DNA of 64,000 nt. Source: Bacteroides zhangwenhongii (GTDB lineage: Bacteria; Bacteroidota; Bacteroidia; Bacteroidales; Bacteroidaceae). The notes beneath the pieces were generated by a model. It saw nothing but the letters and a program-made list of their open reading frames with translations, was not told the origin of the DNA and did no database searches. Below are positions 1-64,000 of the stretch, one piece after another. The position numbers and the translations under genes are program-made. Location: assembly GCF_009193325.2 (NCBI RefSeq), contig NZ_CP059856.1:1240001-1304000 (forward strand), in the 5' to 3' direction. The number at the start of each line of letters is the position of its first letter. Within the stretch, counting starts at the first letter, position 1.

Positions 1-1203
1 CCATGCCTTACTATCACGGATGTCTGCTATGATACCTTTACGACCTTCTTCGGAAGTAATATCATATCCGTTGGGATTCCAATTATCTCCACCGTCAGCC
101 GCAAATCCTTTTTCAACATAACCGGAACCGGCCACATCGATAGGCTTTCCGTTTTTCATCAGAAAAGCATCTACCAGTCGTAAAGTGGGACTTACTCCAC
201 CCAAACAGTGAGGACCGGGTGTATTGTGTACCATCCATGACCGCTGAAATGTATCATCATATTGTCCTTCTGACCTGGCCCATATTATCTCACAATTCCA
301 AGCCTTTAGTTGAACATCCACACATGATTTATACGGATTAAACTCTGTATCCCCATTCTCATCATTCCGGTATAGTTTCAAACGAGTGTCCGGATATTTC
401 TCTGCCATATCTATGACGGCTTTTGCTGCGGCTGCCGCATCTTTCCACTTCTGTTCACTGTAAGTAGTATTAATAAGTGGGGTACCATCATGATTCTTGA
501 AGTTGGCATATTCCGCATTACCATTAAATTGAGGAGAGGCGGCCAAATTACGTACAATTGCTTTTACTGCTAGACAAACCAATTTGTTCGGTCGTCCCAA
601 ACGGGTCTGGTCATCCCAATAATGCATCGGTAGGTCATAAGCTGCTAAGTCCATCATTTGGCAAATATATTCTACGCATTCATCATAGGGGGCACGCTGC
701 ATATTTGCAAAATCTGTTTCCGAAGGGAGCAATTCTTTAATTAACACTACCGGACCATATTGACGAAGAAGAAGATAATAATAATATCCACGTAGAAAAC
801 GGACCTCAGCTTTATAACGTGTTTTCAACTCGCTACTTAGTTCGCCGCAACGATCTACATTGTTCTCAAATGTCAAAGTAGCACGAATAGCTTGATAAAA
901 ACGAGCGTATCTATCACACACCAATTCGCTGGAGGGTGTCCAGTCACCTCTGTTGAAGTTATCCGCCTGATAGAAATTCCAGGTTATATTACATTCATCG
1001 GCTGCCCCAACCCAAGGTTCATGTTGATGCAAATGCCCTGTGGGAATTCCTCCATAACAATTGGCCAGATACTTCTCCGTTTCCATGCGGGAACTCCAAA
1101 CCATTTCATCTGTTTTCATATCATCGGGCTGTTTGTCCAAGTAGTCAGTACAACTAGTCGACAATGCCAACAAACTAAATAAAACTATAATATATTTTTT
1201 CAT
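1..1203 (-). CDS. SusD-like outer-membrane glycan-binding lipoprotein, partial at window edge
   Basis: The first 401 codons of a RagB/SusD-family protein; the 3' end lies left of the window. The start is the ATG at 1203-1201, 12 bases after the stop of the SusC gene. The N-terminus has a lipoprotein signal (MKKYIIVLFSLLALSTSC), and the following TDYLDKQPDD is the typical segment after the SusD lipid-anchored cysteine. Residues around 90-150 carry the conserved helical RYKAEVRFLRGYYYYLLL segment seen in SusD-type TPR regions. By family knowledge it sits on the cell surface, lids the SusC channel and binds the oligosaccharide. The linked sialidase and epimerase suggest a sialylated or amino-sugar ligand (NanU-like), which is inference. 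Confidence 0.93.
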   Translation of the reverse strand, partial: MKKYIIVLFSLLALSTSCTDYLDKQPDDMKTDEMVWSSRMETEKYLANCYGGIPTGHLHQHEPWVGAADECNITWNFYQADNFNRGDWTPSSELVCDRYARFYQAIRATLTFENNVDRCGELSSELKTRYKAEVRFLRGYYYYLLLRQYGPVVLIKELLPSETDFANMQRAPYDECVEYICQMMDLAAYDLPMHYWDDQTRLGRPNKLVCLAVKAIVRNLAASPQFNGNAEYANFKNHDGTPLINTTYSEQKWKDAAAAAKAVIDMAEKYPDTRLKLYRNDENGDTEFNPYKSCVDVQLKAWNCEIIWARSEGQYDDTFQRSWMVHNTPGPHCLGGVSPTLRLVDAFLMKNGKPIDVAGSGYVEKGFAADGGDNWNPNGYDITSEEGRKGIIADIRDSKAW

Positions 1204-1215
1204 ATTCGATGCGTT

Positions 1216-4200
1216 TTAAAAAGAAGCTCTAATTCCAATATTAACTTTTCTCGGGAGAGGATATTTGCTACCATTAAATGAAGCTGTTTCCGGGTCCCAC
1301 ATATCCCATGGTGCAAACAATGCAACATTATTCGCCAAACAATAGATGCGAAGAGATTTCATGCCAATTGGAGCAATCCAGCTTTTCTTGAAAGTATATC
1401 CTAGTTCCAAGTCCGCCAAGCGCAGCAAACGTCCATTATAAATGGTGCGCGTAGATGATTGCCAATTGTTGGATGAGGCCCCATTGGACAGACGGGGGTA
1501 GAATGCATTGGGATTAGGATTATCTTCCGTCCAACGATCAAGTGCTTTTTCAAATAAGTTACCTTTCCCTACTCCTTTATTGAATGGAATGAATGTATCC
1601 CCTCCTAGACCGTAAGTAACATGTGCCTGTCCTCTGAAGAAAATACCGAAGTCGAATCCTTTCCAGAAAAGCTGAGCTCCAAAACCATACACAATTTCCG
1701 GAACACTTGAATAACCGATCGGACATTTATCATCTTCATCTACTACGCCATCTTCGTTATAATCCAAATATTTTACATCACCTGGACGTACATCACCGAA
1801 TTTCTGTTCAGGACTTTCATTGATCTCTTTTTGGTCTTGAAATAATCCTAAGGCAATTAGCCCAAAATGCTGTCCGTAACGATGTCCCGTTTGCATACGG
1901 TATGCATATTTCTTCTGAGCTTCATCCATTTCTTTAATTTCATTATGAGTGTAGGTGAAGTTTCCATAGAGTTTATAACGGAAATCTCCAATTGAATGGT
2001 TAAATTCCAACGTACCGTCTATACCTTGATTCACCATTACACCCATATTAGCAAAGGGCTGTTTGATGACTCCCATGGTTGCAGGAACAGACTGACGTTG
2101 AATAAGAATATCGGAACGTTTTTCGTGGAAATAGTCAAGATCCAGAGAAACCATGCTATCGAACATTTTCAGTTCAATACCGATATCTTTCTTAAAACCT
2201 TTCTCCCAAGTTAGATCAGCTACCCCGATTTGGTCTTCTCCTATACCTTCGTGAAAGCTAGGGGCCATACCGAAATAGTATCCTCCTAAACCTTCACCAA
2301 AATATGACAGATAACCGAAACGCATATTGTCAGGCAATGATTCGGAACCTACCAGACCAACAGAGCCTCTGATTTTTAATACATTAACAGCTTTAAAAGG
2401 CCAGAAAGACTCATTGGATATCAAATACCCTAATGCTCCTGCCGGGAATAGACCAAAACGTTTTCCTTTCGGAAAGTTCTCCGAACCATTATATCCCATA
2501 TTAAATTCAGCAAAGTAACGGTCTTTGAAAGCATAAGTTGTTCTTAAAGCCAGACCTTGCTTCTTATAAGGTAATGATTTGATAGACGATCCGGCAGTCT
2601 GGTCTACGTAGTCACGCTGATAATACATCGCCATTGCACCGACACGGTGTGCTTCATTAAAAATCTGATTGTAATTCAATTGCACTTTCAGTTCCTCGGC
2701 GCGGTTACTGGATGGAGTTACATTGTATCCCAAGAATTCATTTCCTTTGGTAATTTCCGCTACTTGAAATTCTCCGGTTTCATCGTCAACTCCCGTTATG
2801 TTATAGGTAGAAGAATTTTTACGTCTGTTCTGTATGGTCTGATTATTGGCATCGAAAGAGAAAGAAGCTTGTATATCAAGGCCTTTTAATAAGAAGCTCA
2901 AGTCTTGTTTTAATGTAATCTGGCTCATAATTTGTGAGCGGAATGATTTATTATAGCCGGAGCCAAACAAACGTTCTGCCGGATTCACCTCACCGACCTG
3001 TGATGGTGCTCCCCAACCCCATTCTGTATTGCCAAACGCATCTTTTCCGATAGGTACTCGAACCGGAGCGGATAACGGATTGGATAAATAGGAATAGTAA
3101 TAAAGTAATTCAACAGGACTGAACCATCTGTTATCTACATACTCATTTCCTAAACCGGGTTGATGCATATCTGTCATATTAGCACCAATTTCCAATGATA
3201 AATTGGTTGTTTTAGTCAATGTCAAATCAATGTTTGAACGAAAGTTATATCGACGAAGTGAAATGTTTGATTTGTAATCGGCTTCCGGATTATTTTTCAA
3301 GTTACCGTTATCTTCTATAAAACTGGCACTAATATAATAACGTGCTCTTTCACCACCTCCACGAATATTGATAGCTGCATTCGTATTAGTTGAATACTTG
3401 CGGAAAAGTTGATCCATCCAGTTTACATTCGGATATAGAAAAGGATTGGTTCCATTTCGCAAATTGTCAATGTATTCCGGAGTATAATTTTCAGTACCCA
3501 ATGCTTCATTGGCTAGCAATGCGTAATTGGCCCCGTCCAATAACTTCGGCATTGTCGGGAGATCGGAGAAACCTGTTTCCAATTTTACTTCTATGACCGG
3601 TTTTTGGGCAACCCCCTTACGGGTAGTTACTAATACAACTCCATTGGCTGCGCGCACACCATATACTGCCGTTGCCGATGCATCTTTCAAGATAGAAATG
3701 GATTCTACTTCTTCAATTGACAAATCAGACATATCCCGTTCCACTCCGTCAACTAATACTAATGGTTTTTGATTAGCTCCGAACGAAGAAATACCACGTA
3801 CCCAGAAATCAGCATTGTCTTGTCCTGGTTCACCTGAACGTTGTACGACCACTGCACCGGCAATACGTCCGGAAAGAGCGTTAGTCAGATTTCGTTGCGG
3901 TACTTCCAGTTCTTTTATTGAAACAGAAGAGATAGAACCTATAACGCTGGCTTTCCGTTGTTTACCCATACCGACAATAACCGTTTCTTCCAGTTCGTGT
4001 ACATCTTCTTTCATTACGATGTCAAGAGCCGGTTTCTTACCGACTGTGATTTCTTGCGATTTGAAGCCTACAAACGAGAATACCAGAATATCTCCTGCTT
4101 TTGCGTTAATAATGTAATAACCGTTAATATCTGAAATCACACCGGTGGATGTGCCTTTAATTGCGACACTGACACCGGGTAGAGGAACACCTTTCTCATC

Positions 4201-4434
4201 AATAATTGTTCCACGAACAGAATTGTCGGTTGGAGAAACGTTTGATGTCTCTTTCATCATTGACAAAGGTTGTGTTACTTCATAGAATGATTTTTGCTCA
4301 TTCCCTACATTTGTACTTGCTGTAGTATAGCTAGGTGCTAATAATGCAATACACAGCATAGTACATTGTAGTCCTTTTTTTGAGTCTAAAATTCCGCAAT
4401 GGTATTTAGACATGTTTAAGGTCCATTGTTTCAT
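1216..4434 (-). CDS. SusC-like TonB-dependent outer-membrane transporter (NanO-like)
   Basis: A RagA/SusC-family TonB-dependent receptor of about 1072 residues. The order is: N-terminal export region, a carboxypeptidase-D-like regulatory domain (VRGTIIDEKGVPLPGVSVAI), a TonB-box-like ETVIVGMGKQRK, the plug (ALSGRIAGAVV to ILKDASATAVYGVRAANGV) and a long beta-barrel ending in IGIRASF with a terminal Phe. I chose the ATG at 4434, not the in-frame ATG at 4476, because the latter would overlap the upstream epimerase by 32 bases. It pairs with the SusD gene 12 bases downstream. It would take up glycans released by the divergent sialidase; the substrate is inferred from context only. Confidence 0.95.
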   Translation of the reverse strand: MKQWTLNMSKYHCGILDSKKGLQCTMLCIALLAPSYTTASTNVGNEQKSFYEVTQPLSMMKETSNVSPTDNSVRGTIIDEKGVPLPGVSVAIKGTSTGVISDINGYYIINAKAGDILVFSFVGFKSQEITVGKKPALDIVMKEDVHELEETVIVGMGKQRKASVIGSISSVSIKELEVPQRNLTNALSGRIAGAVVVQRSGEPGQDNADFWVRGISSFGANQKPLVLVDGVERDMSDLSIEEVESISILKDASATAVYGVRAANGVVLVTTRKGVAQKPVIEVKLETGFSDLPTMPKLLDGANYALLANEALGTENYTPEYIDNLRNGTNPFLYPNVNWMDQLFRKYSTNTNAAINIRGGGERARYYISASFIEDNGNLKNNPEADYKSNISLRRYNFRSNIDLTLTKTTNLSLEIGANMTDMHQPGLGNEYVDNRWFSPVELLYYYSYLSNPLSAPVRVPIGKDAFGNTEWGWGAPSQVGEVNPAERLFGSGYNKSFRSQIMSQITLKQDLSFLLKGLDIQASFSFDANNQTIQNRRKNSSTYNITGVDDETGEFQVAEITKGNEFLGYNVTPSSNRAEELKVQLNYNQIFNEAHRVGAMAMYYQRDYVDQTAGSSIKSLPYKKQGLALRTTYAFKDRYFAEFNMGYNGSENFPKGKRFGLFPAGALGYLISNESFWPFKAVNVLKIRGSVGLVGSESLPDNMRFGYLSYFGEGLGGYYFGMAPSFHEGIGEDQIGVADLTWEKGFKKDIGIELKMFDSMVSLDLDYFHEKRSDILIQRQSVPATMGVIKQPFANMGVMVNQGIDGTLEFNHSIGDFRYKLYGNFTYTHNEIKEMDEAQKKYAYRMQTGHRYGQHFGLIALGLFQDQKEINESPEQKFGDVRPGDVKYLDYNEDGVVDEDDKCPIGYSSVPEIVYGFGAQLFWKGFDFGIFFRGQAHVTYGLGGDTFIPFNKGVGKGNLFEKALDRWTEDNPNPNAFYPRLSNGASSNNWQSSTRTIYNGRLLRLADLELGYTFKKSWIAPIGMKSLRIYCLANNVALFAPWDMWDPETASFNGSKYPLPRKVNIGIRASF

Positions 4435-4444
4435 AATTTTGAAT

Positions 4445-5668
4445 TTAGTAAATAGATTTAAATTGTGTTTCAGCAATATTTAATAATCCGGGAAATGTTT
4501 GTAGCGAAAGAGTTTCAAGTATTTTCCAGCATTGAAACAGTCCTCTTGGTACATGAAAGCACCCTTTCCATTTGCCGCCTTTCAAGGGCAACAATACTTC
4601 ACCTTTTCTATTCAAGTATCCGTACCATTCCGGATACTCAGCGTCCCTAAAGTGTACCCATGTATAATCATGTACTTTTTCAAACCAATCCAAACACTGT
4701 TTGTCTCCTGTCAACTGATAGCCTTTTAACAATGAAATTAAAGATTCGATATGTACCCACCAGAGTTTCTGGTCCCATTCCAATTGTTGGGGAGGAAAAC
4801 TGTTACGATCTAAAAAGTAAAAGATACCGCCATGCTCCTTATCCCAACCGTATTCAAGCATGGTAAGAGTCGTGTTTTTTGCTTTCTCTATCAGTTCCGG
4901 CCGATGCAGACGTTTACCCAAGTCCATGATAAACCACATCGCTTCAATCGCATGACCGGGAGTAACCTGGCGACCCTCAAAACAATCCACAAGATTACCG
5001 TTTATATCTACATTCTCGACAATGATTCCACCAAGTTCGGGACGATAAAAGACGTCCATAACTTCATGGATGCAAGTGTCCATAGCCTGTTCCAAGTAGT
5101 CTTTACCTAAAATATGCTCTATTTCCATAGCAAGATTACAGAGAATCATCGGCAGAGCAAAATTTTTCAGGTTACGCGTACCGGGATGAAGCTTGTTCCA
5201 TTTTCCTTTAGGATTATCAGCTTTGGACAAGATAATATCGAATGTCTTTCTGGCAATATCGGCATACTCCTGATTACCGGTTGCCAAACTCAATTGTCCG
5301 AAAGCCATCGTTGCAAAAGTATAGGAGAAAATGTTATACGGTTCTACTAACGGTCTACCCGAACGGTCGAGGGAAAAGTACCAGTTGTAATTTCTATCAT
5401 GTCCGTATTTCTTTAAAAATTCGCCACCTTGAACGGCACAGTCCAGCCATTCCTGGCGTTTCTCCACCTTATTGTAAAGCATGGAGAACATCCATACCTC
5501 ACGCCCTTGCAGCCAAATAAACTTGTCTGTATCGAATACTTTGCCTTCACGATCCAAACAAGTGAAATAGCCGCCAAACTCTTTGTCTTGAGAGTTTTGA
5601 AGCCAAAAAGGAAGAACATTGTTCAACAATTCATCCCTGTATTGGTCCGATAGTTTTTTTAAATCCAT
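4445..5668 (-). CDS. N-acylglucosamine 2-epimerase (AGE/renin-binding-protein family)
   Basis: A 407-residue protein of the AGE family, an (alpha/alpha)6-barrel cytoplasmic enzyme that interconverts N-acetylmannosamine and N-acetylglucosamine. Visible family signatures are KFIWLQGREVWMFSMLYN near residue 50, PGHAIEAMWFIMDLG near 240, WDQKLWWVHIESLISLLKGY near 310 and CFHVPRGLFQCWK near 380; the two His-containing motifs match catalytic regions of the family. No signal peptide. It sits between a transporter remnant and SusC/SusD genes and opposite a sialidase. This fits the RnBP-type ManNAc epimerase known from the Bacteroides fragilis sialate pathway. A cellobiose or mannose epimerase is a less likely alternative. 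No sialate lyase is visible in the window. Confidence 0.9.
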   Translation of the reverse strand: MDLKKLSDQYRDELLNNVLPFWLQNSQDKEFGGYFTCLDREGKVFDTDKFIWLQGREVWMFSMLYNKVEKRQEWLDCAVQGGEFLKKYGHDRNYNWYFSLDRSGRPLVEPYNIFSYTFATMAFGQLSLATGNQEYADIARKTFDIILSKADNPKGKWNKLHPGTRNLKNFALPMILCNLAMEIEHILGKDYLEQAMDTCIHEVMDVFYRPELGGIIVENVDINGNLVDCFEGRQVTPGHAIEAMWFIMDLGKRLHRPELIEKAKNTTLTMLEYGWDKEHGGIFYFLDRNSFPPQQLEWDQKLWWVHIESLISLLKGYQLTGDKQCLDWFEKVHDYTWVHFRDAEYPEWYGYLNRKGEVLLPLKGGKWKGCFHVPRGLFQCWKILETLSLQTFPGLLNIAETQFKSIY

Positions 5669-5702
5669 ATATCTTTAAAGTGTTAAGTTAATATGATCTT
5701 TT

Positions 5703-6257
5703 TTACTGTTCCGAGCGGTTCCAATATCTTTCAATCTCCTCCAGTGACTTCCCGGTCGTCTCCGGCACGAGTTTCCATACAATCAGCATATACGGCACGC
5801 ACATGAGTGCGAACAGAAAGAATGTTCCGGCGGGGGTAAGGTTCTGGAGCATCCAGGGGGTTAACTGTCCGATCAGATACGTTCCGATCCATAAGGCGAA
5901 TCCTGCTATTGACATGGCCAGTCCGCGAACCTTGGTGGGATACATCTCCGAAAGGAGCACGAACACCACAGCGCAGATAGACACGGCACAACAGAATACA
6001 TAGAACAGGAAGAAAACAAGAAGGAAGAGGCTTGAGACATTCAGTGTTTCTCCGAAAAGGAAGTACAGGCCGATAAGAATCAGAGAAACAATCATTCCCG
6101 AAACTCCGTAATACACCAGCTTCTTACGACCAACTTTATCAATGATGACAAGAGCCAAAATGGTGGTCAAAGTATTAACAAGTCCTACCAGAACTTGGTA
6201 AAAAAGAGAAAGTTTGTGGCTCTCATATTGTATTTTAAAGAAAATACTTAATTTGTA
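5703..6257 (-). pseudogene. N-terminally truncated MFS sugar-porter transporter (nanT/xylE-like remnant)
   Basis: Only the C-terminal third of a sugar-porter MFS protein remains. Seen directly: the loop motif DKVGRKKL, LSEMYPTKVRGLAMS and the C-terminal PETTGKSLEEIERYW, with about six membrane segments. The frame stays open up to a TAG at 6290-6288. It contains family-like sequence (SIFFKIQYESHKLSLFYQVL aligns with the start of the seventh helix region of XylE-type porters) but no ATG; the first possible start is a TTG at 6170. The family is normally about 450-500 residues, so some 300 residues are missing, and the break lies just before the sialidase promoter region. A functional half-transporter is unlikely. 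Confidence 0.8.
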
Positions 6258-6305
6258 TAAGAAAAATCCTATCTTTACCGCGTTAAACTAACTAATACCC
6301 CCATT

Positions 6306-7958
6306 ATGAAAAGAAATCATTATTTTCTCCTTCTTATTTTATTAGGATTTTCCTTTAGTGTTCAAGCCTCAGATACTGTCCGAGCTTCAGATACAGTATT
6401 TATCCGTGAAACACAAACTCCCATTCTGATAGAACGGCAAGACAATGTTTTGTTTTATATCCGTTTGGATGCTAAAGACAGTAAGTTACTGAATGAAGTC
6501 GTATTAGATTTCAGCAAAAGCACGCCACAGCACGATATCCAGTCAGTAAAACTCTATTATGGAGGCACGGAGGCATTGCAGCATAGAGATAAAAAGCGTA
6601 TGGCTCCTGTAGAATATATATCCAGTTTTCATCCGGGAACTACCTTATCTGCCAATCCGTCGTATTCGGTGAAATGTGCGGAAGTTGTGAGACCTTCCAA
6701 TAAAGTAGTACTTAAGAGTAATTATAAATTATTTCCAGGCGTAAATTTTTTTTGGATTAGTTTGCAGATGAAAAAAGGAACTTCTTTATATACCCGAATA
6801 AACTCTGAACTATGTGCGGTAAAAGTAGATGGCAAGGATTTGGACTGTAAATATCTTTCTCCTAAAAATATCTCTCATCGAATGGCTATCGGCGTACGTC
6901 ACGCAGGAGATGACGGATCGGCAGCTTTCCGTATTCCGGGATTGGTGACTACGAATAAAGGAACTTTGTTAGGAGTATATGATGTTCGTTATAATAGTAG
7001 CGTTGATTTGCAAGAATATGTTGATGTTGGGTTGAGCCGTAGTACAGATGGAGGAAAGACATGGGAAAAAATGTGTCTTCCTCTTTCATTTGGTGAGTAT
7101 GGTGGTTTGCCAAAAGCTCAAAATGGAGTAGGGGATCCTTCTATTTTGGTAGACACAAAAACAAATACTGTATGGATAGTTGCTGCATGGACGCATGGTA
7201 TGGGCAATCAGCGTGCATGGTGGAGTTCACATCCGGGAATGGATATGAATCATACAGCGCAATTGATGATGGTGAAAAGTACCGACGATGGTAAAACGTG
7301 GTCGGAACCAATCAATATAACGGAGCAGGTGAAAGATCCATCCTGGTACTTTCTACTTCAAGGACCGGGACGCGGAATAACGATGAGTGACGGCACATTG
7401 GTTTTTCCGACCCAGTTTATAGATTCGACACGTATCCCTAATGCCGGAATTATGTATAGTAAGGATCAAGGTAAGACATGGAAGATGCATAACATGGCCC
7501 GTACCAATACCACAGAAGCCCAAGTTGTAGAAATAGAACCGGGAGTTTTGATGTTGAATATGCGTGATAACAGAGGAGGCAGTCGGGCGGTATCCATTAC
7601 AAAAGATTTGGGTAAGAGCTGGACCGAACACGCTTCTTCACGTAAAGCACTTAATGAGCCCGTATGTATGGCCAGCTTGCTGAATGTCAAAGCACTGGAT
7701 AATGTGTTGAACAAAGACATCCTTCTGTTTTCAAATCCGAATACAGTAAAAGGACGTGACCATATTACAATAAAGGCAAGTTTGGATAAAGGACTTACTT
7801 GGCTGCCGGAACATCAACTTTTATTGGATGAAGATCCGGGATGGGGATATAGCTGCCTGACTATGATTGATAAAGAAACTATAGGCATTTTATACGAAAG
7901 TAGTGTAGCACATATGACATTTCAAGCAGTGAAGCTTACAGATATTATTAAAGAATAA
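6306..7958 (+). CDS. nanH: Exo-alpha-sialidase (neuraminidase), GH33
   Basis: A 550-residue secreted or periplasmic sialidase releasing terminal sialic acid from host glycans. It starts with a signal peptide (MKRNHYFLLLILLGFSFSVQAS), followed by an N-terminal sialidase beta-sandwich (to about residue 190). The catalytic six-bladed propeller begins at the arginine motif FRIPGLV (about 203). Five Asp-box-like repeats are visible: SRSTDGGKTWE, KSTDDGKTWSE, YSKDQGKTWK, ITKDLGKSWTE and ASLDKGLTW. RDNRGGSRA supplies a second active-site arginine region and YSCLTMID lies near the catalytic tyrosine. A TATCTTTA hexamer-like element at 6270-6277 could be its promoter. It is divergent from the epimerase/SusCD genes. 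Confidence 0.96.
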   Translation: MKRNHYFLLLILLGFSFSVQASDTVRASDTVFIRETQTPILIERQDNVLFYIRLDAKDSKLLNEVVLDFSKSTPQHDIQSVKLYYGGTEALQHRDKKRMAPVEYISSFHPGTTLSANPSYSVKCAEVVRPSNKVVLKSNYKLFPGVNFFWISLQMKKGTSLYTRINSELCAVKVDGKDLDCKYLSPKNISHRMAIGVRHAGDDGSAAFRIPGLVTTNKGTLLGVYDVRYNSSVDLQEYVDVGLSRSTDGGKTWEKMCLPLSFGEYGGLPKAQNGVGDPSILVDTKTNTVWIVAAWTHGMGNQRAWWSSHPGMDMNHTAQLMMVKSTDDGKTWSEPINITEQVKDPSWYFLLQGPGRGITMSDGTLVFPTQFIDSTRIPNAGIMYSKDQGKTWKMHNMARTNTTEAQVVEIEPGVLMLNMRDNRGGSRAVSITKDLGKSWTEHASSRKALNEPVCMASLLNVKALDNVLNKDILLFSNPNTVKGRDHITIKASLDKGLTWLPEHQLLLDEDPGWGYSCLTMIDKETIGILYESSVAHMTFQAVKLTDIIKE

Positions 7959-7970
7959 GATAATTATATT

Positions 7971-8012
7971 ATGAAGAAAGCTATTTTTGATGGGTTATTG
8001 TGTTTTACCTAA
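7971..8012 (+). pseudogene. 13-codon signal-peptide-like stub after the sialidase
   Basis: Twelve bases after the sialidase stop, an ATG opens MKKAIFDGLLCFT and then meets TAA. The sequence looks like the start of a secreted or lipoprotein signal peptide. I read it as a possible stump of a deleted gene, such as another glycan hydrolase or esterase of the same operon. It could also be chance, since 13 codons is too short to judge. Confidence 0.3.
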
Positions 8013-8077
8013 TTAATATATTTTGTTAAATTATCCGTGGAATATGATGGAAAATGTGAAATATGGCAGAAAAATAA

Positions 8078-8085
8078 TATCTTTG
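8078..8085 (+). promoter_or_regulatory. Promoter -7 element for the hexosaminidase pair
   Basis: TATCTTTG is an exact match to the Bacteroides TAnnTTTG -7 element, 45 bases before the first hexosaminidase ATG. A weak TGTG lies 19 bases upstream in the -33 position. It suggests the two hexosaminidases have their own promoter in the 171-base gap after the sialidase. Confidence 0.6.
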
Positions 8086-8129
8086 ACTCCATAAATTTAT
8101 TAATAACTTAACACTTAATTTTTTAATTT

Positions 8130-10454
8130 ATGAAACAACTTTTGAAATTAACCGGATGCTTGGCAGTGGCAGGGCTTTTTGCTTCTTGCCAGTCAGTTCA
8201 GCAAGAAGCTAATTATCAGGTAATTCCCTTGCCGCAGGAAATCGTTGTAGAGCAGGGAGCCCCCTTTATCCTGAAAAGCGGAGTAAAGATTCTCTATCCG
8301 GAAGGAAACGAGAAGATGCAGCGCAATGCGAAATTCCTGGCCGACTATCTGAAGACGGCTACGGGAAAAGACTTTACCATTGAGGCCGGAACAGAAGGAA
8401 AAAATGCCATTATCCTGGCTTTGGGGACAGAAAATGAGAATCCGGAAGCCTATCAATTGAAAGTTGCCGGTGACGGAGTAACCATTACCGGTTCTACGGA
8501 AGCCGGAGTATTTTATGGTATCCAGTCTTTGCGTAAATCTTTGCCTATTGCCGTGGGAACAAATATAGCCCTCCCGGCCGTAGAAATCAAAGACGCTCCC
8601 CGTTTTGGTTATCGTGGCGCCCATTTCGATACCAGCCGTCATTTCTTCACGGTAGATGAAATAAAGACTTACATCGATATGCAGGCATTGCACAACATGA
8701 ACCGTTTGCATTGGCATATCACGGATGATCAAGGATGGCGTCTGGAAATCAAGAAATACCCGAAGCTGACAGAAATCGGTTCCAATAGAACGGAAACCGT
8801 CATCGGACGCAACTCCGGTGAGTATGACGGTAAACCTTACGGTGGATTCTATACGCAGGAACAGGCAAAAGAAATTGTAGAATATGCTGCAGAACGTTAC
8901 ATAACCGTTGTTCCTGAAATAGACCTTCCGGGACATATGCAAGCTGCCCTTGCCGCTTATCCTGAGCTGGGTTGTACCGGTGGTCCGTACGAAGTATGGA
9001 GACAGTGGGGAGTATCTGAAGACGTGCTTTGTGCCGGAAATGATCAGGTATTGAAATTCCTCGAGGATGTATATGGAGAATTGATTGAAATCTTCCCATC
9101 GGAATATATCCATGTGGGTGGTGACGAATGTCCGAAAGTAAGATGGGAACAATGTCCGAAGTGCCAGGCACGTGCCAAGGCGTTGGGCTTGAAATCGGAT
9201 AAGGAACACTCTAAAGAAGAACGTTTGCAGAGTTTCATTATCAATCATATCGAGAAGTTCCTCAATGCTCACGGACGCCAGATTATCGGTTGGGATGAAA
9301 TCCTTGAAGGCGGACTTGCTCCGAATGCCACTGTAATGTCATGGCGCGGCGAAAAAGGAGGTATTGAAGCCGCCAGGCAGAAACACGATGTCATCATGAC
9401 TCCGAATACTTATTTATATTTCGACTACTATCAGTCTAAAGATATCGAAAATGAACCTTTCGGTATCGGAGGTTATCTGCCGATGGAAAGAGTATACAGC
9501 TACGAGCCTATGCCAGCTTCTCTTACTCCGGAGGAACAGCAATATATAAAAGGGGTACAAGCTAATCTTTGGACCGAATATATCGCTACATTCCCGCATG
9601 CGCAATATATGGTATTGCCCCGTTGGGCTGCTTTGTGTGAAGTTCAGTGGACGAATCCCGATAAGAAGAATTATGCAGACTTCCTGTCTCGTCTTCCTCA
9701 GTTAATCAGATGGTATGAAGCCGAAGGATATAATTATGCTAAACACGTCTTTGAGGTGCAAGCCCAATTTGAACCGAATCCGGCAGAAGGAACATTGGAT
9801 ATTACGTTATCTACTATTGATAAGACCCCTATTCATTATACTTTGGACGGTACGGAACCTACCGCTGCTTCTCCTTTGTATGAAGGTGTGTTGAAACTCA
9901 AGGAAAATGCTACCTTGTCCGCCAAAGCTATTCGTCCTTCAGGAGACAGCAAGGTGCTTACCGAGAAAATTGATTTCAGCAAATCCAGCATGAAGCCGAT
10001 TGTTGCCAATCAGAAAATCAATGAACAATATATGTTCAAGGGAGCTGCTACATTGATAGACGGTCTGAAAGGAAACAGTAGTTACAAATCCGGCCGTTGG
10101 ATTGCTTTCAACGGAAATGACATGGATATGACGATTGATCTCCAACAACCCGTAGAGATTTCAAGCGTGTCCATCTCTACTTGTGTTGCCAAAGGCGATT
10201 GGGTATTCGATGCGAGAACTATGTCCGTAGAAGTTTCGGATGACGGAAAGAACTTCACTAAAGTTGCTTCCGAAGAATATCCGGAAATGAAAGAAGATGA
10301 TAAAGACGGTGTCTATGATCATAAGTTGACCTTTACTCCGGTGAAAACGCAGTATGTAAGAGTTGTTGCATCACCGGAGAAATCAATGCCGACATGGCAT
10401 GGTGGAAAAGGTAAAAACAGTTTCTTGTTTGTAGACGAAATCAGTATTGATTAA
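8130..10454 (+). CDS. Beta-N-acetylhexosaminidase, GH20, lipoprotein with C-terminal discoidin-like domain
   Basis: A 774-residue GH20 enzyme that removes terminal GlcNAc or GalNAc from glycans. Order: lipoprotein signal ending at Cys20 (GLFASC), GH20b N-terminal domain (about 30-150), catalytic barrel (about 155-500) with HWHITDDQGWRLEIKKYP and the Asp-Glu catalytic pair in HVGGDECPK (about 328-336), then a chitobiase-like Ig domain (IHYTLDGTEPT) and an F5/8-type carbohydrate-binding domain to the end. It uses substrate-assisted catalysis by family rule. The surface or periplasmic lipoprotein probably acts after the sialidase has exposed sub-terminal sugars. Its stop overlaps the next start (TAATG). 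Confidence 0.96.
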   Translation: MKQLLKLTGCLAVAGLFASCQSVQQEANYQVIPLPQEIVVEQGAPFILKSGVKILYPEGNEKMQRNAKFLADYLKTATGKDFTIEAGTEGKNAIILALGTENENPEAYQLKVAGDGVTITGSTEAGVFYGIQSLRKSLPIAVGTNIALPAVEIKDAPRFGYRGAHFDTSRHFFTVDEIKTYIDMQALHNMNRLHWHITDDQGWRLEIKKYPKLTEIGSNRTETVIGRNSGEYDGKPYGGFYTQEQAKEIVEYAAERYITVVPEIDLPGHMQAALAAYPELGCTGGPYEVWRQWGVSEDVLCAGNDQVLKFLEDVYGELIEIFPSEYIHVGGDECPKVRWEQCPKCQARAKALGLKSDKEHSKEERLQSFIINHIEKFLNAHGRQIIGWDEILEGGLAPNATVMSWRGEKGGIEAARQKHDVIMTPNTYLYFDYYQSKDIENEPFGIGGYLPMERVYSYEPMPASLTPEEQQYIKGVQANLWTEYIATFPHAQYMVLPRWAALCEVQWTNPDKKNYADFLSRLPQLIRWYEAEGYNYAKHVFEVQAQFEPNPAEGTLDITLSTIDKTPIHYTLDGTEPTAASPLYEGVLKLKENATLSAKAIRPSGDSKVLTEKIDFSKSSMKPIVANQKINEQYMFKGAATLIDGLKGNSSYKSGRWIAFNGNDMDMTIDLQQPVEISSVSISTCVAKGDWVFDARTMSVEVSDDGKNFTKVASEEYPEMKEDDKDGVYDHKLTFTPVKTQYVRVVASPEKSMPTWHGGKGKNSFLFVDEISID

Positions 10455-12526
10455 TGAATATAAGAAATAGACACGCTAAAGTTTGTCTTTTCTTATGGAT
10501 ATTAGGGATGTGCCTTGCGGTGCATCCCATCAAAGCACAGTCCGTAATTCCTGTTCCATTGAAAATGGAGCGGGGTGCGGACTACTTTTTTCTATCAGAA
10601 AAGACAAAACTTTATACAAACTTAGAGGGGGAAGAAGCGAGGCTTTGGGAGAACTGTCTGCAAGCACTTCCTGTTTCGTTGAAGAAAGGTTCGAAAAAGG
10701 ACGTACGCCAAGTACTTTCACTGCTGATAACCGGAAAGAATGAGCGGTTGCCCTCTCCGGAAAGTTACACACTGTCCGTCACTCCCCGACGAATCATTAT
10801 CCGTTCAACTTCCGGAGCCGGATTATTTTACGGAATGCAGACACTGTTACAGTTGCTTACCCCTTCGGGCACGGGCTATTCCGTCGCATCCGTTGAAATA
10901 GAGGATACTCCTCGTTTTGCTTATCGTGGTTTTATGCTCGATGTTTCCCGCCATTTCTTCTCCAAAGAATTTGTGAAGAAGCAGATAGACGCATTGGCTT
11001 TTTATAAAATAAACCGGCTTCATCTGCATCTGACTGATGCGGCAGGCTGGCGCATTGAGATAAGGAAATACCCTTTGCTCACTGACTTTGCCGCTTGGCG
11101 TACGGAGCCGAACTGGAAGAAATGGTGGAACGGTGGACGCGGATACGTTCGCTTCGATGAACCTGGAGCTTCCGGTGGTTATTATACTCAGAAAGACATT
11201 TGTGAAATACTTGAATATGCCCGTCAGCATTATATGACGGTCATCCCTGAAATAGAAATGCCTTCCCATTCGGAAGAAGTGCTGGCTGCTTATCCGCAAC
11301 TGTCCTGTTCGGGCGAGCCGTACAAGAATTCGGACTTCTGTGTCGGTAATGAAGAAACCTTTGCCTTTCTCGAAAATGTGCTGACCGAAGTCATGGAACT
11401 TTTTCCGTCAGAATATATCCATATCGGTGGTGATGAGGCTGGCAAGTCGGCATGGAAAACGTGCCCGAAGTGTCAAAAGAGAATGAAGGATGAACATCTT
11501 GCCAATGTAGATGAACTGCAAAGTTACCTGATACACCGCATTGAGAAGTTCCTCAATGCTCACGGTCGTCATTTGCTGGGATGGGACGAGATATTGCAAG
11601 GAGGTATGGCTCCCAATGCTACTGTTATGTCCTGGCGTGGAGAAGAAGGTGGGATCGCTGCCGTAACCTCCGGTCATCGGGCAGTCATGACACCCGGCGC
11701 TTATTGTTATCTGGACAGTTATCAGGATGCACCCTATTCACAGCCGGAAGCTATCGGCGGATACCTGCCATTGAAGAAAGTGTATTCGTACGATCCGGTT
11801 TCCGTTTCCCTGACTACAGAACAGGCTAAACTTGTTTACGGTGTGCAGGGTAACTTATGGGTGGAATATATTCCCACTCCCGAACAGGTTGAATATATGA
11901 TGTATCCCCGTATCCTCGCATTGGCGGAAGTGGCTTGGTCTGCTCCCGAGCGTAAGTCATGGCCGGATTTCCATGCCCGCGCCTTGAAAGCGGTGAGAGA
12001 GTTACAGGCAAAGGGGTATCATCCTTTCGATTTGAAGAATGAAATCGGCAGTCGTCCGGAATCCGTACAACCCGTTGCCCATCTGGCATTGGGTAAGAAG
12101 GTAATATACAATTCGTCGTATAGTCCCCATTATCCGGCACAGGGCAATACCGCTCTAACGGACGGCATACGTGGCGATTGGACGTATGGTGACGGTTGTT
12201 GGCAGGGATTTATTGACGGTGACCGGTTGGATGTGACAATCGATATGGAAACTGTTACTCCCATTCATTCCGTTACTGCTGCTTTCATGCAAGTGACGGG
12301 TGCGGAGGTGTTTTTGCCTGAGTCTGTCACAATCTCTGTCTCTGACGATGGAACCAATTTTACGGAATTGGAACACCGGACTTTTGAAGTCGCCAAAGAA
12401 ATTCCTATCCAGTTTACGGACATCTCATGGAAGGGGAATGCGACAGGAAGATACATTCGCTATCAGGCTCAAGCCGGAAAAGAGTTCGGAGGCTGGATAT
12501 TCACAGATGAGATAATCGTGAAATAA
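10454..12526 (+). CDS. Beta-N-acetylhexosaminidase, GH20 (second copy)
   Basis: A 690-residue paralogue of the preceding gene, overlapping its stop by one base (TAATG), so translation is probably coupled. The signal peptide runs to about residue 29 (VHPIKAQ) and lacks a lipobox cysteine, suggesting a periplasmic enzyme beside a lipid-anchored partner. The GH20b domain is followed by the catalytic barrel with RLHLHLTDAAGWRIEIRKYP and the Asp-Glu pair in HIGGDEAGK (about 323-331). The C-terminus is an F5/8-like domain (SVTISVSDDGTNF). It lacks the chitobiase-like Ig insert of the first copy. The two may differ in linkage or sugar preference; this is inference. Confidence 0.95.
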   Translation: MNIRNRHAKVCLFLWILGMCLAVHPIKAQSVIPVPLKMERGADYFFLSEKTKLYTNLEGEEARLWENCLQALPVSLKKGSKKDVRQVLSLLITGKNERLPSPESYTLSVTPRRIIIRSTSGAGLFYGMQTLLQLLTPSGTGYSVASVEIEDTPRFAYRGFMLDVSRHFFSKEFVKKQIDALAFYKINRLHLHLTDAAGWRIEIRKYPLLTDFAAWRTEPNWKKWWNGGRGYVRFDEPGASGGYYTQKDICEILEYARQHYMTVIPEIEMPSHSEEVLAAYPQLSCSGEPYKNSDFCVGNEETFAFLENVLTEVMELFPSEYIHIGGDEAGKSAWKTCPKCQKRMKDEHLANVDELQSYLIHRIEKFLNAHGRHLLGWDEILQGGMAPNATVMSWRGEEGGIAAVTSGHRAVMTPGAYCYLDSYQDAPYSQPEAIGGYLPLKKVYSYDPVSVSLTTEQAKLVYGVQGNLWVEYIPTPEQVEYMMYPRILALAEVAWSAPERKSWPDFHARALKAVRELQAKGYHPFDLKNEIGSRPESVQPVAHLALGKKVIYNSSYSPHYPAQGNTALTDGIRGDWTYGDGCWQGFIDGDRLDVTIDMETVTPIHSVTAAFMQVTGAEVFLPESVTISVSDDGTNFTELEHRTFEVAKEIPIQFTDISWKGNATGRYIRYQAQAGKEFGGWIFTDEIIVK

Positions 12527-12570
12527 TCCGTGAAATAACCGTGCGGTACTCCGTGTCCCAAAAATAAAAA

Positions 12571-12609
12571 AAAGAAGGAATCCACTCAACCAGATTCCTT
12601 CTTTTTTTG
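12571..12609 (+). terminator. Rho-independent terminator after the hexosaminidases
   Basis: Arms AAGAAGGAATC and GATTCCTTCTT with a 10-base loop, followed by a T tract; A-rich on the other side. It ends the hexosaminidase transcript before the second SusC gene. Confidence 0.88.
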
Positions 12610-12644
12610 TTATATTTATAGTATTACCTTAAAAACTAACAATT

Positions 12645-15392
12645 ATGATACGACGACACGGTAAACTAACATTGCTCACTTTTCTTTTGTCGGCTTCATG
12701 TAGTGATATATTCGCTCAGGAGATACCCGTTACCACGCCCATAGACTCATTGATAACTGTTGGATATGCCACCGGAAGTTTGAAAACCCTCTCCGGTTCC
12801 GTAGAGAAGATTACGGAGACACAGATGAATAAAGACCAGATAACGAACCCTTTGGAAGCAATCCGCGGACGTGTGCCGGGCTTGACCGTCCAACGCGGAT
12901 CAAACGGTCCGGCAGCCTTGGATGCGGTACGCCTGCGGGGAACCACCTCACTGACCAGTGGCAATGACCCTTTGATAATCGTCGACGGAGTATTTGGCGA
13001 CTTGAGTATGCTCACCTCCATTTACCCTACGGATATTGAGAGCTTCACCATTTTGAAAGACGCTTCCGAAACCGCACAATACGGTTCACGAGGAGCCTCC
13101 GGTGTGATTGAAGTCACCACTAAAAAAGGAATGAGCGGCAGAACACAGGTAGCCTACAACGGTAGCTTCGGAATTTCCACCGTCTACAAGAATCTGAAAA
13201 TGCTGTCCGGCGATGAGTACCGCCGTGTCGCCTCGGAACGCGGGATTTCCATTCTGGATAAAGGAAATAACACCGATTTTCAGAAAGAGATTGAACAGAC
13301 AGGACTACAACAAAACCATCACATCGCCTTTTATGGCGGTTCCAGTGAGTCCAGCTATCGCGTTTCTCTTGGTTTCATGGATCGTCAGGGAGTGATTTTG
13401 AATGAAGACATGAAAAACTTCACTTCGAATATGAACATGAATCAGAAAATGTTCGACGGCTTCCTGAACTGCGAGCTGGGAATGTTCGGTTCCATTCAGA
13501 AGAATCATAATCTGGTGGATTATCAGAAAACGTTCTATTCGGCAGCCACATTCAACCCCACCTATCCCAACCATAAAGACCCCGTCACCAATTCCTGGGA
13601 CGGAATAACGACTGCCAGCCAAATCACCAATCCATTGGCATGGATGGAAGTGCAGGACGATGATGCCACTTCGCACATCAGCACGCACGCCCGTTTGACT
13701 TTCAATCTGCTGGAAGGACTGAAACTAAACCTCTTCGGCGCTTATACCTATAATATCGTGGAAAATTCGCAATACCTTCCCACCTCCGTCTGGGCGAACG
13801 GCCAGGCTTACAAAGGAACCAAAAAGCGAGAATCCTTGCTGGGCAACATGATGCTGACCTATAAGAAAAACTGGAAAAAACATTTCTTTGACGTGCTGGC
13901 ACTTGCCGAACTTCAAAAAGAAACCTACACGGGATATTATACAACAGTAAGCAATTTCAGCACCGACAAATTCGGGTATAATAATCTTCAGGCAGGCGCA
14001 CTCCGCTTGTGGGAAGGCACTAATTCTTACTACGACCAACCCCGTCTGGCATCTTTCATGGGACGTTTCAACTATACATACGCCGACCGCTACGTACTGA
14101 CGCTGAACGCCCGTACAGATGCTTCCTCCAAATTCGGAGCGAACCATAAATGGGGATTCTTCCCCTCCGCATCTGCCGCATGGGTGATTAGTGAAGAAGA
14201 ATTTATGAAGCAGTTGCCGATGGTGGATAATCTGAAATTCCGTATTGGCTACGGTTTGGCAGGTAATCAGAGCGGGATTGACTCATACACTACATTGAAC
14301 CTTGTAAAGCCGAACGGTGTAGTCCCCGTCGGAAACTCCGCCGTCGTATCTTTAGGAGACTTACGGAACACAAATCCCGACCTGAAATGGGAAGTGAAAC
14401 ATACCTTTAATACCGGTATCGACGTAGCTCTTTTCGGCAACCGCCTGCTGCTTTCCGCCAACTATTACAACTCCCGAACCACAGACATGCTTTACCTTTA
14501 CAACGTAAGCGTACCGCCTTTCACCTATAACACCTTACTTGCCAACATCGGTTCCATGCGCAACTGGGGTACGGAAATCGCCATCGGCATCACCCCCTTG
14601 AAGACCAAGGATATGGAACTGAATATCAATGCCAATATCACTTTCCAGCGCAACAAACTGCTCTCATTAAGCGGTATGTACAACGGCGAAATGCTTTCTG
14701 CCCCCGAATATAAAAGTCTTGCCAGCCTCGACGGAGCAGGCTTTCACGGAGGATACAACCACATCGTATATCAGATGGTGGGTCAACCGTTGGGCGTGTT
14801 CTATCTTCCCCACAGTACGGGACTCGAATCCGATGGAAACGGTGGATACACCTATGGCATCGCCGATCTGAATGGCGGAGGTGTCAGCCTTGAAGATGGT
14901 GAAGACCGCTACGTGGCAGGACAAGCCGTACCTAAAACGATTCTTGGCTCCAACATCAGTTTCCGCTACAAGCGTTTCGACCTGTCTTTGCAGGTTAACG
15001 GAGCTTTCGGACATAAAATTTACAACGGAACCTCCCTGACCTATATGAACATGAATATATTTCCCGACTATAACGTAATGAAGAAAGCCCCGAAACAGAA
15101 CATCAAGGATCAAACCGCCACCGACTATTGGTTGGAAAAGGGAGATTATGTCAACTTCGACTATGTGACGCTGGGTTGGAACGTGCCGATTGAGAAAGTA
15201 CAGAAACTGAAGAAATATGTCCGTTCCCTGCGTCTGGCATTTACAGTCAACAACCTGGCAACCATTTCCGGTTATTCGGGACTTTCACCTATGATTAACA
15301 GTTCAACGGTGAACTCCACTTTAGGCGTGGATGATAAACGGGGATATCCGTTGGCGCGGACGTACACACTGGGATTGAGTATTAACTTTTAA
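12645..15392 (+). CDS. SusC-like TonB-dependent transporter lacking the N-terminal regulatory domain
   Basis: A 915-residue RagA/SusC-family receptor. A signal peptide (to about residue 25, SDIFAQ) leads almost at once into the TonB-box/plug region (LITVGYATGSLKTLSGSVEKI, PLEAIRGRVPGLTV, ILKDASETAQYGSRGASGVIEVTTKKG). The barrel follows and ends in TLGLSINF. Unlike the first SusC in this window it has no carboxypeptidase-D-like domain between signal and plug. Its stop overlaps the frame of the SusD-like gene (TAATG), and the two will be co-translated. A TATATTTA at 12611-12618 just after the terminator may be its promoter. Substrate unknown; the neighbouring enzymes suggest an amino-sugar oligosaccharide. 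Confidence 0.94.
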   Translation: MIRRHGKLTLLTFLLSASCSDIFAQEIPVTTPIDSLITVGYATGSLKTLSGSVEKITETQMNKDQITNPLEAIRGRVPGLTVQRGSNGPAALDAVRLRGTTSLTSGNDPLIIVDGVFGDLSMLTSIYPTDIESFTILKDASETAQYGSRGASGVIEVTTKKGMSGRTQVAYNGSFGISTVYKNLKMLSGDEYRRVASERGISILDKGNNTDFQKEIEQTGLQQNHHIAFYGGSSESSYRVSLGFMDRQGVILNEDMKNFTSNMNMNQKMFDGFLNCELGMFGSIQKNHNLVDYQKTFYSAATFNPTYPNHKDPVTNSWDGITTASQITNPLAWMEVQDDDATSHISTHARLTFNLLEGLKLNLFGAYTYNIVENSQYLPTSVWANGQAYKGTKKRESLLGNMMLTYKKNWKKHFFDVLALAELQKETYTGYYTTVSNFSTDKFGYNNLQAGALRLWEGTNSYYDQPRLASFMGRFNYTYADRYVLTLNARTDASSKFGANHKWGFFPSASAAWVISEEEFMKQLPMVDNLKFRIGYGLAGNQSGIDSYTTLNLVKPNGVVPVGNSAVVSLGDLRNTNPDLKWEVKHTFNTGIDVALFGNRLLLSANYYNSRTTDMLYLYNVSVPPFTYNTLLANIGSMRNWGTEIAIGITPLKTKDMELNINANITFQRNKLLSLSGMYNGEMLSAPEYKSLASLDGAGFHGGYNHIVYQMVGQPLGVFYLPHSTGLESDGNGGYTYGIADLNGGGVSLEDGEDRYVAGQAVPKTILGSNISFRYKRFDLSLQVNGAFGHKIYNGTSLTYMNMNIFPDYNVMKKAPKQNIKDQTATDYWLEKGDYVNFDYVTLGWNVPIEKVQKLKKYVRSLRLAFTVNNLATISGYSGLSPMINSSTVNSTLGVDDKRGYPLARTYTLGLSINF

Positions 15393-15403
15393 TGGAGGAG
15401 GAG

Positions 15404-17047
15404 ATGATGAAACAATATATGAAAAATAAAAGTCGGTTAGGATTCTTTCTGGCAATGTGTCTGGGTTTATTCTCATGTAGTAAGTTTTTGGAGGAAAATC
15501 CGAAAGATAAGTTACCCGAAGATGACGTTTACAATACAATCTCGGAAGTATATCTCAATGCAGTAGCTTCGCTTTATACATACGTAGGCGGTTATAGTGA
15601 TAGTCAGGGATTGCAGGGAACGGGTAGGGGAGTCTACGACCTGAACACCTTTACCTCCGACGAAGCCATTATCCCCACCCGTGGAGGTGACTGGTATGAC
15701 GGTGGTTTTTGGCAAGGACTTTACCTGCACGATTGGGGAATAGAGAATGATGCCATTCAGGCTACATGGGAATATCTCTATAAAGTCGTCATGTTAAGTA
15801 ACAAATCACTGGAACGGATAGACAAATTCGCCGAAACTCATTCCGCTACGGAACTGCCGACATACCGTGCCGAAGTACGTGCCATACGGGCTATGTATTA
15901 TTATTACCTGATGGATTTGTTCGGACGCATCCCGCTAGTTCAATCCTCTTCCGTAGCAATGAAAGATGTAGTGCAAAGTGAACGGAAAACGGTCTTTGAC
16001 TTTGTTGTCAAGGAATTGCAAGAGGCGGCTCCTTTGTTGAGCGATGCACATAGCAACCAGTCCGGTCCTTACTATGGCCGTATCACTCGCCCCGTGGTAA
16101 CTTTCCTACTGGCCAAACTGGCTTTGAACTCCGAAGTTTATACAGACAATGATTGGACGGACGGACAACGCCCGGATGGAAAAAATATAAAGTTCACAGT
16201 GAACGGCAGCGAACTCAATGCCTGGGAAACAGTCATCTACTATTGTGACCAACTCAAGACTATGGGCTACAAACTGGAACCGGAATACGAAACGAATTTC
16301 TCCATATTCAACGAACCGTCCGTAGAGAATGTCTTCACTATCCCGATGAACAAAACTCTGTACACCAACCAGATGCAATATCTCTTCCGTTCCCGCCACT
16401 ATAATCACGCCAAGGCTTACGGACTAAGCGGTGAGAACGGTCCCAGCGCCACCATTGAAGCCCTCGAAACTTTCGGTTATGAAACCGCGGAACAAGATCC
16501 CCGTTTTGATATTTGCTATTTTGCAGGAATTGTCCACGACCTGAAAGGAAACATAATCAAACTAGATAATGGAACGGTACTGGAATATCTGCCCTGGAAA
16601 GTATCTCTGGATATAACAGACACCTCATACGAACAAACCGCAGGAGCCCGCATGAAAAAGTATGAAGTCGACCCGACTGCCACAAAAGACGGTAAGTTGA
16701 TGGAGAATGACATTGTATTGTTCCGCTATGCAGACGCTTTGTTGATGAAGAGTGAAGCGAAAGTCCGGAACGGAGCAAACGGAGATGAAGAACTCAATGA
16801 AGTTCGTAGCCGTGTCAACGCTTCTCCTCGCACTGCCACTTTAGAGAATATCCTTGCCGAACGTCAGCTGGAACTGGCTTGGGAAGGATGGAGACGACAG
16901 GACTTAGTCCGCTTCGGGAAGTTTACAAGAGCTTACAGCAGCCGTCCGCAACTGCCGGATGAAGCAAGTGGATATACAACTGTATTCCCTATACCGGAGA
17001 AAATACGGGTGATGAATGAGAGGTTGAAGCAGAATCCGGGGTATTAG
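15404..17047 (+). CDS. SusD-like surface glycan-binding lipoprotein
   Basis: A RagB/SusD-family protein of about 547 residues. In-frame ATGs occur at 15392, 15404, 15407 and 15419. I prefer 15404 because an unusually strong purine tract (GGAGGAGGAG) lies just before it, and strong Shine-Dalgarno-like sequences are otherwise rare in this window. The lipoprotein signal ends at LGLFSC, followed by SKFLEENPKDKLP. The SusD helical RAEVRAIRAMYYYYLMDLFGRIPL segment is near residue 155, and the C-terminal ILAERQLELAWEGWRRQDLVRFGKF signature near 480 is diagnostic. It pairs with the preceding SusC. A hairpin terminator follows 28 bases after the stop. Confidence 0.94.
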   Translation: MMKQYMKNKSRLGFFLAMCLGLFSCSKFLEENPKDKLPEDDVYNTISEVYLNAVASLYTYVGGYSDSQGLQGTGRGVYDLNTFTSDEAIIPTRGGDWYDGGFWQGLYLHDWGIENDAIQATWEYLYKVVMLSNKSLERIDKFAETHSATELPTYRAEVRAIRAMYYYYLMDLFGRIPLVQSSSVAMKDVVQSERKTVFDFVVKELQEAAPLLSDAHSNQSGPYYGRITRPVVTFLLAKLALNSEVYTDNDWTDGQRPDGKNIKFTVNGSELNAWETVIYYCDQLKTMGYKLEPEYETNFSIFNEPSVENVFTIPMNKTLYTNQMQYLFRSRHYNHAKAYGLSGENGPSATIEALETFGYETAEQDPRFDICYFAGIVHDLKGNIIKLDNGTVLEYLPWKVSLDITDTSYEQTAGARMKKYEVDPTATKDGKLMENDIVLFRYADALLMKSEAKVRNGANGDEELNEVRSRVNASPRTATLENILAERQLELAWEGWRRQDLVRFGKFTRAYSSRPQLPDEASGYTTVFPIPEKIRVMNERLKQNPGY

Positions 17048-17074
17048 GAAGAAGATAGTAGTAATCAAAATAAA

Positions 17075-17109
17075 AAATCCTCGATTTTCATCCGGAGAAT
17101 CGAGGATTT
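17075..17109. terminator. Bidirectional terminator between SusD and alkC-like genes
   Basis: Perfect 12-base arms AAATCCTCGATT and AATCGAGGATTT with A/T-rich flanks on both sides, lying between two convergent genes. Confidence 0.88.
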
Positions 17110-17133
17110 ATATTATTTGTTGCAGCAATCGAA

Positions 17134-18273
17134 TTACTCAATCAAATCGAAATCATATTTTTCAAATTCACTCCCATTGATTATTATAGCAATTTGATGA
17201 AGCCCGAGATGGAATTTTCTCGTCGTAACCACGCGGAAAGAGTGCTTTCGCGTTATTCGTGTGGTAGAATTCCCGGTATATTCTTTTTCGCTGATTTTAT
17301 GAACTTTCTTCGTCAGCGTTCCATTTGCTTTTTGGTAATAAATACCATATTCAAGCCGTATTTTGATTGTCTTATTGCTATGATTCAACAAGTTAAAACC
17401 AAACTCCAACGAATCCCCGACTTTAACCTTAGGACTTGAAATCTGAAAATCCTTCACACTAATATTATTTCTGATAGAATCAAAACCAAACAACTCCATC
17501 ACCTCCGGAATCCCTTGCTTTAAGAGCGTCCGGCAACCGTGTTTAATAATCCAGTCTACCTCTTTCGATTCACCCTTCCATTTCTTTGCCAAATCAATGA
17601 CAATTTCCGGATTATCTTTCGCAATATCATTCAAATTATTGGCAACGCTCAACCGTACAAATCTTGCCGGATCATTTTTAAGATTCTCCAAAATAGGAAT
17701 AATAGGTGTCGGATCTTTCTTCAGATTCGGCAAAGCCATCGCCCAAGGCAAACGCGGACGGCAACCTTCTGACGCAAGCCGCCTTACTCCCCAATGCTCA
17801 TGTTTCGACCAAACCAACATCTGCTTCATCATTTTATCCGGATATTTTATAATAAAAGGATGAGTCACAAACTCGCAACTTGTGAACTGCGTGATTTTCT
17901 CTATCGCCTTGACAGACGTTTCATAATCATCCAACCCATATTGCTCGACATAATTATCCAGAATCGCCCCATACTCCAGCATCAATCCAAATTTCGTATC
18001 ATCTATCACCGAAAAATCAGGCCGCGTACTTTTTACATGATCCAACAACTCAAGAATCTTAGCGATTGCCTCTTTGTAATCTGCCGGCAAAAACTTTTTC
18101 AGAATGGTAGTGATATGTATGCAGCGCTGTTTAAGTTCCCTGCCTTCCCATTCATCATCCATAACTTGAGAAACAAACCCGTGAGCATCAAAATCATCGA
18201 TAACAAGTTTCAAATCTTTCGTAAATAGGTCGAAAAATTGCTCGTTGTACATATTCTTAAAAGGTTCTGCCAT
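17134..18273 (-). CDS. AlkC-type DNA alkylation-repair glycosylase with C-terminal Ig-like domain
   Basis: A 379-residue HEAT-like repeat protein of the AlkC/AlkD superfamily, which excises alkylated purines without flipping the base. Residues about 30-260 are helical repeats carrying the AlkC-type signature HEHWGVRRLASEGCRPRLPWA (around 160-180) and VRLSVANNLNDIAKDNPE. From about 270 the sequence changes to beta-rich (ISSPKVKVGDSLEFGFNLLN), matching the Ig-like domain described for some AlkC proteins. No signal peptide. A good promoter lies upstream on the same strand. A single gene between convergent terminators, so probably monocistronic. Assignment as AlkC, not AlkD, rests on the signature and the extra domain. 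Confidence 0.87.
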   Translation of the reverse strand: MAEPFKNMYNEQFFDLFTKDLKLVIDDFDAHGFVSQVMDDEWEGRELKQRCIHITTILKKFLPADYKEAIAKILELLDHVKSTRPDFSVIDDTKFGLMLEYGAILDNYVEQYGLDDYETSVKAIEKITQFTSCEFVTHPFIIKYPDKMMKQMLVWSKHEHWGVRRLASEGCRPRLPWAMALPNLKKDPTPIIPILENLKNDPARFVRLSVANNLNDIAKDNPEIVIDLAKKWKGESKEVDWIIKHGCRTLLKQGIPEVMELFGFDSIRNNISVKDFQISSPKVKVGDSLEFGFNLLNHSNKTIKIRLEYGIYYQKANGTLTKKVHKISEKEYTGNSTTRITRKHSFRVVTTRKFHLGLHQIAIIINGSEFEKYDFDLIE

Positions 18274-18311
18274 ACTTGAAGTCTATATTTAGTCTCTATT
18301 TATTTGCTACA

Positions 18312-18342
18312 CAAATATATGTCTTTTTTTTAAAAGGACAAG
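18312..18342 (-). promoter_or_regulatory. Promoter of the alkC-like gene
   Basis: On the minus strand: CTTG, 19 bases, then TATATTTG, an exact TAnnTTTG element with a one-mismatch -33. It lies 39 bases before the ATG. Confidence 0.7.
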
Positions 18343-18354
18343 CCCTAAAAACAG

Positions 18355-18386
18355 AAGTGAGCCACAAAAAAGATTGCAGCTCACTT
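18355..18386 (-). terminator. Terminator of grpE-dnaJ
   Basis: Arms AAGTGAGC and GCTCACTT around a T-rich loop, followed on the minus strand by a T-rich tail, 26 bases after the dnaJ stop. Confidence 0.75.
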
Positions 18387-18411
18387 ATACCTTATATATT
18401 ATAGCAAAAAA

Positions 18412-19602
18412 TTAATCGAAGAAACTCTTGAACTTCTTGAAAATCTTCTCCTTCACCGACGTGTTAGGTTTGAAGTTGTCCGAAGCCTCCATCTTTTCGA
18501 GCGTGCTCTTTTCCTCTTTATTGAGCGCTTCCGGCACATAGATACTGATGTTGACGAGTAAATCCCCTGTTCCGTACCCGTTCACATTCGGCAATCCCTT
18601 GCCGCGCAAACGAAGCACCTTACCCGGTTGAGTACCCGAATCAATCTTCACTTTCACTTTGCCGTCGATAGTCGGAATTTCCACGGCTCCGCCCAGAGCA
18701 GCAGTCGGGAAACTAAGCAACAGATTATAAATCAAATCATTCTCGTCGCGAATCAAGTCCTGATGCGGTTCTTCCTCTACGAGAATCAGCAAGTCGCCTG
18801 CCACACCGTTGTGTTTGCCGGCATTTCCTTTGCCACCCATAGAAAGCTGCATACCCTCTGCCACTCCGGCAGGGATTTTCACCGACACCACTTCTTCACC
18901 GTAAATGATTCCGTCGCCACCACACTTCTTACATTTGTTCTTGATAATCTTACCCTCACCGCCACAAGTAGAACACGTGACGCGAGTCTGCATCGTGCCC
19001 AAAATCGTCTGCTGGTTACGGATCACGGAGCCGCTACCCTTACAAGTAGGACACGTTTCCGAACCTCCGTCACCTTCGGCACCCGAACCGTGACACTGAT
19101 CGCACGGAACATATTTCTTTAATTTAAACTTCTTTTCCACTCCCGTAGAGATCTCCTTCAAAGTCAGTTTCACTTTGACGCGAAGATCGCTACCCCGATA
19201 CCGGCGTTGCTGTGAGCCTCCACCGCCTCCACCGAATCCGCTAAAACCTCCGAAGCCACCTCCGAAACCGCCGCCGCGACCTCCGAAGATATCACCGAAC
19301 ATGGAGAAAATATCATCCATCGACATGCCTTCGCCACCGAAACCGCCGAACGGTCCTCCATTTCCTGCCGCACCGCTCACTCCCGCATGACCGAACTGGT
19401 CATAACGCGAACGTTTTTCCGGATTGCTCAATACATCATACGCTTCCGCAGCTTCCTTAAACTTCTCTTCCGCCTCCTTGTCGCCAGGATTCTTGTCGGG
19501 GTGATATTGAATCGCTTTTTTGCGGTAAGCCTTTTTTATTTCTTCTACTGTGGCCGTCTTTGTCACCTCCAGTACTTCGTAATAGTCTCTTTTTTCTGCC
19601 AT
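18412..19602 (-). CDS. dnaJ: Molecular chaperone DnaJ
   Basis: A 396-residue full-length type I J-protein: J domain with the HPD motif (HPDKNPGD near residue 33), a long Gly/Phe-rich linker (about 75-135), four zinc-binding repeats ([32 protein letters not shown]) and the C-terminal substrate-binding domains. It delivers unfolded clients to DnaK and stimulates its ATPase in the cytoplasm. It lies 36 bases after grpE and is probably transcribed with it; dnaK is not in the window. No CIRCE element is visible upstream of grpE. Confidence 0.98.
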
Positions 19603-19638
19603 GCTTCTTTAAAAAAATATGAGTTTTATGGGTTGTCC

Positions 19639-20220
19639 TTATTCCCCTACTACCACTTTAGCGTGGCGGAGCACTTTGTCGTTCAATGTATAACCCGTTT
19701 GTACACAATCCAGAATCTTACCTTTCTGTTCCTCAGATGGAGCAGGGATTACCGCGATGGCTTCGTGATAATCGGTATCCAACGGTTGGTCTTTAGTCTC
19801 GATAACCTTTACACCGTTTTGCCCCAATACAGCCATGAATTTATTATAAATCAGCTCGACACCTTCTTTCACGGCACTCACATCGGTTGCCGTCTCCATC
19901 GTTTTGATGGCACGCTCGAAGTCATCCACTATCGGAAGAATGCTGCTGAGACTTTTTTCTCCACCGTTCAGAATCAGTTCCGCCTTTTCCTTCATGGTGC
20001 GTTTACGATAATTGTCGAATTCGGCGGACAGGCGCAGATATTTGTCCTTCTGCTCATCAATAGTCTCCTGAGCCTTTTCCAATTCCTTTTCCAACTCCTC
20101 TTCGTGCGTCAGTGGAGCCGCCTCTTCAGCTTGTTCGTTTTGCGGTTGTTCATCCGCACCGTTCTGAGTTTCTTCAACGTTCAGTTCTTCTTCCTTCACT
20201 TTTTTTTCTTTTGGATCCAT
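19639..20220 (-). CDS. grpE: Nucleotide exchange factor GrpE
   Basis: A 193-residue GrpE. An acidic low-complexity N-terminus (about 1-45) is followed by a long coiled coil (about 45-100) and the beta-domain with the family signature near VELIYNKFMAVLGQNGVKVIETKDQPLDTDYHEAI. It swaps ADP for ATP on DnaK. First gene of the grpE-dnaJ pair. The leader upstream is about 150 bases and contains two palindromes (20297-20320 and 20334-20361), which may fold in the mRNA. Confidence 0.97.
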   Translation of the reverse strand: MDPKEKKVKEEELNVEETQNGADEQPQNEQAEEAAPLTHEEELEKELEKAQETIDEQKDKYLRLSAEFDNYRKRTMKEKAELILNGGEKSLSSILPIVDDFERAIKTMETATDVSAVKEGVELIYNKFMAVLGQNGVKVIETKDQPLDTDYHEAIAVIPAPSEEQKGKILDCVQTGYTLNDKVLRHAKVVVGE

Positions 20221-20375
20221 TTTGGTATTTACTATTTAACTAGTTACTATTTATTGTTTAAAAACACGTTATCTTTTTTAGAGATACCGTCTATTCGACA
20301 TACCGGACTGACCGGATGTCATTAGTCTTGCTTGCAAAAACTTTGCCAAGTCGGCGTTTTTGCCAGAAAACGCAG

Positions 20376-20383
20376 CAAAGGTA
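20376..20383 (-). promoter_or_regulatory. Probable grpE-dnaJ promoter -7 element
   Basis: TACCTTTG on the minus strand matches TAnnTTTG; no clear -33 TTTG. It would give a leader of about 150 bases. Confidence 0.55.
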
Positions 20384-20439
20384 ACACTTTTATGTCAGAT
20401 TGGCACATATCGGATAGCTCATAATTCATTTTAAATGTC

Positions 20440-20447
20440 TACCTTTG
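20440..20447 (+). promoter_or_regulatory. Probable promoter -7 element of the ABC-F gene
   Basis: TACCTTTG matches TAnnTTTG exactly, 46 bases before the ATG; no clear -33 TTTG. The 273-base divergent gap between grpE and this gene thus carries a -7 element for each side. Confidence 0.55.
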
Positions 20448-20463
20448 CACGCTAAAACAATAA

Positions 20464-22113
<1,650 letters not shown>

Positions 22114-22132
22114 GTGACCACTTAAAAGAAAG

Positions 22133-22170
22133 AGAGGGTCAGTTCATTTGAATGAATGAACTGACCCTCT
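22133..22170. terminator. Hairpin terminator between convergent genes
   Basis: 16-base perfect arms (22133-22148 and 22155-22170) with a 6-base loop, just beyond the ABC-F stop and abutting the stop of the next, leftward gene. Confidence 0.85.
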
Positions 22171-22171
22171 G

Positions 22172-23923
22172 TTATTCTACCTCTTCCATCAGCGCCAGCT
22201 CCCAGCTTCTCCATACGACCGTTGTCAGTTTCAGTTTCCCTTTCTGACGGGCTTCCGCCACACATTCGTCCTTGCTATAACGGATCAGCTGCTCCCGCGC
22301 TTCATCGGCAAGCTCCCTTATTTCCTTTTCCGGAGCACCGGCTTTCGCATACTTCACTTCCAGCAGATAAGTGTAGGGTGGAGATACGGGTACGGCCGGA
22401 CTGGGCTTGAAGAAGAAATCAGCGAATCCCTTGTTCATTTCATATTCCGGATACAGTTGATAATAGCGGAACATACTTAGATAGGCGAGTAGGAATCCTT
22501 TGATATGGGCTTCCCCTTCTATATATTCTCGGATACGGCTCTGCTCCCGAATGGCCTCTGCTACAAATTCGAACAACGGTTTCCATTCTCCCTTGAAGGA
22601 CATATTCTCAAACAGCGTGAGCAACCTGTTCACGTCGAGCTTGAATATTTCATGACGGGCATATCCTTGAATTAGGAAATTGAACAGCTGTTCTCGAACC
22701 ACCAGGTTAGGCACGTGCAGGATAGGACGTCCCATCATATCGACTCCTTTGATGGAAAGCAGCCCGAAATAGAACAGCAGCGACCTGAAGTTGCTTACGT
22801 CCGTCATTTCCAACGCGGAGAAATGAGTGACAATTTCGGTTATTATTTCTCCCTTTTCCGCAACCTCCTTGATGACGGAGAAGTTTTCTCCCAGTCCGTG
22901 GTCAAGACGTACGAGGTAGGCAAGCTTGTTAAAGTCCGTCCGGATATTCGGATCTACAATCTCTTTAGGTTTGACTCCGTGCAATATCAATGACTTCATG
23001 CAATAGAGCACCATGTCCGAGTTGAACATGCAATCCGTTAATTTATTTTCACTGAAGCAATAATTGTCATAGTTGGGTTTCATCATTGCCACCGTGTCGT
23101 CTATCGACATGGAAAGAGCTCCTTGTTCCTTATAATAGGCCAGCATTTCCCGCAGCTCCTTCTCGCTGAACCCCACCAGGTCGTTAAACCAGGGATCGTT
23201 TGTGATATTCGTTCCTATGTTGAATCCGCTTGTCACGTCGTCCATCGTCACCGGGCTTACTCCCGTGATAAACAGTCTGTTGACGGCGGAACCCATTCCC
23301 GTCGTGGCGGCTTTGATTACATTGAAGAATCTCCGGATATACCCTTCGCCATGCGTCGCTTTCCGATATAAGTCCGTTCCGTAAGTCGATAGGATGGTAT
23401 TCGTGAAATTATCGTATTCATCGATCAGTAGATAGATTTTGATGTCTCCCTTGCGGGTAGCGTAAGTGTTGATGGCTGACAAAAAAGCGCCGGGCTCTTC
23501 TTTTGTTTTTTCATCCAGCACTTTCCAGATGTCTTTTCCCAGCAGATGTTCGTATCTGTAAACAAAATCGGAAAGCTTCCCGCAGCAATGCATCCGGAAA
23601 GACTCCTCCACCTCATTGATATTCGAGCTTACCTCCGAGAAATTGAATCTCATGATGAGAAACTGGTTATGTATGGGTGTGGGATGTTGCCCGATATACA
23701 GCTTCCCGAACAATTCGTCAAACTGGTCAGCGTAACGGACATCATAGTACGCCTCCAACATCGCCAGCGTGAGGCTTTTCCCGAAGCGTCGGGGGCGGAT
23801 GAGGAAGAGATAAGACGGCTGCATTTCTATCTTTTCGATAAACATCGTCTTATCCACATAATAATAGTTTTCTTTTTGGATGCGTCCGAAATCCGTCAAT
23901 CCGTATGGTATTTGTTTCATCAT
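22172..23923 (-). CDS. AAA-ATPase-like / PD-(D/E)XK nuclease-like protein
   Basis: A 583-residue member of a large Bacteroides paralogous family (AAA-ATPase_like plus PDDEXK_9/DUF1703). The N-terminus IPYGLTDFGRIQKENYYYVDKT leads to a Walker A-like region (LIRPRRFGKSLTLAML, about 40) and a Walker B-like IYLLIDEYDNF (about 165). The C-terminal nuclease-like fold has PEYEMNKGFADFFF and YLLEVKYAK (about 530-550), the expected D...E-x-K pattern. The stop lies just past the ABC-F terminator. The biological role of the family is unresolved; genome maintenance or defence has been suggested. No partner genes accompany it here. Confidence 0.85.
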   Translation of the reverse strand: MMKQIPYGLTDFGRIQKENYYYVDKTMFIEKIEMQPSYLFLIRPRRFGKSLTLAMLEAYYDVRYADQFDELFGKLYIGQHPTPIHNQFLIMRFNFSEVSSNINEVEESFRMHCCGKLSDFVYRYEHLLGKDIWKVLDEKTKEEPGAFLSAINTYATRKGDIKIYLLIDEYDNFTNTILSTYGTDLYRKATHGEGYIRRFFNVIKAATTGMGSAVNRLFITGVSPVTMDDVTSGFNIGTNITNDPWFNDLVGFSEKELREMLAYYKEQGALSMSIDDTVAMMKPNYDNYCFSENKLTDCMFNSDMVLYCMKSLILHGVKPKEIVDPNIRTDFNKLAYLVRLDHGLGENFSVIKEVAEKGEIITEIVTHFSALEMTDVSNFRSLLFYFGLLSIKGVDMMGRPILHVPNLVVREQLFNFLIQGYARHEIFKLDVNRLLTLFENMSFKGEWKPLFEFVAEAIREQSRIREYIEGEAHIKGFLLAYLSMFRYYQLYPEYEMNKGFADFFFKPSPAVPVSPPYTYLLEVKYAKAGAPEKEIRELADEAREQLIRYSKDECVAEARQKGKLKLTTVVWRSWELALMEEVE

Positions 23924-24072
23924 ATCACGATTCCCTTCTTTAATTCATATCGAAGCAAATATACGGAAAACGGATGAAAGTGGCATTTTTAAAGCCACTT
24001 ATTTATTCGTTTATTTGTTATTTTGTAAGAAAACAGCTGTTTTTATCTCCATAGTTGAGTTTTGATTACTTT

Positions 24073-25056
24073 TTATTTGCCAAGAAACTCCACTGTATGC
24101 TTCACCGCTTCATAGAAAGCTGTTTCTTGACCGGGCACAGTGATAAACAAATGCACTGCCGAGGGAAATTCGAGTCGGGTAGCATTCACGCCAAGAGAGG
24201 TGATACGGTCGATAAACTCTTTCCCTTGACAAGCCAGGATATCTCGTCCGGCTGCGATAAGGAGTGTACGAGGTAGTTTTTTCAAGGTTTTGTCTGTGGC
24301 CGACATGGGGGATATTTCCGGATTGTGTATCCTATCGGGTGATGGCTCATAACTTTGGTTGAACGCCTCCATTAAATCTCCGTCCAGCCCGAATCCCTTG
24401 TCGTACTTCTGCCATGAAGGGCTATGGTCATTCCATGCCTTCACAACGGGATAGAAAAGCAAAAGCCCCGCTATATCCCCTTCGTTCATTCTCAATGTGG
24501 AAGAAATGGCGAGATTGCCGCCGGAACTATCACCGCCTACCATTATCCGGTTGGGAGAACATCCCCAACGGGCTGCATTCTTTATTGCAAATCTGATCGC
24601 TTCCTCACAATCGTCAAGCGGTGTCGGATAAGGGTGTTCGGGGGATAAACGATAGTCAACAGCGAGGACACTTATGCCGCTTCTCGAACAGACTTCGCTG
24701 CAAAACCGGGCACAACTGTTCAAACTGCCGATTGTCCATCCTCCGCCATGCAGATAGATAAGCAATGTATTGTTGGTGGAAGTGGTAGGGGTGTAAAGCC
24801 TCAGATTACCGGCGGGCTCTGTCACTTTTACATTTGCGGGATAAGTAGGTTTGCCATTACGCGCATTTCTTACATTTTCCAACTTCTTCGTATTTCCGTT
24901 GATAGCTGTAAATATAGCGTCACGCTGTGTGGGCTGCAGCGTCGGACTCATCCGTGCCATGAACGCGTCTGCCTCTTTCCGCATCACCGAGTCTTTGGGC
25001 TCGTCAGCGACGGGTATCCCCATGAGAGATACCGCCATTATCGTTGTTAGAATCAT
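24073..25056 (-). CDS. Secreted alpha/beta-hydrolase, HSL-type esterase
   Basis: A 327-residue hormone-sensitive-lipase-like carboxylesterase. The short hydrophobic N-terminus (MILTTIMAVSLMGIPVA) suggests export. The oxyanion motif HGGGW (about 103), the nucleophile elbow GGDSSGGN (about 175), an acid in AAGRDIL (about 270) and the His in SAVHLF (about 302) complete the triad. It begins directly next to the TAA of the upstream LRR gene, with no spacer, so the two form an operon. Substrate unknown; short acyl or aryl esters are typical for the family. Confidence 0.88.
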   Translation of the reverse strand: MILTTIMAVSLMGIPVADEPKDSVMRKEADAFMARMSPTLQPTQRDAIFTAINGNTKKLENVRNARNGKPTYPANVKVTEPAGNLRLYTPTTSTNNTLLIYLHGGGWTIGSLNSCARFCSEVCSRSGISVLAVDYRLSPEHPYPTPLDDCEEAIRFAIKNAARWGCSPNRIMVGGDSSGGNLAISSTLRMNEGDIAGLLLFYPVVKAWNDHSPSWQKYDKGFGLDGDLMEAFNQSYEPSPDRIHNPEISPMSATDKTLKKLPRTLLIAAGRDILACQGKEFIDRITSLGVNATRLEFPSAVHLFITVPGQETAFYEAVKHTVEFLGK

Positions 25057-26106
25057 TTATTTCTTATAAATCAACTTGCTCGGCACTCCTTCGCCAAACA
25101 AACTGTCTCCGACGGTCGTAATCTTGTCTCCGGTAGCCACTACATAGCGAAGATTGTCGCATCCCATAAATGCGCCGAACTCAATAGCCGTCACACCGGC
25201 GGGAAGTTCCAATGTGCCGCACAGACGGCCGCAATTACTGAATACACGTTGACCGATGGATTTCAGATTGCGGGGTAGTTTTATTTTCAGCAGGTATTTT
25301 TTCTGTGAGAAAGTGAAGTCGGGGATGGCCGTTGCGTTTGTTTTTGAAATGTCGACCGCTACCAGATTCGGCATATAGTCGCGGATTAGTTTGAAATCGG
25401 CGTTGTCCAGTTTGCCTTCTACAGTCAGGAAATTGATGTCTCTAGGTTGTAATCCGGCTTTCAGAATCTCTTCTTCCAATTTGCCCATCAGTCCCACTTG
25501 CAAGGTTGCTTCTACTGGTTCACCCTCGATGAAAGCGAAGTTCTGCCATCTGTCCTTATTACGGTAAGAATCGCTGCTGCCTAGAGGTACGAAGATGGCG
25601 GTAACGCTGTCCGCCAACGCTTCCGGCAACAGATTGGGAGCTGTCTTTTTGCGAATCTGACAGATTCTCAAGTTTTCGCAACCTTTGAAGGCTGCATCCT
25701 CTATATTTTTGGTTTTTTCCGAAAGTATTACCTTCTCCAGCGTCTTCTTGCCTTTGGTTACTCCGTCTACAACATTTGAGAATGCGTATGCGGGAATGAA
25801 ATTCGGCATATAAATGTAGAACTTTCCGTTGGGGTAAGTGCCCGCCTTGCCGCTGTACATCTTGATCTCGGCATTCGAGATGTCCAGTACTTTCAGACTG
25901 GCGAATTCGTCACGCAGATGTCGGAAGTCTTCTGCATTCAGCTTACCGGTCAGGGTGAGATGGGTGACGGCGTTGGCTTCATCCTCCGTCATCATGGAAA
26001 TAAGTGTTCCGGGTTTGCTTACATAATAAGTTTTACTCACTTGTGCTACTGCTCCTAAAGCGTTGGCTGCCAATAAGAAGCTTATCAATAGTAGTTTAAT
26101 TTTCAT
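25057..26106 (-). CDS. Secreted BspA-like leucine-rich-repeat protein
   Basis: About 349 residues. I chose the ATG at 26106 (MKIKLLLISFLLAANALGAVAQ, a clean signal peptide) over the one at 26130. LRR_5/BspA-type repeats are recognisable, for example LEKVILSEKTKNIEDAAFKGCENL and LLKIKLPRNLKSIGQRVFSNCGRL, with YAFSN and FGAFMGCDNLRYV repeats near both ends. Such proteins are usually surface or secreted binding proteins. First gene of a two-gene operon with the esterase, under the promoter at 26128-26135. Ligand unknown. Confidence 0.85.
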   Translation of the reverse strand: MKIKLLLISFLLAANALGAVAQVSKTYYVSKPGTLISMMTEDEANAVTHLTLTGKLNAEDFRHLRDEFASLKVLDISNAEIKMYSGKAGTYPNGKFYIYMPNFIPAYAFSNVVDGVTKGKKTLEKVILSEKTKNIEDAAFKGCENLRICQIRKKTAPNLLPEALADSVTAIFVPLGSSDSYRNKDRWQNFAFIEGEPVEATLQVGLMGKLEEEILKAGLQPRDINFLTVEGKLDNADFKLIRDYMPNLVAVDISKTNATAIPDFTFSQKKYLLKIKLPRNLKSIGQRVFSNCGRLCGTLELPAGVTAIEFGAFMGCDNLRYVVATGDKITTVGDSLFGEGVPSKLIYKK

Positions 26107-26127
26107 AATCATGCGAATTTGTTCTGA

Positions 26128-26135
26128 CAAATATA
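26128..26135 (-). promoter_or_regulatory. Promoter -7 element of the LRR-esterase operon
   Basis: TATATTTG on the minus strand, an exact TAnnTTTG, 22 bases before the chosen ATG at 26106. This position also argues against the upstream ATG at 26130, which would lie inside the promoter. Confidence 0.65.
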
Positions 26136-26177
26136 GGAAAAAACGAAATTATATGATGTTTTTTTATGTTTTATATC

Positions 26178-26185
26178 TAATTTTG
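26178..26185 (+). promoter_or_regulatory. Promoter -7 element of the CPBP protease gene
   Basis: TAATTTTG matches TAnnTTTG, 23 bases before the ATG at 26209. It is divergent from the LRR operon promoter. Confidence 0.55.
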
Positions 26186-26208
26186 CAGGTGGATTAACAA
26201 ATTGTAAA

Positions 26209-27105
26209 ATGACGGCAGAAGATATTGTGGAGAAAAAAGAACCTAAGAGACTTCCTGTATGGGCGTGTATCCCATTGTTTATAGGAATATTTTTCATATT
26301 TATGGGATTGTACGGCACGCTGGCAAGAGGATTCTTGTCGATGGTGCTTGGAGTGGAGGCCCGTCATCCGGGATTGGTGGGGTATATTCTGTTGGAAAGC
26401 AGTATGCTGCTGGCTGTTCTCACTGCCGCCGCTATCATGTTACGTTTTGAACGCCGCCCGTTCTCTGACTTGGGGCTGTCCGTCAGAGGACATACGAAAG
26501 GGTTGTGGTACGGTTTTTTGATGGCTGTCCTGTTGTATATGGTAGGCTTCGGTTTGTCGTTGGCTATGGGCGAAGTGGAAGTAGTCGGTTTTCAGTTCAA
26601 GGCTTGGGATTTAGCGGGGGCGTGGGTGTTTTTCCTGCTTGTCGCAGTGTTTGAAGAGATTCTGATGCGTGGCTATATATTGGGACGTTTATTACATACT
26701 CGTCTGAATAAATTCCTTTCCCTGTTTATCTCGGCATCGTTATTCGCATTCCTGCATATTTTTAATCCTGAAATAAATGCCTTGCCGATGATCAACCTTT
26801 TGCTGGCAGGCATGTTGCTGGGTGCTTCTTATTTATATACGCGGAACCTTTGTTTCCCGATCTCCCTCCATCTTTTCTGGAATTGGATACAAGGTCCGGT
26901 TCTGGGCTATCAGGTGAGCGGCAACAATTTTGTGTCTACTATGCTGAAACTGAATATGCCCGAAAATAATGTGCTGAATGGCGGAGCCTTCGGTTTTGAA
27001 GGCTCGCTCATTTGCACGGTACTGATGATTCTGTTTACTGTTCTTATTATCTGGTGGGGTGAGAAAAGAACGGCGATCAGTCTTGCGGTACACCGATCAT
27101 GCTAA
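26209..27105 (+). CDS. CPBP (CAAX/Abi) family intramembrane metalloprotease
   Basis: A 298-residue inner-membrane protein with about eight hydrophobic segments. The CPBP motifs are in order: EEILMR (E-E-x-x-x-R, about 149-154), FAFLHIF (His about 183) and HLFWNW (His about 222). These residues bind the metal and activate water in Rce1-like proteases. Substrate unknown; some bacterial members give bacteriocin immunity. Its 3' end overlaps the 3' end of the convergent tex gene by 29 bases, so there is no room for a terminator between them. Confidence 0.9.
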   Translation: MTAEDIVEKKEPKRLPVWACIPLFIGIFFIFMGLYGTLARGFLSMVLGVEARHPGLVGYILLESSMLLAVLTAAAIMLRFERRPFSDLGLSVRGHTKGLWYGFLMAVLLYMVGFGLSLAMGEVEVVGFQFKAWDLAGAWVFFLLVAVFEEILMRGYILGRLLHTRLNKFLSLFISASLFAFLHIFNPEINALPMINLLLAGMLLGASYLYTRNLCFPISLHLFWNWIQGPVLGYQVSGNNFVSTMLKLNMPENNVLNGGAFGFEGSLICTVLMILFTVLIIWWGEKRTAISLAVHRSC

Positions 27106-29209
27106 GCTGAATCCGTTTGCGGTCGGTATCTACGTTCATCACTCTGACCATGACGTGCTGGTGGATGGAAACGATTTCCGTAGGATCGGAAATGTAACGT
27201 TCCGCCAATTGGGAGAGGTGTACAAGACCGTTCTCCTTGATACCTATATCGACGAAAGCTCCGAAATTGGTGATGTTTCCTACAATGCCCGGAAGAATCA
27301 TGCCTTCGCGTAAATCGGCTATGGTACGTACATTCTTGTCGAACTCAAATACTTTGATGGCTTTTCGTGGGTCGCGTCCGGGTTTTTCGAGTTCCTGCAT
27401 AATATCTTGTAAGGTAGGCAGGCCGACGACGGGAGTGACGTAATCGGAGATATTGATTTTCCGGCGGAGGTCCTTGTCGGCTATCAGCTCATTGACAGTA
27501 CATTTCAAATCCTTTGCCATCTGTTCCACAATATGGTAACTTTCCGGATGCACGGCCGTATTGTCGAGCGGGTTCTTTGCTCCGGGAATACGGAGGAACC
27601 CGGCACACTGCTCGAAAGCTTTGGCGCCCATACGCGGAACTTTCATCAGTTCTTTGCGGGAGTTGAAGGCTCCATTCTCGGCACGATAATTGACGATATT
27701 TTGCGCCAGTTGAGGACCTAATCCGGAAATGTAAGTCAACAGATGGCTACTGGCTGTATTCAGGTTCACTCCTACGAGGTTTACGCAATTCTCTACGGTC
27801 TGGTCGAGCGCTTTCTTTAATTTCGTCTGGTCTACATCATGCTGATACTGACCGACTCCGATGGACTTGGGATCTATCTTGACTAATTCCGCCAATGGAT
27901 CCATCAGACGGCGGCCGATGGAAACGGCTCCTCTGACCGTCACGTCGTAGTCAGGAAATTCGTCGCGGGCGATCTTGGAAGCCGAATAGATGGAAGCCCC
28001 CTGTTCGCTGACTACAAATACAGGAATCTGACGGTCGAATGTCTGTTGGTTGATAAAGTCCTCCGTTTCGCGGCTGGCCGTTCCGTTGCCGATGGAGATA
28101 GCTTCGATCTGGTAGGCTTCGACCATCTTACGGAGTTTCGAAGCAGCTTCACCGGTCTTGCCGACCGGAGGATGAGGATAAATGTTTTCATTATGCAGCA
28201 GATTACCTTGAGCGTCGAGACAAACAACCTTGCAACCGGTACGGAAACCGGGATCGATGGCGAGTACCCGCTTCTGTCCCAATGGGGCGGCAAGGAGTAG
28301 TTGGCGGAGGTTCTCCGTGAAGACGCGGATGGCTTCGTCATCGGCTTTCTCTTTTGATTGTGCGGCAAATTCCGTTTCGATGGAAGGTTTAAGCAGACGT
28401 TTGTAGGCGTCGATAGCAGCTTCGCTCACTTGTTCGCTGCATTCATTGTTACCACGTACGAATTGGCGTTCCAGACGTTCGATGCACGCCTCGTCGTCCG
28501 GAGTGATGGACACTTTCAGCAGCCCTTCGGCTTCGGCGCGGCGGATGGCAAGCAGGCGATGGGAAGTGCAGCGTTTCAAAGGTTCGGAAAAATCGAAATA
28601 GTCCCGGTATTTGGCGGCCTCTTCTTCTTTGCCTTTAACTACTTTAGCGTTGATTTCCGCCTGGCGGCTGAATTGATTGCGGACGGCGTTACGGGCACGT
28701 TCGTCTTCGTTCACTTGCTCGGCTATGATATCGCGAGCCCCTTTCAACGCGTCTTCCACGTCTTTTACCTCTCCCTTGACGAATGAGGCGGCACGGGCGC
28801 TCAGGTTGTTTTCCCTCTGTAATAGCACTAGGGTGGCAAGCGGCTCCAACCCTTTCTGACGGGCGGCTTCGGCACGTGTCTTACGTTTGGGCTTGTAGGG
28901 GAGGTAGATATCCTCCAGTTCTGTCGGATTCCAGGTGTCGTTGATACGTTTCTCCAGCTCGGCGGTGAGTTTTCCTTGTTCGGTGATGGTGCCGAGAATA
29001 GTCTCTTTCCGTTTGGCTATGTCGCACAACTTATCATGTTGCTCTTTGATCTGTTCTATCTGAACTTCATTCAGTCCGCCTGTAACTTCTTTGCGGTAGC
29101 GGCTGATGAAAGGAATCGTAGCGCCTTCACCCAGAAGGTGGAGGGTACTGCTTATTTGTTTTTCCGATATGCCTGACAGTCCGGAAATCATCTTGTGAAA
29201 TAATTCCAT
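27077..29209 (-). CDS. tex: RNA-binding transcription accessory protein Tex
   Basis: About 710 residues, full length for Tex. I chose the ATG at 29209 (MELFHKMISGLSGISEKQ). Order: helical N-terminal region, a YqgF/RNase-H-like domain (VLAIDPGFRTGCKVVCLDAQGNLL, about 325), helix-hairpin-helix repeats (LLTYISGLGPQLAQNIVNYR) and a C-terminal S1 RNA-binding domain (ILPGIVGNITNFGAFVDIGI). It is a nucleic-acid-binding factor affecting transcription and RNA stability. The 3' end overlaps the convergent CPBP gene by 29 bases. Confidence 0.96.
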   Translation of the reverse strand: MELFHKMISGLSGISEKQISSTLHLLGEGATIPFISRYRKEVTGGLNEVQIEQIKEQHDKLCDIAKRKETILGTITEQGKLTAELEKRINDTWNPTELEDIYLPYKPKRKTRAEAARQKGLEPLATLVLLQRENNLSARAASFVKGEVKDVEDALKGARDIIAEQVNEDERARNAVRNQFSRQAEINAKVVKGKEEEAAKYRDYFDFSEPLKRCTSHRLLAIRRAEAEGLLKVSITPDDEACIERLERQFVRGNNECSEQVSEAAIDAYKRLLKPSIETEFAAQSKEKADDEAIRVFTENLRQLLLAAPLGQKRVLAIDPGFRTGCKVVCLDAQGNLLHNENIYPHPPVGKTGEAASKLRKMVEAYQIEAISIGNGTASRETEDFINQQTFDRQIPVFVVSEQGASIYSASKIARDEFPDYDVTVRGAVSIGRRLMDPLAELVKIDPKSIGVGQYQHDVDQTKLKKALDQTVENCVNLVGVNLNTASSHLLTYISGLGPQLAQNIVNYRAENGAFNSRKELMKVPRMGAKAFEQCAGFLRIPGAKNPLDNTAVHPESYHIVEQMAKDLKCTVNELIADKDLRRKINISDYVTPVVGLPTLQDIMQELEKPGRDPRKAIKVFEFDKNVRTIADLREGMILPGIVGNITNFGAFVDIGIKENGLVHLSQLAERYISDPTEIVSIHQHVMVRVMNVDTDRKRIQLSMIGVPQD

Positions 29210-29279
29210 AAATTGTATTTTTTGAGAATAAATGAGCGACAAAAATACACATTAATCCGTTAAAACCGACAAGTTTTAC

Positions 29280-29287
29280 TATATTTG
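29280..29287 (+). promoter_or_regulatory. Promoter -7 element of the kinase-nucleotidase operon
   Basis: TATATTTG, exact TAnnTTTG, 42 bases before the histidine kinase ATG. No clear -33 TTTG, which may mean weak or activated expression. Confidence 0.6.
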
Positions 29288-29328
29288 CAACCTAAATAAA
29301 TAAGTAAGCACATCAAAACTGCATAACT

Positions 29329-31260
29329 ATGCCCAGATATTCAGGATGTCTTTTTGCTTTCTTCCTTTGGCTATCCCTGTCAATGGAGGTCTTTGCAACC
29401 TCTAAGGATATGAATCCTATTCTAATTATTTGTTCCTATAATCCGGCTGCCCATCAGACTTCAGTTACTATTTCCGATTATATGGAGGGATATACCAAAC
29501 TGGGAGGGAAACGTGATATTATTATTGAGAATATGAACTGCAAGAGTTTCTCGGAAGCTCCTTTATGGAGTGGTATGATGACACAAATCCTTGCTAAATA
29601 TCAGGGGGGAAAGCAGCAACCGGCACAAATTATATTGTTAGGACAGGAGGCGTGGGCGGCTTATCTGTCTCAGAGGGATTCGATGCGGGTGAAAGTTCCG
29701 GTAATGTGTAGTCTGGTCAGCAGCAATGTCGTGATATTGCCGGAAGATACTGTCGGAAGTTTGGATAGCTGGTTGCCCGAATCTGTAGATATCTTTGAAG
29801 ATCATATGGATATTCCTGAATTGCAGTCGGGATTTATCAATCATTATAATATAGGAGATAATGTGCGTATGATTCGTGCGTTCTATCCCGAAACAAAACA
29901 TATTGCTTTTATCTCGGATAATACGTATGGCGGCGTCACGATGCAAGCGTTGGTGCGAAAGGAAATGAAAAATTTCCCCGATCTGGATCTTGTTCTGTTG
30001 GACGGAAGAAAACATACCATTTATACGATTGTAGAGGAATTGCGGCATTTGCCGGAGCATACTGTTATTATGGTGGGTACTTGGAGGGTGGACATGAATG
30101 AGGGGTATTTTATGCGGAACGCCACGTATGCGATGATGGAAGCGGCTCCTGCCATTCCTACCTTTACACCTTCATCGGTGAGTCTGGGACATTGGGCGAT
30201 AGGAGGCGTATTGCCCGATTATCGAAAAGTGGGAGAAGAGATGGCTATGGAATCTGTCCGGATGGATAATCAGTCCGGCAGCACGGAGAAACATCTGCAG
30301 ATTATGGAATCTAAGGCTGTGATGGACAGTCGGAAAGCGAAAGAATGGGGACTGGATCCGAAGGCTTTGCCTTTTGGCGTGGAGCTCATCAATCAGCCGG
30401 TTTCATTCTATCAGCAGTATACGTATCAGATATGGTCTGCTTGCACTTTGTTTGTTGTCTTGGTGTTGGGGCTGTTTATTTCTCTCTTTTATTATTTCCG
30501 TACGAAGCGGTTGAAAGACGAACTGTTGAGATCGGACAAAGATCTGCGTGTGGCGAAAGACAGGGCGGAAGAGTCCAACCGTTTGAAAAGTGCTTTCCTG
30601 GCGAACATGAGTCATGAGATACGTACACCGCTGAACTCAATTGTCGGATTCTCGGATGTGTTGGCTGTGGAAGGAAGTACGGAGGAGGAACGTCAGTCCT
30701 ATTTTCAGATTATCAAGACTAATTCAGATTTACTGCTCCGCCTGATTAATGATATTCTTGACCTTTCGCGACTGGAGGCTAACCGGGTGACGCTGACTTG
30801 GGAGGAGTGTGATATCGTACTGTTGTGTCGGCAGGTGGTTGCTTCCGTTAGTTTTTCACGGCAATCTTCGGATAATCAGTTTCTGTTTACCACTTCTTTT
30901 GAGACGTATCGGATGGAGACGGATATACAACGTATGCAGCAGGTGATTATCAATCTCTTGTCGAATGCTGATAAGTTTACGAAAAAGGGGAAGATTACAT
31001 TGGACTTTTCTGTCGATGAGAAAACGGGAATGGCGGTTTTCTCAGTAACTGACACCGGATGCGGTATCCCGAAAGAAAAACAGAAACTTGTGTTCGAACG
31101 CTTTGAGAAACTGAATGAGTATGCTCAGGGAACCGGATTGGGGTTGTCTATCTGTAAATTAATCGTATCTAAATGGAAAGGAGTAATATGGATTGATCCC
31201 GACTATACAGGCGGGGCACGATTTATATTCTCGCATCCTCTAAAAATAGAAAAAGAATGA
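29329..31260 (+). CDS. Membrane sensor histidine kinase with periplasmic substrate-binding-like sensor
   Basis: 643 residues. A signal or first membrane segment (about 1-25) leads to a large extracytoplasmic domain (about 30-355) resembling periplasmic sugar/ABC-type binding proteins (IILLGQEAWAAYL, HIAFISDNTYGGVTMQALV, HTVIMVGTWRVDMNEGYF). A membrane helix follows at about 372-392 (LFVVLVLGLFISLFYYF). The HisKA domain has the phospho-acceptor His at about 429 (FLANMSHEIRTPLNS). The HATPase_c domain has INLLSNADKFT, DTGCGIPKEK and GTGLGLSICK. No receiver domain is fused and no response regulator follows; an AraC regulator lies two genes on. The stop overlaps the nucleotidase start by 4 bases (ATGA). 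Confidence 0.92.
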   Translation: MPRYSGCLFAFFLWLSLSMEVFATSKDMNPILIICSYNPAAHQTSVTISDYMEGYTKLGGKRDIIIENMNCKSFSEAPLWSGMMTQILAKYQGGKQQPAQIILLGQEAWAAYLSQRDSMRVKVPVMCSLVSSNVVILPEDTVGSLDSWLPESVDIFEDHMDIPELQSGFINHYNIGDNVRMIRAFYPETKHIAFISDNTYGGVTMQALVRKEMKNFPDLDLVLLDGRKHTIYTIVEELRHLPEHTVIMVGTWRVDMNEGYFMRNATYAMMEAAPAIPTFTPSSVSLGHWAIGGVLPDYRKVGEEMAMESVRMDNQSGSTEKHLQIMESKAVMDSRKAKEWGLDPKALPFGVELINQPVSFYQQYTYQIWSACTLFVVLVLGLFISLFYYFRTKRLKDELLRSDKDLRVAKDRAEESNRLKSAFLANMSHEIRTPLNSIVGFSDVLAVEGSTEEERQSYFQIIKTNSDLLLRLINDILDLSRLEANRVTLTWEECDIVLLCRQVVASVSFSRQSSDNQFLFTTSFETYRMETDIQRMQQVIINLLSNADKFTKKGKITLDFSVDEKTGMAVFSVTDTGCGIPKEKQKLVFERFEKLNEYAQGTGLGLSICKLIVSKWKGVIWIDPDYTGGARFIFSHPLKIEKE

Positions 31261-33002
31261 AACGAATAACATTGATTTATGCTTGGCTTTTCTGTCTGGC
31301 ACTGTCCGTTGCGGCACAGGAAAAGGTAGTGAAGTTGAAGATTGTACAGACAAGTGATGTACACGGAAATTATTATCCTTACAATTTTATAACCCGTCAG
31401 GAATGGAAAGGGAGTCTGGCCCGGATATACTCATTTATTGAGAAGGAACGCCGGGAGTATAAGGATAATCTGATATTGCTGGATAATGGGGATATTCTGC
31501 AAGGACAACCTACCGCTTATTACTATAATTATATAGATACCGTGTCTCCGCATCTTTGCGCCGAGATGATGAATTATATGAAATATGATGCGGGCAATAT
31601 GGGGAATCATGATGTGGAAACTGGACGTGCCGTATTCGACCGTTGGATTGGAACCTGTGACTTTCCCGTACTGGGAGCCAATATCATTGATACGTCTACG
31701 GGGAAACCTCATCTTCCTCCTTATAAAATGTTGGAACGGGACGGGGTGAAGATCGTCGTTTTGGGGATGATAACACCGGCCATTCCTGCCTGGCTTTCGG
31801 AAAATCTGTGGAGAGGGCTTCGTTTTGACGATATGGAGGAGACGGCTCGCAAATGGATGAAGATAATCCGTGCAAAGGAGAACCCGGATGTGGTAATCGG
31901 GTTGTTCCATGCCGGACAGGATGCGTTTAAGATGTCCGGTAAATATAATGAGAATGCGTCTCTGAATGTGGCAAAGAATATTCCGGGATTCGATGTGGTA
32001 TTGATGGGACATGATCATGCCCGCGAATGTAAGAAGGTGATGAATGTTGCCGGAGATTCGGTGTTGGTTATTGATCCGGCAAGCAACGGAGTGGTGCTGT
32101 CCAATGTCGACATCACTTTGAAGTTGAAGGATGGCAAGGTACTGAGCAAGGATATTCAAGGGGTATTGACGGAGACAAAGGAGTATGGTGTCAGCGAGGA
32201 TTTTATGAAACGTTTCGCTCCGCAGTATGAGGCTGTGCGGAAGTTTGTGTCCAAGAAAATCGGTACGTTTACTGAGGATATCTCTACGCATCCTTCTTTC
32301 TTTGGTCCTTCCGCTTTCATCGATCTGATACATACTTTGCAGCTCGATATCACGGGAGCCGACATTTCTTTTGCAGCGCCGCTTTCATTCGATGCGGAAA
32401 TTAAGAAAGGGGATGTGTTCGTCAGTGATATGTTCAACTTATATAAGTATGAAAATATGCTGTACGTGATGACTTTGTCCGGTAAAGAAATCAAGGATTT
32501 TCTGGAGATGTCTTATTTCATGTGGACTAACCGGATGAAATCACCGGACGACCATTTGCTGTGGTTCAAGGAAAAACGTCGGGATGGTGCGGAGGACAGG
32601 ACTTCTTTCCAGAATTTCAGTTTTAACTTTGATTCGGCTTCCGGCATAATCTATACGGTGGATGTTACTAAACCGAAAGGGGAGAAGATTACGATTGTCA
32701 GTATGGCAGATGGCTCTCCTTTCGATATAAATAAGATTTATAAAGTGGCGTTGAATTCTTATCGTGGTAATGGTGGCGGTGAATTGTTGACAAAAGGTTC
32801 GGGCATTCCTCAAGAGAAATTGAAAGACCGTATCATTTTCTCTACTGATAAGGATCTTCGTTTTTACCTGATGAATTACATCGAGGAGAAGGGGGGAATG
32901 AATCCGAAAGCGTTGAATCAGTGGAAATTCGTTCCGGAGAAGTGGACTGTTCCTGCTGCCCGGCGTGACGCTGAGTATCTGTTCGGGGTGGTCAATAAGT
33001 AG
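31257..33002 (+). CDS. Secreted 5'-nucleotidase / 2',3'-cyclic phosphodiesterase family protein
   Basis: 581 residues with a signal peptide (to about 21, ALSVAAQ). The metallophosphoesterase domain has the full motif set: TSDVHGNYYP (about 32), LLDNGDILQG (about 80), NMGNHDVE (about 118), GLFHAGQD and LMGHDHARE (about 250). The C-terminal 5'-nucleotidase substrate domain (about 330-560) includes LYKYENMLYVMTLSGKEIKDFLE and YRGNGGGELL. It would dephosphorylate nucleotides or cyclic nucleotides in the periplasm to scavenge nucleosides and phosphate. The ATGA overlap with the upstream kinase implies coupled translation. The kinase may sense its substrate or product, which is inference. Confidence 0.93.
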   Translation: MKRITLIYAWLFCLALSVAAQEKVVKLKIVQTSDVHGNYYPYNFITRQEWKGSLARIYSFIEKERREYKDNLILLDNGDILQGQPTAYYYNYIDTVSPHLCAEMMNYMKYDAGNMGNHDVETGRAVFDRWIGTCDFPVLGANIIDTSTGKPHLPPYKMLERDGVKIVVLGMITPAIPAWLSENLWRGLRFDDMEETARKWMKIIRAKENPDVVIGLFHAGQDAFKMSGKYNENASLNVAKNIPGFDVVLMGHDHARECKKVMNVAGDSVLVIDPASNGVVLSNVDITLKLKDGKVLSKDIQGVLTETKEYGVSEDFMKRFAPQYEAVRKFVSKKIGTFTEDISTHPSFFGPSAFIDLIHTLQLDITGADISFAAPLSFDAEIKKGDVFVSDMFNLYKYENMLYVMTLSGKEIKDFLEMSYFMWTNRMKSPDDHLLWFKEKRRDGAEDRTSFQNFSFNFDSASGIIYTVDVTKPKGEKITIVSMADGSPFDINKIYKVALNSYRGNGGGELLTKGSGIPQEKLKDRIIFSTDKDLRFYLMNYIEEKGGMNPKALNQWKFVPEKWTVPAARRDAEYLFGVVNK

Positions 33003-33041
33003 CCAAAAATGTTCATTTTGTCTGGTGATACTCTGTTTTGG

Positions 33042-33073
33042 CTTGTATATCTGATTTATTGCTGGTATATTTG
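33042..33073 (+). promoter_or_regulatory. Promoter of the AraC-family gene
   Basis: CTTG, 20 bases, TATATTTG: an exact -7 element and near -33, 17 bases before the ATG. The regulator can therefore be transcribed apart from the kinase-nucleotidase pair. Confidence 0.68.
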
Positions 33074-33090
33074 TCGCAAAAAGAGAGAGT

Positions 33091-33993
33091 ATGGATATTC
33101 AAAATGTTCCTAAAGTAGGTATTTCTTCTGTAGTTCATTCTAAGCATATAGATGTTGATAGCATTGATGTCATTGATAATGATATAGCGCTCTTCGATTC
33201 GGAGAGCGTTATTTCCTTATATAGTGGTCCCAGCAAGTTGGAGGTATTGACAATAGGACTTTGCCTGGAAGGTGAGGGTACTTTTAATATTAATCTGCAG
33301 GATTTTCAATTATCTTCGGGAGGGATGGTGATAGCCCTGCCGAGTCAGATTATAGAACACCGGCAGTTTAGTCCCGACTTCAAGGGAATCTTCTTTGCGG
33401 TATCCAAGAGTTTGCTGGAGACATTGCCTAAAGTAGGCAATCTGCTTGCATTGTTTTTCTATCTGAAAGATTATCCTTGTTTTAGCCTGACTCCGAACGA
33501 GCAGCGCACGGTGCAGGAATATCATACGTTTATCAGAAAGAGGTTGAGGAGTAAAGGGGATCTGTATCGCAGGGAGGTCGTGCTCGGACTGATGCAGGGT
33601 TTCTTTTTTGAACTGTGCAATATCTTTAACAATCATGCGCCTGCAGCCACTGCTTCGGTGAAGTCGAAAAGCCGGAAAGAGTATATCTTTGAACGTTTCT
33701 ATGAAACGCTGGTAGAATCTTATCAATCAGAACGTAGTGTGAAGTTTTATGCTGACCAGCTGTGTCTGACACCGAAACATCTTTCCGGAGTTGTGAAGGA
33801 GGTGAGTGGAAAGACTGTGGGCGAGTGGATCGATGAGTTTGTGATTTTGGAAGCAAAAGCACTTTTGAACTCCTCAAGCATGAATATACAGGAGATAGCC
33901 GATCGCTTGAACTTTGCCAACCAGTCCTTCTTCGGGAAATATTTTAAGCATTATACGGGGATGTCTCCCAAAGAATATCGGAAGAACCGATAA
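33091..33993 (+). CDS. AraC-family transcriptional regulator
   Basis: 300 residues. The N-terminal half (about 1-170) looks like a cupin-type ligand-binding domain (LSSGGMVIALPSQIIEHRQFSPDFKGIFF). The C-terminal AraC DNA-binding domain has two helix-turn-helices (FYADQLCLTPKHLSGVVKEVSGKTVGEWI and IQEIADRLNFANQSFFGKYFKHYTGMSPKEYRK). No membrane segment. It has its own promoter right after the nucleotidase gene. Targets unknown; control of the upstream pair or of a nearby operon is possible. The stop is 5 bases from the stop of the convergent Crp/Fnr gene. Confidence 0.92.
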   Translation: MDIQNVPKVGISSVVHSKHIDVDSIDVIDNDIALFDSESVISLYSGPSKLEVLTIGLCLEGEGTFNINLQDFQLSSGGMVIALPSQIIEHRQFSPDFKGIFFAVSKSLLETLPKVGNLLALFFYLKDYPCFSLTPNEQRTVQEYHTFIRKRLRSKGDLYRREVVLGLMQGFFFELCNIFNNHAPAATASVKSKSRKEYIFERFYETLVESYQSERSVKFYADQLCLTPKHLSGVVKEVSGKTVGEWIDEFVILEAKALLNSSSMNIQEIADRLNFANQSFFGKYFKHYTGMSPKEYRKNR

Positions 33994-33998
33994 TGTGT

Positions 33999-34583
33999 TT
34001 ACAAAACTCCGGAGCGTACGCGGCTCAAGGTCTCCGGTGTCATCAGCAGGTAAGAGGCTATGTATGCCAAAGGAGCGCGTTTGATGATTTCCGGATGCGT
34101 TTCGAGCAGGAGATTATAGCGTTCGCGGGCGGATTCAAAGCGCCAGGAATCAGCTTTGACTTGTGATACAATTAAAGAGTATTCCAATATTTTCTGATAG
34201 AACATATTGATTTCCCAATTTTCTCTCGCCAGCTTCTGTATCATGTCGCGGGGGAAAAGGTAGATAATGGAAGGTTCCAGTGTCTCCACTATAAGCCGGG
34301 TAGGTACTTGCTTCAAGAAGCTTTCAATGCACATCACGATACATCCTTCGTAAGAGAAATGCTCGGTAACGTCTTTCCCGTTTTTGTAGTAGTATTGTCT
34401 GAGCATACCTTTACCGACGAATACAATCTCGTGAGCGACCTCTCCCTCATTCAATGCAATGGCTCCTTTGGGAAACTCTTCACGGATCAGTATACTTTCT
34501 ATCTGCCGTCTTCCCTCTATACTCATTTCCGGAAAGCGGGAATTTACAACGGCATTTACAGTTTCTCTTAACAATGTATCCAT
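33999..34583 (-). CDS. Crp/Fnr-family transcriptional regulator
   Basis: 194 residues. The cyclic-nucleotide-binding-like beta-roll spans about 20-115 (EFPKGAIALNEGEVAHEIVFVGKGMLRQYYYKNGKDV). The dimer helix covers about 120-150, and a short winged helix at the C-terminus has the recognition helix MTPETLSRVR. This E-x-x-S-R arrangement is the FNR-type contact set for TTGAT half-sites. There is no N-terminal Cys cluster for an FeS cluster, so oxygen sensing as in E. coli FNR is not supported. A perfect TTGAT-N4-ATCAA box lies between this gene and its divergent neighbour, close to both promoters, so autoregulation is likely. Confidence 0.9.
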   Translation of the reverse strand: MDTLLRETVNAVVNSRFPEMSIEGRRQIESILIREEFPKGAIALNEGEVAHEIVFVGKGMLRQYYYKNGKDVTEHFSYEGCIVMCIESFLKQVPTRLIVETLEPSIIYLFPRDMIQKLARENWEINMFYQKILEYSLIVSQVKADSWRFESARERYNLLLETHPEIIKRAPLAYIASYLLMTPETLSRVRSGVL

Positions 34584-34605
34584 GTCTTTTTTGTTTTGGT
34601 GTGTG

Positions 34606-34613
34606 CAAAAATA
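34606..34613 (-). promoter_or_regulatory. Promoter -7 element of the Crp/Fnr gene
   Basis: TATTTTTG on the minus strand, exact TAnnTTTG, 23 bases before the ATG. The region where its -33 should lie is covered by the FNR-like box. Confidence 0.6.
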
Positions 34614-34623
34614 CTAAAAACGG

Positions 34624-34637
34624 TTGATATAAATCAA
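34624..34637. promoter_or_regulatory. Perfect FNR-type operator TTGAT-N4-ATCAA
   Basis: TTGATATAAATCAA is a perfect palindrome of the FNR consensus form. Its centre (34630.5) is about 40 bases upstream of the expected start of the lipoprotein transcript, the class II activator position. It is about 31 bases upstream of the expected start of the Crp/Fnr transcript, a position expected to repress. Confidence 0.7.
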
Positions 34638-34656
34638 TTGCAGCACAAAAAAGATG

Positions 34657-34664
34657 TATATTTG
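34657..34664 (+). promoter_or_regulatory. Promoter -7 element of the DUF4843-like lipoprotein gene
   Basis: TATATTTG, exact TAnnTTTG, 28 bases before the ATG at 34692. There is no TTTG at -33; the FNR-like box occupies that place. Confidence 0.65.
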
Positions 34665-34691
34665 TTATTAAATCAAGATATAGAAAAGATT

Positions 34692-35420
34692 ATGAATAAG
34701 ATAATAGGATTGGCAGTATTGCTGCTATGCGTTTTTGGCTGTGCGAAGGATGATGATGCGATTTATTATCCGGTAGGCAATGTAGATATTGAAAGGGGTG
34801 GTGTCGCTCTGGAAGATGGAAAGGGAGAATTGGTAGCCGGGAGTTATAATGAGGAGGATTATGTGCTGGATACGCTGGCGCAGTATCCGGGAGATCCAAC
34901 TCTTGGCAAACTGACGTTTATGATTGATCTGAAGAATCAGTTGGCGAGACAGGAAGCTGACGGATTTAACGGAATCGGTAAATCGGGATTGACAATGAGT
35001 CTGGGATATAAAAATGGTGACTATCCGTCGGAGAGCCAGATACCTGTTTATACTTCTCCTGATATAACTGCTGCGTATGCGGTTAAACTCCGTTTAAAAG
35101 GGGAGCTTGCTTTGGCGGGAGAATGGATGATTGATTACATTTATGTGCAATTGGCTGGCTTATTTCAACCTTATCCGCCTGCGTCCTTTCCCGAAGTGTT
35201 TATGTGTAAAGGTGGTGAGCAGCCATTTGCTGCTTTTGACTCTTTCCGTAGGACTTGGACATTTGATATTACTTATAACCGTTCCGGTCTTTCTTTCAGT
35301 CAGTTATATTTCAATTTATTCTTGAATCTGGCAGGACAGAAACGGGAAGAGAGAATTAGGTTGAGGATTGATAAAGAATCTTTTTTTGAGGTGTATAAAT
35401 TAAACGAGGAAATGAATTGA
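34692..35420 (+). CDS. Lipoprotein, DUF4843-like
   Basis: 242 residues from the ATG at 34692; an in-frame ATG at 34596 is rejected because it precedes the promoter and would bury the signal peptide. The lipoprotein signal MNKIIGLAVLLLCVFGC is followed by AKDDDAIYYP. The rest is beta-rich with the spacing seen in Bacteroides DUF4843 proteins (LGKLTFMIDLKNQ, YAVKLRLKGEL, RSGLSFSQLYFNLFLNLAGQKREERIRLRI). Function unknown; such lipoproteins often sit with outer-membrane uptake genes, which are absent here. Its stop codon lies in the loop of a hairpin that also ends the opposing tRNA transcript. Control by the divergent Crp/Fnr regulator is likely. Confidence 0.8.
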   Translation: MNKIIGLAVLLLCVFGCAKDDDAIYYPVGNVDIERGGVALEDGKGELVAGSYNEEDYVLDTLAQYPGDPTLGKLTFMIDLKNQLARQEADGFNGIGKSGLTMSLGYKNGDYPSESQIPVYTSPDITAAYAVKLRLKGELALAGEWMIDYIYVQLAGLFQPYPPASFPEVFMCKGGEQPFAAFDSFRRTWTFDITYNRSGLSFSQLYFNLFLNLAGQKREERIRLRIDKESFFEVYKLNEEMN

Positions 35421-35434
35421 TTCATTTCCTCGTT
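35403..35434. terminator. Hairpin overlapping the lipoprotein stop, after tRNA-Glu
   Basis: 14-base perfect arms (35403-35416, 35421-35434) around a 4-base loop TTGA that contains most of the TGA stop. On the minus strand it follows tRNA-Glu and is trailed by a T-rich stretch. Confidence 0.75.
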
Positions 35435-35437
35435 GTG

Positions 35438-35509
35438 TAGTGGGTACGAGAATCGAACTCGTATTACATGCGTGAGAGGCATGTGTCCTAACCGTTAGAC
35501 GAACCCACC
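35438..35509 (-). tRNA. tRNA-Glu (anticodon CUC)
   Basis: A 72-base cloverleaf on the minus strand. The acceptor is GGTGGGT/ACCCACT (first pair G-U), the D arm GTCT..GGAC, the anticodon stem CATGC/GCATG with loop CTCTCAC giving anticodon CUC, and the T arm ACGAG-TTCGATT-CTCGT. CCA is not encoded. It has no own promoter visible and lies downstream of tRNA-Ser, separated by a hairpin. Confidence 0.93.
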
Positions 35510-35525
35510 GGATTTTGATTGATTT

Positions 35526-35559
35526 AAAAAGAGCTAAGTCTTAAAATACTTAGCTCTTT
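35526..35559. terminator. Hairpin between tRNA-Ser and tRNA-Glu
   Basis: Arms AAAAAGAGCTAAGT and ACTTAGCTCTTTTT (14 bases, perfect) with an 8-base loop. On the minus strand it has a T tract and looks like a terminator after tRNA-Ser. If complete, tRNA-Glu would lack a promoter, so partial read-through or an RNA-processing role is likely. Confidence 0.7.
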
Positions 35560-35575
35560 TTATTTTGAGATTTTG

Positions 35576-35662
35576 CGGAAGCTGGGGGATTCGAACCCCC
35601 GGTACCCTTACGAGTACGTCAGTTTAGCAAACTGGTGGTTTCAGCCACTCACCCAAACTTCC
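35576..35662 (-). tRNA. tRNA-Ser (anticodon GCU)
   Basis: An 87-base class II tRNA on the minus strand. Acceptor GGAAGTT/AGCTTCC, anticodon loop TTGCTAA giving GCU, a long variable arm (GTAC..GTAC stem), T arm GGGGG-TTCGAAT-CCCCC and discriminator G. CCA is not encoded. An excellent promoter lies about 30 bases upstream. Confidence 0.95.
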
Positions 35663-35692
35663 TTGAACCCGCATTCTCTCTCAAATGCGGTG

Positions 35693-35724
35693 CAAAGATA
35701 GGGGGAAGTTTTTGACTATGCAAA
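35693..35724 (-). promoter_or_regulatory. Promoter of the tRNA-Ser (and probably tRNA-Glu) transcript
   Basis: On the minus strand: TTTG, 20 bases, TATCTTTG. This is a full match to the Bacteroides consensus. A short palindrome (CCGCATT/AATGCGG, 35669-35690) sits in the leader. Confidence 0.85.
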
Positions 35725-35921
35725 TCTTTTAGCAAGATTTTTTTTACTTGTTTTTCAATAATGGAGATAACCCTCTATGTTTCAAATGTTAAACGAAATA
35801 ATTTTTTTCGAAGTTTTTTAGAGCCTGTTTCATTTCTATTCAGAAACGTTCATAAAATGCCGCTATAAGTAAAAGATGTATTGGATTTATTGAATAAAAG
35901 AGGGGAGATAATGTAGGTGTA

Positions 35922-35988
35922 TAAAAAAAGGCTATCTATCCCAGACAGCCAATCTTTTGTTAACCTTAAATCTAATACTATGAAAAAC
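35922..35988 (-). ncRNA. Candidate short orphan RNA 1 (about 65-70 nt)
   Basis: The 632-base gap between tRNA-Ser and the next gene holds a compact transcription unit on the minus strand. A perfect promoter (35995-36025) is followed about 50 bases later by a hairpin (35930-35950; stem GGCTaTCT/AGACAGCC with one mismatch) and seven Ts (35923-35929). No reading frame of note is inside. Ends are estimated: start 6-8 bases after the -7 element, end in the T tract. A 24-codon frame on the plus strand (35980-36054) overlaps it, but has no promoter of its own. The rest of the gap is AT-rich and shows nothing else. Confidence 0.55.
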
Positions 35989-35994
35989 ACATTG

Positions 35995-36025
35995 CAAATA
36001 TACGGACTTTTGTGGTATCTGCAAA
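35995..36025 (-). promoter_or_regulatory. Consensus promoter of candidate RNA 1
   Basis: On the minus strand: TTTG, 19 bases, TATATTTG. A full consensus match with no protein gene downstream. Confidence 0.75.
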
Positions 36026-36168
36026 TAATACAAGAAAAAACGGATGTTTTATAACATTGATTAAATGTTTACTTCTTATATTCTATTTTTATTAAGATTC
36101 TATATGTTTGGAATGAGCTGTTCACGGTATTATACCATTAAATCTCAAGCGTGGGGATTTGCCCCTAT

Positions 36169-36197
36169 AAGTAGGTAATTTCCTCCCGAAAAGTAGG
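36169..36197 (+). promoter_or_regulatory. Pair of direct repeats upstream of a small lipoprotein gene
   Basis: AAGTAGG occurs at 36169-36175 and 36191-36197, exactly 22 bases apart, so both face the same side of the helix. They end about 33 bases before the -7 element at 36230, a typical activator position. The spacing is that of LytTR-type tandem sites; the regulator is unknown. Confidence 0.45.
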
Positions 36198-36229
36198 ATT
36201 TTTCAGTTTTAAGGGGAAAATTCATTCTA

Positions 36230-36237
36230 TACTTTTG
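36230..36237 (+). promoter_or_regulatory. Promoter -7 element of the small lipoprotein gene
   Basis: TACTTTTG matches TAnnTTTG, 58 bases before the ATG; the -33 position reads TTTA (one mismatch, 18-base spacer). Confidence 0.6.
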
Positions 36238-36294
36238 TCATATCGAAAGATAAATGATAAATATTAATAAACGAACCATTAAAAATAAAGGAAT

Positions 36295-36741
36295 ATGAAA
36301 ACGAACACATTTAGATATTTAGGTCTGGCTTTGATGGCTGTATTGATGGTCGGTCTTACTTCTTGCGAAGTGGAGATAGACAGTTTCTACGATGATGATA
36401 ATAACGGACCGGGTTATTACAACCGTTCGGCTGATTTGTGTAGCCGCACCTGGGTCAGTTTTTATCGGGATATAGACAACAACTACTGCCGTCAGGAACT
36501 GGATTTCTTTTTAGATCGTACAGGAATAGATTACATACGGGTGGAATATCCGGACGGATATGTGGAAGAATTTGAATATAAGTTCCGTTGGAGTTGGGAA
36601 AATTTCGCGCAGACTTCCATCCGTATGTCGTATGGGCCCAATGATGTTTCCTACCTGGACGACGTATATATTGGAGGCAACAGGTTGAGCGGCTATTTGG
36701 ACGGGCGGAACAATTTTGTGGAATATCAGGGAAGAAGATAA
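36295..36741 (+). CDS. Small hypothetical lipoprotein
   Basis: 148 residues. The signal MKTNTFRYLGLALMAVLMVGLTSC is a clear lipobox signal peptide. The mature part begins with an acidic linker (EVEIDSFYDDDNNG) and continues as a beta-rich domain with many aromatic residues (WVSFYRDIDNNYCRQELDFFLDRTG, YVEEFEYKFRWSW). I do not recognise a characterised family; it resembles small lipocalin-like or META-like Bacteroides lipoproteins only in outline. The upstream region has a promoter and a helically phased repeat pair, so expression looks regulated. The long gap and strong lipobox make it a real gene. Confidence 0.82.
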   Translation: MKTNTFRYLGLALMAVLMVGLTSCEVEIDSFYDDDNNGPGYYNRSADLCSRTWVSFYRDIDNNYCRQELDFFLDRTGIDYIRVEYPDGYVEEFEYKFRWSWENFAQTSIRMSYGPNDVSYLDDVYIGGNRLSGYLDGRNNFVEYQGRR

Positions 36742-36804
36742 GAAAGATGATAGAAGAATATCAGCACGAGGCATGAGTAGGGCGTAAAATGAAAGCATAA
36801 AAGT

Positions 36805-36835
36805 TTTGAATGGGACTAAATAGTTTTTATCTTTG
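36805..36835 (+). promoter_or_regulatory. Promoter of the YidE/AspT-type transporter gene
   Basis: TTTG, 19 bases, TATCTTTG: full consensus, with the ATG only 22 bases beyond the -7 element, giving a very short leader. Confidence 0.82.
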
Positions 36836-36857
36836 CGCCCTATTAGTTTGAAAATAC

Positions 36858-38522
36858 ATGGAGTGGTTATATAGTCTGTTTCTCGAACATTCTGCCTTAC
36901 AGGCGGTTGTGGTGTTATCGTTGATTTCTGCGGTAGGTTTAGGCTTGGGAAGAGTGCATTTCTGGGGAGTATCCTTAGGAGTCACTTTTGTTTTTTTTAC
37001 AGGTATCCTTGCCGGACATCTCGGACTTTCGGTAGATCCTCAGATGTTGAATTATGCGGAAAGTTTCGGCTTGGTGATTTTCGTTTATTCTTTAGGTTTA
37101 CAGGTCGGTCCCGGTTTCTTCAGTTCTTTCCGTAAAGGAGGAGTAACGCTGAATATGCTGGCATTGGGAGTCGTCCTGTTGGGAACATTGTTGACGGTCG
37201 TAGCCAGCTATGCCACAGGTGTCTCACTTCCCGATATGGTCGGTATCCTTTGTGGAGCGACAACGAACACTCCGGCGTTGGGAGCTGCTCAGCAAACTCT
37301 GAAACAGATGGGGCTGGAGAGTAGCACACCTGCTTTGGGATGTGCGGTAGCCTATCCGATGGGAGTCGTCGGTGTGATACTTGCCGTCTTGTTAATCCGT
37401 AAAGCATTGGTTCGCAAAGAAGATTTGGAAATAAAAGAGAAAGATGATGCGAACAAAACTTATATTGCAGCGTTTCAAGTACACAATCCTGCTATTTTCA
37501 ATAAGAGCATTAAAGACATAGCACATATGAGCTACCCGAAGTTTGTCATCTCCCGCTTATGGCGGGACGGACACGTCAGCATTCCGACTTCCGACAAGGT
37601 GCTGAAAGAGGGAGACCGTCTGTTGGTTATCACTGCGGAGAAAGATGCTTTGGCGTTGACTGTACTTTTCGGTGAACAGGAAAATACGGATTGGAACAAA
37701 GAGGACATTGACTGGAATGCGATTGACAGCGAACTGGTTTCACAGCGTATCGTCATCACTCGTCCCGAACTGAATGGAAAGAAGCTGGGATCACTCCGAT
37801 TGAGAAATCATTACGGCATCAATATCAGCCGTGTCTATCGTTCGGGTGTGCAACTGCTCGCTACTCCGGAGTTGATACTCCAGTTGGGCGACCGGCTGAC
37901 AGTAGTAGGGGAGAAAGCTGCCATCCTGAATGTGGAAAAAGTATTGGGTAATGCCATTAAAAGCTTGAAAGAACCCAATCTGGTTGTTATATTCATCGGA
38001 ATTGTATTGGGATTGGCATTGGGAGCTATTCCCTTTTCAATACCGGGTGTCAGTACTCCCGTGAAACTGGGACTGGCCGGCGGACCGATTATTGTTGGCA
38101 TTCTTTTGGGGACATTCGGACCACGGATACACATGATAACCTACACTACCCGCAGCGCGAATCTGATGTTGCGTGCCTTAGGACTTTCCCTGTATCTCGC
38201 CTGTCTGGGATTGGATGCCGGAGCTCACTTTTTCGACACCGTATTCCGTCCGGAAGGTCTGCTGTGGATTGCTTTGGGAGTCGGACTGACTATCATCCCG
38301 ACAGTATTGGTAGGTTTTGTCGCCTTCAAAATGATGAAGATCGATTTTGGTACGGTATCCGGTATGTTGTGTGGAAGTATGGCCAATCCGATGGCGTTGA
38401 ATTATGCTAATGATACAATACCCGGTGATAACCCTTCTGTGGCTTATGCGACGGTATATCCGCTCTGTATGTTCCTGCGGGTGATTATCGCACAAGTACT
38501 TCTGATGTTCTTCTTGGGCTGA
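36858..38522 (+). CDS. Putative transporter, AspT/YidE/YbjL family with two RCK-C domains
   Basis: 554 residues. Two membrane blocks (about 5-175 and 370-554), each with the AspT/YidE duplication motifs (GLVIFVYSLGLQVGPGF, CGATTNTPALGAAQQTL; LYLACLGLDAGAHFF, CGSMANPMALNYAND). They flank a soluble middle with two TrkA-C/RCK-C domains (about 205-285 and 290-370). Family members are aspartate:alanine or related exchangers of the inner membrane. The substrate here is unknown. A strong promoter with a minimal leader precedes it. Confidence 0.92.
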   Translation: MEWLYSLFLEHSALQAVVVLSLISAVGLGLGRVHFWGVSLGVTFVFFTGILAGHLGLSVDPQMLNYAESFGLVIFVYSLGLQVGPGFFSSFRKGGVTLNMLALGVVLLGTLLTVVASYATGVSLPDMVGILCGATTNTPALGAAQQTLKQMGLESSTPALGCAVAYPMGVVGVILAVLLIRKALVRKEDLEIKEKDDANKTYIAAFQVHNPAIFNKSIKDIAHMSYPKFVISRLWRDGHVSIPTSDKVLKEGDRLLVITAEKDALALTVLFGEQENTDWNKEDIDWNAIDSELVSQRIVITRPELNGKKLGSLRLRNHYGINISRVYRSGVQLLATPELILQLGDRLTVVGEKAAILNVEKVLGNAIKSLKEPNLVVIFIGIVLGLALGAIPFSIPGVSTPVKLGLAGGPIIVGILLGTFGPRIHMITYTTRSANLMLRALGLSLYLACLGLDAGAHFFDTVFRPEGLLWIALGVGLTIIPTVLVGFVAFKMMKIDFGTVSGMLCGSMANPMALNYANDTIPGDNPSVAYATVYPLCMFLRVIIAQVLLMFFLG

Positions 38523-38676
38523 AAAATGAAACTTTGAATAAAAAATAATAACCGGATAAATAAAAAAGTATTATATTTATCGCGAATAATCAAAAAACGT
38601 AAGTTTGGAGATTAGAACAATGGATTGTAAGTCGATAAATGGTAATTTGATTTTAGTAATTTGTAATTAAATAGAA

Positions 38677-40671
38677 ATGACTGCTCAAAGTAACATAACT
38701 CCTGAAAGCATTGTGAACGATCTGCGTTATCTGCAACTGCTTTCCCGAAGTTTTCCTACTATTGCCGATGCAAGTACGGAAATAATCAATCTGGAGGCTA
38801 TCTTGAATCTACCTAAAGGGACGGAGCATTTCCTGACAGATGTACATGGGGAATATGAAGCTTTCCAACATGTGCTGAAGAATGCTTCCGGTGCAGTAAA
38901 ACGTAAGGTAAATGAGATATTCGGCAATACGCTTCGCGAGGCCGAGAAAAAAGAGATCTGTACGTTGATTTACTATCCCGAAGAAAAACTTCAACTGGTG
39001 AAGGCCCGTGAGAAGGATTTGGACGATTGGTATCTGATCACTCTGAACCAGTTAGTAAAAGTCTGTCAGAACGTATCTTCCAAGTATACCCGTTCCAAGG
39101 TACGTAAATCGTTGCCTGCCGAATTCTCGTATATCATACAGGAATTGTTGCACGAGTCATCTATCGAGCCGAACAAGCATGCCTATATCAATGTGATTAT
39201 CAGTACGATTATCACGACAAAGCGTGCCGATGATTTTATCATTGCCATGTGTAATCTGATTCAGCGTTTGACAATCGATTCACTTCATATCGTAGGCGAC
39301 ATCTACGACCGCGGACCGGGGGCGCATATCATTATGGATACCTTGTGCAATTATCATAATTTCGATATTCAATGGGGCAATCACGATATTCTGTGGATGG
39401 GCGCCGCCTCCGGCAATGACAGTTGCATAGCCAATGTGATACGTATGTCTATGCGATATGGTAATCTGGCTACACTTGAAGACGGTTACGGAATCAATCT
39501 GCTGCCACTTGCTACCTTTGCTATGGATACTTATGCTGATGATCCTTGCACCATTTTCATGCCGAAAATGAATTTTGCCGATACTCATTATAATGAGAAA
39601 ACGTTGCGCTTGATTACTCAGATGCACAAGGCGATCACTATTATCCAGTTTAAGCTGGAAGCCGAGATCATCGACCGCCGTCCGGAGTTTGGAATGGCAA
39701 ATCGTAAATTGTTGGAGAAGATAGATTTTGAGCGTGGTGTCTTTGTCTACGAAGGTAAGGAGTATGCCCTTCGTGACACGAACTTTCCGACGGTAGATCC
39801 CGCCAATCCTTACCGCTTGACGGATGAAGAACGTGAGCTTGTGGATAAGATTCATTATTCATTTATGAATAGTGAGAAATTGAAGAAGCATATGCGTTGC
39901 CTGTTTACTTACGGCGGGATGTATCTGGTATCCAACTCCAATCTTCTTTATCACGCTTCCGTGCCTTTGAATGAGGACGGTAGCTTTAAGCATGTCAAGA
40001 TACGCGGAAAAGAGTATTGGGGACACAAACTTCTGGATAAGGCCGATCAACTGATCCGTACCGCCTACTTCGACGAAGAGGGAGAGGAGGATAAGGAATT
40101 TGCGATGGATTATATCTGGTATATGTGGTGTGGTCCGGATGCGCCTTTGTTTGATAAGGATAAGATGGCTACTTTTGAACGCTATTTCCTGGAAGACAAA
40201 GAAATGCATAAAGAGAAGAAAGGATATTATTATACATTGCGCAATCGGGAGGATATTTGTGATCAGATACTGGCCGAGTTTGGAGCTTTAGGTCCTCATT
40301 CGCATATAATAAACGGTCATGTGCCTGTGAAGACTATTCAAGGAGAACAGCCGATGAAGGCCAATGGCAAACTATTCGTTATCGACGGAGGATTTTCCAA
40401 AGCCTATCAGCCTGAAACGGGAATTGCCGGATATACACTTGTCTACCATTCTCACGGTATGCAGCTTGTACAGCACGAACCGTTCCAGTCTCGTCAGAAA
40501 GCTATCGAAGAGGGATTGGATATCAAATCTACCAATTTCGTATTGGAATTCAATTCACAACGGATGATGGTGAAAGACACCGATAAGGGAAAAGAATTGG
40601 TAACTCAAATACAGGACTTGAAGAAGTTGCTCGTTGCTTATCGTACCGGTCTGATAAAGGAAAAGGTCTGA
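38677..40671 (+). CDS. fbp: Fructose-1,6-bisphosphatase, class III
   Basis: 664 residues, the usual length for class III (Firmicutes/Bacteroidetes-type) FBPase, which belongs to the metallophosphatase fold. Metal motifs: TDVHGEYEAF (about 48), IVGDIYDRGPGAH (about 205), WGNHDILWMGA (about 228), INGHVPVKT (about 545) and VIDGGFSKAY (about 565). It hydrolyses fructose-1,6-bisphosphate in gluconeogenesis in the cytoplasm. Single gene; a large palindrome follows its stop. The promoter is not obvious (TATATTTA near 38573 is the best guess). Confidence 0.96.
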   Translation: MTAQSNITPESIVNDLRYLQLLSRSFPTIADASTEIINLEAILNLPKGTEHFLTDVHGEYEAFQHVLKNASGAVKRKVNEIFGNTLREAEKKEICTLIYYPEEKLQLVKAREKDLDDWYLITLNQLVKVCQNVSSKYTRSKVRKSLPAEFSYIIQELLHESSIEPNKHAYINVIISTIITTKRADDFIIAMCNLIQRLTIDSLHIVGDIYDRGPGAHIIMDTLCNYHNFDIQWGNHDILWMGAASGNDSCIANVIRMSMRYGNLATLEDGYGINLLPLATFAMDTYADDPCTIFMPKMNFADTHYNEKTLRLITQMHKAITIIQFKLEAEIIDRRPEFGMANRKLLEKIDFERGVFVYEGKEYALRDTNFPTVDPANPYRLTDEERELVDKIHYSFMNSEKLKKHMRCLFTYGGMYLVSNSNLLYHASVPLNEDGSFKHVKIRGKEYWGHKLLDKADQLIRTAYFDEEGEEDKEFAMDYIWYMWCGPDAPLFDKDKMATFERYFLEDKEMHKEKKGYYYTLRNREDICDQILAEFGALGPHSHIINGHVPVKTIQGEQPMKANGKLFVIDGGFSKAYQPETGIAGYTLVYHSHGMQLVQHEPFQSRQKAIEEGLDIKSTNFVLEFNSQRMMVKDTDKGKELVTQIQDLKKLLVAYRTGLIKEKV

Positions 40672-40747
40672 ATGAAGGTTACTTCTTTGCCATGTGACAT
40701 TCAATAATTTTCACTGCAACGAGTGGTTCGTTCCATAGTTATTATCT

Positions 40748-40817
40748 TTTAGTTCCACAGTTGTTTCCCTTTTGTTCCACAGATATGGAACGAAAGGGAA
40801 ACAATTATGGAACGAAA
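40748..40817. repeat. 34-base-arm imperfect palindrome built of 22-base repeats
   Basis: Arms 40748-40781 and 40784-40817 pair at 29 of 34 positions with a 2-base loop. Within each arm a GTTCCA-type unit repeats 22 bases apart (GTTCCACAG twice; TATGGAACGAAA twice), and a further copy (TTCGTTCCATAGTT) lies at 40727-40740. It sits between convergent genes and could end both transcripts, but its internal periodicity is more than a terminator needs. Confidence 0.75.
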
Positions 40818-40865
40818 TGTTTTTAGTAAAGCAAGAGAATAAATGCTATATATGCAGGATTTATA

Positions 40866-42014
40866 TTAGAAAAGGACAATGCCTGCCTCTATAATGGCTC
40901 CTTTATCGTAATTACCGGATTTATTATAGAATCTAGTTAGGCCATAACCGCCCGTTGCGAAGATACCGAATTTCGTGGTTAGCTGATATTCCAGATTGGC
41001 ACGTGCTTGTAGCGCATATAGACGTCCGGGAATCACTTCATCCTTATTGTCGAAAGCTTCGATATGCTGATAACCTAAGTCGCCGCTAATGGATAATCCT
41101 TTATAGATAGGAAAAGACAATCCGGCACGATAGGAAGCGCTCGCCGAAAACTTATCATTTAATCCCTGATACATAGATCCGACTCCAAGAATCGTATAAA
41201 ACAACTGATTCTTGAAACGTACCCCGATATTGGCAGGAGTCACATTTCCCCCGTATACCATCATCTGTACTTTGGTGTCGGGATTGGCATTAACCAGCCC
41301 CAGCTGGAAACCTTTCAAGTCTTCCCTATAGTAATTGACCAGACCGATCTGAAGGCCGCGAACTTGTGTGGCATAGTTGCACAATGCCATTTGAACTCCA
41401 CGTAGCTGTGTCCCGGTTATATTGGCGATCCCTGCTATCTGCAGGCCATTCATATTTTCACCTACCACATTCAGAAGACCGGAAGTAATCATACCGTTGA
41501 AACTCTGTCCGGTGATATTCGCCGCACCGGAAAACTGTAAGCCTGAAGCCATATTCCCGGTAACATTCATAAAACCGCTCATCATGACTCCTGCGGTGTT
41601 ATCTCCACCGATACCGGTCAGTCCGGATATAACCACCCCCTGTGTCCCGTCTCCGGTAATATTTACCAGTCCGGCTGCAGAGAGTCCGATCGTATTGTTA
41701 CCGCTGATATTGCTTATACCTGCTATCTGCACGCCTCGCATTGTCCCACCTGCCAGGTTAGCCAGTCCTGTTATCTGTACACCGTTCATATCCCCATGAA
41801 CAACACTTCCCAGCGCATTGATGCCTACACCATTCAGACGATTCATAGTAGACAAAAGACCGATATTCACATAAGTCGTCTGTGTACTGTCATACGGTTG
41901 CGTACAAATATCTTTCCAGATAGAAAGATTAATACCGGCACTTTTGTTCTGTGCAGGCAGACAAACGGCAGCCATCAGTATAGCTGCCGTGAGTATTGTT
42001 TTCTTCATTTTCAT
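40866..42014 (-). CDS. Outer-membrane protein with 16-residue solenoid repeats (LA_2272-type surface repeats)
   Basis: 382 residues with a signal peptide (to about 21, AAVCLPA). Residues 61-204 are nine contiguous 16-residue repeats of the form xG[VL]QhxGhhNhxGxxx, for example NGVQITGLANLAGGTM and NGLQIAGIANITGTQL. Two or three shorter 14-15-residue units follow (RGLQIGLVNYYREDL, as in LA_2272-type repeats). The last 130 residues look like amphipathic outer-membrane strands ending in Phe (GAIIEAGIVLF). It is translationally coupled (ATGA overlap) to the upstream acyl-CoA synthetase. I infer a beta-solenoid joined to a small barrel. Function unknown. Confidence 0.82.
   Translation of the reverse strand: MKMKKTILTAAILMAAVCLPAQNKSAGINLSIWKDICTQPYDSTQTTYVNIGLLSTMNRLNGVGINALGSVVHGDMNGVQITGLANLAGGTMRGVQIAGISNISGNNTIGLSAAGLVNITGDGTQGVVISGLTGIGGDNTAGVMMSGFMNVTGNMASGLQFSGAANITGQSFNGMITSGLLNVVGENMNGLQIAGIANITGTQLRGVQMALCNYATQVRGLQIGLVNYYREDLKGFQLGLVNANPDTKVQMMVYGGNVTPANIGVRFKNQLFYTILGVGSMYQGLNDKFSASASYRAGLSFPIYKGLSISGDLGYQHIEAFDNKDEVIPGRLYALQARANLEYQLTTKFGIFATGGYGLTRFYNKSGNYDKGAIIEAGIVLF
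41403..41834 (-). repeat. Nine 48-base coding tandem repeats
   Basis: Codes residues 61-204 of the solenoid protein. Units keep a 48-base period without indels and differ in base sequence, so they are old protein repeats and not recent DNA duplications. Confidence 0.85.
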
Positions 42015-43669
42015 CCTTTAGCCTCCTGATACAAGTATCGTTTGATACTCTTCTTCGGTGTCTTTTCAAACTCTTCCGGGTATATCTTCATCTTTGAAAT
42101 CTGGCTGTACGCCGGTAACATGGCATTCAATGCCACCCGGTTTTCTTCCATCACCCGCTCGATGTCTTCATTCTTCAGACCGTGTGCGAAAGCGTCATCG
42201 AAATCCGGATAAACCAAACCGACAAGTTTCTCATTCTGCTGAACGATAATGCTTTCGGATACATACGGCAGATTATTTAATTTATCTTCTATCTCTTCCG
42301 GATAGATATTCTGTCCACTGGCGCTCAACAGAAGGTTCTTGCTACGTCCTTTGATGGTAACATTCCCTTCGGCATCCATCAAAGCCAGATCACCGGTATG
42401 CAGCCAACCGTCTTTGTCGATCACTTCTCTGGTAGCTTCCTCATTCTTGTAGTATCCCAGCATTACGTTAGGACCTTTACAAACGATTTCGCCAACGATA
42501 TTTTCCGGGTCGGAGGAAAGGACCTGTACATCCATACGGGGTACGGCTTTTCCGCAAGAACCCGGTTTGAACTTCCTCCAGTCTTCGTAACAGATGATCG
42601 GACCGCATTCCGTCATTCCATATCCTACGGTATAAGGGAAATCGATCATTTTCAGGAACTGTTCAACCTCTTGATTGAAAGCGGCACCTCCTACGATTAC
42701 CGCCTTAAATTCTCCTCCGAACGCCTTAATCATCTCTTCGCGTACCGTAGCTTTAATCTTATCGTTGATGATAGGCACTTTCAGCAAAATCTTCATTGCC
42801 GGAGTTTCCAGTTTCGGAAGTACACTCTTCTTGATAATCTTTTCGATGATAAGCGGAACAGCGACAATCAGATTCGGTTTTACCTCTTCGAAAGCCTGGA
42901 AGATTATCTTCGGACTAGGCATACGGGTCAGGAAGTAGATGTGGCAACCGACGGAAAATTCATAAAGGAATTCGAATGCCAGACCATACATATGCGCCAT
43001 CGGAAGCATAGACACAATCTTGTCTCCGGCCTTCAAGTCGAGTACTTCGTAGGCGAACTTCGTATTTGACCACAAACTGCGGTAGGGGAGCATAACCCCT
43101 TTGGAGTAGCTTGTTGTTCCCGAAGTATAATTGATGACAGCCAGCTCCTCCGGCTCGTCCTTATGATAAGCGACGTGTTCTTTACGGAAGTTTTTAGGGA
43201 ATTTCTTACCGAACATCTCGTTCAGATGTTCGCGGGCGTATGTCAGACGTTCGCTGCGTGAAACCAGCAAAGTGAAGTCATTCATCATCAGAATACCTTC
43301 CAATAGAGGCATTGCCGACTCGTTCAGGTTTTCCCATACCATATCGCCTACAAACAGTAATTTCGCTTCGGAATGGTTGACGATATTGTGGACGTTGTCC
43401 GCCTTAAATTCATGAAGAATAGGGACGATAACCGCTCCGTATGTCAGTGTGGCGAGGAACGTCACACCCCAATGCGAACTGTTTCTTCCGCAAACGGCAA
43501 TCTTGTCTCCCTTGCGGATTCCGCTTTCCTCGAAAATGATATGGAGTTTCTCTATTTTGCGAGCTACGTCTTTATACTGTAAGGTGGCGCCCTTATAATC
43601 GGTCAGGGCATCCAGATCCCAATTATTCTTGATACTATTCTCAATGTAAGCTATAAAACTTTGTTCCAT
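42011..43669 (-). CDS. AMP-dependent acyl-CoA synthetase/ligase (long-chain fatty acid type)
   Basis: 552 residues of the ANL adenylating family. The P-loop is YTSGTTSYSKGVMLP (about 177), then YGMTECGPIICYED (about 352), GDLALMDAEGNVTIKGRSKNLLL (about 425-447) and the C-terminal lysine region KTPKKSIKRYLY. It activates a carboxylic acid, probably a fatty acid, to acyl-AMP and then acyl-CoA in the cytoplasm. Its stop overlaps the start of the solenoid outer-membrane protein by 4 bases, so the two are made together. Promoter TATATTTG at 43699-43706 lies 30 bases upstream. Chain length is not readable from sequence. Confidence 0.92.
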   Translation of the reverse strand: MEQSFIAYIENSIKNNWDLDALTDYKGATLQYKDVARKIEKLHIIFEESGIRKGDKIAVCGRNSSHWGVTFLATLTYGAVIVPILHEFKADNVHNIVNHSEAKLLFVGDMVWENLNESAMPLLEGILMMNDFTLLVSRSERLTYAREHLNEMFGKKFPKNFRKEHVAYHKDEPEELAVINYTSGTTSYSKGVMLPYRSLWSNTKFAYEVLDLKAGDKIVSMLPMAHMYGLAFEFLYEFSVGCHIYFLTRMPSPKIIFQAFEEVKPNLIVAVPLIIEKIIKKSVLPKLETPAMKILLKVPIINDKIKATVREEMIKAFGGEFKAVIVGGAAFNQEVEQFLKMIDFPYTVGYGMTECGPIICYEDWRKFKPGSCGKAVPRMDVQVLSSDPENIVGEIVCKGPNVMLGYYKNEEATREVIDKDGWLHTGDLALMDAEGNVTIKGRSKNLLLSASGQNIYPEEIEDKLNNLPYVSESIIVQQNEKLVGLVYPDFDDAFAHGLKNEDIERVMEENRVALNAMLPAYSQISKMKIYPEEFEKTPKKSIKRYLYQEAKG

Positions 43670-43698
43670 TGTTTTTGCACATTTGATATTAAATTGTG

Positions 43699-43706
43699 CA
43701 AATATA
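43699..43706 (-). promoter_or_regulatory. Promoter -7 element of the acyl-CoA synthetase operon
   Basis: TATATTTG on the minus strand, exact TAnnTTTG, 30 bases before the ATG; -33 unclear. Confidence 0.6.
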
Positions 43707-43810
43707 GCAATTAAATTAAGAATGAAGAATTAAGAGGGAAGAATTTTTGAAAATGGGGGAGGTGGGATGTAGTGAGATTGCGACAGGCTGGTAGGAGAAA
43801 AGATTATGGT

Positions 43811-43882
43811 TATAGCTAATTTTATTATGCTATAATCAAAAAAAAATATGCTATAATCAAAAATAATTCTGCTTATAGCATA
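43811..43882. promoter_or_regulatory. Cluster of four TATAGC/GCTATA half-sites with a 21-base direct repeat
   Basis: TATAGC at 43811 and 43874, GCTATA at 43829 and 43850. The stretch TATGCTATAATCAAAAA is duplicated at 43826 and 43847 (21 bases apart). The cluster lies 105-180 bases upstream of the synthetase promoter and just after the fcl stop, in a 234-base gap with no gene. It may be an operator array. Confidence 0.45.
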
Positions 43883-43903
43883 TTGACGGATTCTTGGAAT
43901 TCC

Positions 43904-44974
43904 CTATTTCAAGTACCATTCGTACATTCTTTGTACGCCTTCCTCGATTTCAATTTTGTGGTGCCACCCCAAAGAGTGCAGTTTCGAAGGATCGGTCAGC
44001 TTGCGCATAGTGCCGTCCGGTTTGCTGCTGTCGAAGGTCAGTTTTCCTTGATACCCTACAGTCTCTACAATACGCTCGGCCAGCTGACGGATGGTGATTT
44101 CCTTACCGGTGCCGATATTGATGTGGCAGTTGCGGATATCTTTGCTACCTTCTTTATAGGTATCTTTGAAGTCTACGTGCTCCATTACGAAGACGCTGGC
44201 ATCAGCCATTTCCTCGCTCCAAAGAAACTCGCGAAGCGGAGTTCCGGTACCCCAAAGCGTCACTTCCGTTTCGCTGATGCCGTACTTCTTCAGAATGGCC
44301 AAAATTTCTTCTTTCGGACTGTCTCCGTTGACACCTTCTACCGGACGCAGGTTCATATCCTTGCGTACAGCTTCCCAGTTACCCTCTTTCAGGCAATGTG
44401 CCAGATGGATTTTCCGGATCATGGCAGGCAGTACATGGCTGCGTTCCAAATCGAAATTATCATTCGGTCCGTAGAGATTCGTCGGCATGACAGCGATATA
44501 ATTCGTGCCATATTGCAGGTTGAAACTTTCGCACATCTTCAATCCGGCGATTTTGGCGATTGCATACGGCTCGTTGGTATATTCCAGCGGAGAAGTGAGC
44601 AATACATCCTCTTTCATCGGCTGTTCCGCATCACGCGGATAAATGCACGTGCTGCCTAAGAACAGCAGTTTCTTTACATTATGGCGGAAGCTCTCACCGA
44701 TTACATTCTGTTGAATCTGCAGATTCTTGTAGATAAAGTCGGCACGGTAGATACTGTTTGCCATGATACCGCCTACGAAAGCAGCGGCAAGGAAAACATA
44801 TTCCGGCTGTTCCTCATCGAAGAATTTACGGACAGCTACACCATCCAATAGATCGAGTTCCTTGTGGGTGCGGCCTACCAGATTGGTATATCCTTTATCC
44901 TGCAAATTTTTCCAGATAGCAGATCCCACAAGACCGTGATGTCCTGCTACATATATCTTTGCATTCTTTTCCAT
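43904..44974 (-). CDS. fcl: GDP-L-fucose synthase
   Basis: 356 residues, an extended SDR enzyme that epimerises and reduces GDP-4-keto-6-deoxymannose to GDP-L-fucose with NADPH. Motifs: VAGHHGLVGSAIW (nucleotide-binding GxxGxxG), LGSTCIYP (Ser-x-Cys region) and YAIAKIAG (catalytic Y-x-x-x-K, about 158). There is an insert of about 30 residues around 205-240 relative to short GMERs, as usual in Bacteroides. It follows gmd with a 100-base spacer filled by a large palindrome. GDP-fucose is used for capsule and surface glycoprotein fucosylation. Confidence 0.97.
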   Translation of the reverse strand: MEKNAKIYVAGHHGLVGSAIWKNLQDKGYTNLVGRTHKELDLLDGVAVRKFFDEEQPEYVFLAAAFVGGIMANSIYRADFIYKNLQIQQNVIGESFRHNVKKLLFLGSTCIYPRDAEQPMKEDVLLTSPLEYTNEPYAIAKIAGLKMCESFNLQYGTNYIAVMPTNLYGPNDNFDLERSHVLPAMIRKIHLAHCLKEGNWEAVRKDMNLRPVEGVNGDSPKEEILAILKKYGISETEVTLWGTGTPLREFLWSEEMADASVFVMEHVDFKDTYKEGSKDIRNCHINIGTGKEITIRQLAERIVETVGYQGKLTFDSSKPDGTMRKLTDPSKLHSLGWHHKIEIEEGVQRMYEWYLK

Positions 44975-44991
44975 TCTATCTTTTATTTGTT

Positions 44992-45065
44992 CACCACAGA
45001 GGACGCAGAGGACACGGAGGATTTTATATTTTCCTCTGTGCCCTCCGTGTCCTCTGTGGTGAAAT
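44992..45065. repeat. 32-base-arm palindromic repeat between gmd and fcl
   Basis: Arms 44992-45023 and 45034-45065 around an AT-rich 10-base loop. The outer 15 bases (TTCACCACAGAGGAC) pair perfectly and inner bases pair with a few mismatches. Each arm contains repeated AGAGGAC/CACGGAGG words. It resembles extragenic palindromes I associate with Bacteroides intergenic regions. Confidence 0.75.
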
Positions 45066-45074
45066 GAAATTCAT

Positions 45075-46145
45075 TTAATGTTTGGTAGCAATCATTCGTT
45101 TTACTTTCTCCATATCGTGGCGTACCATGATACTTACCAGTTCTTCAAATGAAGTCTTGCGCGGATTCCAGTTCAGCAAAGTCTTAGCTTTTGTGGGGTC
45201 ACCAAGTAGTTGTTCGACTTCCGACGGGCGGAAATATTTAGGATCTACTTCTACCAAAGCCTTTCCGGTAGCCACGTCAATACCTTTCTCGTTCACGCCT
45301 TCACCTTCCCAACGAAGTTCGATACCGGCTTCTTTGAATGCCAATGTCGCAAATTCGCGCACGGTGTGCATCTCGCCGGTAGCAATCACGAAGTCTTCCG
45401 GAACGTCATGCTGCAGAATCAGCCACATGCATTCCACGTAATCTTTGGCATATCCCCAGTCGCGGCGTGCATCCAGATTACCCAGATACAGTTTGTCTTG
45501 TTCGCCTTGCGCGATACGTGCGGCAGCCAGAGAAATTTTACGGGTAACGAAAGTCTCACCGCGACGTTCGCTCTCGTGGTTGAACAGAATACCGTTTACG
45601 GCAAACATACCGTAGCTTTCACGATAATTCTTGGTAATCCAGAAACCATATTGTTTGGCTACCCCATACGGAGAACGGGGATAGAACGGAGTTGTCTCTT
45701 TCTGTGGAACTTCCTGCACCTTACCGAACAATTCGGAAGTGGAAGCCTGATAGATGCGGGTTTTCTTTTCCAATCCCAGAATGCGTACAGCTTCGAGCAT
45801 GCGCAACGTACCGACAGCATCCGCCTCGGCTGTGTATTCCGGAACATCGAATGAAACTTTCACGTGGCTTTGAGCAGCGAGATTGTAGATTTCATCCGGT
45901 TGCACCTGTTGAATGATTCGGATTAACGAACTAGAATCTGTCATATCCCCATAATGCAGATTGATCGTACGTTTCTGTTTCATGTCGCGTACCCACTCGT
46001 CAAAATACAAATGTTCAATACGTCCGGTATTGAACGAAGAAGAACGACGGAGAATACCGTGCACTTCATAACCTTTTTGCAATAGAAACTCGGCAAGATA
46101 AGAACCATCCTGCCCGGTAATGCCTGATATTAGGGCTTTTTTCAT
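45075..46145 (-). CDS. gmd: GDP-mannose 4,6-dehydratase
   Basis: 356 residues, an extended SDR making GDP-4-keto-6-deoxymannose, the first step to GDP-L-fucose. Motifs: [16 protein letters not shown] (GxxGxxG), [30 protein letters not shown] (catalytic Thr/Glu region) and [10 protein letters not shown] (Y-x-x-x-K, about 160). First gene of gmd-fcl, with a TATTTTTG -7 element just upstream at 46165-46172. Confidence 0.97.
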
Positions 46146-46164
46146 ACGCTATTATTTAATAAAT

Positions 46165-46172
46165 CAAAAATA
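46165..46172 (-). promoter_or_regulatory. Possible gmd promoter -7 element
   Basis: TATTTTTG on the minus strand, exact TAnnTTTG, 20 bases before the gmd ATG; no clear -33. Confidence 0.45.
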
Positions 46173-46221
46173 TGGATGCAAATGTCGGTATTTTTTGTGA
46201 CCCATGCAAGCCACATTCTAT

Positions 46222-47406
46222 TTATTTTTCAGCATGGTTATTCAGCACAGTTTTTCCCATCATTTTGTCGATAATCAGTGCGATAGCCCCGTCACCGGTC
46301 ACATTGCAGGCCGTCCCGAAACTATCCATGGCGATGTAAAGAGCAATCATCAATGCCTGTGCCGATTCATCGAAACCCAACATGGATTGCAGGATTCCCA
46401 AAGACGCCATGATGGCTCCGCCCGGAACTCCCGGTGCGGCTACCATCGTGATTCCCAGCATGAAGATAAAACCGGCAAAGAGTGGGAAGTCGAACGGCAT
46501 TCCCTGCATCATCATCAGTGCCAGAGCACAGGCTACGATTTTCAGTGTACTTCCCGACAGATGGATTGTGGCGCACAACGGAATCACAAAACCGGCTATA
46601 TCCGCCGAAACACCATTCTTTTTCGTCTGTTCCAGTGTCACGGGAATAGTGGCAGCCGATGATTGTGTGCCCAATGCCGTGAAATAGGCAGGCATCATCT
46701 TCCCCAATAGTTTGAACGGATTTTTGTGTACAAACAGCGCTGCGACAGAATACTGAAAGACCAGCAGGAAGATATGTAAAATGAAAATGACTCCGATAAT
46801 CTTGATAAATACCATCAGAATGGAGTACACCTGTCCCGAATGAGTCATATTCAAGAAAATACCGAAGATATAAAGCGGAAGCAAGGGGAGAATTACCGCA
46901 CTGATCATGCGGACGATGATTGCCTGAAAATCCCGTGCTACGTTTTTCAGAGCATCGCTGTTCAGCGAAGCCAATCCCAATCCTAATGTGAAAGCGAGAA
47001 CCAAAGCTGTCATTACATTCATCAATGGAGGAATGGAAACGGAGAAATAAGGAAGAATGCCTTTTGCCTCGCTCACTTCCTCAAGCGGCACGCCAGGTTC
47101 AATCAATGACGGGAATACCGTGACTCCGGTGAAGTAGGAGAGGAACCCCGAGAACAGGGTGGCGAAATAAGCGATAAGAGCGGTGACGAGCAACATCTTT
47201 CCTGCGCCTTTACCGATGTCGGCAATAGCCACAGTGACCAATCCGATGATAATCAACGGAATGGAGAAATTAAGAAATTCACTGAAAATGCCGTTGAATG
47301 TTACAAATATCCGGACAAGAGGAGCCGGGAAAAAAGTGCCGATGGCGATACCTAGAATAATAGCGATAATAATGCGGGCTAATAAACCGATTTTGATTTT
47401 CTTCAT
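46222..47406 (-). CDS. DAACS-family cation symporter with altered binding motifs
   Basis: 394 residues, an inner-membrane transporter of the glutamate/dicarboxylate:cation symporter fold (eight helices, two re-entrant hairpins). Hairpin 1 has the serine-rich QSSAATIPVT (about 260). The NMDGT position reads HLSGS (about 293). The helix-8 motif reads AMDSFGTACNVTGD, keeping the Asp and Asn but with Gly where acidic-amino-acid carriers have the side-chain-binding Arg. So glutamate or aspartate is an unlikely substrate; a neutral amino acid or other solute fits better. This is inference from homologue numbering recalled from Glt(Ph). Single gene. Confidence 0.9.
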   Translation of the reverse strand: MKKIKIGLLARIIIAIILGIAIGTFFPAPLVRIFVTFNGIFSEFLNFSIPLIIIGLVTVAIADIGKGAGKMLLVTALIAYFATLFSGFLSYFTGVTVFPSLIEPGVPLEEVSEAKGILPYFSVSIPPLMNVMTALVLAFTLGLGLASLNSDALKNVARDFQAIIVRMISAVILPLLPLYIFGIFLNMTHSGQVYSILMVFIKIIGVIFILHIFLLVFQYSVAALFVHKNPFKLLGKMMPAYFTALGTQSSAATIPVTLEQTKKNGVSADIAGFVIPLCATIHLSGSTLKIVACALALMMMQGMPFDFPLFAGFIFMLGITMVAAPGVPGGAIMASLGILQSMLGFDESAQALMIALYIAMDSFGTACNVTGDGAIALIIDKMMGKTVLNNHAEK

Positions 47407-47516
47407 CCTTGTTTCTATATAGTTAGCTGCAAAAATAATATTTTAATCTAAATATAGCGAACAAATGTCTATTTCAATTGTTACTATGGTAAACAATATT
47501 ACAAAATATACAAGTT

Positions 47517-48992
47517 ATGGCAAATCAGAATAAAACAGATATCGGACTTATAGGCTTGGCTGTAATGGGCGAGAATCTTGCTTTGAACATGGAGAGTAAA
47601 GGATGGAATGTATCGGTTTATAACCGTACCGTTCCGGGAGTTGAAGAAGGAGTGGTGGATCGTTTCATGAACGGACGTGCGAAGGGCAAAAACATTGAAG
47701 GATTCACAGATATAAAGGACTTTGTAGATTCAATCGCTACTCCCCGTAAAATAATGATGATGGTTCGTGCCGGGAGTCCGGTAGACGAATTGATGGAACA
47801 GCTTTTTCCTCTGCTTTCACCCGGAGATATTCTTATCGATGGAGGTAACTCCAATTACGAAGATACCAACCGTCGTGTCAAACTGGCCGAGTCGAAAGGT
47901 TTTCTTTTCGTCGGCAGCGGTGTGTCCGGTGGTGAAGAGGGAGCTTTGAACGGAGCGTCTATTATGCCCGGCGGCTCGGAAAAGGCATGGCCGGAAGTGA
48001 AGCCTATTCTTCAAAGCATTGCGGCGAAAGCGTCTGACGGCACTCCTTGTTGTCAGTGGGTAGGGCCGGCGGGATCCGGTCACTTTGTAAAGATGATCCA
48101 TAACGGTATCGAATATGGTGATATGCAGTTGATTGCCGAAGCATATTGGGTGATGAAAAACCTGCTCGACTTGAATAATGAGGAGATGGCGGATGTCTTT
48201 TCCCGTTGGAATGAGGGCAAACTCCGCAGTTACCTCATCGAAATTACCGCCAACATCTTGCGTCATAAAGACAAGACCGGAGGTTATCTTATTGATAAGA
48301 TTTTGGATGCGGCCGGACAGAAAGGAACCGGCAAATGGTCGGTTATCAACGCTATGGAACTCGGAATGCCGTTGGGACTGATTGCTACTGCGGTGTTTGA
48401 GCGCAGTCTTTCCGCACAAAAGGAATTACGCCATCAAGCTTCCCACCAATTTCCGCGTCAACATACACAACCTATATATAATAAGGTGGAGCTCGTGAAG
48501 GATATCTTCTCTGCCCTTTATGCTTCCAAACTCGTCTCATACGCTCAAGGATTTGCCGTGCTGCAACGTGCTTCCGATACATTCGGCTGGCAGCTCGATC
48601 TGGCTTCCATCGCCCGTATGTGGCGTGGCGGATGCATCATCCGCAGTATTTTCCTGAACGATATTGCCGCTGCCTTCGAAGCCACCGACAAGCCCAAACA
48701 CTTGTTGATGGCTCCTTATTTCAGGGAAGAAATGAAGGCGTCACTCTCCGGATGGAAGAGCCTTGTAGCCGAAGCCATGAAAGAAGAACTTCCTGTTCCC
48801 GCTTTCTCTTCTGCCTTGAATTACTTCTATTCGCTTACTTCTGCCGATCTGCCCGCTAATATGCTGCAGGCACAGCGCGATTATTTCGGTGCGCACACCT
48901 TTGAGCGTAAAGACGAATTGCGCGGACAGTTCTTCCACGAAAATTGGACAGGACATGGCGGTGACACGAAATCGGGCACATATAATGTGTAA
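47517..48992 (+). CDS. gnd: 6-phosphogluconate dehydrogenase (decarboxylating)
   Basis: 491 residues, full length. NADP-binding GLIGLAVMGENLALNMESKG (about 10-30), the SGGEEGALNGASIMPGG substrate region (about 130), the family signature ILDAAGQKGTGKW (about 262) and IIRSIFLNDI near 370. It oxidatively decarboxylates 6-phosphogluconate to ribulose-5-phosphate. First of three genes gnd-zwf-pgl that encode the whole oxidative pentose phosphate branch; 58 bases separate it from zwf. Confidence 0.97.
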   Translation: MANQNKTDIGLIGLAVMGENLALNMESKGWNVSVYNRTVPGVEEGVVDRFMNGRAKGKNIEGFTDIKDFVDSIATPRKIMMMVRAGSPVDELMEQLFPLLSPGDILIDGGNSNYEDTNRRVKLAESKGFLFVGSGVSGGEEGALNGASIMPGGSEKAWPEVKPILQSIAAKASDGTPCCQWVGPAGSGHFVKMIHNGIEYGDMQLIAEAYWVMKNLLDLNNEEMADVFSRWNEGKLRSYLIEITANILRHKDKTGGYLIDKILDAAGQKGTGKWSVINAMELGMPLGLIATAVFERSLSAQKELRHQASHQFPRQHTQPIYNKVELVKDIFSALYASKLVSYAQGFAVLQRASDTFGWQLDLASIARMWRGGCIIRSIFLNDIAAAFEATDKPKHLLMAPYFREEMKASLSGWKSLVAEAMKEELPVPAFSSALNYFYSLTSADLPANMLQAQRDYFGAHTFERKDELRGQFFHENWTGHGGDTKSGTYNV

Positions 48993-49050
48993 GTAGGATG
49001 TCTTTCGGGGTAATAAGAATATTTTATAAATTAAGAAATAAAAAGCGACA

Positions 49051-50547
49051 ATGGATAAATTCGCAATGATAATTTTTGGCGCCTCAGGCGACCTTACCAA
49101 ACGTAAGTTGATGCCTGCCCTTTACTCGCTCTTCCGTGAAAAACGGTTGACAGGTGATTTTCATATACTGGGTATCGGACGTACGATTTATTCTGATGAG
49201 GATTATCGCTCGTATATATCAGGTGAACTTCGGACTTTCGTGAAATCCGAAGAACAGGATGCGGCACTGATGGAGGCTTTCATCTCGCATCTGTATTACT
49301 TGCCCATGGATCCGGCAAAGGAAGAAGGATATGCCATGCTCCGCCAACGTCTGGTGGAGTTGACCAATGAGGTGGATCCGGATAATCTGCTGTTCTACCT
49401 TGCCACTCCGCCTTCACTTTACGGTGTTGTTCCCTTGCATCTGAAAGCTGCAGGACTGAATACTCCCCATTCGCGTATCATCGTTGAAAAACCTTTCGGT
49501 TACGACCTCGAATCGGCACGTGAATTGAATAAAATTTATGCTTCTGTTTTCGAAGAACATCAGATTTACCGTATTGATCATTTTCTCGGTAAAGAGACAG
49601 CGCAAAATGTGTTGGCTTTCCGTTTTGCCAATGGTATTTTCGAGCCTCTCTGGAACAGGAATTATATCGACTACGTAGAAATTACCGCTGTAGAGAATCT
49701 GGGAATCGAGCAACGTGGCGGATTCTACGAAACGGCGGGAGCTTTGCGGGATATGGTACAGAATCATCTGATTCAGCTTGTAGCTCTTACTGCTATGGAA
49801 CCTCCTGCTATCTTCAATGCGGATAACTTCCGTAATGAGGTGGTGAAAGTATATGAGTCTCTGACACCGCTGAATGAAGAAGATTTGAATGAGCATATTG
49901 TGCGCGGGCAATATACCTCCTCCGGTACTAAAAAAGGATATCGTGAAGAGAAAGGGGTAGCTCCCGACTCGCGTACGGAAACATACATTGCCATGAAGCT
50001 TGGTATCAGTAACTGGCGTTGGAGCGGCGTCCCGTTTTATATCCGTACCGGCAAGCAAATGCCGACTAAAGTGACGGAAATCGTGGTTCATTTCCGCGAG
50101 ACACCTCATCAGATGTTCCGTTGTTCAGGTGGCAATTGTCCACGTGCGAATAAATTGATTCTTCGTTTGCAACCGAATGAAGGAATTGTGCTCAAGATAG
50201 GCATGAAAGTGCCTGGTGCGGGCTTCGAAGTCCGTCAGGTGACAATGGATTTCAGTTATGCCCAGTTGGGTGGAGTGCCGAGTGGTGACGCTTACGCACG
50301 TCTGATAGACGATTGCATTCAGGGCGATCCGACTTTATTCACCCGGAGTGACGCCGTGGAGGCTTCATGGACATTCTTCGATCCGGTACTTCGCTATTGG
50401 AAAGAGAATCCCGACGCACCGCTTTACGGTTATCCGGTCGGTACGTGGGGACCTTTGGAAAGTGAAGCGATGATGCATGAGCACGGGGCTGACTGGACCA
50501 ATCCTTGTAAGAATTTGACGAATACAGACCAATATTGTGAATTATGA
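49051..50547 (+). CDS. zwf: Glucose-6-phosphate 1-dehydrogenase
   Basis: 498 residues. N-terminal NADP fold FGASGDLTKRKLMPALY (about 6-22), EKPFGYDLESARELN (about 150) and the active-site RIDHFLGKETAQN (about 176-188). It oxidises glucose-6-phosphate to 6-phosphoglucono-lactone, making NADPH. It overlaps pgl by 4 bases (ATGA), so the lactonase is translationally coupled. Confidence 0.97.
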   Translation: MDKFAMIIFGASGDLTKRKLMPALYSLFREKRLTGDFHILGIGRTIYSDEDYRSYISGELRTFVKSEEQDAALMEAFISHLYYLPMDPAKEEGYAMLRQRLVELTNEVDPDNLLFYLATPPSLYGVVPLHLKAAGLNTPHSRIIVEKPFGYDLESARELNKIYASVFEEHQIYRIDHFLGKETAQNVLAFRFANGIFEPLWNRNYIDYVEITAVENLGIEQRGGFYETAGALRDMVQNHLIQLVALTAMEPPAIFNADNFRNEVVKVYESLTPLNEEDLNEHIVRGQYTSSGTKKGYREEKGVAPDSRTETYIAMKLGISNWRWSGVPFYIRTGKQMPTKVTEIVVHFRETPHQMFRCSGGNCPRANKLILRLQPNEGIVLKIGMKVPGAGFEVRQVTMDFSYAQLGGVPSGDAYARLIDDCIQGDPTLFTRSDAVEASWTFFDPVLRYWKENPDAPLYGYPVGTWGPLESEAMMHEHGADWTNPCKNLTNTDQYCEL

Positions 50548-51263
50548 AAGTAACTGTTTTTCCCTCGTCCATTGAAACTTCACGTGGACTGATACTCCGT
50601 CTGGTGGAAATCATGAATAATGAACCGGACAGAATATTCAATATCGCAGTTAGCGGCGGCAGTACTCCTGCTCTAATGTTCGATTTGTGGGCGAACGAAT
50701 ATATGGAAATTACCCCCTGGGAGCGTATGTGTATTTATTGGGTAGACGAACGTTGTGTCCCCCCCGATGATTCGGACAGCAATTACGGAATGATGCGTAA
50801 TCTACTTTTAGGAATGGCTCCCATTCCTTATGAGAATGTTTTTCGTATTCGTGGTGAAGTCAAACCGGTGAAAGAAGCGGCCCGTTATTCGGAATTGGTC
50901 AAGCAACAAGTACCGTCCAAGCAGGGATGGCCAGAGTTTGATATTATACTGTTGGGTGCAGGAGACGATGGTCATACTTCCTCCATTTTCCCCGGACAAG
51001 AAGAGTTGTTGACTTCCGCTTCTGTTTATGTAGTCAGTGTTAATCCCCGTAACGGGCAGAAGCGCATCGCAATGACCGGTTATCCGATATTGAATGCCCG
51101 TCACGTTATTTTCCTGATAACCGGAAAGGGTAAAGCTGATGTGGTAGAAGAAATCTGTAAGTCGGGAGATGTAGGGCCCGCAGCCTATGTAGCTCATCAT
51201 GCGCAGAATGTGGAACTGTTTATGGATGAAGGAGCTGCGCTATACATTGGCGACCGTAAATAA
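50544..51263 (+). CDS. pgl: 6-phosphogluconolactonase
   Basis: 239 residues of the DevB/SOL type. VSGGSTPALMFDLW (about 36), WVDERCVPPDDSDSNYGM (about 67) and LGAGDDGHTSSIFPG (about 140) are the sugar-phosphate-binding motifs. It hydrolyses the lactone made by Zwf. Last gene of gnd-zwf-pgl; a small convergent gene begins 20 bases beyond its stop. Confidence 0.96.
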   Translation: MKVTVFPSSIETSRGLILRLVEIMNNEPDRIFNIAVSGGSTPALMFDLWANEYMEITPWERMCIYWVDERCVPPDDSDSNYGMMRNLLLGMAPIPYENVFRIRGEVKPVKEAARYSELVKQQVPSKQGWPEFDIILLGAGDDGHTSSIFPGQEELLTSASVYVVSVNPRNGQKRIAMTGYPILNARHVIFLITGKGKADVVEEICKSGDVGPAAYVAHHAQNVELFMDEGAALYIGDRK

Positions 51264-51282
51264 TAAAGAGTTCGGAGGAGAG

Positions 51283-51495
51283 TTACACTTTTGTAATCTC
51301 CTCCACGATGTATTTATCTTCTACTTTTTTACAAGTACATACAAAGTACTCCGGGTGCTTCAAGGCTCCTTGCAAAGTATCAGGAAGAATGATCTCTTTG
51401 GTTCGCCTGTCTACTGCTACCATTGCATACAAGATACCTTCACTTTTACACTTCTCAATAAGTGCACTTTTTAATTCCTCTACGTTAAATTCCAT
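51283..51495 (-). CDS. Hypothetical 70-residue protein
   Basis: Small cytoplasmic protein without signal or membrane segment, mixed alpha/beta (MEFNVEELKSALIEKCKSEG, LYAMVAVDRRTKEIILP, YFVCTCKKVEDKYIVEEITKV). I do not recognise the family. A TAACTTTG promoter element at the right distance and a complete frame filling the gap between pgl and the sigma gene support it as real. It is convergent to pgl. Confidence 0.68.
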   Translation of the reverse strand: MEFNVEELKSALIEKCKSEGILYAMVAVDRRTKEIILPDTLQGALKHPEYFVCTCKKVEDKYIVEEITKV

Positions 51496-51516
51496 TTATG
51501 TGAGATTTTATTGTTG

Positions 51517-51524
51517 CAAAGTTA
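51517..51524 (-). promoter_or_regulatory. Promoter -7 element of the 70-residue protein gene
   Basis: TAACTTTG on the minus strand, exact TAnnTTTG, 22 bases before the ATG; ATTG at about -35 (spacer 22). Confidence 0.55.
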
Positions 51525-51572
51525 TGGAAATTATGAATATTTTGTGCAATAAGTAATTCCCTTTTAGAATCC

Positions 51573-52046
51573 ATGAGTTTTGAGCAGGCTTTATTAGAGA
51601 TATATCCTTGGATATTCCGTGTTGCGAGAAGATTTTGCTCCTCTGTACAGGACGCTGAAGATTTAGCGGGTGATACAGTGTATAAGATACTTCAGAACCA
51701 AGATAAGTTTGATTGTTCTAAACCTATGAAACCTTGGTGTATTGCCGTTATGCAGAATACCTACATCACTCGTTATAATCGTAATTCTCTTATTCATTTC
51801 ACTGGGTATGATTCTGTAAAGGAAAATGTAACACTTGATTGTACTTACGAATCTGTATTGTTTAATGATCTATTATTGACGATTGGCAGATGTGCGCAGA
51901 AGACGTGTTGTATTGACAGTGTGATGTACTATGCAGAAGGATATTCTTATGAAGAAATAAGCGAAATATTAAATATACCGGTTGGAACTGTAAGAAGCCG
52001 TATTTCTTCCGGCCGGAAGTTTCTGCTTCACGAAATTGGATATTAA
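51573..52046 (+). CDS. ECF-type RNA polymerase sigma factor
   Basis: 157 residues. Region 2 (about 10-75) includes VQDAEDLAGDTVYKILQN. Region 4 is the C-terminal helix-turn-helix GYSYEEISEILNIPVGTVRSRISSGRKFL (about 124-152). It is shorter than usual ECF factors (about 170-190) and has four Cys in the central part (RCAQKTCCID). No anti-sigma factor or SusC/SusD pair is next to it, so how it is held inactive is not visible. Base composition is clearly more AT-rich than pgl before it, suggesting an acquired patch together with hicAB. Confidence 0.9.
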   Translation: MSFEQALLEIYPWIFRVARRFCSSVQDAEDLAGDTVYKILQNQDKFDCSKPMKPWCIAVMQNTYITRYNRNSLIHFTGYDSVKENVTLDCTYESVLFNDLLLTIGRCAQKTCCIDSVMYYAEGYSYEEISEILNIPVGTVRSRISSGRKFLLHEIGY

Positions 52047-52110
52047 TGATCGATTAAAAGTGTATGGAAATAACTTTTTTCATAAATATAGCAAAATAGT
52101 TATGTTGTTA

Positions 52111-52142
52111 TTTGGTGGTTTATAGCAAAAACGCTATATTTG
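52111..52142 (+). promoter_or_regulatory. hicAB promoter with embedded operator palindrome
   Basis: TTTG, 20 bases, TATATTTG: full consensus. Between and over the elements lies TATAGC-N6-GCTATA (52121-52138), overlapping the -7 box. A further TATAGCAAAA copy is 34 bases upstream (52087-52096). This is the expected place for autorepression by HicB. Confidence 0.75.
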
Positions 52143-52172
52143 TGTCGTCTTAAATAAACGGTCTTTTAAATT

Positions 52173-52358
52173 ATGAAGTACAATCAGTTTTTTGCGGAAC
52201 TTACCGCAGCAGGTTGTTACATTCTTAGGCATGGGGCTAATCATGATATTTGGTACAGCCCTAAGACAGGAAACAAATTTGCCCTGTCAAGGCACGGCAA
52301 ACAAGAAGTACCTACCGGAATGGAACGTAAAGCAAGAAAGGTTCTTTTGGGGGAGTAA
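52173..52358 (+). CDS. hicA: HicA-family mRNA interferase toxin
   Basis: 61 residues, the usual HicA size with a dsRBD-like fold. The catalytic His is His24 in the GANHDIW motif, followed by SPKTGNKFALSRHGKQEVPTGMERKARKVL, the family's P-x-H-x-x-E-x-x-G-x-x-x-x-I-x-K-type tail. It cleaves mRNA and tmRNA when free of HicB. First gene of hicAB; the antitoxin follows after about 90 bases containing a short palindrome. Confidence 0.92.
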   Translation: MKYNQFFAELTAAGCYILRHGANHDIWYSPKTGNKFALSRHGKQEVPTGMERKARKVLLGE

Positions 52359-52412
52359 TCCCCCAACCTTTTGCGCTTCATAGTTAGAGGCTGTTATTGT
52401 TGAGGCAATGGG

Positions 52413-52432
52413 GTACGGTAATAGTGCCGTAC
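52413..52432. promoter_or_regulatory. Short palindrome between hicA and hicB
   Basis: GTACGG and CCGTAC arms with an 8-base loop, 16 bases before the hicB start. It could modulate hicB translation or serve a second, hicB-only promoter as known in other hicAB loci; no promoter element is clear. Confidence 0.35.
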
Positions 52433-52447
52433 TCCTATTTTAATGAA

Positions 52448-52849
52448 ATGGATATGAAAGTAACTGTGATCATGGAAAAAGCGAGCGATGGGTATTACTC
52501 ATGCTTTGTCGAGGAAGATTTGCCCGACTTCGGGCTGGCTGGCTATGGAGATACGGCAGAAGCCGCCAAAGAGGATATGATGAAAGCGTATGAGGAAATA
52601 AAGGAGATGCAGGTAGAAGAAGGCAAGGAAGTGCCGGAATTGGAATTTACCTACAAATATGATATGCAATCCTTTTTCAACTATTTCTCATTTCTGAATG
52701 TTACTAAGGTTGCAGAGTTGGCGGGTATCAATGCTTCATTGATGCGACAATATACTTCCGGGGTTACAGTAGCCGGACAAAAACAATATGATAAGATACG
52801 GGTAGCAATAGAACGTATATCGAAAGAGCTGTCTGTTGCTACTTTTTAA
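52448..52849 (+). CDS. hicB: HicB-family antitoxin with C-terminal DNA-binding domain
   Basis: About 133 residues from the ATG at 52448 (MDMKVTVIMEK; 52454 is equally possible). An in-frame ATG at 52397 adds a non-homologous stretch and spans the palindrome. The N-terminal degraded RNase-H-like HicB fold (VIMEKASDGYYSCFVEEDLPDFGLAGYGDTAEAAKEDM) covers about 1-65. A helix-turn-helix (VTKVAELAGINASLMRQYTSGVTVAGQKQYDKI) covers about 85-120. It neutralises HicA and probably binds the TATAGC operator at the hicAB promoter. Confidence 0.9.
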   Translation: MDMKVTVIMEKASDGYYSCFVEEDLPDFGLAGYGDTAEAAKEDMMKAYEEIKEMQVEEGKEVPELEFTYKYDMQSFFNYFSFLNVTKVAELAGINASLMRQYTSGVTVAGQKQYDKIRVAIERISKELSVATF

Positions 52850-52895
52850 AGATAGTGTACCGCTGTGAAGCGAGACCGTTTTAAGACAAAGACAG

Positions 52896-52928
52896 GCTCC
52901 GTTCCTTATCTGGGTTCGGAGCTTTTTT
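52896..52928 (+). terminator. Terminator of hicAB
   Basis: GCTCCG ... CGGAGC followed by six Ts, 47 bases after the hicB stop. Confidence 0.75.
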
Positions 52929-53034
52929 ATGAAGGTATTAATCTGCAAAATTGAGAATACAGAAAGTCCTAATTATTATACTGAAAAACAAATAGTTATA
53001 TTACATTTTAACAAAGTGCGATTTTCAAGAATTT

Positions 53035-53062
53035 AGCCAATTGGAAAACTGGTTGGCTTTTT
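53035..53062 (+). terminator. Orphan rightward terminator-like hairpin
   Basis: AGCCAA ... TTGGCT with T5. It lies in the 444-base gap after hicB, beyond the hicAB terminator. No gene or clear promoter precedes it; the best -7-like sequence is TACATTTT at 53002. The rest of the gap is AT-rich. Confidence 0.5.
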
Positions 53063-53102
53063 CTATATAAAACAAGGATTTTATAAGTTATTGATTAGCA
53101 AT

Positions 53103-53210
53103 AAAAAGTGCTTCCTTGTTCGTCCGCCGACGAGGAAGCACTTCAACACAAAAACTAAACTAGACTTAACTAAACTATTCTATTCTCGGAATTTCACAAT
53201 CCCTTTCTGT
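53103..53210 (-). ncRNA. Candidate short orphan RNA 2 (about 105-110 nt)
   Basis: On the minus strand a perfect promoter (53217-53247) is followed by about 65 bases without a reading frame. A long hairpin comes next (53106-53143; arms AAGTGCTTCCT/AGGAAGCACTT, with inner pairing) and a run of Ts. The promoter begins 47 bases past the stop of the response-regulator gene and drives no protein gene. The nearest leftward frame is beyond the terminator. Ends are estimated. Confidence 0.55.
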
Positions 53211-53216
53211 TCGTTG

Positions 53217-53247
53217 CAAAGGTAGGGATAAAACAGGTTTTGGCAAA
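53217..53247 (-). promoter_or_regulatory. Consensus promoter of candidate RNA 2
   Basis: On the minus strand: TTTG, 19 bases, TACCTTTG. A full consensus match with no protein gene downstream. Confidence 0.75.
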
Positions 53248-53293
53248 CTATAATCGACAAAAATCTCGTTTTTACCGATAAAATAGGGAATCA

Positions 53294-53992
53294 TCAACTC
53301 CTTTCATCAAGGAATGCTTGGAAAACCTGTTTGTAACTGTCGCTGATGGGGATGTATGTTTTGTCAAAAACAATGCGTCCACGATCTATTACACGTATCT
53401 TGTCCTTTTGAACGATGAAAGAGCGATGCACACGTATAAAACGACTGGAAGGCAAAAGTTCTTCCATCGCTTTCATACTCATAAGGGACAGTATTGGCTT
53501 GGGAGCGTCTTCCGTATAGATTTTAATGTAATCTTTTAATCCTTCGATATACATGATTTTCTTTAATTCCACTTGTACCAATTTGTAGTCACTTTTTACA
53601 AAAATACTGTCTATCTCCTCCGGTTTCTGAACCAGTTCGAACCATTGAAGCGCTTTGTTGGCTGCCTGTAGAAAATCAACGTATGAAATCGGCTTTAATA
53701 GATAGTCAAGTGCGTTGACACGATAGCCATCGATGGCATACTGTCCAAAGGCGGTAGTGAATACGATACGGGTACGGGAATCCACCATTTTTGAGAATTC
53801 CAGTCCGTTAAGTTCGGGCATTTGGATATCCAGAAACAAGAGGTCAACTTCCTCGCCAGGCAGTTCTTTCATTGCCTGAACAGCGCTGGAGTATTTTCCT
53901 ACGAGTTGTAGAAACGGGGTTTTGTTTGCATAACTTTCCAAAAGGCCGAGAGCCAAAGGCTCATCATCTACGATTGCACAACGTAATACCAT
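53294..53992 (-). CDS. LytTR-family response regulator
   Basis: 232 residues. Receiver domain with CAIVDDEPLALGLLESY, phospho-acceptor Asp at about 55 (LLFLDIQMPELNG), TTAFGQYAIDGYRVNALDYLLKPI. The C-terminal LytTR DNA-binding domain (about 135-230) has IMYIEGLKDYIKIYT and FIRVHRSFIVQKDKI. Last gene of the exporter operon, 45 bases after its kinase partner. It probably controls the exporter's own promoter. Confidence 0.95.
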   Translation of the reverse strand: MVLRCAIVDDEPLALGLLESYANKTPFLQLVGKYSSAVQAMKELPGEEVDLLFLDIQMPELNGLEFSKMVDSRTRIVFTTAFGQYAIDGYRVNALDYLLKPISYVDFLQAANKALQWFELVQKPEEIDSIFVKSDYKLVQVELKKIMYIEGLKDYIKIYTEDAPKPILSLMSMKAMEELLPSSRFIRVHRSFIVQKDKIRVIDRGRIVFDKTYIPISDSYKQVFQAFLDERS

Positions 53993-54037
53993 ACTACTAT
54001 TCTATTAATATAAAATTCTATACTTAACGTTTTCTCT

Positions 54038-55099
54038 CTACTCTTTGATCTTAATGCTCAATTTTGATTCGTAACACTTCCCGTCCCGTGAAGTGCCTTT
54101 CGACCAAGTGTAAGCCCCCGGATAAAGTATCTCCAGCCGTCGGCTGACTTGTTCTAACCCCACGCCCGAACCACTTTTATCCCACACTTCCTTGGGGAAA
54201 TTACTATTGCGGATTTCGCAGATCACTTCTTGATCGTTCTCGGAAATATGAATGTGGATGAAACTAGCTTCGGTAGGGGAGATACCGTGCTTGAAGGCAT
54301 TTTCTATCAATGAAATAAAGATTAGCGGGGCGATCAGTGTCTGGCTGTTTGGGTGAATATCGAATTGAGTACTCATCTGTACATTAGCCGACAGGCGGAT
54401 ACGCATCAGTTCGATATAGTTACGGATGAAATCAACCTCTTTACAGAGCGGGACATACGTCTGCTGATTGTCATATAATACGTATCGAAGCAATTTGCTC
54501 AGTTCCTGCACGGCTTGTTGGGCTTTGTCCGAATCGAATGCGATTAAAGCATAAATATTATTCAAAGTATTCAACAAAAAGTGAGGGTTCAACTGATTGC
54601 GCAGATTTTTCAGTTCGGCTTCCGTGCGATTCCGTTCCGCTTCCTTGCGGGCAGCCTCATTTTGCGTCCATCGTGCGCTCATACGGATAGCGGCACTCAA
54701 TCCGATAGTGAAAACAAGGCTTAGCATATCTCGCAGGAAAAACAACCATCCCGGAGGCATACCCGGACGTCTGGGCTTGTTTTCAAATGACGGATCGAAT
54801 GTCAGACTTTGCCAGAGATGAAGCAGTATCCCGATGATACACAACAAGATAATGTTGTAGACAATATATCTTTTTGATTGATTCTGAAAAAGATATCGGG
54901 GGACCAGAAAGAAGTAATTGACGTAGAACACAATCATAAAAGAAAGCGGTACGGCAAAATGGCGTATATAAGCCATCCAGTTAATGTTCCCGTTTCCGCG
55001 TTCTACGAAAAAGAACGGGAAACCGAACATAATCCCCCAGCTGATAATGTGTATCAGTATCTCCAGGGGACGACGTGCGGATGTAAAGGTTTGTTTCAT
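54038..55099 (-). CDS. LytS/YehU-type sensor histidine kinase
   Basis: 353 residues. Four membrane helices fill residues about 10-140. A short coiled coil (ARKEAERNRTEAELKNLRNQ) leads to the His_kinase domain with NPHFLLNTLNNIYAL (phospho-acceptor His about 174). The ATPase part has LIENAFKHGI and GSGVGLEQVSRRLEILYP. No extracellular sensor domain beyond short loops, so it may sense membrane state or the exporter itself. It lies 18 bases after the permease gene and before the LytTR regulator. Confidence 0.93.
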   Translation of the reverse strand: MKQTFTSARRPLEILIHIISWGIMFGFPFFFVERGNGNINWMAYIRHFAVPLSFMIVFYVNYFFLVPRYLFQNQSKRYIVYNIILLCIIGILLHLWQSLTFDPSFENKPRRPGMPPGWLFFLRDMLSLVFTIGLSAAIRMSARWTQNEAARKEAERNRTEAELKNLRNQLNPHFLLNTLNNIYALIAFDSDKAQQAVQELSKLLRYVLYDNQQTYVPLCKEVDFIRNYIELMRIRLSANVQMSTQFDIHPNSQTLIAPLIFISLIENAFKHGISPTEASFIHIHISENDQEVICEIRNSNFPKEVWDKSGSGVGLEQVSRRLEILYPGAYTWSKGTSRDGKCYESKLSIKIKE

Positions 55100-55117
55100 A
55101 AAGACAAAGATAGCTCT

Positions 55118-56338
55118 TTATTCGTATCTGATAGCTTCAATCGGGTCTAAATCTGCTGCTTTTTTGGCAGGATACCATCCAAAGAAGACTCCGGTGACGG
55201 TACAGACGGCAAAAGAGAGGAATACGCTCCACGGCTGGATGTAGATAGGCCAATGCGCCACACTTTTGACTATCCAACTGGCTCCGCAGCCGATGACCAC
55301 TCCGATGATTCCTCCTGTGATACTGATCATGATGGCTTCGATAAGGAATTGGCTCAGAATGTCGATTCCTCGTGCGCCGACCGACATTCGCAGACCGATT
55401 TCACGGGTTCGTTCCGTGACGGATACATACATGATATTCATAATTCCGATACCGCCTACAACCAATGAGATGCCGGCAATACAAGCAAGCAGGGTGGTCA
55501 TTAAATCGGTGGTAGAGTTGAGCATTGTACTCAATTCCTGTTGTGTACGAATGGTGAAATCATCATCGTCAGAGGTCTTCAACTTATGATTGCGGCGGAG
55601 AATCGTGCTGATTTCATCCGTAGCGTATTCTGTCATATCTTCGGTGAGGGCGGAGGCGAAGATACCTTGCAGATAGGTAACGGCAAGCAGACGTTTCATC
55701 ACCGTTGTGTAGGGAGCAAGTACTACTGCATCCTGATCCTGTCCCATAGAATTGTATCCTTTTGACTTGAGCACACCTACCACTCGGAAAGGGATCTTGC
55801 TAAAACGGATAATTTTTCCCACCGGATCGCTTCCGTCGGGAAAAAGATTGTCTACTATTGTCTTTCCTATCACGCATACTTTTGCCGAGCTTTGTATATC
55901 GGCTTCCGTGAACATCTCACCGTTCTCCACCGTTAATTGGCGGATATCGAGATATTCCGTTCCAACCCCGTTCACGGAGGCAGGATAGTTGTTGTTGCCG
56001 GCAATAAGCTGCCCCGATGAAGAGACATTGGGACTGATGGCTGACAGGAAATTGGTCTCGTCACGCAAAGCCTCGTAGTCGGTGAGCTTTAACGTTTGTA
56101 TGGCAGACGGATCTTGGCGCACACCTCCACGCATATCGGCTCCGGGATGAATCATAATCATGTTCGATCCCATTTCGGAAATCTGTTGCTGGATACTTTT
56201 CTTCGAACCTTGTCCGATGGCAAGCATCGTGATGACGGAAGCGACACCGATGATAATACCGAGCATGGTGAGAAATGCACGCAACTTGTTGTTTGCCAAT
56301 GCGCGGAGAGCTATCTTGAATAAATTGGTTCCATTCAT
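55118..56338 (-). CDS. MacB-type ABC transporter permease
   Basis: 406 residues. An N-terminal membrane helix (LRAFLTMLGIIIGVASVITMLA, about 20-42) is followed by a large MacB-PCD periplasmic domain (about 50-270) and three C-terminal helices of the FtsX fold (LACIAGISLVVGGIGIMNIMYVSVTERTREIGLRMSVGARG). It works with the separate ATPase encoded just upstream, the adaptor and the TolC-like channel as a mechanotransmitting tripartite exporter for a peptide, lipid or drug. Confidence 0.95.
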   Translation of the reverse strand: MNGTNLFKIALRALANNKLRAFLTMLGIIIGVASVITMLAIGQGSKKSIQQQISEMGSNMIMIHPGADMRGGVRQDPSAIQTLKLTDYEALRDETNFLSAISPNVSSSGQLIAGNNNYPASVNGVGTEYLDIRQLTVENGEMFTEADIQSSAKVCVIGKTIVDNLFPDGSDPVGKIIRFSKIPFRVVGVLKSKGYNSMGQDQDAVVLAPYTTVMKRLLAVTYLQGIFASALTEDMTEYATDEISTILRRNHKLKTSDDDDFTIRTQQELSTMLNSTTDLMTTLLACIAGISLVVGGIGIMNIMYVSVTERTREIGLRMSVGARGIDILSQFLIEAIMISITGGIIGVVIGCGASWIVKSVAHWPIYIQPWSVFLSFAVCTVTGVFFGWYPAKKAADLDPIEAIRYE

Positions 56339-56372
56339 GTTGTTAGTAATTAGTTATTTCGTTAAACGCGGT

Positions 56373-57119
56373 CTATCCTTCTTCGTCATTTTTTGGTAAT
56401 GCAGCCAATGCCTCGGCGGCGGATAGTATTTCCGGATTAGCGGTATCCTCTATGACATGACCGTCGCGCAGGCGGATATTCCGGCTGCTATATTGCGCAA
56501 TCTCCGGATTATGCGTTACGAAGATGATGGTGCGTCCTTCCGCATGAAGCTTTTGAAAGAGGACAAGTATCTCAAATGAGGTACGGGTGTCGAGGTTTCC
56601 GGTTGCTTCATCGGCAAGAATCACAGCCGGATTGTTGACCAATGCGCGTGCAATGGCCACCCGCTGCATTTGTCCACCGGACATCTGGTTTGATTTGTGT
56701 TCCAGACGGTCACCTAATCCTACGGCCTGCAGAGATTCGATGGCACGGCGACGGCGTTCGGCGGCACTGACGGAAGAGTTGTACATAAGTGGCAGTTCTA
56801 CGTTTTCTACAGCCGTTGTTTTGGGCAACAAGTTATAGTTTTGGAACACGAATCCGATTTTCCTGTTCCGCAAGACCGCACGTTGAGGCTTGCTCATAGT
56901 GCGGACGGGTATGTCGCTGAGCAGATATTCACCGCTCGTCGGAGTATCCAGACAACCCAGAATATTCAGTAACGTAGATTTTCCCGAACCGGAAGTACCC
57001 ATGATAGTGACAAACTCCCCTTCGTGAATGGTGAACGAAACACCTCGTAACGCATGGACGGTTTCGTCACCTACCTGAAAGTTACGCTTGATATTTTGTA
57101 TTTCAATTACTTTCTTCAT
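56373..57119 (-). CDS. MacB/LolD-type ABC transporter ATPase
   Basis: About 248 residues from the ATG at 57119 (MKKVIEIQN); a GTG at 57131 that overlaps the adaptor stop by 4 bases is the alternative start. Walker A GTSGSGKST (about 42), Q-loop FVFQNYNLLP, signature MSGGQMQRVAIARAL (about 145), Walker B VILADEATGNLD and H-loop VTHNPEIA. Energises the adjacent permease. In E. coli MacB ATPase and permease are fused; here they are separate proteins, as common in Bacteroidetes. Confidence 0.95.
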   Translation of the reverse strand: MKKVIEIQNIKRNFQVGDETVHALRGVSFTIHEGEFVTIMGTSGSGKSTLLNILGCLDTPTSGEYLLSDIPVRTMSKPQRAVLRNRKIGFVFQNYNLLPKTTAVENVELPLMYNSSVSAAERRRRAIESLQAVGLGDRLEHKSNQMSGGQMQRVAIARALVNNPAVILADEATGNLDTRTSFEILVLFQKLHAEGRTIIFVTHNPEIAQYSSRNIRLRDGHVIEDTANPEILSAAEALAALPKNDEEG

Positions 57120-57127
57120 GGTGTTTG

Positions 57128-58357
57128 TCACTTGTTGTTTTTCTTCTTACTTCCCGGAGGGCCAGGCATGAACGGGCTTCTTTCTCCTCCGCTCTGTTGG
57201 TTGGGTCCGGCTTCCATATTTTCGCCCGGCATGGCACCGATAGTAGCTTCCGTCACAATTTTAGTGCCTTCGGAGATACCACTGATAATTTCCGTCGACA
57301 TACCGTTACTGATTCCTATCTCTACCGGATGGGCAGTGAATGTATTTCCTTCGCGTGTCCAAAGTTTATGTTCACCTTCACAGTCATTTACGATGTCATT
57401 AGCACCGATTAAGGGTTTTTCGGGTACGAAACGCAATGCTTTGTTCGGTACGGAAAGTACGTCTTTTTTGTCAAGGATATAGATGGTGACATTGGCCGTC
57501 AGACGTGGTTTCAGTTTCAAATCGGGATTGGGAGCGGAGATTACCACTTCATAAGTAACCACCGTGCTACTGCTGGTACTTGTACTGCTGGTACTGCTTG
57601 CATCGCCCAAACGAATCTGAGTCACAACGCCCTCAAAGGTATCATTAGGATATGCGTCCACCGTAAAACTGGCACGCTGTCCTTCTTCTACGCCACCTAT
57701 ATCGGCTTCATCCACATCGGCCACTACCTGCATTTGCGTCAAGTCCGCAGCGATAGTGAACAGGGTAGGTGTCTCGAATCCGGAAGCGACAGTCTGTCCG
57801 GCTTCCACATCACGGCTGATAACAACTCCGTCGATAGGCGAAGTGATGGTAGCGTATGATAAGTTACGCTCTGCCTTTGCGAGAGAAGCCTTACTGCTGT
57901 CATAGCTGCTCTTAGCCTTCTGATAGTTGTAGAGGGCTTGTTCGAAATCCGTGTCGCTGATGAGTGATTTTTCGTGCAAGCCTTTGCTACGTTCATAGTT
58001 TTTCTTCTGATATTCATATTCGGCTTTCGCACCGTCGTATGTCGCTTGTTGTGAAGCCAATTCACTTTGCAGTGTGACGCGGTCCATTTCGGCAATCAAT
58101 TGTCCTTTGGTGACTGTCGAGTTATAATCTACATAAATCTTGTCGATGATACCCGATACCTGTGTACCGACTTCGACTTCCGTCACCGGCTCTATCGTTC
58201 CGGTAGCAGTTACCGAATTTGAAATATCGCCTTTGCTGACAGCGACGGTAGCATACGTGACTTTATGCTTGGCGGGTGAACCGGTGAAGAACCAGATTCC
58301 TATACCTACTACCACAATGACTGCCACGGCGATTAGGATAATCTTTTTCGTTTTCAT
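57128..58357 (-). CDS. Periplasmic adaptor (MacA/HlyD-type membrane fusion protein)
   Basis: 409 residues. A single N-terminal membrane anchor (IILIAVAVIVVVGIGIWFFTG) is followed by a split lipoyl domain (VGTQVSGIIDKIYVDYNSTVTKGQLIAEMD, ITSPIDGVVISRDVEAGQTVA), a long helical hairpin (about 100-170, alternating LASQQATYDGAKAEYEYQKK), a beta-barrel domain and a membrane-proximal domain. A Ser/Thr run (about 258-268, SSTSSTSTSSS) interrupts the barrel. It links the ABC permease to the TolC-like channel. The C-terminal tail is Pro/Gly and Lys rich. Confidence 0.94.
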   Translation of the reverse strand: MKTKKIILIAVAVIVVVGIGIWFFTGSPAKHKVTYATVAVSKGDISNSVTATGTIEPVTEVEVGTQVSGIIDKIYVDYNSTVTKGQLIAEMDRVTLQSELASQQATYDGAKAEYEYQKKNYERSKGLHEKSLISDTDFEQALYNYQKAKSSYDSSKASLAKAERNLSYATITSPIDGVVISRDVEAGQTVASGFETPTLFTIAADLTQMQVVADVDEADIGGVEEGQRASFTVDAYPNDTFEGVVTQIRLGDASSTSSTSTSSSTVVTYEVVISAPNPDLKLKPRLTANVTIYILDKKDVLSVPNKALRFVPEKPLIGANDIVNDCEGEHKLWTREGNTFTAHPVEIGISNGMSTEIISGISEGTKIVTEATIGAMPGENMEAGPNQQSGGERSPFMPGPPGSKKKNNK

Positions 58358-58395
58358 TCGTTTATGATGCTTTTAATTAATATACGTTTGTTGAT

Positions 58396-59793
58396 TTATA
58401 ATGTCAATTTGTCTCCTTGATAGAATTTCAGTAACTGTGTGTTCAGTATGGCCATATATTTAGCCTGAAGTTGCTCTTGTTGAGCTTGTAGCAGGTTATT
58501 CTTTTCGGTGAGGAGTTCCACTGTATTTTTCATACCCAGATTGAACTGTTCGCTGATCAGGTCATAGCTGATCTGCGTACTTCTCAGCTTTTCGTTGGCT
58601 GCCGCATAACGTTGTTGTGCGCTGTTTGCGTCCAACCAAAGACTTTCGATGGTCTTATAGAGGGCTTTTTGTTCGTCAAGTAAGGAAAGCATATTCGTTT
58701 CGCGTTGCAGTCTAGCTTTTTGTACAGCACTTTTCGTCTGGCGGTTATTAAAGATAGGTACACTGACAGACAATCCGATAGAATTACTCCATCCGTTTTT
58801 CACTTGTTCGCCGAAAGTGAAATCGCTTCCACTTGTATGGTTTGTGCCGATGCCTGCGCTGAGGCTGATAGTGGGGAAGTAACTCGATTTGGCAATATCA
58901 ATGCCTAGTTCGGAAGCCTCTACATTCAACTTACTTGCCTCGATTTCGGGACGGATGGCAAGGGCGCTTACATAGACATCCTTTTTGGCAGGTAACGGAG
59001 CCAGTACGTTTTCATCGGACAGGTTAGGGAGGTAGACGTTCATTTCATTCTCTCCGTCTAGTTCGAGCAATTGTTTCAGTTGCAATTTGTAATCTTGTAA
59101 GGTGGCTTGCGCTGTGACAAGTTGATAACGGTCTGTGCTTACCTGAGCCTCTAACTGTGCGAAGTCACTTTTGGCAATACTTCCGGCATTGAGAAGTTCC
59201 TGTCCGCGATCACGTTGGGCAATGGAGACTTGCAGTGTGTTTTCATTCACCCTGACGGATTCGGCGGCATAAAGAATCTGGATATAAATTTGTGCAATCG
59301 ACTCTTTAATCGTATTCTCCGAAGTAGCTATATCCAATTCGGCTACCTGGTTGTTCAGCCGTTCCTGTTTGAGAGTTTTGAGTCGCTTACTGCCGTTGTA
59401 TATGGTCCACGAGGCATTCAGGCCATAGTTGCCGTTGTAACTTGTTTTACTGTTGCTGCTGATGATTTCGCTGCCACTCACCCGGCTGCTCGTCTCCTGA
59501 TAGGGGCGATTCACTACTTGCTGGCTGGTAGAGAACGAAAGGCTGGGAAATAAAGCCGCTTTGGCAGTCTTTACGTCAATCTGTGTGCTTTCCGCAGTCA
59601 CACGGTTCTTGCGAATCGTAATATTCTGTTCCAAAGCATAGTCGATGCAAGATTGCAAATCCCATTGAGCGGGGAGTCTGGCTTCATTTAACGTATCGGC
59701 TTGCAACGAAAAATCTTGTGCAGATATGTCGGAAAGCATACCTGCACCAAGAAATGTCATCACTGCCAATCTTCTTACATTTATCATATTCAT
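58396..59793 (-). CDS. TolC-family outer-membrane efflux channel
   Basis: 465 residues with a signal peptide (to about 25, MLSDISAQ). Two OEP repeats with long helices, for example LQSCIDYALEQNITIRKNRVTAES at the start and IRPEIEASKLNVEASELGIDIAKSSYFPTISLSAGIG for the second half. Family-typical NWTIYNG-like (ASWTIYNGSKR) and VSVPIFNNRQTKSAV motifs close each repeat. It forms the outer-membrane duct of the exporter and is first in the operon tolC-macA-ATPase-permease-kinase-regulator. Confidence 0.94.
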   Translation of the reverse strand: MNMINVRRLAVMTFLGAGMLSDISAQDFSLQADTLNEARLPAQWDLQSCIDYALEQNITIRKNRVTAESTQIDVKTAKAALFPSLSFSTSQQVVNRPYQETSSRVSGSEIISSNSKTSYNGNYGLNASWTIYNGSKRLKTLKQERLNNQVAELDIATSENTIKESIAQIYIQILYAAESVRVNENTLQVSIAQRDRGQELLNAGSIAKSDFAQLEAQVSTDRYQLVTAQATLQDYKLQLKQLLELDGENEMNVYLPNLSDENVLAPLPAKKDVYVSALAIRPEIEASKLNVEASELGIDIAKSSYFPTISLSAGIGTNHTSGSDFTFGEQVKNGWSNSIGLSVSVPIFNNRQTKSAVQKARLQRETNMLSLLDEQKALYKTIESLWLDANSAQQRYAAANEKLRSTQISYDLISEQFNLGMKNTVELLTEKNNLLQAQQEQLQAKYMAILNTQLLKFYQGDKLTL

Positions 59794-59815
59794 ACTTCTA
59801 TTGATTTATTGGTAA

Positions 59816-59847
59816 CGAAGGTACGTACATATTATATTAGCGGCAAA
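59816..59847 (-). promoter_or_regulatory. Promoter of the exporter / two-component operon
   Basis: On the minus strand: TTTG, 20 bases, TACCTTCG (one mismatch to TAnnTTTG), 23 bases before the tolC-like ATG. An inverted repeat ATCATT-N14-AATGAT (59860-59885) lies just upstream of the -33 element and may bind the operon's own LytTR regulator. Confidence 0.6.
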
Positions 59848-59953
59848 AGTGATAGACGGATCATTGAATTTTACCGTTAAATGATTTTTTTCTGTCGATA
59901 GGGAGATTAGCCGGGAAAAACACAATAAATCTCGCAACAATTCGGGGGATTTG

Positions 59954-59983
59954 TTTGTTTTTATTATAAATATTGTATATTTG
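59954..59983 (+). promoter_or_regulatory. Promoter of the DUF4492-cydAB operon
   Basis: TTTG, 18 bases, TATATTTG, 29 bases before the first ATG. A second TTTG at 59950 gives a 22-base spacer. Confidence 0.72.
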
Positions 59984-60011
59984 TACTCATTACAAATTCT
60001 AACGACGATAT

Positions 60012-60248
60012 ATGAAGAATGCACTGCTTGCCGTTTGGAACTTTTATTTGGAAGGTTTCCGCAGTATGACACTTGGTCGTACATTGTGGGTTATTATCCT
60101 TTTGAAATTATTCGTCATGTTCTTTATCCTCAAATTATTCTTTTTCCCGAATTTTCTTGGTGATCACCCTACGGAGGCTGAAAAAGGAGCGTATGTGGGC
60201 AATGAACTGATAGAACGTGCCCTTCCGGAGAAACCGATTGATTTTTAA
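60012..60248 (+). CDS. DUF4492 small membrane protein, cytochrome bd-associated
   Basis: 78 residues with one membrane helix (about 24-46, LWVIILLKLFVMFFILKLFFFP) preceded by a short amphipathic part (FYLEGFRSMTLGRTLW) and a soluble tail. DUF4492 proteins typically lie directly upstream of cydA in Bacteroidetes, as here (20-base gap). By analogy with CydX/CydS it may be a small subunit or assembly factor of the bd oxidase; this is inference from position. Confidence 0.88.
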   Translation: MKNALLAVWNFYLEGFRSMTLGRTLWVIILLKLFVMFFILKLFFFPNFLGDHPTEAEKGAYVGNELIERALPEKPIDF

Positions 60249-60268
60249 CTCTTAAACAACATAAGATT

Positions 60269-61840
60269 ATGATTGAAAGTATTGACACCTCGCTGATCGA
60301 TTGGTCGAGAGCCCAATTTGCGATGACAGCTATGTATCATTGGATTTTTGTTCCGCTTACACTTGGACTGGCAGTGGTGATGGGAATCATGGAGACGCTG
60401 TATTATAAAACAGGAAATGAATTCTGGAAAAAGACTGCTCAGTTCTGGATGAAGCTTTTCGGTATCAACTTCGCTATTGGTGTAGCGACCGGTTTGATTC
60501 TGGAATTTGAATTCGGTACAAACTGGAGTAATTATTCGTGGTTTGTTGGTGACATTTTCGGAGCACCGTTGGCGATTGAAGGGATTTTGGCATTCTTCAT
60601 GGAAGCCACATTTATAGCTGTGATGTTTTTCGGTTGGGGAAAAGTGAGCAAACGCTTCCATCTGGCTTCTACCTGGTTGACGGGATTGGGAGCAACTATT
60701 TCCGCTTGGTGGATTCTGGTGGCCAATGCATGGATGCAACATCCGGTAGGAATGGAGTTCAATCCCGATACGGTGCGTAACGAGATGGTAGATTTCTGGG
60801 CTGTGGCTACATCACCTGTGGCTGTCAACAAGTTCTTCCATACCGTATTGTCCGGTTGGGTGTTGGGCGGTGTGTTCGTGGTCGGCATTAGTTGCTGGTA
60901 TTTGTTGAAGAAACGTAATCGTGAGTTTGCACTTGCGAGCATAAAAATCGGTGCTATCTTCGGACTAGTGGCATCGTTACTCGCCGCTTGGACAGGAGAC
61001 GGTTCCGGTTATCAGATTGCACAGACACAGCCGATGAAGCTGGCTGCCGTGGAAGGCCTGTATGAGGGTGGAACGAATGTAGGACTGGTAGGAATAGGAG
61101 TGCTTAACCCTGAAAAGGAAACTTATGATGATGGGAAAGAACCTTTCCTCTTCCGTTTTGAGATACCGAGTCTGCTTTCTTTTCTGGCGGAACGTGATGC
61201 GGATGGTTACGTTCCGGGAATCACAAACATTATTGAAGGCGGTTATCAAATGAAGGACGGTACGACGGCTCTCTCGGCAGCCGAGAAGATAGAACGCGGG
61301 AAAACGGCTATTGGGGCATTGGCAGCCTATCGTGCGGCAAAGAGTGCAGGTCATGAAGAGGACGCGCAAGTGGCATATAAAGTGTTGCAGGAGAATATCC
61401 CCTATTTTGGATATGGGTATATTAAAGATGTGAATCAGTTGGTTCCGAATGTTCCTTTGAATTTTTATGCGTTCCGTGTCATGGTAATTCTCGGAGGATA
61501 TTTTATTTTGTTCTTTATTGTAGTATTGTTCTTTGTCTATAAGAAAGATTTGAGTAAGATGCGCTGGATGCATTGGGTCGCTTTGCTTACTATTCCTTTG
61601 GGATACATTGCCGGACAAGCGGGATGGGTGGTTGCCGAGTGTGGCCGTCAGCCTTGGGCGATTCGTGATATGCTGCCTACGACGGCTGCTATTTCCAAAC
61701 TTGATGTGGGTTCCGTACAGACTACTTTCTTTATTTTCCTGTTCCTGTTTACTGTAATGTTGATTGCCGGTACCGGAATTATGGTGAAGGCTATCAAGAA
61801 AGGACCGGATACGGGAGATAATATGAATACTAATCATTAA
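60269..61840 (+). CDS. cydA: Cytochrome bd ubiquinol oxidase subunit I
   Basis: 523 residues, similar in length to the long-Q-loop type. Conserved haem-ligand regions: AMYHWIFVPLTLG (His23, the high-spin haem ligand region) and NKFFHTVLSGWVLG (His about 192). The GVATGLILEFEFGTNW and ATFIAVMFFGW helices and the quinol-binding TQPMKLAAVEGLYEG loop (about 252-266) are present. The loop is extended to about 390. It carries haems b558, b595 and d and oxidises quinol while reducing oxygen at very low pressure, the nanaerobic respiration known in Bacteroides. Confidence 0.97.
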   Translation: MIESIDTSLIDWSRAQFAMTAMYHWIFVPLTLGLAVVMGIMETLYYKTGNEFWKKTAQFWMKLFGINFAIGVATGLILEFEFGTNWSNYSWFVGDIFGAPLAIEGILAFFMEATFIAVMFFGWGKVSKRFHLASTWLTGLGATISAWWILVANAWMQHPVGMEFNPDTVRNEMVDFWAVATSPVAVNKFFHTVLSGWVLGGVFVVGISCWYLLKKRNREFALASIKIGAIFGLVASLLAAWTGDGSGYQIAQTQPMKLAAVEGLYEGGTNVGLVGIGVLNPEKETYDDGKEPFLFRFEIPSLLSFLAERDADGYVPGITNIIEGGYQMKDGTTALSAAEKIERGKTAIGALAAYRAAKSAGHEEDAQVAYKVLQENIPYFGYGYIKDVNQLVPNVPLNFYAFRVMVILGGYFILFFIVVLFFVYKKDLSKMRWMHWVALLTIPLGYIAGQAGWVVAECGRQPWAIRDMLPTTAAISKLDVGSVQTTFFIFLFLFTVMLIAGTGIMVKAIKKGPDTGDNMNTNH

Positions 61841-61851
61841 TTGTAAAGGCT

Positions 61852-62994
61852 ATGTATATATTTCTACAACAATATTGGTGGCTTGTCGTTTCCTTGCTGG
61901 GAGCTATCCTCGTGTTTTTATTGTTTGTGCAAGGAGGTAATTCTTTGTTGTTCTGTCTCGGTAAGACGGAAGAACACCGGAAAATGATGGTGAATTCTAC
62001 CGGTCGTAAGTGGGAGTTTACATTTACTACACTGGTCACGTTCGGAGGGGCTTTCTTTGCTTCTTTTCCATTGTTTTATAGTACAAGTTTCGGTGGAGCT
62101 TATTGGCTTTGGATGATTATTCTTTTCAGCTTTGTATTGCAGGCTGTCAGTTATGAATTTCAGAGCAAGGCGGGAAATCTGTTGGGCAAAAAGACATATC
62201 AGACTTTTCTGGTGATTAATGGAGTAGTAGGGCCGTTGTTGCTTGGCGGAGCTGTGGCGACTTTCTTCACAGGTTCCGATTTCTATATCAATAAAGCTAA
62301 TATGACGGATACTGTTATGCCGGTAATCAGTCATTGGGGGAATGGCTGGCATGGATTGGATGCACTGACAAATATCTGGAATGTTATTCTTGGATTAGCA
62401 GTATTCTTCCTTGCCCGTGTGCTGGGTGCGCTTTACTTCATTAATAATATTGCGGACAAGGAACTGACGGATAAATGTCGTCGTGCGGTGCAGAATAATA
62501 CGATTCTGTTTCTTGTATTCTTCTTGACATTTGTGATTCGTACATTGGTTTCTGATGGCTTTGCCGTGAATCCGGATACACAGGAGGTTTATATGCAACC
62601 TTTTAAATATTTCATGAACTTTATCGAAATGCCCGTAGTTTTGATCTTATTCCTGATAGGAGTGGTGTTGGTACTCTTCGGTATTGGCAAGACGTTGCTT
62701 AGAAAGACTTTTGATAAGGGTATCTGGTTTACAGGAATTGGGACGGTATTGACTGTTTTGTCCTTGCTGTTGGTGGCAGGATATAATAATACTGCTTATT
62801 ATCCGTCTTATACGGACCTGCAAAGCTCATTGACTTTGGCTAACAGTTGTTCTAGTGAGTTTACTTTAAAGACGATGGCCTATGTTTCTATACTTGTCCC
62901 GTTTGTGATAGCTTATATATTCTATGCTTGGCGTAGTATCGACCGTCATAAGATAACGGAAAAAGAGATGGACGAGGGAGGACACTCTTATTAA
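61852..62994 (+). CDS. cydB: Cytochrome bd ubiquinol oxidase subunit II
   Basis: 380 residues with about eight to nine membrane helices. YWWLVVSLLGAILVFLLFVQGGNSLLF at the start corresponds to the FxDGFDLG-type first helix of CydB. NSTGRKWEFTFTTLVTFGGAFFASFP and WGNGWHGLDALTNIWN follow the family pattern. It lies 11 bases after cydA, and a strong terminator follows. Together with CydA it forms the quinol oxidase in the inner membrane. Confidence 0.95.
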   Translation: MYIFLQQYWWLVVSLLGAILVFLLFVQGGNSLLFCLGKTEEHRKMMVNSTGRKWEFTFTTLVTFGGAFFASFPLFYSTSFGGAYWLWMIILFSFVLQAVSYEFQSKAGNLLGKKTYQTFLVINGVVGPLLLGGAVATFFTGSDFYINKANMTDTVMPVISHWGNGWHGLDALTNIWNVILGLAVFFLARVLGALYFINNIADKELTDKCRRAVQNNTILFLVFFLTFVIRTLVSDGFAVNPDTQEVYMQPFKYFMNFIEMPVVLILFLIGVVLVLFGIGKTLLRKTFDKGIWFTGIGTVLTVLSLLLVAGYNNTAYYPSYTDLQSSLTLANSCSSEFTLKTMAYVSILVPFVIAYIFYAWRSIDRHKITEKEMDEGGHSY

Positions 62995-63022
62995 GTTGAG
63001 AGTTGAAAGTTGAGAATTGAGA

Positions 63023-63064
63023 GTTGGCTGCGCAATAGTAATATTATTGCGCAGCCGACTTTTT
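63023..63064 (+). terminator. Terminator of the cydAB operon, preceded by short tandem repeats
   Basis: GGCTGCGCAATA and TATTGCGCAGCC arms (63026-63037, 63045-63056), extended outward to AGT/ACT, then five Ts. The 28 bases before it (62994-63022) are imperfect tandem copies of AGTTGAG/AGTTGAA. Confidence 0.9.
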
Positions 63065-63108
63065 GTTTTAATGTCGGACTGGATAGAAAAACGGTTTTTT
63101 ATTCTTAC

Positions 63109-64000
63109 CTATTTGACTACATTTTCCGGTGTTCCGGCGATGTATGCTTGTAGATTGCTGATTGCAATGTTCATCAATCTTTCGCGGGCTTCTAGGGTTG
63201 CCCATGCAATATGTGGAGTGATGTAACAGTTCTTGGCTGTCAGCAACGGGTTATCAGCATGGGGAGGTTCGGTTGAGAGTACGTCTACTCCTGCTGCAAA
63301 AATCTTACCACTGTTCAGAGCATCTGCCAAATCTTGTTCATTGATTAGCGGTCCGCGCCCGGTATTGATTAAGATAGCTGTTGGCTTCATCATGGCAAGA
63401 CGACGGGCATTAACCATCTCATGTGTCTCCGGAGTAAGCGGGCAATGTAAACTGATAATATCACATTCGCTGAAAAGTTGGTCTAAATCCATCTTCTTGA
63501 TTTCAGGTGGTAACTGGAAATGAGACTTTGAAGTCAACGCATACACTTGCATACCAAAACCTATGGCAACACGTGCTGTTGTATATCCGGTATTTCCCAA
63601 TCCGACCAGACCTATTTTCTTATCTCTCAATTCTATCAGCGGCGTGTCCCAGAAACAGAAATCTTTGCTGTTCGTCCAACGGCCTTTATGCACTTCTTCC
63701 GAATGGTGTTGCACTTGCTGGCTGATATTCAATATGTGCGCAAATACCATTTGGGCAACGGAAGCTGTACTGTATGAAGGTATGTTAGTGACAACAATAC
63801 CCCGTTCTTTAGCTGCAACTGTATCAACTACATTGTATCCGGTAGCTAATACACCGATATATTTCAATTCGGGCAGTGCAGCCATGTGCTCTGCATTAAT
63901 GATTACTTTATTAGTCAGGAGTACTTCAGCTCCGGCTGCACGTTCTAATACTTCTTCGGGAGCAGTACGGTCGTAAATCACGCATTCTCCTAAGGCTTTT
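63109..64000 (-). CDS. D-2-hydroxyacid dehydrogenase (glycerate dehydrogenase-like), partial at window edge
   Basis: 297 codons are visible; the frame is open at the right edge (KALGEC before VIYDRTAPEEV), so the true start lies outside. Only 15-25 residues are probably missing. NAD-binding GLVGLGNTGYTTARVAIGFG (about residue 150 of the full protein), catalytic Arg in NTGRGPLINEQDLADAL, Glu in GVDVLSTEPPHADNPLL and His in NCYITPHIAWAT. It reduces a 2-keto acid such as hydroxypyruvate; the exact substrate is not readable. The C-terminus is convergent with cydB. Confidence 0.93.
   Translation of the reverse strand, partial: KALGECVIYDRTAPEEVLERAAGAEVLLTNKVIINAEHMAALPELKYIGVLATGYNVVDTVAAKERGIVVTNIPSYSTASVAQMVFAHILNISQQVQHHSEEVHKGRWTNSKDFCFWDTPLIELRDKKIGLVGLGNTGYTTARVAIGFGMQVYALTSKSHFQLPPEIKKMDLDQLFSECDIISLHCPLTPETHEMVNARRLAMMKPTAILINTGRGPLINEQDLADALNSGKIFAAGVDVLSTEPPHADNPLLTAKNCYITPHIAWATLEARERLMNIAISNLQAYIAGTPENVVK

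Follow-up and report, generated by a model that had tools for sequence, protein, structure and literature searches.

An FNR-type palindrome in Bacteroides that may link a cluster-less Crp/Fnr regulator to its own promoter and to MATE efflux genes

The window analysed here, a stretch of 64,000 nucleotides from Bacteroides zhangwenhongii, holds a gene for a Crp/Fnr-superfamily regulator and, divergent from it, a gene for a DUF3845 lipoprotein (Table 1). A preliminary description had placed a perfect TTGAT-N4-ATCAA palindrome, hereafter the box, between two TAnnTTTG promoter elements, one for each direction. Sequence search confirmed the perfect box, the sole copy in the window, and both elements are present. 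With up to one mismatch allowed, the window contains two matches to the motif against a mean of 5.07 in shuffled sequence, so that there is no enrichment at that level. The regulator begins at the ATG at 34583, with TATTTTTG in front of it on the minus strand, and 27 bases separate TATATTTG from the lipoprotein ATG at 34692. The lipoprotein reading frame extends mechanically upstream to a TTG at 34596, crossing the box; the ATG, where the signal peptide starts, was for that reason preferred. The lipoprotein gene is closely followed by tRNA-Glu (ctc, 35437-35509) and tRNA-Ser (gct, 35575-35662), both on the minus strand.

Table 1. Features of the divergent regulator and lipoprotein genes, in window positions
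Feature	Position	Strand	Remarks
Crp/Fnr-superfamily regulator, 194 aa	33999..34583	-	PF00027; recognition helix PETLSRVR
Regulator -7 promoter element TATTTTTG	34606..34613	-	24 bases from box start to its TA; box overlies -33 region
Palindromic operator (putative) TTGATATAAATCAA	34624..34637	.	Reads TTGATTTATATCAA on regulator strand; kept in orthologous regulator promoters
Lipoprotein -7 promoter element TATATTTG	34657..34664	+	Box start 33 bases upstream of TA
DUF3845 lipoprotein gene, 242 aa	34692..35420	+	PF12956, 414.5 bits; PDB 3gf6; lineage-restricted divergent neighbour

The regulator matches PF00027 with 31 bits (cut-off 27.5), the N-terminal cyclic-nucleotide-binding-type β-barrel of Crp/Fnr proteins. 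Its predicted structure, made from an alignment of 52 sequences, has a pLDDT of 92.2 and matches structures of both FNR and CRP, the best fold match of the model among solved structures being a variant of A. fischeri FNR. The model predicts a C-terminal helix-turn-helix, with helices at residues 172-179 and 183-190; from residue 181 onward pLDDT is lower, at 65 and then 45 in the two final blocks. No helix-turn-helix Pfam family is listed for the protein up to an E-value of 1, presumably because its C-terminus is short: the chain stops just past the recognition helix PETLSRVR. The only solved structure found by sequence, a cyclic nucleotide binding regulatory protein from Cytophaga hutchinsonii (PDB 3dn7, E = 8.6e-11), has a similarly short C-terminus but its aligned helix, TPEYLSEIR, is without the S-R pair.

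The recognition helix of FNR bears an E-x-x-S-R pattern, formed by E209, S212 and R213. As the preliminary description had pointed out, the same pattern is present in PETLSRVR, and its residues E184, S187 and R188 are invariant across 52 sequences, orthologues and more distant homologues together. Among the seven cNMP-type proteins of the genome, this regulator is the sole one with E-x-x-S-R and also the sole one preceded, within 160 bases, by a TTGA-type box. FNR also has four cysteines as iron-sulfur ligands, three of them near the N-terminus. Read by eye, the regulator has only C81 and C85 and no cysteine in its first 80 residues, so that the FNR-type cluster ligands are absent, as had been claimed. 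Because these ligands are missing, oxygen sensing by the regulator is unlikely, and sensing through an iron-sulfur cluster was rejected. The regulator is matched at E ≤ 1e-40 in 111 of 158 genomes of the genus, a few of them at 41-58% identity only.

In the available text of PMC7366714, TAnnTTTG elements are described as centred near -7 and an upstream TTTG as lying near -33. Distances between box and promoter are given here from the start of the box to the TA of TAnnTTTG, and box centres follow from the -7/-33 rule, that is, from predicted start sites. The orthologous loci compared were the best 80 of 122, all named, and 200 bases upstream of each regulator were scanned. A perfect TTGAYN4RTCAA occurs in 23 of these 80 (reversed control 0) and a site with at most one mismatch in 33 of them (reversed control 1). 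All 23 perfect boxes start 22-25 bases before the TA, and the box therefore covers the -33 region of the regulator promoter, its centre being at about -26 to -29. The overlap with the -33 region that had been proposed for the window thus holds in many species; the repression proposed along with it is a reading of position. The outer half-site of the box coincides in the regulator promoter with the TTG position of a -33 element, and this outer TTG may serve as that element. The sequences that follow the box vary by group (CCGTTTTTAG, ATCTTTTA, GAATTTTG) and, because of these differences, conservation of the box is more than overall similarity. Among the same best 80 of 122, the perfect box is missing from 57 loci, mostly the more distant ones, and 47 are without even a one-mismatch box, though the helix does not vary among the 52 sequences aligned.

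When palindromes with four-base halves were counted in an unbiased way, TTGA-N6-TCAA came first upstream of the regulator, in 23 of the 80 loci (best 80 of 122), with the next at 16. For 67 regulators at most 77% identical it ties with TTTG-N7-CAAA at 14; with five-base halves, TTGAT-N4 leads by 11 to 7 in the same 67. The half-site information, drawn from 20 MATE and 23 regulator rows that were chosen for holding the box, arises partly by construction. Homologues of about 50% identity from Dysgonomonas and its relatives (L198, L201, L204 and L205) carry ATGAYN4RTCAA 39-40 bases before their own TAnnTTTG, a distance that differs from the 22-25 of Bacteroides regulator promoters.

Across the genome (5.32 Mb) there are 21 perfect TTGATATAAATCAA-type sites, compared with three for the pattern read backwards. 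Beyond the site in the window, 16 of the other 20 are inside an ORF and four outside; the box alone is for this reason weak evidence, and the genome-wide count was rejected as proof. It is position and conservation, rather than presence, that give the window's box meaning. A whole-genome scan for the box near TAnnTTTG had been proposed as a check. Strict boxes followed by TAnnTTTG within 1-31 bases number four genome-wide (reversed control 0), and two of the four are the two faces of this region. The sole other non-genic strict pair (L064/L233; 2893051-2893090, minus strand) has TTGACGCAAGTCAA 32 bases before TAAATTTG. Elsewhere in the genome, a perfect TTGATATAAATCAA at 4856917-4856930 (L049/L237) precedes a SusC-like gene and has no TAnnTTTG at the expected distance. 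The nuo gene cluster, which has a perfect TTGATATAAATCAA upstream, directly after the stop codon of the preceding gene, was rejected as a conserved target: a full or variant site is found in L067, L069, L072 and L073 but is missing in five close relatives (L068, L070, L071, L074 and L077).

A second copy of the box in this genome, TTGATTTATGTCAA, is found upstream of a MATE exporter gene, MATE-1 (L230), which scores 175.2 bits against TIGR00797 (cut-off 147.4). A search of 99 genomes gave 42 with a match, from which 30 orthologues were fetched, 29 of them with at least 100 bases upstream; L266, with 89 bases, was excluded from the count. The box is perfect upstream of MATE-1 in 17 of 29 cases, against 0 of 30 for the reversed control, and its centre is variable: the spacing among the 17 is exactly 36 in ten and 58-59 in seven, corresponding to predicted centres of about -40 and -62. 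For comparison with the regulator, 35 genomes (G000 included) were listed as having the box at the regulator promoter. The MATE-1 box is present in 17 of 23 genomes with the regulator and in none of six without it (Fisher p = 0.0019, kinship of the species ignored); the species are related, so that box counts across orthologues are not independent. In regulator-bearing genomes the box is missing from six of the 23 MATE-1 genes, and the six regulator-less genomes are 71-98% complete, so that some absences may be gaps. Counting palindromes with four-base halves again places TTGA-N6-TCAA first (17 of 29, the next having six), while five-base halves give no clear leader (TTGAC-N4 and TTGAT-N3 five each, TTGAT-N4 and another four each).

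A different MATE gene, MATE-2, which likewise scores above the TIGR00797 cut-off, is the regulator's neighbour in 13 of the 80 named loci (best 80 of 122), which belong to the groups of B. cellulosilyticus and B. clarus and to related ones. Its box is perfect and at exactly 36 in 11 of the 13 (10 of 10 promoters in one reading, plus L151), and L169 has a one-mismatch box at 36, which brings this spacing, with its predicted centre of about -40, to 12 of 13 promoters. The exception is L146, where TAnnTTTG is present upstream of MATE-2 without a box and the regulator is boxless too. The L146 frame is cut short, not at a contig end, and the MATE-2 match in L191 and L197 is split over two or three frames; in these three, a disrupted gene or an assembly error may be the cause. 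One box stands between the divergent genes in L161 (B. clarus) and L153 (B. propionicigenes), 24-25 bases from the regulator element and 36 from that of MATE-2. The layout of one box between two divergent promoters, described earlier for the window, therefore recurs, but the partner there is MATE-2 and not the lipoprotein.

An AraJ-type MFS gene (589 bits, cut-off 499) has an identical box at spacing 52, centred at about -56 by the same rule, in this genome and in three of three close relatives with enough upstream sequence. Six more distant orthologues were without such a box, although L220 has a site with one mismatch, differently spaced. The spacing of 52, like that of 32-34 at the lipoprotein gene, falls outside both the 36 and the 58-59 classes. 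TTGAYN4RTCAA near TAnnTTTG recurs in relatives at hexuronate-type MFS, SusC-like and glycerate-kinase-like genes (L114, L115, L118-L121, L122 and L125), and repeated TTGATGTATATCAA-like copies lie upstream of an AraC-type gene in L117. These boxes were left unassigned as targets of this regulator, other regulators being likely.

The lipoprotein gene was found in eight of 60 genomes of the genus, all of one species group, and in all eight it is divergent from the regulator and adjoins it; in G009 (B. acidifaciens) the TAA is the gene's own end. In G044 only a readable signal-peptide remnant is left, beside a retained regulator and a box with one changed base (TTGAATTATGTCAA), and the box is also retained in species without the gene. 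Given this persistence, the eight-in-60 distribution and the boxes at the MATE-1, MATE-2 and MFS genes, the earlier claim of a single lipoprotein target does not hold. Among 11 named lipoprotein-bearing loci TTGAYN4RTCAA is perfect in seven, has one mismatch in three and two in one, so the conservation expected of orthologous regions is seen in seven and marred in four; the substitutions in L132-L135 are in the lipoprotein-proximal half-site. The block from the box to the lipoprotein TAnnTTTG is well conserved. The spacing is 32-34 in the window and in 10 of the 11 loci (window included: 33 in eight, 34 in one, 32 in two), and L136 has no TAnnTTTG at the expected place.

The site of a class II activator replaces the -35/-33 element, with its centre near -41.5. 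Activation of this kind had been proposed for the lipoprotein gene, whose promoter, as the proposal would have it, lacks a normally spaced -33 TTTG. The centre of the box is predicted at about -37 and not at the -40 first given; the spacing of 32-34 as against 36 at the class II-like boxes, together with the lipoprotein-proximal substitutions, leaves the proposal uncertain. These data suggest that the lipoprotein gene is a possible extra target, a local addition to the regulon. That it is co-regulated through an atypically spaced box is conceivable, and we put the chance a little below even. According to the accessible part of PMC10434189, iron depletion raises BT_4233, a DUF3845 gene, and BT1232, a 'hypothetical protein', is likewise listed as raised; neither could be matched to this lipoprotein, and a link to iron was set aside.

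The regulator resembles FNR in its Crp/Fnr fold, its E-x-x-S-R helix and the TTGAT-N4-ATCAA box that it is predicted to bind, and also in having boxes at class I and class II-like positions. Unlike FNR it has no N-terminal cysteine ligands, its chain ends after the recognition helix and its conserved targets would be efflux genes: it is a predicted FNR-type DNA reader but not FNR. Two other Bacteroides members of the superfamily are described in the available portions of the literature. HcpR2 (PMC1274295) likewise has no iron-sulfur cysteines, a small regulon and often an adjoining target, but differs in its motif (GTAACnnnnGTTAC), its target, hcp, and its specificity residues. The Crp protein BT4338 (PMC3878776) similarly has a candidate site upstream of its own gene, but its motif (TATGTTnTAnAACATA) and its carbohydrate gene targets are different. 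MATE-1 and MATE-2 are MATE multidrug exporters (TIGR00797; NorM and BexA types), likened by family only to BexA, which is mentioned in the accessible text of PMC11300592. No report of this regulon was found in open-licence PMC texts, where some queries were unable to match the spelling Crp/Fnr, and the words Crp and Fnr are absent from the main text, as available, of an expression-network paper (PMC12596196).

How, then, should the box be understood? If the palindrome had arisen by chance beside an ordinary promoter, its TTG would simply be the -33 element, as the position of the outer half-site in the regulator promoter allows, and 16 of the 21 perfect genome boxes do lie inside ORFs. However, the second half-site is kept as well, the spacing is fixed although the flanks differ between species, the reversed-pattern controls gave 0 of 80 and 0 of 30, and the first TTG of a MATE box, 36 or 58-59 bases ahead of the TA, cannot be the -33 element. 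A chance origin is already contradicted by the regulator, MATE-1 and MATE-2 box data, and we consider it scarcely credible. We regard the box as very probably a true operator. It might still be read by another Crp/Fnr paralogue, or by some other regulator of FNR-like sites, with the adjacent regulator gene a mere target. Several readers may indeed exist, to judge from the similar boxes before SusC-like, hexuronate-type MFS and AraC genes in relatives, and many regulator orthologues are boxless. Against a different reader stand the confinement of E-x-x-S-R to this one of seven proteins in the genome, the absence of the MATE-1 box from six of six regulator-less genomes, the physical linkage of MATE-2 to the regulator in 13 loci and the different motifs published, in the text available, for the two other Bacteroides members. 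We think a different reader unlikely; on sequence grounds the adjacent regulator most likely operates the box.

An alternative of another kind concerns how far the circuit reaches. The box with both TAnnTTTG elements and the near-constant spacing of 32-34 in the window and in 10 of 11 lipoprotein-bearing loci, the conserved block from box to TAnnTTTG, the lack of a -33 TTTG at the lipoprotein promoter and the adjoining position of the two genes in eight of eight cases among 60 genomes would all suit a dedicated circuit confined to two genes, with the box repressing the regulator and activating, as a class II site, nothing but the divergent lipoprotein gene. Yet the box outlives the absence of the lipoprotein and persists, with one changed base, where the gene is deleted (G044); conserved boxes also mark an MFS gene and both MATE genes; the lipoprotein spacing is 2-4 bases off the 36 of the class II-like targets; and it is the lipoprotein-proximal half-site that the L132-L135 substitutions strike. 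A circuit of two genes only is accordingly quite improbable. The data suggest instead that the box mainly controls the gene of the regulator itself and efflux-pump genes, the lipoprotein being a local addition.

We therefore return to the adjacent regulator as reader of a box with several targets. A regulator dimer would read TTGAY-N4-RTCAA through its E-x-x-S-R helix. The positions of the box suggest that the regulator gene is repressed and that the MATE pumps are activated, by a class II or class I mechanism. At its own promoter, with the box over the -33 region, bound regulator would most likely repress its gene, and the layout fits autoregulation, probably by repression. At the MATE promoters, where the box is centred at about -40 (class II) or -62 (class I), activation is most likely. 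The AraJ-type MFS exporter is perhaps activated too, in this clade only. The autoregulatory box would have become shared with the divergent lipoprotein gene, which is perhaps co-regulated from it, at an atypical spacing. The switching signal might be an exported compound or a linked stress. Taken as a whole, this explanation, with a regulator-operated box, self-repression, MATE activation and a lipoprotein gene sharing the autoregulatory box, appears likely to us from positions and conservation. On balance we also favour, with less assurance, the broader proposal of a hitherto undescribed Bacteroides regulon. In it, a cluster-less Crp/Fnr protein would act through one FNR-type palindrome whose distance from the promoter takes three set values: the position over -33 would bring self-repression, and those near -40 and -62 activation of MATE genes and, in one clade, of an MFS gene. 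The local partner of the regulator would be exchangeable, MATE-2 or the DUF3845 lipoprotein using the same shared box.

If this is true, a widespread and seemingly uncharacterised Bacteroides regulator would be given its operator and regulon, together with a physiological direction: the control of efflux. The fixed distances of the box make repression and activation directly testable against each other, and a reporter built on the operator could reveal the inducing compound.
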